Positions 1 to 23,841 of a stretch of DNA of 23,841 nucleotides are shown here, piece after piece (the first letter of the stretch is position 1; each line of letters begins with the position of its first letter). The DNA comes from a virus: positions 1-23,841 of IMG/VR virus record IMGVR_UViG_3300047461_000086. One strand, given 5' to 3'. The translations under genes were made by a program, and so were the position numbers. A model generated the notes under the pieces. The model saw nothing but the letters and a program-made list of their open reading frames with translations, had not been told where the DNA came from and did not search any database.

Positions 1-2
1 AA

Positions 3-332
3 CAGTTAAAACTTTGGAAGAAGTACCAAGACTATTGGTGTGAACATAAGCCAAGTATCACTGTTTATTATACAGATGACGAGTTCCTCCAAGTATCCCA
101 ATGGATATGGGAAAACTTCGACACTGTCAGTGGTATTAGCTTGTTGCCAGTTAGTGACCATGTTTATCAGCAAGCCCCTTATGAGGACATAACCACTGAG
201 AAGTACGAAGAGTTACTAGCGGCTATGCCAGTTGATGTAAATTGGGATGACCTAGAACACTTTGAGAAAGAGGATAACACTACAGGTTCGCAAGAACTAG
301 CGTGTGTCGGAGGAGCGTGTGAGATAGTCTAA
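3..332 (+). CDS. nrdJ: C-terminal end of class II (cobalamin-dependent) ribonucleotide reductase, partial
   Basis: Only the last 109 residues are present; the 5' part lies outside the window, and the open frame enters from the left edge with no start. The enzyme reduces ribonucleotide triphosphates to deoxyribonucleotides using adenosylcobalamin, supplying dNTPs for phage replication. The fragment holds the C-terminal signature of the monomeric Lactobacillus-type enzyme: HKPSITVYY, then an ENFD...SGISLLP stretch, then VYQQAPYED. The extreme C-terminus is CVGGAC followed by EIV. That CX4C pair is the swinging redox dithiol that re-reduces the active site in this family. The gene converges on the minus-strand structural genes and is the only rightward gene seen, so it probably closes the early/replication arm of the genome. 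The tail looks intact, so the gene is likely functional. The family call is firm; activity is inferred. Confidence 0.88.
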   Translation, partial: QLKLWKKYQDYWCEHKPSITVYYTDDEFLQVSQWIWENFDTVSGISLLPVSDHVYQQAPYEDITTEKYEELLAAMPVDVNWDDLEHFEKEDNTTGSQELACVGGACEIV

Positions 333-340
333 AGTAAACT

Positions 341-362
341 GGGGGCGCAATGCCCCCTTTTT
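341..362 (+). terminator. Rho-independent terminator after nrdJ
   Basis: A perfect 6-bp GC stem, GGGGGC (341-346) with GCCCCC (352-357), encloses the loop GCAAT and is followed by TTTTT (358-362). It starts 8 bases after the nrdJ stop. It sits at the meeting point of two converging transcription units and abuts the stop codon of the minus-strand gene that ends at 361. On the minus strand the bases after the stem (AGTTTACTTT) are also T-rich, so it may work weakly in both directions. Confidence 0.85.
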
Positions 363-3300
363 AATCTTCTTTTTCTTCTTGAACCCTTTCCACAACCTTT
401 TCTGCACCACCGCCTATCCAATAGTAGTATCCCGTACCCGCCACAGGAATGTTACGCATAGCTGTGTTGAAAGCATCATAGTCGTTGTCTTGTTCAAACA
501 GTATATTGTCAACAGCTTTACCTGCCTTATCAACAATAGAAGGGAACGCAGGTTGTACTAAGTTCATAGCATAACTACCGAACTCTCCTTTCTGTAAAAA
601 CTTTTCTCTGGTGTATTTACTAACAAAGAATATCTTAGCCAACGATTCAAACATAGCGTCATCAACATCAGATAAAGCGTCAGTATCAAAACCAGAACGC
701 AAGAACTGTCTGGCATTTTCTACCGTACCACCTGCCATTCCTATCGCTAAGGAATACTTAAGTGCTTCTTCAAACGCACCAGTAATATCTCCTCTTTGTC
801 CTCTCTGAATAATATTCTGTCTAATTAAACCCAACTGTTTTAAACCGAAAGATTTAAGTGAGTAGATTATTCTACCGTTTGACATTTCTAAGTATGCTCT
901 AGGCATCTCAGATAAAGAGATAGGTTGCACATCGGCTAACTCATTCCACATAAGTAGTTTAGTGTTGTCTGTTAAACGACCTGCTTGTAAGTCAGCTATT
1001 AAATTTCCCGTCTCATCTTCAAAGACAGCCCCATGTTTCTTAGCAATAGCATCAGGGTTTGCCTTAGCTAGTTTAGTATTTTTAATCCAAGACGCTTTAA
1101 TAAATGTATCTTTACCGAGCCTATCAATACGTCTAAAGCCAGAGTAGGTCAACGCCTTGTCAAGAAACTTGGTCATACCGCTTAGGTTCTGCAACTCAGC
1201 AGACACTTGATTCACCAACCCCAAGTCGTCAGCAGTTACTTTAGCTTTCTTACTACCAGTTGCTAACGCTTTAGCTGTGTTGACCACACCGTTGAGATAT
1301 AGCGAAGAACCAATATCACCTAGCTGAATCAATGCAGAGTCAAACTGACCTAGCAGTGCGGCATATTGCAAGTCCCGTACATTAGCCATGCTCTTGCCCA
1401 TAGCTTTATCAGCGGCTTCAAATCTAGCCTTAAGTAAAAGTCTAAGGTCATCCTGCTGTCCTAGAGTTAAATCCTTACCACGTTTCTTCATGTCTAAAAC
1501 GTGCTTACCTATGGTGTTATTAATTGACTGGTCTAACTCAATCTTACCTGCGTTATTATAAGCAACGGCTTTACCGAAGAACTCATGTTTAGCTATCTCT
1601 CGTTCAGCTTTGTTCACATATAACTGTAAAGCTGTAGGCATATCGTGGTAATACTTTTGTAAGTGCTGTGGTATAGTACGTATTGTACGTGCAGACTCTA
1701 AGCGTTTCTTGCCTGAAGGCGGTGCTTTACGTATAATAGCATTGGTAATTACATTAGCCGCTATCTCATCGTCTAACTCAGACCAATGACCTAAACCTCT
1801 TTTAGTAGCTTCTTTCTGTAAAGCATCATCAATGACTGAACTAGTTTTAGTTCCCACCGCTTTACGTAAACCATCTAAATCTTTGACATAACGAGGCATA
1901 TAGTTGATTAGGTAAGACATCTTAATACCTGATTTGTTTGCTCTAGTATGGATGTCGTCTAATACTTTATGTACATTCCTAAACTCATCAGACAAATCTG
2001 GGAAATGTTTGTCAGCTATTCGTCCCGCCTTAAGTACTTGACCGTTACTCAGTGCTAGTTCCATCTCATAGTACTTAGCTTTCTGCACAGGGTCTTTACT
2101 CTTACTAGCTTTACTCATCCCTGTGGTAAACTTTTCAGTTTTCTTTAATGTGTTAGCTAATGCTACGCTTGCTCTCATATCGTGGTTACGGACAGCACCC
2201 GCTAGTCTTTGGTCTACATTACGTAACACTTGAGACAAAGGCGCACCAATGAAATCCCAAGCCTTACCTATCTTAGTGGTAGAAGCTACAGGGTTGTCCA
2301 TGTTCGCCATTATCTTAGCGGCATTTTCTCTTGACAAGTAAGAAGGTTTCTTATCAGCGTGTAACAAAACATCGGCTCTGTTTTTAGCGTTAAGGCTTAA
2401 GTCTTTTTCAGCTAAAGCTACAGCTTGTTTATTAGTTACAGGCTTTCCGTTAGCTTGTTTACTATTAAATATATGATAAGCTGTACGTTGCTCTAGTTTT
2501 TCTACAATCTTGTTAGCCGTATCAGCAGAACCTTTAGTTGCTTTAGTGTTGTTTACTACATTAAGAACTTTCTTACCACTTTTTTCTATAGCCTTAACAG
2601 GCGTACGGACACCTGCTCTATATATTAAACCTGTTGTTTGTATAGGAGCAAAAGCGGCAGTAAATAACGTACCGTAAGCAAACGACTCAACAAGTTTTTC
2701 TGCGTCAGCTTCGTCCTGAACCATCTGCCTACTACCTTCACTGGCTAAACCGTATAGACCGCCTGATAAAAGCAAAGGGACAGCACCGCCACTACTGGCT
2801 ATGACTGTAGGTACTATTAGTGGGTCAGCTATCTCAGACATAATAGTTGCGGTAGCTTTGATTGACTCATCTTCCCCTGCTACATCTAAAACATCGGCAG
2901 TAATATCATAGGCTTCTCTAGCCATTACTTCTTTATTTTCTAGTAAGATGTCCTCTCTCTTTTCTGGAGGCATAGCTAAAAATTCACTACCCGTAATGCC
3001 TTGATTGCTCAACGCATCGTCATAGTAAACCTCAGCGGACACTTGCTCTAAACGACCTGTCTCAGGGTTTCGCATCATCTTGTAACGCGAGGGACTATAC
3101 GCCTCTGCTGTAGTCAACAAACGACCCGCAGTGTTGCTTGCTTTTTTAAACTGATAACCAAACTCTTCAGCGCGTGTTGTTTCCCCTACACCCTCAACGC
3201 TTTTCTTTTGACCGAACTCACCAAACCCCATGTATCTTGTAAATTCTAAAGCCGCCTGTCCTGCTTGAGGAACAGGCATAACACCCCCCATAGTAGTAGG

Positions 3301-3510
3301 CATAGCCCACTGTGGGACAGAAGACATTCTTTCTGTTTCTTGTTTACGAACCTCTTCAGGAACTACATCTTCGTAGTCTTTAATCCCCTTACTGGATTCT
3401 GCTCTATACTCACGTATAGCGTTAGCAAAGGCAAGAGCATCCTCAGTATTACCTGCGTCATCGGCTTTTATAAACGCTGACTCTAGCTGTTCAATAGTAA
3501 TCTTAGACAT
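361..3510 (-). CDS. Very large internal virion (DNA ejection) protein, putative
   Basis: This 1049-aa protein is the last gene of the leftward late block. Its size and its place after the tail genes and two smaller candidate core proteins match the largest T7-like internal virion protein (T7 gp16 is about 1300 aa). The N-terminus (residues 1-38, ITIEQLESAFIKADDAGNTE) resembles a short helical motif I associate with the starts of phage internal proteins. Residues about 229-256 and 276-297 are hydrophobic and glycine/alanine-rich, suitable for insertion into a membrane. The rest is mostly charged and helical. I see no lytic transglycosylase catalytic motif, unlike T7 gp16. Start ATG at 3510 with a weak AGGT upstream; it lies 11 bases after the previous stop. 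The role in ejecting DNA across the envelope is inferred from position and composition, not from a recognised domain. Confidence 0.6.
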   Translation of the reverse strand: MSKITIEQLESAFIKADDAGNTEDALAFANAIREYRAESSKGIKDYEDVVPEEVRKQETERMSSVPQWAMPTTMGGVMPVPQAGQAALEFTRYMGFGEFGQKKSVEGVGETTRAEEFGYQFKKASNTAGRLLTTAEAYSPSRYKMMRNPETGRLEQVSAEVYYDDALSNQGITGSEFLAMPPEKREDILLENKEVMAREAYDITADVLDVAGEDESIKATATIMSEIADPLIVPTVIASSGGAVPLLLSGGLYGLASEGSRQMVQDEADAEKLVESFAYGTLFTAAFAPIQTTGLIYRAGVRTPVKAIEKSGKKVLNVVNNTKATKGSADTANKIVEKLEQRTAYHIFNSKQANGKPVTNKQAVALAEKDLSLNAKNRADVLLHADKKPSYLSRENAAKIMANMDNPVASTTKIGKAWDFIGAPLSQVLRNVDQRLAGAVRNHDMRASVALANTLKKTEKFTTGMSKASKSKDPVQKAKYYEMELALSNGQVLKAGRIADKHFPDLSDEFRNVHKVLDDIHTRANKSGIKMSYLINYMPRYVKDLDGLRKAVGTKTSSVIDDALQKEATKRGLGHWSELDDEIAANVITNAIIRKAPPSGKKRLESARTIRTIPQHLQKYYHDMPTALQLYVNKAEREIAKHEFFGKAVAYNNAGKIELDQSINNTIGKHVLDMKKRGKDLTLGQQDDLRLLLKARFEAADKAMGKSMANVRDLQYAALLGQFDSALIQLGDIGSSLYLNGVVNTAKALATGSKKAKVTADDLGLVNQVSAELQNLSGMTKFLDKALTYSGFRRIDRLGKDTFIKASWIKNTKLAKANPDAIAKKHGAVFEDETGNLIADLQAGRLTDNTKLLMWNELADVQPISLSEMPRAYLEMSNGRIIYSLKSFGLKQLGLIRQNIIQRGQRGDITGAFEEALKYSLAIGMAGGTVENARQFLRSGFDTDALSDVDDAMFESLAKIFFVSKYTREKFLQKGEFGSYAMNLVQPAFPSIVDKAGKAVDNILFEQDNDYDAFNTAMRNIPVAGTGYYYWIGGGAEKVVERVQEEKED

Positions 3511-3521
3511 TTAACTTACCT

Positions 3522-4358
3522 TTATTTATATTTGCTTAACCTATCTTCTAAGTTTTCTTTTTCTCTTTTTGAAACCTCATTAGGGGTCATCAACCTAGAC
3601 TCACCTTTAAATTCAAACAAACCTGTTTCGGTAAGATTATCTGTGTATACCTTTTTAATGGCAATGGCTTGGGCTTGTGACAAGTCCATATTCCCCATCT
3701 TTATTAGTTTATTTGTATACTCGGCAACCTGAGTAGCTACTAGTTCTTTTTTATTGTCTGACAATTTATTCCAAGCGTCATTCCAATCTGTAGAGAACGC
3801 TCCAAAAATTCCACCTTCTTCACCCTTTGCCTCTTCGCCCGCAGTTGCTAGTAATATCTTAGTCCGTTTAATGTCAGTCCCAGAAGGTTTCTCTCCTCCC
3901 GTAGGTGCTGTAGGTTTTCTAAACAAAACTTCCTGAGCCTTTTGTAAAGCATCATCGCTATCCCCTGCTTCCATAATGTATTCTTTTATCAGGTCGTTTC
4001 CCGCTTCATCAGCAATTTTTAACAATGCTTTTTTTCTAGCTTGTGTTTTCTGTATTTTTAGTGCTTTCGCTGTTGTAGTTGCCGCACCTTCTATATTACC
4101 AGTTGCTTTTTGTGCTTGAGCAAGTCTTTGTAAACCTTCAGGACTGTTCAAGTCTATAGCCGCTAATGCTCTAGCCTGTCTGGTTTCAGGGTTTTCTTCA
4201 CCCCTCGCTTTATATCCCAAGTTAGCAAGTCTGTTTCCGTGCCTTCTGTTTACATTCATTAACCCCGAACCTAAAGTTCCTGTGTGTGGGTCAGGTTTCT
4301 TTTGTGTAGGTATTCCAGTTAAGAACCCTACTAAATCATCTCTTGGTATTTGTGACAT
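3522..4358 (-). CDS. Putative internal virion protein (middle of three)
   Basis: A 278-aa hydrophilic protein rich in Lys, Ala and Glu with predicted helices. It has no signal peptide and no membrane segment. Residues about 60-135 form an alanine-rich helical stretch (NSPEGLQRLAQAQKATGNIE and following), and the C-terminal third is charged and helical. The start is well fixed by AGGAGG six bases before ATG 4358. It sits between the 257-aa and 1049-aa genes, in the place of T7 gp15, but at 278 aa it is far shorter than gp15 (about 750 aa), so any equivalence is by position only. I do not recognise a named family. Confidence 0.5.
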   Translation of the reverse strand: MSQIPRDDLVGFLTGIPTQKKPDPHTGTLGSGLMNVNRRHGNRLANLGYKARGEENPETRQARALAAIDLNSPEGLQRLAQAQKATGNIEGAATTTAKALKIQKTQARKKALLKIADEAGNDLIKEYIMEAGDSDDALQKAQEVLFRKPTAPTGGEKPSGTDIKRTKILLATAGEEAKGEEGGIFGAFSTDWNDAWNKLSDNKKELVATQVAEYTNKLIKMGNMDLSQAQAIAIKKVYTDNLTETGLFEFKGESRLMTPNEVSKREKENLEDRLSKYK

Positions 4359-4368
4359 TGTTTACCTC

Positions 4369-5142
4369 CTAACCGAACAAGAACTTGAGATATGTTTCAT
4401 CGCGTTCACCTTTAGATGTAGCCGCATCCGCCATTAATTGAGTATAAGGGTCAAATGCTTTTTGCGTTAAGTCGCTAAACAGACCCGCACCTGTACGTCT
4501 ACCCAAGTCAGCTATCTGTGCTACGTTTGTACCTGCACCTAGCAATCCTAATGCTTGAGCCTGTGGAGTATAAGCACTTGCAAGCATTGACGTACCCATG
4601 TCAGTCATTTGTCCTAGTTCCTGCATTGATTGACCACGAGCCGCAAGGTTTGCTTTGAGCATAGCTTCTTGTTGTGCTTGTTCTTGTGCCAATAACTCAG
4701 GGTTAGCACCACCGTATGCCGCTGAACCTAAACCCATACGACCTTGAGCAAGCATACGCTCTTCTAAAGCCAAGCGTTGACGCTGTTCTTCTGGCTGTTG
4801 TATGGCTCTCATTTGGTTGTATAGTTCTTGTTGTGCAATAGCAGGGTCTTCCATTGCACGGGCAAAAGCACCTCCTGCTCCGCCTAATAAACCCTCAGAT
4901 AATTCACGTTCTCTTTGGGTTGTTGTTACATCAACACTGCCGTCAGGACTAACAGTTGCACCACCTAAACTAGATGTAACTGTAAACGGTTGAAACTTTG
5001 CCATCCCTGCGGCTTCAGTGCCGAGGTCTCTACCTAAGCCCAAAGTCGAGCCCGCTAAGTCTTGAAGGCGAGTTATGTTTGCGTGCATCGTTTGGTCAGC
5101 ACCGTAAATTTCTGCCATATCTCTAAAAGATAAATCCATCAT
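4369..5142 (-). CDS. Putative internal virion protein, Ala/Gln/Gly-rich (first of three)
   Basis: A 257-aa protein (256 from the second ATG). The middle (residues about 105-190) is rich in Gln, Ala, Leu and Met and likely helical (AIQQPEEQRQRLALEERML). Both ends have glycine-rich flexible parts. No catalytic motif is visible. Composition, size and place directly after the tail genes fit T7 gp14-type core proteins, which form the first part of the ejection channel; this is inference. Two ATG codons are adjacent. AGGAG lies only 3 bases before the first (5142) but 6 before the second (5139), so 5139 may be the true start. Confidence 0.5.
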   Translation of the reverse strand: MMDLSFRDMAEIYGADQTMHANITRLQDLAGSTLGLGRDLGTEAAGMAKFQPFTVTSSLGGATVSPDGSVDVTTTQRERELSEGLLGGAGGAFARAMEDPAIAQQELYNQMRAIQQPEEQRQRLALEERMLAQGRMGLGSAAYGGANPELLAQEQAQQEAMLKANLAARGQSMQELGQMTDMGTSMLASAYTPQAQALGLLGAGTNVAQIADLGRRTGAGLFSDLTQKAFDPYTQLMADAATSKGERDETYLKFLFG

Positions 5143-5148
5143 ATTCTC

Positions 5149-5898
5149 CTATTTAGCAACCCAACCAGTGTTGCCATCTGAACCTGTTTCTTTAACATAC
5201 AGGCTAGTTCCTGTACCCCCGCTTGTGTTTAAGTATAATGAACCAAGAGGCGCACCTACGTTATTTTCAGGTGCTCCTGCGCCTATCAGTATATGAGCAG
5301 ATTGACCACCAACTAACGCTCCTTGTCTTAACTGTAATCCGTATTCTTGAAAACTATGAGAAGGATAATCACCCCAAATTAAACCAATGCCTGTTCCTGT
5401 GCTTCCAAACTTTAACTCTGTTGTTGTATTAGGAGTATTAAAACTAATGAACGCCCCTGCTTGGTTGTTTGTAGTGTTAGTATTTTCTATCTTAAAAATA
5501 GTACCAAAAGAACTTGAGTCGTCAGTTTGAAACTTTAGTATTCCAGTACCTGCTTCTTTAATAACACTGTCTGAACCATCGTGATAAAGTTGTAAATCAT
5601 TTGAGTTACCAAAATTTAAAGAAATGTTATCTTGAAAATACTTAGCGGCAGTTATGTTTTGGCTTGTGTTGGTTGTTGCATAGTTTGCAAGAATACCGTC
5701 AACAGTTGTATCTAAAGCAGTTAAATCTGATTGCAATGCTTTGTCAGTTACATCTGTGCTATCTGCTTTACTAGCAATGGCTGACGCTATAGCCGCATAC
5801 TCCGTTGCGTGTTCTGACGCTCTAACTCTTTTATTAGCATCACCTGAAGGAAGAGCGTCTTTCTCACTCCAGTTAGCTTGTACACTATAATCGCTCAT
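5149..5898 (-). CDS. Tail fibre-like virion protein
   Basis: 249 aa. The N-terminus (residues 1-60) is helical with an alanine-rich stretch (YAAIASAIASKADSTDVTDK) typical of a trimeric fibre stem. From about residue 85 it becomes Gly/Asn/Thr/Ser-rich beta sequence, including a LQLYHDGSDSVIKE motif that recurs in fibres of marine phages. The C-terminus ends in a GSLYLNTSGGTGTSLYVKE-like beta segment and GNTGWVAK, a pattern common at fibre tips. The ATG follows the stop of the hub gene with no gap. It is separated by about 7 kb from the main fibre cluster, so it may be an adaptor or second fibre attached to the tail hub. No intramolecular chaperone is visible. Confidence 0.65.
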   Translation of the reverse strand: MSDYSVQANWSEKDALPSGDANKRVRASEHATEYAAIASAIASKADSTDVTDKALQSDLTALDTTVDGILANYATTNTSQNITAAKYFQDNISLNFGNSNDLQLYHDGSDSVIKEAGTGILKFQTDDSSSFGTIFKIENTNTTNNQAGAFISFNTPNTTTELKFGSTGTGIGLIWGDYPSHSFQEYGLQLRQGALVGGQSAHILIGAGAPENNVGAPLGSLYLNTSGGTGTSLYVKETGSDGNTGWVAK

Positions 5899-7404
5899 TT
5901 AGATAAGTCTCCCAGTTAAAGCGTGTATATCCATTTGTTGTATGGAATATGAAGCATCGTTAATTATTGATTCAATACCTACAGTAACTACCGTACCGCT
6001 ACCATTAGCATTTACTGTGGGTGTATGTATGTCTATAGAGATTCCGTATTCTGACTCAACGTATTCAAATACTTCTGTATCTCCAGTGTCTGTGTATTCA
6101 GCAACAGGTGACTGTGATACATCACTTTGGAATACAGAGATGTTATAGTTTCTGCTATAGTCGTAACCCCAGTTTAGTGTTGTCTGTGCTGAAGCGTCTC
6201 CGATAACAACTAAGTTAAACTTCTTTAAGAATTTTAAATTAGAAGCAGAACCAAAGTCCATAGGGTTAGTAAAGTATCTTAAGTTATATTCTTCACCGTT
6301 GTCTAAAAACCCGCTGTACTTAAACAAGCCTTTGTCTGTAGCCAATAACAAGTCTTCGTTTCTACGAACAAACCCATCTTTAATCTTAAGACCAGACCAA
6401 GTGGTTACTCTGTGCGCTCCGTTTTCTAAAGCACTCCTCATGTCAAAGCAGTACGTCTTGTTTAACTCAGGAAGGAACAACAAGTAAAAAGCATTCTTCG
6501 CAGAGTACACTGATGATATATTACTAGCGTGACCAATAACATCGTTGATTAAATCGTTACGTACATTCATACTGATGTCACGCATAGGTAAAGACTTCTG
6601 CTGTACTACTCTACCCAATGAGCGAACACCTGTGTCTGACAAAAAGATTACATCAGTACCTGTGTTCTGAACTGAGTCTCTAGCCGTACAGCCTACGCCT
6701 ACAATAGTATCTTGCAAAGTCATAGTAGCAGGACTAGCCGCACCCTTGTATATAATAATAGATTTTTTACACAGTATAAACAAGAAGTCGTTGTGTGCCG
6801 CAAGTGCTACTACTTCATCGTGACCGTTAGGGAACACAGTAGTTAAGTCAAGGTATCCTGCTGTACCTGAGTTCCAAGTAGTACCGATTAGCAAATCTGA
6901 CCAGTATACTACTGTATTGTTATCGTCAGTGTCTACAGCCCATAAACGTCCGTAAGCAGCTATAGCCTCATTAGCCTTAGGAACACTTGTGCCTTGTATT
7001 ACAGTAAACGTATCTGTTGATATGTCATACTCTAAAGGGTCTTGACCTCTTTTAAACAAATATGTTTTGTCGTTAAAGTTTACAGCCTTCCAGTTACCAC
7101 CTGCAATAGTGCCTTGCGTTTCATAGCCGTCATCTGCTGTATATAGGTTGTCAGCGTCTGATGCAACAATAGAAAGGTTGCCGTCCTTGTCTGTAGCTTC
7201 AAAAACAAAGTCAATGTTTTTTTCTGGGTTATCAGCCACAATACCAACAATACCATTACGTGCACCAACACGCCCAAATTGGTCTATAATGCAGTTGTCA
7301 GCCTCTCTAGCAAAAGAAGTGTCTAACCCTATGGGTGAATCTTGCGTGTTTATACCCGCAAATCCTGGGGCTCTGACGGTTATGTTCTGAAGTTGTTGTG
7401 CCAT
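5899..7404 (-). CDS. Tail hub/nozzle protein, P22 gp10- or T7 gp12-like, putative
   Basis: 501 aa, rich in short beta strands with repeated loops such as RVGARNGI, YTADDGYETQ, YGRLWAVDTDDN, VIFLSDTGVRSLG and LLLATDKGLFKYSG. This fits a beta-propeller-like tail hub. In podoviruses such a protein sits below the adaptor and forms the tail tube or plug that keeps packaged DNA in. Its length is close to P22 gp10 (about 470 aa) and shorter than T7 gp12 (about 790 aa). It directly follows the 215-aa adaptor with a TAATG overlap at 7404, the same adaptor-then-hub order as T7 genes 11 and 12. The function is from fold impression and gene order. Confidence 0.65.
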   Translation of the reverse strand: MAQQLQNITVRAPGFAGINTQDSPIGLDTSFAREADNCIIDQFGRVGARNGIVGIVADNPEKNIDFVFEATDKDGNLSIVASDADNLYTADDGYETQGTIAGGNWKAVNFNDKTYLFKRGQDPLEYDISTDTFTVIQGTSVPKANEAIAAYGRLWAVDTDDNNTVVYWSDLLIGTTWNSGTAGYLDLTTVFPNGHDEVVALAAHNDFLFILCKKSIIIYKGAASPATMTLQDTIVGVGCTARDSVQNTGTDVIFLSDTGVRSLGRVVQQKSLPMRDISMNVRNDLINDVIGHASNISSVYSAKNAFYLLFLPELNKTYCFDMRSALENGAHRVTTWSGLKIKDGFVRRNEDLLLATDKGLFKYSGFLDNGEEYNLRYFTNPMDFGSASNLKFLKKFNLVVIGDASAQTTLNWGYDYSRNYNISVFQSDVSQSPVAEYTDTGDTEVFEYVESEYGISIDIHTPTVNANGSGTVVTVGIESIINDASYSIQQMDIHALTGRLI

Positions 7405-8051
7405 TAGCAGTCCGTCCAGATAGTTTCATGTGGGAAACGTGACGCATCCATAGCAATAGCGTCAGCCAATGTATTCTGTGCAATGCTTGATAGTTCTGCC
7501 GATGAAGTGCCGCCTTGTTCTCCTCGCTCTCTTGATGCAAACGCAGTTGCAAACTGTATGACAGGAGAACTAGGTACTAGCAGTCTCTCAGTATCTGAGG
7601 TCATTCTGTCTGGTCTGTCTACAATGTTAAACCGTAACGTGTACGCCTTGTCAGGCTTAGGATATAAGTCTACAATACTTTCACCTGTGTCACTTACACC
7701 GTTGTATGAAAAGAAATCAGGAGAACCTTTAACAGGGTCAGCTACTAAGTATGCGTTGTTCATCCAAGTAGAACTCTGGTTACGCATGAACACATTAGAT
7801 GTGTCGTTGATAACATCAAGGACGCTGAAGGAGTTATTAGTACCTGTCAACTCGTAGCTGATTACATCGTCAACAGTAGTGACAGTAATTGTTTTACGAA
7901 GTGCTGACCAGTCCCAAGCATTCTCAACAAAATTCTTAGCATCGTTGACAAACTCTCCGATTAGTTTTGCATACGAGTTGCTGTCAACACTACTTACTTC
8001 GTTCTCTCGCATTCTCCGTAGCACACTGTTTACTAAATCTAAATAAGTCAT
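7404..8051 (-). CDS. Head-tail adaptor (tail tubular protein A-like), putative
   Basis: 215 aa. The N-terminal helical part (TYLDLVNSVLRRMRENEVSS, then LIGEFVNDAKNFVENAWDWSALR) is the pattern I know from podovirus adaptor proteins of the T7 gp11 / P22 gp4 class, which bind under the portal as a dodecameric ring. The middle is beta-rich (ITVTTVDDVISYEL onwards) and the end is again helical (RLLVPSSPVIQFATAFASRE). Length is close to T7 gp11 (196 aa). GAGG lies upstream of the ATG and overlaps the end of the previous gene; the stop shares bases with the next start. Confidence 0.7.
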   Translation of the reverse strand: MTYLDLVNSVLRRMRENEVSSVDSNSYAKLIGEFVNDAKNFVENAWDWSALRKTITVTTVDDVISYELTGTNNSFSVLDVINDTSNVFMRNQSSTWMNNAYLVADPVKGSPDFFSYNGVSDTGESIVDLYPKPDKAYTLRFNIVDRPDRMTSDTERLLVPSSPVIQFATAFASRERGEQGGTSSAELSSIAQNTLADAIAMDASRFPHETIWTDC

Positions 8052-8054
8052 TAC

Positions 8055-10187
8055 TTATCCTCTAAATCTCTGTGATAACATTCCCTGTATTTCTTGTTGA
8101 CTAAACGCAGGTTTATAAGTTTCTATTGGTGTTCTATATATCTTACCTATTTCGTCTCCAAATAAATTTTCTGTTGGAGTACGCTCAGGCATAACTAATT
8201 CTACATCTATATCTGGTCCATCTACATCAGGTCCTTCTGGTGTTTCTCCGTGAGGAAGTGCTTCATCTAGTGCTTGTAAAGCAGGGTCAACGTATTCTTC
8301 TCCAATGTAGTCAAGACCTTCATCTACTAAATCTACTACTGGTTCAGTTACTTGTTGCACAACATCTGCACCTGCTTCTACTACTTCCCCAACAGGTTCA
8401 AGGACATTACCTATTAGTTCAACAGGACCTTCTAGTAAATCCACAGCGGCATCGCCTATGTCTTTTACAATCTGAGGTGTTTCAAAGTCTACATCAGGAA
8501 GTGCGTCAGCAAGTATACCTGCTCCCTCTTTAATTACATCTTCAGCTACACCACCCACGTAATCTTCAATTTCACTTTCAACAGAAGAATCAAAAGCATC
8601 CGAAGCAGAATCTCCTGCAACCCAAGCATCTGTTGTATCGTTTACAATGTTCTGTATAGGAGCAGGAAGTTCAAAGTCAGGGTCAAGACCCAACGTTTCT
8701 TTAACATTAGCAACAAGTTTATCTTCATCTATATCAAGACCTTCAATCGCAGAATCTACAGCAACATTAGCAAGTTCTCCTTTAATAGCACCTGTAAAAG
8801 CCTCTTCTCCACTTTGACCTGAAACAACACCGCCTATAGTATTTGTTGTTATGTTTTGAACTTGCTCTGGTAAGCTACTAAAAACCTCACCAAGAGTTGT
8901 TGTCTGTGCTACTCCTGTTGTTGGGTCTACTTCTCCTGTAGGTATTTCAACACCTGACTCCGCTAACTGGGTGTTTAGTCCTTCAGTTACTCCTTTAACT
9001 ATTTCGCCACCAACATACACTTTACCTGCCGCTTCGAGACCCTCTTCAATATCTCCTGTAGTTATTGTAGTTTTAATCCCTTGAAAAACAGGAGCAAGAT
9101 GAGGATATATTATACTAAGTACATCGAAAGTAAAATTAAGTGCTTTCTCAAAATCATTAGGTTTAGGAGGGTTATCATAAGAATAACTACCATGTGTACC
9201 AAACTCACCAAAAGTAACATTATCTCTAGTAACATCAGGTGCGCCTACAATAGTACCTGTGTTTAACAAGGTTGTTCCTGCTTTACCCTCAAAGCCCCAA
9301 CTAAATGTTTGACCCTGCTCTAAACTTTCAGAATCAAAAGCATCTCCTTCAGCTAGGTTTAGAAAATTTTCTACAACTGCGCCTTGTGCATCAAAGGCTT
9401 GTCTTTGTATACTATTTTCAGAAAGACTGTTGTATAGTTCTACATCTTCAGCTTTGTCAAAATCAAGAGGACCTTGTTCAATAGCTTTTGCTAATGCGTC
9501 TGTTGGATTTTCATCATAAGCGTTTTGCAAAACTTCCATGTACACTTCATCAGCGTGTTCTTTTGCTTCTGCAAGGGTAGTAGCACGGGAAGCATAATTC
9601 TCAACACCGTATTCTTCTAAATCGTCTGCCCACTCTTCTCGTTGGCTTATATTAAACCTAGCATACATCCCTTGAACTTCCAGAGACCACGGGTCTACAT
9701 CACCGTCTAAAAAAGACTGCCACTTTTCTTCTATTTGTTGTCTTTCATTAGGTGTCCATTTATTAGACGCTAACAACGCATCAAACTCTTTTTTAAATTT
9801 TGCTATATCTGCTAAAGAAGGCTCACCAAAATAATCCCAATATCTTATAGCAGGTGTGTCTGTTTCATAATCCCAACTATGAGGAGGTCGTGCCGCAGTT
9901 CCCGTAAGGTAAGGAGCAAGTCCACTACTGTTATATCCAAAACTATCAAAGTTAGTTTTTGCGTCTCCCCAAAATAAATCAGGGTCTGGCTGTACACTAG
10001 CAAGTTCTGCTAATCTTTCTTCTTCTAAATCTAAACGGTCTTGGTGTTCTTGTATTTTACGCTCAAGTTCTTCTTGACGTTCAAGTTCTAGTTGACGTTC
10101 CTTTCTTTCTTGCTCTTGTCTACGAAGTCTTGCTATTCTTTCTTCTTGAGTTTCGTTAGGATTACTTCTGTACCTATTAACTGTCAT
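8055..10187 (-). CDS. Large acidic coiled-coil protein with internal repeats, probably virion-associated
   Basis: 710 aa, strongly acidic. Residues about 12-62 are an almost unbroken Arg/Glu/Gln coiled coil. Residues 70-340 are mixed and aromatic-rich. From about 370 the protein consists of amphipathic helical repeats: residues 439-472 (PEQVQNITTNTIGG...) and 507-540 (PAPIQNIVNDTTDAW...) align with a 68-residue offset, with weaker copies near 371-404 and 570-590. Residues 580-640 are rich in Val, Glu and Asp with little Lys. The last 25 residues end in a basic QRFRG tail. The start shares bases with the holin stop (TAATG). It lies between the lysis-like genes and the adaptor. I do not recognise a named domain and see no enzyme motif. 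A structural or ejected protein is the likeliest reading. Confidence 0.5.
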   Translation of the reverse strand: MTVNRYRSNPNETQEERIARLRRQEQERKERQLELERQEELERKIQEHQDRLDLEEERLAELASVQPDPDLFWGDAKTNFDSFGYNSSGLAPYLTGTAARPPHSWDYETDTPAIRYWDYFGEPSLADIAKFKKEFDALLASNKWTPNERQQIEEKWQSFLDGDVDPWSLEVQGMYARFNISQREEWADDLEEYGVENYASRATTLAEAKEHADEVYMEVLQNAYDENPTDALAKAIEQGPLDFDKAEDVELYNSLSENSIQRQAFDAQGAVVENFLNLAEGDAFDSESLEQGQTFSWGFEGKAGTTLLNTGTIVGAPDVTRDNVTFGEFGTHGSYSYDNPPKPNDFEKALNFTFDVLSIIYPHLAPVFQGIKTTITTGDIEEGLEAAGKVYVGGEIVKGVTEGLNTQLAESGVEIPTGEVDPTTGVAQTTTLGEVFSSLPEQVQNITTNTIGGVVSGQSGEEAFTGAIKGELANVAVDSAIEGLDIDEDKLVANVKETLGLDPDFELPAPIQNIVNDTTDAWVAGDSASDAFDSSVESEIEDYVGGVAEDVIKEGAGILADALPDVDFETPQIVKDIGDAAVDLLEGPVELIGNVLEPVGEVVEAGADVVQQVTEPVVDLVDEGLDYIGEEYVDPALQALDEALPHGETPEGPDVDGPDIDVELVMPERTPTENLFGDEIGKIYRTPIETYKPAFSQQEIQGMLSQRFRG

Positions 10188-10585
10188 TAGCTATCCCTCT
10201 GTACTTTTTTAGTTTTTTCTACAGTTCTCATAGCACCTAAACCTAACATACCCATCAGTACTGGCATCATAGTAGCCATGTCTAGTACAGGGATTTCAAT
10301 GGTAGAATCGGCAAGAGCAAGCGAAAAATTTGCCATCGGGATAAGAATGTACTGACTCGCAAGTCCAATACAACAAGTCCAACCAACAGCAGGTCGCCAA
10401 CCCGACACAAATAGGCTTCGGTGTGCCGCTTCTGTCTTATTAACTTCAAGTTGCGCTTTCGCAAGTTCCTGCGCGTGCTTTTCAGCCATTGTCGAAAGTT
10501 CAAAGGCGATGGCATTCTTCTTGTCTTTATCCTCTATAAATTTGTCAAGTAGTCCCGTGACAGGTCCGATTAGTTGTTGTATCAT
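10187..10585 (-). CDS. Phage holin, 3-TM family (GTA holin type)
   Basis: 132 aa. An N-terminal amphipathic helical region (residues 1-55, Lys/Glu/Ala-rich) is followed by SGWRPAVGWTCCIGLA, the sequence hallmark of the 3-TM holin family also found in gene transfer agents. Two further hydrophobic segments follow: about residues 76-92 (ILIPMANFSLALA) and 98-117 (LDMATMMPVLMGMLGLGAM). The C-terminus is basic (RTVEKTKKVQRDS), as usual for the cytoplasmic tail. Holins make the inner-membrane lesion that triggers lysis. The start ATG has GAGG five bases upstream, overlapping the stop of the preceding gene. No endolysin lies next to it. Confidence 0.8.
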   Translation of the reverse strand: MIQQLIGPVTGLLDKFIEDKDKKNAIAFELSTMAEKHAQELAKAQLEVNKTEAAHRSLFVSGWRPAVGWTCCIGLASQYILIPMANFSLALADSTIEIPVLDMATMMPVLMGMLGLGAMRTVEKTKKVQRDS

Positions 10586-10592
10586 AAATGCC

Positions 10593-11012
10593 TCACTTAA
10601 GGGGATTAGACAAGTAATCCATACCTTGCCATAAATCCTCTACCTCTTTAGTCAATGTTGTTATCTTACTGTCAACATCGCCAATGTCTTCTATTATTAT
10701 TTCAGCCTTAGCTACCGTACCTTTCATAGCCTCTATGTCATTAGCTAGCTTAGAAACGTCTGTATTAAGTTCTAACAGCTTTTCTTGCTGACTTAGTAGG
10801 GTATCTAGCCTTGTGCCTAAAGTCCCTAAATTCTCACGTAAGGGGCTTATATCGGGTATCTTCTTAGACTCTAATGCTTCCAGTCTTGAGTACAAACTAG
10901 ATGCAGTCCAGACAGTCCCACCGATGCTAGTACCTATTGTCATCACAATGGCTATCCACACACCTTTGAATGACGTATTACCTATCTTTAGTTCTGACTT
11001 TTCTAAACTCAT
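10593..11012 (-). CDS. Single-pass membrane protein with coiled coil, lysis-associated or structural
   Basis: 139 aa. A short N-terminal cytoplasmic stretch is followed by one hydrophobic segment (residues about 18-38, VWIAIVMTIGTSIGGTVWTA). The remaining roughly 100 residues form heptad-like helices (LGTRLDTLLSQQEKLLELNT and following). This N-in, C-out anchor plus coiled-coil plan resembles inner-membrane spanins, and the gene directly precedes the holin, but spanins have no reliable sequence signature. The ATG overlaps the stop of the preceding gene (ATGA). It could equally be a membrane-bound virion or exclusion protein. Confidence 0.5.
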   Translation of the reverse strand: MSLEKSELKIGNTSFKGVWIAIVMTIGTSIGGTVWTASSLYSRLEALESKKIPDISPLRENLGTLGTRLDTLLSQQEKLLELNTDVSKLANDIEAMKGTVAKAEIIIEDIGDVDSKITTLTKEVEDLWQGMDYLSNPLK

Positions 11013-11845
11013 AATTCTACGCAGTCAGTCCCATACATAAAGCAACTATAACTCTGTGCTGTAGGACCAGTCAAGTAGTACTCTGACTCACTACCTAAGG
11101 CTAGTACTTCAGCTTCAGACGCATACAAGTCTAAACCAAAGTTCTGACCGTTAAGATAAACTGCTGTAAGGTTTCTAGTAGTGTTATAACCCATAGCTAC
11201 CCATTGAACATTAGCATCATAAAAGATGTTAGTCTGCTCTGCTGTAGTGTTAGCGTTCTCTATACCTTGCTCTAGGAACTCTACAGCTTGTTCGTTACCT
11301 GCTACCGCTAGGAATGCACTAGCGTTGTTAGCGTGTGTCTCAATGTCATCTACAGACTGATTGTACGTGTCTACTTCTTCCTGACTAATTGTCAATACTT
11401 CTATGTTGTCTGCTACAAAAGTCTGTACTTCGGCTTCCTCTTGAGGACTAGATGCTGACTCTGCTACCTCAGCTACTTCCTGTACAGCAATCATGTCAAC
11501 TACTACTTCAGTAAATACACCAATAGCTTCATCCATCATGTCCAACTCAGTGTATGCTTTCTCTTCTAGTACAGCCTGTATATCTCCAAAGGCTTGATAG
11601 TTTGACATATTAGATAATGCACTGTTGTATGCCTGTAGCTGTTCTGCACTAATGTGCGCTGTGCTTGATAACGTACCATCAGACAACCCTGAGCCTGTAT
11701 AAGCGTACTCTTGTGCCGCACCTACAAGTTTAATACCTCTGTCTATCTGGTCAACGATAGCATTGGAGGTGTCAATTAAACTGTCTAACTCACTGCTTTG
11801 TGCTACGGAACTTAGCACTAACAGAGATAATATCATCTTCTTCAT
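11009..11845 (-). CDS. Predicted secreted protein of unknown function
   Basis: 278 aa from ATG 11845, which has AGGAGAGG six bases upstream; a TTG 18 bases earlier is in frame but ignores that site. The N-terminus, MKKMILSLLVLSSVAQSSE, is a classical signal peptide with likely cleavage after SVA or VAQ. The mature protein is acidic and mostly helical, rich in Glu, Ala, Val and Thr, with Asn-Thr sequences in the last third and a C-terminal Cys pair (SCFMYGTDC). No catalytic motif is visible. Its first 56 bases overlap the end of the preceding gene in another frame. Phage-encoded exported proteins beside a holin could serve lysis, exclusion of other phages, or changes to the envelope. None of these is shown by the sequence. 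Confidence 0.6.
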   Translation of the reverse strand: MKKMILSLLVLSSVAQSSELDSLIDTSNAIVDQIDRGIKLVGAAQEYAYTGSGLSDGTLSSTAHISAEQLQAYNSALSNMSNYQAFGDIQAVLEEKAYTELDMMDEAIGVFTEVVVDMIAVQEVAEVAESASSPQEEAEVQTFVADNIEVLTISQEEVDTYNQSVDDIETHANNASAFLAVAGNEQAVEFLEQGIENANTTAEQTNIFYDANVQWVAMGYNTTRNLTAVYLNGQNFGLDLYASEAEVLALGSESEYYLTGPTAQSYSCFMYGTDCVEL

Positions 11846-12413
11846 CTGTGTCCTCTCCTCCAATGTTTAGTATAGTGTTGTACCATTCAGCGTTATCATC
11901 ATAGTCAGGTATATATACTTCTGGTTGTCTCTTCATTACTAGTACTGCACGTTTACCAACAACTAACTTACCGTTGCTTAGTATGGGGCAAGGTGTCCCT
12001 GACAAGAACATACTCTTCCATACTTCTACTGCTTCACACATACGGGCTACTGCGGCTACCTTCATTCCTAAGTCCGATAACAACTTAGCATCTCGTCTAC
12101 GGTCACAGTTAGGGTCTACTTCGTAGCTACCACTACTAAAACCTACGCCTACTGTTTGTAACGAACCACCTGAACCCTTAAGGCAAGTGTCCATACCGTT
12201 TGACATATAGCTAGGACTTACGGCTGAACCTACTGGTATTTCGCTACTACTCCCTGCTCCGTTGTATGTGTTGCTTGTTGATGTGTCCGTTGTAGTGTTG
12301 TTACTATTTGTTGTGCTGTTGTCCCCATGAAACGTATTCAAAGAACCTTCCTGCGTGTTGTCACCCCAAGTAGCTACTGACAACATCATTAGCAAACAAA
12401 ATAGTCTTATCAC
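11790..12413 (-). CDS. Predicted exported Ser/Thr/Asn-rich protein with four cysteines
   Basis: 207 aa if read from GTG 12413, which overlaps the stop of the 52-aa gene (GTGA). An in-frame ATG at 12464 would give 224 aa, with a longer N-terminus lying inside that gene. From the GTG the start is MIRLFCLLMMLSVATWGDN, a signal peptide-like segment. Then comes a low-complexity Asn/Thr/Ser linker. Next is a compact domain with conserved-looking pieces: DTCLKGSGG, NCDRRRDAKLLSDLGMKVAA, VARMCEAVEVW and SGTPCPI. The C-terminus is acidic. The same pattern of pieces, NCER/D...LGMKVAAV..MC...AGTPCP, occurs in uncharacterised proteins of marine phages I know of. The four Cys could pair in the periplasm. 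The role is unknown. Confidence 0.6.
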   Translation of the reverse strand: MIRLFCLLMMLSVATWGDNTQEGSLNTFHGDNSTTNSNNTTTDTSTSNTYNGAGSSSEIPVGSAVSPSYMSNGMDTCLKGSGGSLQTVGVGFSSGSYEVDPNCDRRRDAKLLSDLGMKVAAVARMCEAVEVWKSMFLSGTPCPILSNGKLVVGKRAVLVMKRQPEVYIPDYDDNAEWYNTILNIGGEDTDEEDDIISVSAKFRSTKQ

Positions 12414-12568
12414 TTGCGTAAGTTCTGCACTGTGTCTGATTCCCAGATACGAATACCTAGCCATACTATAGTAAACAAACTAGCCAACGGTGGCAACCAA
12501 GCCGCTAATGACATAATACCAGTTGATGCCGCGGCTAAATCTAAAACTTGTTTCCCTTCTTGAGTCAT
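12410..12568 (-). CDS. Small membrane protein of 52 aa, holin-like or virion-associated
   Basis: A short frame that is easily overlooked. It is supported by a good ribosome site (AAGGAA, seven bases from the ATG at 12568) and by filling the gap between the S74 fibre and the exported protein. It reads MTQEGKQVLDLAAASTG, then a hydrophobic stretch (residues about 17-39, IMSLAAWLPPLASLFTIVWLG), then RIWESDTVQNLRK. The double proline in the centre may break the segment into a hairpin. Similar one-segment peptides with an IWESxTVQ-like tail are, as I recall, common in marine podoviruses near lysis or tail genes. Its stop overlaps the GTG start proposed for the next gene. Function uncertain: small holin, pinholin or minor virion protein. 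Confidence 0.65.
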   Translation of the reverse strand: MTQEGKQVLDLAAASTGIMSLAAWLPPLASLFTIVWLGIRIWESDTVQNLRK

Positions 12569-12578
12569 AGCTAGTTCC

Positions 12579-13604
12579 TTATATCCCTGCTATTATAAAT
12601 GCTAAGAGTTCTGAGTATCTAACTCCCATTCTTGTTTTCTGTGTCGCACCTTCAGGAGCATCTTCTTCTGAAACGTATGACTCACCTTCATGTTCCCACC
12701 AAGTAGTACTAGTAAACACACCGTAGTCGCTTGCGTCTAAACCTTCTGCTTCAAATGCTTCTTGTAAGTCTTGAGCAATAATACCAAAGTGTACTCTAGC
12801 ATCACTACCTTTAGACTCAACAGCACTTCTCCATTTAAACTTGCGGAGTAAACCTTTAGCGGCTACTGCTACTCTTCCTTCTGCTTCTGACAGTCCTTCT
12901 ATGTTTTGCTTTTCATTACGGTCAGAAGTTTGTATTGTACCGTTAGTAGCGTATATGTCATCAAACCTATTAGACGATGTACCTAAATCTACTTCGTCAT
13001 CTTTAGCTAACCCACCCGCAGTAGAAGGTTCTAAACTATGTTGGTTAGCTGAGTAACTTTTAATACGAAGACCGTGATACTCATTAACAAAAGCTAGTAG
13101 TGGGCTTTGTCCGTACTGACCGTAGTAGTAACAGATACCGCCTTTATTAGTATCATTCTCAGTTACATCTATAATCTTTTTTACTGTTGAAGAAGGAACA
13201 TCTAAAGTAATATTAGGGTCAGACGTAGAGTTATTGTCAAAAGTTAAGTCTGTATTAAATACAACATTATTATTAAATATAGTACTACCTGAGCATACTA
13301 GAGTAGAGCAAGTAAGCTGACCGTTTATTTCAAAACCAGTACTAGATAAAGTAGCGCGGTTAATGCCACCAGTATAGAAAAACATTTTATCTACATAGTG
13401 GTTATACTTTACTTGTCCTGCTTTAGCGTTTAACCTATCTCCAAAAAATATATTACCACTAGAAACTTCATGGCTAAGAATACTTAAACCCGCTTGGGCA
13501 CGTACATTACCACCGTTTTCAATAATAAGACCGTCTGCTCTGTTATCTGCTACTGCTACTTGCGCTATAGATTGTTGTATATGTATAGGGTCTGAAGTTG
13601 ACAT
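12579..13604 (-). CDS. Tail fibre/spike with self-cleaving S74 intramolecular chaperone
   Basis: 341 aa. Residues 1-205 are Asn/Ser/Thr-rich beta sequence, fitting a trimeric fibre or spike. Residues 206-341 are a Peptidase_S74 (endosialidase-type) chaperone domain: DLGTSSNRFDDIYATNGTIQ leads into TSDRNEK. The Ser227-Lys232 pair has the spacing of the known catalytic dyad. VHFGIIAQDL (271-280) and the terminal GVRYSELLAFIIAGI match the family. The domain helps the fibre to trimerise, then cuts itself off just before Ser227, leaving about 226 mature residues. It lacks the QTIK-type N-terminus of its neighbours. It starts one base after the stop of the 67-aa gene and ends the fibre cluster. The domain call is firm; the receptor is unknown. 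Confidence 0.88.
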   Translation of the reverse strand: MSTSDPIHIQQSIAQVAVADNRADGLIIENGGNVRAQAGLSILSHEVSSGNIFFGDRLNAKAGQVKYNHYVDKMFFYTGGINRATLSSTGFEINGQLTCSTLVCSGSTIFNNNVVFNTDLTFDNNSTSDPNITLDVPSSTVKKIIDVTENDTNKGGICYYYGQYGQSPLLAFVNEYHGLRIKSYSANQHSLEPSTAGGLAKDDEVDLGTSSNRFDDIYATNGTIQTSDRNEKQNIEGLSEAEGRVAVAAKGLLRKFKWRSAVESKGSDARVHFGIIAQDLQEAFEAEGLDASDYGVFTSTTWWEHEGESYVSEEDAPEGATQKTRMGVRYSELLAFIIAGI

Positions 13605-13605
13605 A

Positions 13606-13809
13606 TTATATGCTCTCCATTTCTACTATTCTATACTTATTACCACGCTTGTCTAATGCTTTAAATACACCAATAACAGAATCATCGTCAGCGTAGGTTT
13701 CTTTAAGTTCTTCATACTTAGCATCTATGTTAGTGTTTTCATCATAACCACCTACTTCAACTCTAACTAGTTTACCCTCAGAATTTAGTTGTTCGTAACC
13801 TACAATCAT
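13606..13809 (-). CDS. Small protein of unknown function in the fibre operon
   Basis: 67 aa, acidic, with mixed strands and helices: MIVGYEQLNSEGKLVRVEVG, then a helical KYEELKETYADDD, then VFKALDKRGNKYRIVEMESI. There is no signal peptide or membrane segment. Its ATG overlaps the stop of the 299-aa fibre gene (ATGA), and its stop lies one base before the S74 fibre start, so it is surely translated with them. A fibre assembly helper or small tail protein is possible, but no family is recognised. Confidence 0.55.
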   Translation of the reverse strand: MIVGYEQLNSEGKLVRVEVGGYDENTNIDAKYEELKETYADDDSVIGVFKALDKRGNKYRIVEMESI

Positions 13810-14705
13810 ACTGGTACTCCTGTAATCTTGACTCGATGTTCTACGTGTTGGGCATTGTCCCCTGCTGTAGAAATTTCTCTGGCTTGTAGTCTATAATCTA
13901 AAGCTTGATTAGTGACACCTACTTTAACTTTAACAGTCTCAGTTCTATTAAGGCTAGCTACATAATCATTACCATACTGGTCAAGAGTAATTGTTTTAAG
14001 AGTTCTCCAAGTGCCAGTGGATGTACTAAAGCCCTCTAAAGAGAAGTAAATAGTACGAGTACCTGAAGTAAACATACTTCCATATTGAGTAGAGTAAGCT
14101 ACATAAGTTTTATTAGCTGATGGGTCATAATAATATTCAAGAGGAGTTTTAACAGAGTATTGAGTTGCTGTTGAACTGGTTGCTATAGCTGTAGCATCGC
14201 CTATATACTTTGTTATGTTACCCTCAAAAGATATTCGATGGCAACTAGTACCTCCTAAAGTTACAAACGCAACGTGTGTTGCTGTAAAAGAATCCCTTTG
14301 TATTGCAACTCCACCGTTTTGTCCTCTTACCTGTAAATAAAACTCAATGTCATTTATTATGTTAAATCCACTTGCACCGTCTGTATACTTAACATCTACA
14401 GTTACCTCAGCCTCTACAGCGTGTTTACTGTTATAATCTGTAGCCTTATACTGATTCTGAAATGATAAAGTCTGAAAAGAAGTTGTTAAGTTAAGCAGTC
14501 TAAAAGTATGAAAATCTTCAACAACAGGGTCTTTTCGGTCTGGGTTTACTTCAACAATGTCAAGACCATTTGGATTACTTCTCTTAATGTACATCTTACC
14601 GTGGTAAGTGTTGATTGCCACCTCGCCAAGCTCTAGGTCATTTGTTGTTGGTATTCCGCTAGAGCCTGACTGGGATGACCTTTTTAATTTAATTGTTTGT
14701 GCCAT
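13806..14705 (-). CDS. Fibre protein with QTIKLKRSS N-terminal module
   Basis: 299 aa. The first 45 residues (MAQTIKLKRSSQSG, then LELGEVAINTYHGKMYIKR) match the start of the 673-aa fibre upstream (MGQTIQIKRSSGTD...LAEGELAYGHFGDSAGKLVIGR). Both have an Arg-Ser-Ser turn, an ELGE/EGEL motif and a short strand. This module is frequent at the N-termini of cyanophage and marine phage structural proteins and probably attaches them to the virion. The rest is beta-rich with many Tyr and Thr, including TSTGTWRTLKTITLDQYGND, and could be a receptor-binding head. AAAAGGAG lies nine bases before the ATG, which sits inside a palindrome. Confidence 0.7.
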   Translation of the reverse strand: MAQTIKLKRSSQSGSSGIPTTNDLELGEVAINTYHGKMYIKRSNPNGLDIVEVNPDRKDPVVEDFHTFRLLNLTTSFQTLSFQNQYKATDYNSKHAVEAEVTVDVKYTDGASGFNIINDIEFYLQVRGQNGGVAIQRDSFTATHVAFVTLGGTSCHRISFEGNITKYIGDATAIATSSTATQYSVKTPLEYYYDPSANKTYVAYSTQYGSMFTSGTRTIYFSLEGFSTSTGTWRTLKTITLDQYGNDYVASLNRTETVKVKVGVTNQALDYRLQAREISTAGDNAQHVEHRVKITGVPV

Positions 14706-14739
14706 ATATATGGACTCCTTTTACATTGCGTATATACGC
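14702..14739. repeat. Two 12-bp palindromes between fibre genes, one over a start codon
   Basis: CCATATATATGG (14702-14713) is a perfect palindrome that contains the ATG of the 299-aa gene. GCGTATATACGC (14728-14739) is a second perfect palindrome, 14 bases away. The ribosome site AAAAGGAG lies between them. They occupy most of the 51-base gap between the two fibre genes. Both arms are AT-rich with no loop, so they are more suited to protein binding or weak RNA pairing than to termination. No function is shown. Confidence 0.5.
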
Positions 14740-14756
14740 GGAGTTAGTTTAGTTTA

Positions 14757-16778
14757 TTAGAATGTACCACCATCAATAACGTAGGTTTTACTTGCAATAT
14801 TAGCTACGGTTAAAACAGGTGTAGAAGCACTTTGAGTTGCTGTGTCTTCCGCACTAGGTACTTTAACTACCCACTCAAGCTCGCTTGCATCAAATACAAG
14901 TTCAGCTTTTGCTCTTGCATCAGTACTATCAGTAACAAGACCGCGATTAATCTCGATACCTGCATCTTCATCTGCCGCTGTGTCGTCACTGTGGTCATCA
15001 TTTAAAGTAATAACATTATCACCAACAGCTAGTTCTGTTGACGTAATAGTTGTAGTGCCTCCTGAAATAGTAAGAAAACCAGTTACATTTACATCACCAG
15101 AAAAATCTACATCCCTATGAAACGTAATCTTTTCAGTAGTTTGGTTGCCTACTTGAGGTATAGTGATTACTGGATAGCTACTATCTTCTATAGTAAATAT
15201 ATCGTTTGCTGTATTATTTCTAAACTTAAAACCAGCAGTTGCGCTAGAATTACTAAATGAAATACTTTGGTCAGTATTTGAATCAGATTGTTCTATCCTT
15301 AAATTACCTAGTATTTCTGTATCACCGTGTACTTTAAGTTGTTTATCGCTTACGTTTGCACCGCCAATACCTAAAGTAGAGTTAGTGTAGTCAGAAGTAA
15401 ATATGGTTTCATTACCGCTTAAAATAAAATTAGTATCACTAACACCAAAACCAAAATTGGCTACTACGGTACTATTACTCAATGGGTCACGAGTTTCAAA
15501 CATCAGTCCTGCTTGATTATCAGCTAGTATCTTTACAACAGTATTACTGGAAACATCATTTGCAGAACTGGCTCTACCTATCTCAAAACCTGTTGCAAAG
15601 TAAGAAGTAGTACTTTCGTTGTTAAATCTAAAAGCACCAGCCTGTAAATCACCATCTACGGTCAACTCATAATTATCAGATGCCGCTGTACCTACACCTA
15701 CTTTAGCAAATTGAACGTTATCAGTAGTTGCTACAGCCTGACCAATACTTACTTCAGTACCGTCTACACCGACACCAGTACCCGCAGATACAGAGGCTGT
15801 ACCTGTTAATGCAATAGTTTCATCATCGTCATCAAAATCAACAGATACGTTTGTATGAGTAGCGTCATTTAAAGCCGCTTTAATAGCAGTATATGCTCTT
15901 GTGTCTGTAAAGTATAAGTTGCTAGGATTAGAAGAAGCCTCAGAAATATCATCAGCATCTAGTGTAATACTACTACCACCATTTACAGCATTACTGTTAA
16001 TTGTAATGTTTGACGCTAAAGCAGTAGCAGTTGTGGCATTACCTGTACAACTACCTGAAGAGCCGCTAACATTACCAGTTACGTCACCAGTAACAGAGCC
16101 AGTAAAAGTAGCATCAGTTCCATCAGTACCGTTGTCTAGTACTACTGAAGTACCGTTTGTAGCTTTAATATCTCCAAAAACATGACCCACTAGGTCAGCC
16201 ATAACTACGCCCGCGTAAAGTATACCATTTCCAAAATATGCACCACCAGTAGCATTACGTTTTACAATAGTATTAGCAGTTCCTGCGGAAGTAGCATTAC
16301 TTACTTCACTAACATTAGCATTGCCTGAAATAAGAGTATTTATTGCGGTAGTAAAGTCTACATCTGCTGAACCGTTAAATTCATGGTCTGTCGTTCCTAC
16401 TGTAAAATTACGAGGAGTTTCTAAAGTTGTTGCAGTATCGGAGTTGCCTGTCACATTTCCCGTGACGTTACCCGAGACGTTACCAGTTACACTACCACTT
16501 AAACTTGCTGTAATAGTACCTGCGGAAAAGCTACCGTTAGCATCACGCTTTACAATAGTAGATGTGCCGTTAGAAGAACTAGCCGCGTTAAGTGTATCGA
16601 CAAAAAACTTACCACCGATAACATCATTTGTTGCAGTATCGCCACTACCTAACGGTCTACCAATTACTAGTTTACCTGCGCTATCACCAAAATGTCCGTA
16701 TGCTAGTTCCCCTTCAGCTAGAGGAGAATTAGGTACGTCCGTGCCAGAACTTCTCTTAATTTGAATTGTTTGTCCCAT
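14757..16778 (-). CDS. Large repeat-rich tail fibre protein
   Basis: 673 aa, the largest fibre in the window. Residues 1-45 are the QTIQIKRSS virion-attachment-like module shared with the 299-aa protein. Residues about 90-115 and 220-240 hold tandem TGNV/TGDV units (SGSVTGNVSGNVTGNVTGNS) typical of beta-helical stems. A DNGTDGTDATFTG stretch and an ISEASSNPSNLYFTDTRAYTA segment, both common in marine phage fibres, follow. The C-terminal part has a DVNVTGFLTISGGTTTITST and LAVGDNVITLNDD pattern, also frequent in these proteins. It ends YVIDGGTF and has no S74 domain. GAGGAT lies upstream of ATG 16778. It is probably the main stem or long fibre; the receptor is unknown. Confidence 0.75.
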   Translation of the reverse strand: MGQTIQIKRSSGTDVPNSPLAEGELAYGHFGDSAGKLVIGRPLGSGDTATNDVIGGKFFVDTLNAASSSNGTSTIVKRDANGSFSAGTITASLSGSVTGNVSGNVTGNVTGNSDTATTLETPRNFTVGTTDHEFNGSADVDFTTAINTLISGNANVSEVSNATSAGTANTIVKRNATGGAYFGNGILYAGVVMADLVGHVFGDIKATNGTSVVLDNGTDGTDATFTGSVTGDVTGNVSGSSGSCTGNATTATALASNITINSNAVNGGSSITLDADDISEASSNPSNLYFTDTRAYTAIKAALNDATHTNVSVDFDDDDETIALTGTASVSAGTGVGVDGTEVSIGQAVATTDNVQFAKVGVGTAASDNYELTVDGDLQAGAFRFNNESTTSYFATGFEIGRASSANDVSSNTVVKILADNQAGLMFETRDPLSNSTVVANFGFGVSDTNFILSGNETIFTSDYTNSTLGIGGANVSDKQLKVHGDTEILGNLRIEQSDSNTDQSISFSNSSATAGFKFRNNTANDIFTIEDSSYPVITIPQVGNQTTEKITFHRDVDFSGDVNVTGFLTISGGTTTITSTELAVGDNVITLNDDHSDDTAADEDAGIEINRGLVTDSTDARAKAELVFDASELEWVVKVPSAEDTATQSASTPVLTVANIASKTYVIDGGTF
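16444..16496 (-). repeat. Tandem 12-base coding repeat (GNVT units) in the large fibre
   Basis: About four 12-base units read GGN AAY GTN WCN, encoding Gly-Ser/Asn-Val-Thr/Ser in a row. The units differ mainly at third codon positions, so selection appears to hold the protein pattern rather than the DNA. A second, shorter set with the same protein pattern (TGSVTGDVTGNVSG) lies near 16060-16110. Unit number could change by slippage and alter stem length. Confidence 0.6.
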
Positions 16779-16789
16779 TATTTAATCCT

Positions 16790-17185
16790 CTAAAAAAACC
16801 CGCCTATTAAGGCACTGTTAATATTTAAAAAATGTGTGCTATCTTTCCCGTCTAGTTTATCGGCATCTAAATCACTATCTAAGCCATCAACTTTTTTTAT
16901 TTTTTCTCTTAGTACTTCAGGTGATAAGTCTGCTCCTGACTCTCCTTTGTTTCCTCTAGGGATAGTCAGTACACCTGTCTCGCTATTATAGGAAGCGTCT
17001 GAACCCGCTAGACCTGTAGCGGCTGTTAATGTTTTTATAGAGTTTGCAGATAGTTGTGCAGAGTTTGCGGAGGATACTGCTATGCTTGCGGCTGTTTGCG
17101 CGGCAGTTGCTTGTGACGTAACGTCTTGTATTAAAGCGTTATCTGACGCATCACCGACTGTACCAACACCACGATATAAACCCAT
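16790..17185 (-). CDS. Short fibre/tail appendage protein with collagen-like patch
   Basis: 131 aa. Residues about 22-55 are an Ala/Ser-rich helical stem (TAAQTAASIAVSSANSAQLS). Residues 75-86 are a short collagen-like stretch (PRGNKGESGADL). Near the C-terminus DADKLDGKDSTHFLNIN is a motif repeated in many phage fibres. The protein ends in a hydrophobic NSALIGGFF. AGGAG seven bases before the ATG fixes the start. It is the first gene after the capsid terminator and opens the fibre cluster. It may be an attachment collar or an adaptor for the larger fibres. Confidence 0.6.
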   Translation of the reverse strand: MGLYRGVGTVGDASDNALIQDVTSQATAAQTAASIAVSSANSAQLSANSIKTLTAATGLAGSDASYNSETGVLTIPRGNKGESGADLSPEVLREKIKKVDGLDSDLDADKLDGKDSTHFLNINSALIGGFF

Positions 17186-17199
17186 AGCAAAACTCCTAG

Positions 17200-17241
17200 A
17201 TAAAAAAAAGAAAGGGAAAGGGGACTCCCGAAGGAATCCCC
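17200..17241 (-). terminator. Rho-independent terminator after the major capsid gene, UUCG loop
   Basis: Read on the minus strand, GGGGATTCC pairs with GGAGTCCCC (17220-17241; nine pairs, one G-U) around the loop TTCG, closed by C and G as in the very stable cUUCGg tetraloop. TTTCCCTTTC and a run of eight T follow at 17201-17219. It begins 15 bases after the capsid stop and lies before the fibre genes. The position matches the capsid-distal terminator of T7 (T-phi), which lets capsid mRNA be made in excess over tail mRNA. Confidence 0.88.
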
Positions 17242-17256
17242 TAGATAGTACAACTA

Positions 17257-18207
17257 TTAAGCTACAGTTAGTACGAAACCTGCTTCAGGACGTACTACTT
17301 GTGTACCATACAAAGTGTCAGCAGTGTACAGTGTAGCAAGGAAGTCTTGCTTGTACTGAGTCTGAGAACGAACACCTTGTTGCTCGGCAAGAACCATAGC
17401 ATCTTTATGGAACAAGAATGCGCCTTTACCCCCTGCTGTTGCTTCAGTAGTTGGGCAGTTGTTAGAAACATATACGTCAACACCGTACAAGTTACCAATC
17501 TGACCATTCACTACTGTTTGACCGTTAACGAAATCGCTAGATGAAAAACGCTCTTCACCCATGATTGCGTTACGAGCAGAAGGTGGGATTACTAGGCAAC
17601 GACCATCCATAGGTACGTCAGCTTCATCCATCTTTTGAATCAAAGCGCGGAACGAACCGTCATCAAAAGCATTTAAAGCAGTATCAGCAGTATCAGCCGC
17701 TAGTGCGGAAATAGCACCTGCTCCGCTTACAAAGTAAGAGTTACTGTGTACCCAGTCAGTGTTAGCAGAGTCACCAAACTTTGTACCAAGAGCAAACAAG
17801 TCGTTGTCAACTTGGTTAGCTAGAGCATAACCTGCGTCACCAGTGTAGAACTGACGAAGAGAAGCTAGTGCTTGTGCTTCAGTAATGTCTTCGATTAGAC
17901 GCGAGTACTCGAAGTGCTTGTCGATTGTTACTAGTACTTCTGACTCTGTATCTGCCTGAATAGTTACTGCTGTATTTGCGGCTTTAGCGTTAGCTGAACC
18001 ACGAGTAGGCTTAGGAATGTGAAGAGTATCACCTTTCTTGCCAGTCATAGATAGTTTCTTGACTAGGTTAGCTAGTACAAGGTTTTTCTGATAAGAGGCG
18101 ATAACCTCGTCACTCCAGATTTCTGGGATAAAAGTTGCCGCGTTAGTGTTGTCTACAACTGTAGAAGCATCGCCACTTGCCATTGTTGGGTAAGTTGATG
18201 TAGCCAT
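17257..18207 (-). CDS. Major capsid protein (HK97-like fold)
   Basis: 316 aa. The order of elements fits podovirus coat proteins. An N-arm (about 1-25) leads to FIPEIWSDEVIASYQKNLVL. The conserved KGDTLHIPKPTRG strand and a helical spine (TEAQALASLRQFYTGDAGYA, then a DNDLFAL stretch) follow. Next is an A-domain part with RCLVIPPSARNAIMGEE and NGQIGNLYGVDVYVSNNCP, then FLFHKDAMVLAEQQGV and a C-terminal LYTADTLYGTQVVRPEAG strand. This protein forms the shell. GGAG lies eight bases upstream of ATG 18207. It follows the scaffold gene and is closed by a strong terminator. The call rests on several recognised motifs and on position. Confidence 0.87.
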   Translation of the reverse strand: MATSTYPTMASGDASTVVDNTNAATFIPEIWSDEVIASYQKNLVLANLVKKLSMTGKKGDTLHIPKPTRGSANAKAANTAVTIQADTESEVLVTIDKHFEYSRLIEDITEAQALASLRQFYTGDAGYALANQVDNDLFALGTKFGDSANTDWVHSNSYFVSGAGAISALAADTADTALNAFDDGSFRALIQKMDEADVPMDGRCLVIPPSARNAIMGEERFSSSDFVNGQTVVNGQIGNLYGVDVYVSNNCPTTEATAGGKGAFLFHKDAMVLAEQQGVRSQTQYKQDFLATLYTADTLYGTQVVRPEAGFVLTVA

Positions 18208-18228
18208 TTTTAATTCTCCAAAATAATA

Positions 18229-19041
18229 TTAGTTTCGTACCCTCCCTTCAGAATATGCTTGCATAATCTCATCGGACAATGCTTGGTATCTATCGGGGTC
18301 AGTACGCATTAGTTTAATAATGTCTGCGCGTCTATAAACCTTTTTAGCACGTTGCTCACCGCTACCTCTAGCATTACCAGTTGATGCGGATTTAACAGCA
18401 CGTTTCCTTTCTTTCTGCTCATTCTTAGCAGTCTGTGCTACAACTTGCTGACGTTCTTTCCAAAGGGAAAATAGTTCATCAGCGGCATCATAATCATACT
18501 GCGTGTCTGCTTGAGCAAATAGCTGTTGACGAATCTTTGAATCCTTAATCCAGTTTACAAACTTTTCATTCTGCAAAATGTCCTGCATATCAGGGTGTTT
18601 GCTTTGCAGTTTGCTAAGTGCTGTAGACTGTCGATACTGGTTGCTGATTTTCTCAGCTTCCTTAATCTTAGGATGATTCTCAATAGCCCGTGCGACTGCC
18701 TTGTCTGGGTCGCTAAAAAAGTCTACTTCTTCGTCAGGCTGTGTTGCTTGTGTTTCTTGTGTTGAGAGTTGTGTCGTAATATAGTCATCAACAACTTTAC
18801 GTAACTCACCTACTTCAGAACTTTGTTTGCCTAAAAGTTTTTCAGCCTCTTGGTGCATCCGTACAATTTCGGCTGTACTCTTTCCTTGATACTTCTCAGG
18901 CACTTCTTCTTGTTGTGATTCTTCTTGTTGTTCTACCTGTTCTGGTTCAGGTTCAAGATTTTCCTCAGCTTGAGGTGCTTGGTCTAGTTCATCGTATTTG
19001 TTGTCGTCTTCTACTGGACGCTCTTCTAATAGTCTTGCCAT
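18229..19041 (-). CDS. Capsid assembly scaffolding protein
   Basis: 270 aa, hydrophilic. Residues 1-55 are very acidic and Gln/Glu-rich. Residues about 55-170 are helical (KYQGKSTAEIVRMHQEAEKL and following). The C-terminus is basic and helical (KKVYRRADIIKLMRTDPDRY, then a QALSDEIMQAYSEGRVRN tail). An acidic helical body with a basic C-terminal helix that binds coat protein is the rule for podovirus scaffolds. It lies directly before the capsid gene, as in T7 genes 9 and 10. GGAG seven bases before ATG 19041. No protease domain is seen. Confidence 0.8.
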   Translation of the reverse strand: MARLLEERPVEDDNKYDELDQAPQAEENLEPEPEQVEQQEESQQEEVPEKYQGKSTAEIVRMHQEAEKLLGKQSSEVGELRKVVDDYITTQLSTQETQATQPDEEVDFFSDPDKAVARAIENHPKIKEAEKISNQYRQSTALSKLQSKHPDMQDILQNEKFVNWIKDSKIRQQLFAQADTQYDYDAADELFSLWKERQQVVAQTAKNEQKERKRAVKSASTGNARGSGEQRAKKVYRRADIIKLMRTDPDRYQALSDEIMQAYSEGRVRN

Positions 19042-19117
19042 TATTAAACTCCGTGATTCATATCATTATGGAGGTGTATTAAGTGTAAGGGTTCTATGGT
19101 CGGGAGTTGTCCTTACG

Positions 19118-19345
19118 TTATAATGTTACGCCATGTTTCCTTTCATACTTGATTTGTTTCTCCCGCTGTTTAGCCCATCTTTCTTTGCCCGCGGCAGAGT
19201 TTACATCTCGTTTGATTTTAACTGGTGTAACTATTCTTTTTGCTGTTGCTTGACAAACAGGACATTCTATTTCATAAGTTTCTGAATCTACAAACTTTTC
19301 TGTAGTATGTCCTGCGTCACATGAGAAACTATGTATTAATCTCAT
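19118..19345 (-). CDS. Small zinc-ribbon protein (FmdB-like)
   Basis: 75 aa from ATG 19345, which overlaps the end of the 83-aa gene by 17 bases. A TTG further upstream would add 11 residues that match no zinc-ribbon start. MRLIHSFSCDAGHTTEKFVD carries the first ligands (Cys, His), and IECPVCQATAKRIVTP carries the CxxC pair. The C-terminus is basic and helical (ERWAKQREKQIKYERKHG). This resembles FmdB-type ribbons often found next to phage head genes, but with a Cys/His rather than Cys/Cys first knuckle. Nucleic acid binding or a minor head role is inferred. Confidence 0.6.
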   Translation of the reverse strand: MRLIHSFSCDAGHTTEKFVDSETYEIECPVCQATAKRIVTPVKIKRDVNSAAGKERWAKQREKQIKYERKHGVTL

Positions 19346-19580
19346 CAGCTTCAGCTTGTTGTTCTTTAGCTTGTTCAATCATTGCTTCGAGGTTCAGCAC
19401 GTTAGCCATGACTACAAGTTGTCCCTTACGGAAGTAAAGGTCTTTGTCATCTTTACAGGCTTCAACTGAATTAATCTCATTAGCACTGTTTAACATATCG
19501 TCTTTAAAATTCTTCCATCCTTTTGAACGGAACATAGATTCAAAGGAACGATAATATTTCTCAAGTTCTGTCTTGGTCAT
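19329..19580 (-). CDS. Conserved-looking small helical protein of unknown function
   Basis: 83 aa. MTKTELEKYYRSFESMFRSK, then GWKNFKDDMLNSANEINSVE, then KDLYFRKGQLVVMANVLNLE. This order (ELEKYY, GWK, a DLYFRKGQ motif, then a helix) recurs in uncharacterised proteins of marine podoviruses, usually just before the scaffold or capsid gene. No motif gives a function. It is the first gene after the promoter at 19651-19679, with a leader of about 64 bases and AAGGAG nine bases before ATG 19580. Confidence 0.65.
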   Translation of the reverse strand: MTKTELEKYYRSFESMFRSKGWKNFKDDMLNSANEINSVEACKDDKDLYFRKGQLVVMANVLNLEAMIEQAKEQQAEADEINT

Positions 19581-19621
19581 TAACTGTTTCTCCTTTATGG
19601 ACAGCTTTAATATTAATTTAT

Positions 19622-19644
19622 ATAATATACTTAATGTATACTAT
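19622..19644 (-). promoter_or_regulatory. Stem-loop at the predicted 5' end of the capsid-block mRNA
   Basis: On the minus strand ATAGTATAC pairs with GTATATTAT (nine pairs, one G-U) around the loop ATTAA. The first base is an A seven bases after the -10 box, so the hairpin would begin at or very near +1. A 5'-end hairpin is known to shield mRNA from decay in bacteria. The stem is AT-rich and has only modest stability. Confidence 0.5.
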
Positions 19645-19650
19645 AGGAAT

Positions 19651-19679
19651 ATTATACCATATTTGGTCACAAAAGTCAA
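19651..19679 (-). promoter_or_regulatory. Strong sigma-70 promoter for the scaffold/capsid block
   Basis: On the minus strand TTGACT (19679-19674) is followed by a 17-base spacer and a perfect TATAAT (19656-19651). The -35 box differs from consensus at one base. The spacer ends in TATGG before the -10 box, so there is no extended TGN. It lies in the 102-base gap between the 84-aa and 83-aa genes and just past the 84-aa stop at 19683. A start of transcription near 19644 is predicted. Confidence 0.88.
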
Positions 19680-19682
19680 GAA

Positions 19683-19937
19683 CTATTTTCTATGTCTTGC
19701 TGTTTTCTTTGCAATCTTTTTAGGTTGTTTACTAAATTGTTTACCTGCTTTGGTGTCAGCACGTTTCTTACGTGACGTAGCGGCATATTCCTTCTTGGTC
19801 AAAGACTGACGAGCCTTCTTAGGTAGATAGCGTTCACCTGTAGCTTTCTTACCTTGAGTGCTTGGTTTACCAGACTTAGTGCCCCACTCTTCTTTAGTCC
19901 ACTTCTTGAGGCTTTTCTGTGATTTCTTTAGTGGCAT
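19683..19937 (-). CDS. Small lysine-rich protein, 84 aa (DUF5872-like)
   Basis: 84 aa, about a third of them Lys or Arg. MPLKKSQKSLKKWTKEEWGT, then KSGKPSTQGKKATGERYLPK, then KKEYAATSRKKRADTKAGKQ and FSKQPKKIAKKTARHRK. From memory this matches DUF5872-type proteins of phages and bacteria; I could not verify it. No enzyme motif. It may bind DNA or RNA, or the portal/terminase complex. The ATG overlaps the previous stop (TAATG), and it is the last gene before the strong promoter. Confidence 0.7.
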   Translation of the reverse strand: MPLKKSQKSLKKWTKEEWGTKSGKPSTQGKKATGERYLPKKARQSLTKKEYAATSRKKRADTKAGKQFSKQPKKIAKKTARHRK

Positions 19938-20122
19938 TACCTATATCCTCCACCCTTAGCTTTGTACTCTTTAGCGAGCATCTGTGCTTTCCTAGCAGAC
20001 CACTGTCCTGCCTTACCGCCTTTAGAACCTGCTTTAATTTTATTAAACAAGTTCTTACGCATAGTAGGCTTGGTGTAGTTACCCGCCTTGTTTACTGTGG
20101 ATTTCTTTTTAGCCGTAGGCAT
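19937..20122 (-). CDS. Small basic protein, 61 aa
   Basis: 61 aa: MPTAKKKSTVNKAGNYTKPT, then MRKNLFNKIKAGSKGGKAGQ, then WSARKAQMLAKEYKAKGGGY and R. The KAGSKGGKAGQWSARKAQ stretch is one I associate with conserved small proteins of marine phages. It is basic and helix-forming with a glycine-rich end. The start and the stop each share bases with the neighbouring gene (TAATG), so translation is tightly coupled. Function unknown; nucleic acid binding is plausible from charge alone. Confidence 0.68.
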   Translation of the reverse strand: MPTAKKKSTVNKAGNYTKPTMRKNLFNKIKAGSKGGKAGQWSARKAQMLAKEYKAKGGGYR

Positions 20123-20235
20123 TAGTACTTGCCTTTAACTTTCTTTACTTTCTTACCTGACTTTGCCGCGGCTTTTTTAGCGGCAGTCTTACCTGCTTTA
20201 GTGTATGGGTACTTCTTTTTTCCTACCATTGGCAT
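20122..20235 (-). CDS. Very small basic protein, 37 aa
   Basis: 37 aa and easily missed. MPMVGKKKYPYTKAGKTAAK, then KAAAKSGKKVKKVKGKY. AAGGAG lies eight bases before the ATG, and the stop overlaps the next start (TAATG), so translation is well supported. The MPMVGKKKYPYT opening followed by an Ala/Lys tail is a common small phage protein type in this position, as I recall. Sixteen of 37 residues are Lys. It could bind DNA or another acidic partner; this is unproven. Confidence 0.72.
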   Translation of the reverse strand: MPMVGKKKYPYTKAGKTAAKKAAAKSGKKVKKVKGKY

Positions 20236-20247
20236 AATAGTTTCTCC

Positions 20248-20532
20248 TTACCATTTTGATTTATTCGCCCAGTAAGCCGCAGACATTTTGCCTTTGGCTA
20301 TATTCTTGGCGTGTCTTGCTTTAAAAGATTTACGTCTTGCTTTTTCAGATGCAGTCTTAGGATTCTTACCTGCACCTGAAACTCCCTGTTGTCCGTAGCG
20401 TATAGTCTTAACCTTGTCACCTTCCTTAGCCACCACTACATGAGACTTCTTAGGGTGGTTAGGTGTACGCTTTGGTTTGTTATAACCAGAGACTCCTGCT
20501 CTAGCTAGTCTTGGGTCTTTTTTTACGGGCAT
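20248..20532 (-). CDS. Small basic protein, 94 aa (DUF6321-like)
   Basis: 94 aa. MPVKKDPRLARAGVSGYNKP, a KSHVVVAKEGDKVKTIRYGQ segment, then QGVSGAGKNPKTASEKARRK and a FKARHAKNIAKGKMSAAYWANKSKW end. The VKTIRxGQQGVSGAGKNP and AKGKMSAAYWANK segments match, from memory, DUF6321 proteins of phages and prophages. It begins at the portal stop (TAATG) with AGAGGAGAAG inside the end of the portal gene, so it is coupled to the portal. A role beside the portal (packaging, or binding DNA at the portal) is only inferred. Confidence 0.7.
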   Translation of the reverse strand: MPVKKDPRLARAGVSGYNKPKRTPNHPKKSHVVVAKEGDKVKTIRYGQQGVSGAGKNPKTASEKARRKSFKARHAKNIAKGKMSAAYWANKSKW

Positions 20533-22607
20533 TAGACTTCTCCTCTGGGGATGTCGATGGGCGTTGCTTGAGGTCTTGGACTTCCGCTTCCAATTCCTCT
20601 AGTTTCTTGAACGTCTTGTCGAACGCCTTGTTGACCTGCTCCATTGCGTCTTGGAACTGACGGGTTGTTATCATTACCTTTTCCTTTTTCTTTGACAGCT
20701 ACTTCACGTTCTTTTAGTAACTGCTCTGATATTTTAAGACGCTTCTGGAACTCTTTGTCATCAGCATCTCCTTCTTTAAGATTAGCCGTAACTGCTTTAA
20801 TACGGTCAATCTCAAGTTCCTGTGGTACAGCCTGAGCCTCTGTAGTAAGTTTCTGCGCCCTAGCCTGTGACTCAATAGCCTGACCTTGTAGTGCCGCAGT
20901 CTGTGATTTCTGAAACTCAATCTGTGCTTGTTGCATAGCCTGTTGTGCTTGCTGTGCTTCAGGGTTAGGTTGATTAGCTTGTTGTAAAGCCATGATAAGT
21001 TCTTCACGATTAGCCAAGTTCATGTTATCAACGATTGACATAATCAACTGTGAGTACATTGGGCTATCTGGTTGCATAGTCTGTAGTAACTGTACAAGCT
21101 GTGTAACTTCATACTCACGGGCAATGATGCCTAAACTGCTAGAAGTATGGAACTTATAATCCGCAACAGGATAACGCTCAGGGTTAAACTGCATATAACG
21201 GTGTGCGGCTTTAGTTACGAATGGAATAAGGAATGCTTCTTGGAAGTTAATTAAGGTACGCTTATGACGTTTAATAATAGCACCGAGGCTCATAGATACA
21301 CCTGCGGCAGTTGACTCACCGTTGATAGAACCTGCAATACCCGCAGAGTCAATAGCACCTGTAGCTGTCTGTACCATCTTTTGTAACTCAGCGGCTTGTC
21401 CAAAGGTCATTTGACTTACGTTACCGAATGTAATAGGCTGTAGTACTTCACTAGGATTACCGTTAGTTAGGATAGTCTTACCTGCACGTACAGTAGGTTT
21501 AGCACCTCTAGGCATACGTGTAGCATCCATAGCCATCATTGGGTGGATGGTTAGTGCAAGGGCATCGATACGAGCGCGTAGTTCCGTGTCTAACGCCTTT
21601 TGTGAGTTATACCCTTTCTCACATACCCCTCTGCCCCAAAAGCGGCTAGGAACAATATCCCACGGGAATGCAACGATAGGTCTGTCACCCATCATGTATG
21701 GGTTAACTTCAGCTTTTAGAAGCATACCTTCGTTACATAAAACAACAATAGCTTCAACGTAGTAGCTATCTGATTCTTCCTCTAAGCCTAGACTTTGTAT
21801 TTCTTCATCTTCGTCTGTAGTCTTAGCCGCTTCTAGTAAATGACGAGGTACAAGACCGTAGTACTTAGTTAGACGTACTTTGTCTTCTTCAAACACAGCC
21901 AAGTCTTTGTCTGGCTCGATGTCGAAGTCAGGAGCAGATGTAGATATAGGTGTGTCTAAGTATACACCTTGCTCTTGTAGACGTTCTACTTGATGTACAG
22001 AAACAAACTCATCAACCGCACAACCCAACGCTTCTTCGATTGAAGTAGCTAGTGGGTCAATTAAAAAGTTCTGTGGCATTATGGGTCGTAGCTTTACGCA
22101 GGTTTTGTCTACGACATTCACACCTACCGCTGTTAAGTCTCCACCCATTACAGGTTGAGTTGCGGGTTGAAATTCTTTTTCTTCTTCCAGAACTACCTCG
22201 GCAATGCCTGTGCCGAACACAGCCGCGTTTATAAGACACTCAGCTACTCCCTTACGTACTCTATTCTTTTTAAAGTCTTTGTATAAGGTTTCTCTTAAAA
22301 CAGCTATATCGCGTTTTTCTTGGTCAGTGACATCATCTTCAATGTCGAACCACTTGCCTCGACCAAAGGTTGCTTCCTCTAGTTCCGCAACGGAAGATTC
22401 AACCGCTTGCTGTAAAGCAGGAGAGATAATCTTGGAGCGTTCGGACTGACGCATCATATCTTCTGCCGCCCATTGTCCGCGCCATAAGCGGTAGTATTCG
22501 TCAAACTTTTCTGCGTAGTTAGATTCAAAGTGATTTCGCCAACCCTGACATTTATCACTTACCCAATCTTCTAGGCTTTGCTCCATTGTCAATTCTTCAT
22601 CAATCAT
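20532..22607 (-). CDS. Portal protein
   Basis: 691 aa from ATG 22607, which has AGGG seven bases upstream and lies one base after the terminase stop. An in-frame ATG at 22628 inside the terminase gene lacks a ribosome site. The portal is the twelve-fold ring through which DNA enters and leaves the head. Diagnostic parts are YAEKFDEYYRLWRGQWAAED and SAVAELEE-type helices (SSVAELEEATFGRGKWFDIE) near the start, the PFPWDIVPSRFWGRGV-like wing segment (AFPWDIVPSRFWGRGVCEKG), and the NGESTAAGVSMSLGAIIKRH stem region. Residues about 540-650 are a Gln/Ala/Glu-rich coiled coil resembling a barrel or clip tail, followed by a disordered end. It is close to P22 portal size (725 aa) and larger than T7 gp8 (536 aa). 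Confidence 0.85.
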   Translation of the reverse strand: MIDEELTMEQSLEDWVSDKCQGWRNHFESNYAEKFDEYYRLWRGQWAAEDMMRQSERSKIISPALQQAVESSVAELEEATFGRGKWFDIEDDVTDQEKRDIAVLRETLYKDFKKNRVRKGVAECLINAAVFGTGIAEVVLEEEKEFQPATQPVMGGDLTAVGVNVVDKTCVKLRPIMPQNFLIDPLATSIEEALGCAVDEFVSVHQVERLQEQGVYLDTPISTSAPDFDIEPDKDLAVFEEDKVRLTKYYGLVPRHLLEAAKTTDEDEEIQSLGLEEESDSYYVEAIVVLCNEGMLLKAEVNPYMMGDRPIVAFPWDIVPSRFWGRGVCEKGYNSQKALDTELRARIDALALTIHPMMAMDATRMPRGAKPTVRAGKTILTNGNPSEVLQPITFGNVSQMTFGQAAELQKMVQTATGAIDSAGIAGSINGESTAAGVSMSLGAIIKRHKRTLINFQEAFLIPFVTKAAHRYMQFNPERYPVADYKFHTSSSLGIIAREYEVTQLVQLLQTMQPDSPMYSQLIMSIVDNMNLANREELIMALQQANQPNPEAQQAQQAMQQAQIEFQKSQTAALQGQAIESQARAQKLTTEAQAVPQELEIDRIKAVTANLKEGDADDKEFQKRLKISEQLLKEREVAVKEKGKGNDNNPSVPRRNGAGQQGVRQDVQETRGIGSGSPRPQATPIDIPRGEV

Positions 22608-22608
22608 G

Positions 22609-23841
22609 TTAGTACCCTGCGTGGTCATCTAAAAATTCAAATTCTTCTGATACATAATCAGACATATATGATATGTTAGCCAGTTGGTCTATGTACGCTA
22701 ACGAATCAATTAAGTCATCGTGTACCAACTGATTAGGGAACTGAAACAACTCATCTAAGAATGTAGCGTTCCATTCACCTTTGTTAAGTGTTATTTTACC
22801 GTGTTCAAATCTGCCTTGTAAAGCCCAGACAATCCTGTCCGTTTTCTTTTTATTGCCGTGTGTCAACTCATCTATTCTAAAAAATCTGTTGTTGGCTTTC
22901 ATTTGGTCAGATATATAAGGCAATACAGCGTTCTTTAACGCTCCTTTTTCAATACCAACCGCCACTGGTCTATAGTCTCGGACAGCTTCAAAGATTTTTC
23001 TTGCAGTGGCTTCAACACCCCATCTGCCATAAATAATCTCAGCGACCCACCAACCCTCTTCATTAGCTTTGACAACCGAGATGGCAGTCTGGTCAAGGCG
23101 TTTTGTTTTAGTCGTTGCTTTAGCCACATCAGCAAAGCCCGCCAAGTCGACTGCAATATAGTACTGACCGTCTTCAGGTTCGTCTTCACTAAATTTAACA
23201 TACTCTTCTTTGAATAGTTCACTACCTTGCGCCTCAAATGATGCCATAAACTCCTGACGGAAACTGAATGAGGACATAGAGTTCTTAGCCGCTTCAATCT
23301 CTTCAGGGTCTAGCAGTGGGTTGTCGTAGCTAGTAAAGTGATACCCTGCAAACGTAGGGTCTTCAGCAACACAAGCATACGTATATAAATCATAAAAGTG
23401 ATTACGTCCCATTGGCGTACCAATGAACAACGCATCACCCTTTTGGTCAGCCAGTGCAGGACGTAGGATTTGTTCCCAGACCTCAGGCTTCATGTCAGCG
23501 TACTCATCCATAACTAGGAACTTAAGACTGACACCACGCATGGTTTCTGGTCTGTCCGCACCTTTGAGTGCTATGGTTGCACCGTTGACAAGTTTTATTT
23601 GTAAGTTATTTACATGGCTAGAGGAGATTACTGGGTGTCCTATCTCCAACAATACCTGCCACATAATGTCACGCGCCTGACCTTGAGTCGGTGCTACATA
23701 AAACACATGACCCTTCTCAGTCTGTAACGCTCGAATAATTAGCATCCATGCCGCTAGACGGGATTTCCCTGTCCGTCTGCCCGCGGCTATAACTTTAAAC
23801 CGCGTCTCGTCCTCGAATACTTTTTGTTGCCACGGGAGCAA
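22609..23841 (-). CDS. terL: Terminase large subunit, 5' end outside window
   Basis: 410 residues are visible. The frame runs off the right edge, and homologues begin a few residues before LLPWQQKVF, so only a short N-terminus is missing; the edge codon TTG is not a start. Counting from the edge, Walker A is AAGRRTGKSR (19-28), Walker B is LKFLVMDE (107-113) and the IGTP coupling motif is at 140-143. The nuclease domain has VDLAGF (Asp232), GIEKG (Glu298) and HDDLIDSLAYI (Asp375, Asp376, Asp379). This is the Terminase_6/6C pattern of ATPase plus RNase H-like nuclease, which pumps and cuts concatemeric DNA. The stop lies one base before the portal start. No small terminase is in the window; it would lie upstream. 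Confidence 0.92.
   Translation of the reverse strand: MLPWQQKVFEDETRFKVIAAGRRTGKSRLAAWMLIIRALQTEKGHVFYVAPTQGQARDIMWQVLLEIGHPVISSSHVNNLQIKLVNGATIALKGADRPETMRGVSLKFLVMDEYADMKPEVWEQILRPALADQKGDALFIGTPMGRNHFYDLYTYACVAEDPTFAGYHFTSYDNPLLDPEEIEAAKNSMSSFSFRQEFMASFEAQGSELFKEEYVKFSEDEPEDGQYYIAVDLAGFADVAKATTKTKRLDQTAISVVKANEEGWWVAEIIYGRWGVEATARKIFEAVRDYRPVAVGIEKGALKNAVLPYISDQMKANNRFFRIDELTHGNKKKTDRIVWALQGRFEHGKITLNKGEWNATFLDELFQFPNQLVHDDLIDSLAYIDQLANISYMSDYVSEEFEFLDDHAGY

Follow-up and report, generated by a model that had tools for sequence, protein, structure and literature searches.

Two-component spanins and unimolecular spanins are among the described systems closest to the phage locus analysed here. 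A two-component spanin, required to disrupt the outer membrane at lysis, pairs a small outer-membrane lipoprotein (o-spanin) with an i-spanin, which has an N-terminal membrane segment (N-in, C-out) and a periplasmic coiled coil. Lambda Rz and Rz1, of this type, bind via their C termini, and how the outer membrane is breached by phages without recognisable spanins (91 of 677 genomes) is a stated open question (PMC6139136). Unimolecular spanins, such as those of the SIO1/cobavirus type, combine a lipobox with a C-terminal membrane segment in a single protein (PMC6775973). Two further systems deserve comparison: T4 RI, which is exported with a cleavable signal peptide (PMC8385771) and acts on the holin T, whose periplasmic domain it binds, and the DUF2730 proteins, described from Mu-like phages, which act on SAR endolysins and are predicted to lie N-out, C-in (PMC9239132).

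The locus comprises three genes, A, B and C, in a 23,841-base stretch of DNA (hereafter, the window). Like a two-component spanin, it has overlapping genes, an envelope-directed partner, lysis-gene neighbours and, in C, a protein with an N-terminal membrane segment and a coiled coil, as in an i-spanin, but in the window it has two soluble exported proteins in place of an outer-membrane lipoprotein, and no sequence match to spanins. With unimolecular spanins it shares the lysis cassette of roseophages, and in two loci the spanin adjoins C, but none of A, B and C combines an N-terminal lipobox with a C-terminal membrane segment. RI is, as proposed for A, a periplasm-exported phage protein linked to lysis, but it is encoded by a single gene and has no sequence match here, whereas A always occurs with B and C. 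The Mu releasin gp25 resembles C in being small, in having an N-terminal membrane segment and in lying near lysis genes.

The window is one IMG/VR virus record with its main genes on the minus strand, in the order terminase, portal, scaffold, major capsid protein and fibre genes, the last of which has an S74 chaperone domain. These are followed by a small membrane ORF, A, B, C and a 3-TM holin, and then by tail and internal virion genes (Table 1). The portal is distantly related (21–26% identity) to those of HMO-2011-type podoviruses of Roseobacter, SAR116 and SAR11. Two proteins of the structural block, at 361–3510 (1049 aa) and 8055–10187 (710 aa), have no significant Pfam or PHROG match.

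Table 1. Coordinates of the module, its neighbours and related lipoprotein ORFs (unprefixed positions are those of the window)
Feature	Position	Strand	Description
Gene A	11790..12413	−	Predicted exported protein, 207 aa: signal peptide, disordered Asn/Thr/Ser linker, four-Cys core; alternative ATG at 12464
Gene B	11009..11845	−	Predicted exported acidic protein, mainly helical, 278 aa
Gene C	10593..11012	−	139 aa: N-terminal transmembrane segment, coiled coil, C-terminal NPLK
Neighbour 3-TM holin	10187..10585	−	GTA_holin_3TM, E=2.9e-19; phrog_3427 holin, E=2.2e-36
Neighbour ORF	12410..12568	−	52 aa, one predicted membrane segment
A-like lipoprotein ORFs	L164:886-1101; L547:381-605		A-like four-Cys domain; directly upstream of A

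A first-pass annotation of this DNA had described A and B as a pair of genes for secreted proteins. Its observation is correct but understates the case: both ORFs, on the minus strand, lie where it placed them, and the 56-base overlap in different frames that it reported is exact (11790–11845), encoding the signal peptide of B as well as the 3′ end of A, but the unit has three genes rather than two, gene C, whose start (11012) overlaps the stop of B as ATGA, having been missed. The GTG start of A (12413) in turn shares GTGA with the stop of the 52-aa ORF, which is kept next to A in most close loci. An in-frame ATG lies upstream at 12464, and in several close relatives the frame is closed just before the position of the GTG. 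B starts at the ATG at 11845, preceded by GGAGGAGAGG, a strong Shine-Dalgarno. A, B and C look translationally coupled.

IMG/VR scans with A returned 177 relatives in one case and at least 596 in another. Across 147 environmental loci with distinct A sequences, B follows A in 127 of 127 and C follows in 115 of 115 of those with enough downstream sequence, so the co-occurrence that the first-pass annotation had proposed to survey for the pair holds in these loci. Mean identities in paired loci are 38% for A, 23% for B and 30% for C, and protein-level conservation of A and B extends down to 17–40% identity. A simple heuristic, applied to ATG, GTG and TTG starts in place of SignalP, called signal peptides in 129 of 139 A homologs and 143 of 146 B homologs, compared with 7 of 445 for the remaining ORFs (≥150 aa) in these loci; in CRP-810 and HTVC115P, the B gene as annotated does not take in a full signal peptide. 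Periplasmic export of A and B, as proposed earlier, is thereby well supported at the level of sequence, and A, B and C are one conserved three-gene unit, widespread in marine phages and predicted to encode a membrane protein with a coiled coil alongside two exported proteins. Nearly all homologs have signal peptides of the cleavable type, which are rare in the neighbouring structural genes, and the module occurs in podoviruses and a T4-like phage, whose virions differ. It is therefore very improbable that A and B are virion- or tail-associated proteins, exported by chance-like or cryptic leaders or acting in the envelope during entry, even though they lie among structural genes and directly follow an S74 fibre domain. 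Phages of Pelagibacter and Roseobacter rank among the ocean's most abundant viruses, and their late genes are mostly unannotated. Two genome papers treat lysis only in general terms, and a search of the open-access literature returned no paper describing A-B-C.

The composition first noticed for A, an Asn/Thr/Ser linker and four cysteines, is borne out, and the cysteines hold across its family. The 55 residues following the signal peptide are 56% Asn/Thr/Ser, the mature part holds four cysteines, and exactly four are found within the last 190 aa in 110 of 115 A homologs. Specifically, C94, C120, C143 and C159 are invariant, even in comparison with pelagiphage and roseophage proteins at 27–36% identity. 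In an AlphaFold2 model built from 59 sequences, a disordered linker of ~50 residues precedes a confidently modelled core that combines strands and helices, with blocks of confidence 88–96 from residue 81 to residue 170. A Gly-rich β-hairpin between the first two cysteines was considered as a membrane contact and set aside, its model confidence being only ~58–67. The profile phrog_20531, of unknown function, matches residues 37–160 of A (E=5.1e-13) and also A of HTVC033P (E=1.9e-11); the profile is longer (314 columns) and supplies a family label without a function. The A homolog of CRP-810 (L156:5013-5768) is annotated 'OmpA family protein', without Pfam support.

B is acidic, as the first-pass annotation had it (44 Asp+Glu versus 6 Lys+Arg), and the C-terminal cysteine pair is present in the window (Cys268 and Cys275), but it is not a feature of the family, being confined to close relatives and absent from roseophage B proteins. 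The AlphaFold2 model of B (71 sequences) is confident and mainly helical, with a mean pLDDT of 88.1, and BFVD holds three unnamed viral (phage) relatives. Structure prediction, which had been suggested as a check, thus gave confident models for the A core and for B, but the accompanying search gave no PDB fold match at E≤0.001 for either protein; A and B also have no Pfam family and no meaningful PDB sequence match. With a PHROG family of unknown function for A only, the pair stands up as a candidate for an undescribed function.

The B slot is often filled by unrelated exported proteins. The helical type occurs in the window and in roseophages, while pelagiphages have proteins of 430–610 aa with an N-terminal β domain, which gave one weak CBM_4_9 match below the cut-off, and a long Glu-rich stretch; other loci have larger types. 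An exchangeable partner that evolves faster than A might suit varied competitors, and exported proteins encoded downstream of fibre genes could persist in the infected cell's envelope and keep out other phages, either at the receptor or as their DNA enters. Such superinfection exclusion is improbable, given the late-region position, the occurrence of the module in phages with unrelated tails and fibres, and the ever-present membrane coiled-coil partner. A role at the surface, which the first-pass annotation raised alongside it, is conceivable.

The partner gene product, C, ends in [NSAM]P[LMIV] in 114 of 115 loci, though its identity to window C drops to 17–35%, which would suit a docking site at the C terminus, in the manner of Rz and Rz1. 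Pelagiphage C aligns with window C across the membrane segment (hhalign probability 94%, E=1.4e-7, in a comparison of profiles that do not share window C), and the two are probably homologous in this segment. The charges flanking the segment give no clear topology with respect to the N-in, C-out orientation of an i-spanin. The record of S28C10 labels its C homolog DUF2730, yet neither window C nor six C or C-like proteins including that of S28C10 match the DUF2730 profile at E≤1, and on this result we reject C as a DUF2730 releasin. Two further C homologs, L156:6399-6821 (CRP-810) and L157:3292-3873 (CRP-207), are annotated 'lysozyme' without Pfam support; these annotations, and 'OmpA family protein' for A, are put in doubt by our analysis. 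In two other loci (L523:7413-7775 and L540:2966-3328), a 121-aa protein with an N-terminal membrane segment lies between endolysin and u-spanin; its match to the C profile is weak, and we do not claim it as C-like.

The module lies in late regions, often close to holins and endolysins. In a set of 76 non-redundant ORFs immediately following C, 14 match Peptidase_M15_3 and 7 match M15_2 (one protein may match both models), 11 match the 3-TM holin model, 3 match phage lysozyme, and GH108 and GH19 are matched once each; ORFs upstream of A have mainly S74 fibre domains, with a few endolysin families. In HTVC033P, A, B and C come after a membrane ORF, a lysozyme, a membrane protein and two small ORFs, in that order; in HTVC023P, the row is A, B, a small ORF, C and an M15 peptidase; and in Mosig, a 3-TM holin homolog stands ahead of A. 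Two loci, L547 and L548, have the row A-like lipoprotein, A, B, C, u-spanin, TerS and TerL, with the u-spanin straight after C (L547:2367-2711 and L548:2089-2433), indicating that, at least there, the module sits inside a lysis cassette beside a spanin.

From this anatomy and these neighbours, we infer as the likeliest reading, though at a little less than even confidence, that A, B and C form a late envelope complex taking part in host lysis. C would sit in the inner membrane and project its coiled coil into the periplasm, and the near-invariant NPL at its C terminus would dock A and/or B; A, a disulphide-bonded core on a long flexible linker, would extend with B toward the peptidoglycan or the outer membrane; and the complex would help to disrupt the outer envelope once holin and endolysin have acted. 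The layout is spanin-like, and the complex may be accessory to a spanin in some phages. In favour of a lysis complex are the constant association of the three genes, their unchanged order in Pelagibacter and Roseobacter phages as different as podoviruses, a T4-like myovirus and an autographivirus, the signal peptides of A and B, the M15 peptidases, holins, lysozyme, GH108 and GH19 just downstream of C, the adjoining u-spanin in L547 and L548, and, in several genomes, lipoprotein paralogues of the A core upstream of A. Against it stand the distance of ~23 kb between the module and the holin and GH108 of CRP-810, the distant annotated endolysins of HTVC202P and Baldr, the absence of the module from 27 of 43 loci with a window-type holin, the absence of a lipobox from window A and B together with the ambiguous topology of C, and the lack of a fold or sequence match that would give a function. 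The lysis role proposed in the first-pass annotation accordingly draws support from late position and neighbours, the role itself staying an interpretation of them.

The same neighbours bear on lysis timing. A is exported, cysteine-rich and often next to a holin, and with B it could act as a periplasmic antiholin on that holin, like T4 RI, with C tethering or assisting it. This is unlikely, since the holin is sometimes non-adjacent, the neighbouring holins belong to different families while A is constant, and A and B match no antiholin family.

Because C has the outline of an i-spanin, we searched for a spanin partner. In the window, no lipobox ORF lies near the module. A lipobox scan covering 240 A loci yielded 8 candidates: five could plausibly be small lipoproteins encoded next to A, and another (L216) is an A protein whose Cys resembles that of a lipobox. 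Whole-genome scans of module-bearing genomes, in which candidates were mainly wrong-frame and CRP-810 and HTVC033P were covered to base 50,000, gave no convincing o- or u-spanin apart from an A-like lipoprotein in CRP-810. Since A and B of the window have no lipobox and no lipobox ORF accompanies them there, A-B-C should not be classed among the two-component spanins.

In several genomes, a lipobox ORF of 71–86 aa does lie upstream of A (CRP-810 (L156), where it is unannotated, ct7L0027, L230, L232, L236, L240, L547 and L548). These ORFs encode a short domain with the cysteine and helix pattern of the A core, and profile comparison of the two supports homology (hhalign 96.6%, E=5.6e-10). The A-type domain is thus predicted to be capable of lipid tethering to a membrane.

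Unimolecular spanins were traced through CRP-1 gp54 (L245:8836-9177, a hypothetical protein), which has a lipobox and a C-terminal membrane segment and lies next to an endolysin. It is likely a u-spanin, akin to those found in CRP-345 and in the SIO1/cobavirus group, its homologs in CRP-345 and cobavirus ICBM1 being annotated as spanins (PMC6775973). In 72 loci, the u-spanin is directly preceded by a gene for an endolysin, by one for a membrane protein (holin-like or other) or by C. The 17 records with the roseophage u-spanin and the 11 records with A do not overlap, and the u-spanin is found in 0 of 342 module loci (partly redundant and short). This separation, with the outcome of the genome scans, would fit a module that is the sole outer-membrane disruption system of phages lacking Rz/Rz1 and u-spanins. 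However, L547 and L548 have both systems in one phage type, and among the 27 module-less loci with a window-type holin only 1 encodes a lipoprotein less than 3.5 kb away from it, leaving no visible system for the module to replace; simple spanin replacement fails on both counts and is an improbable reading. In five loci without the module (L276, L284, L311, L319 and L323), the window-type 3-TM holin adjoins an M15 peptidase, with no recognisable spanin nearby.

A tblastn search with A against 50,697 phage records gave 11 matches: the pelagiphages HTVC023P, HTVC033P, HTVC115P, HTVC202P, Baldr and the T4-like Mosig, the roseophages CRP-207 and CRP-810, a Votkovvirus (Autographiviridae) fosmid, and two spring-water genomes. 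All nine cultivated or fosmid genomes have a B-slot gene after A and a C-type gene after that; a small extra membrane ORF separates A from B in Baldr, and HTVC115P has one further C-like gene. The named hosts of all eight isolates are Pelagibacter or Roseobacter-group bacteria, and, judged from these few isolates, the distribution seems to follow host lineage rather than virion type.

The lysis complex might be more narrowly defined, as a hitherto undescribed, host-lineage-specific machine with which marine alphaproteobacterial phages disrupt the envelope. It would join a coiled-coil anchor in the membrane to two exported proteins, one constant and disulphide-bonded, the other exchangeable, and would work without an outer-membrane lipoprotein. 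We consider this extension doubtful; if true, such a machine would be a third route besides two-component and unimolecular spanins. The module is a fixed unit in the cultivated phages CRP-207, CRP-810, HTVC033P, HTVC202P and Mosig, which makes the question of how phages without recognisable spanins breach the outer membrane directly testable.

A homologs were also found in 20 assembly contigs (L406-L425), mostly short and labelled Bacteroidota, archaea or gammaproteobacteria. With such unrelated taxa, we did not take these labels as evidence of host, and the contigs in unrelated MAG bins are probably misbinned viral contigs; one of the 20 is an alphaproteobacterial single-cell assembly.
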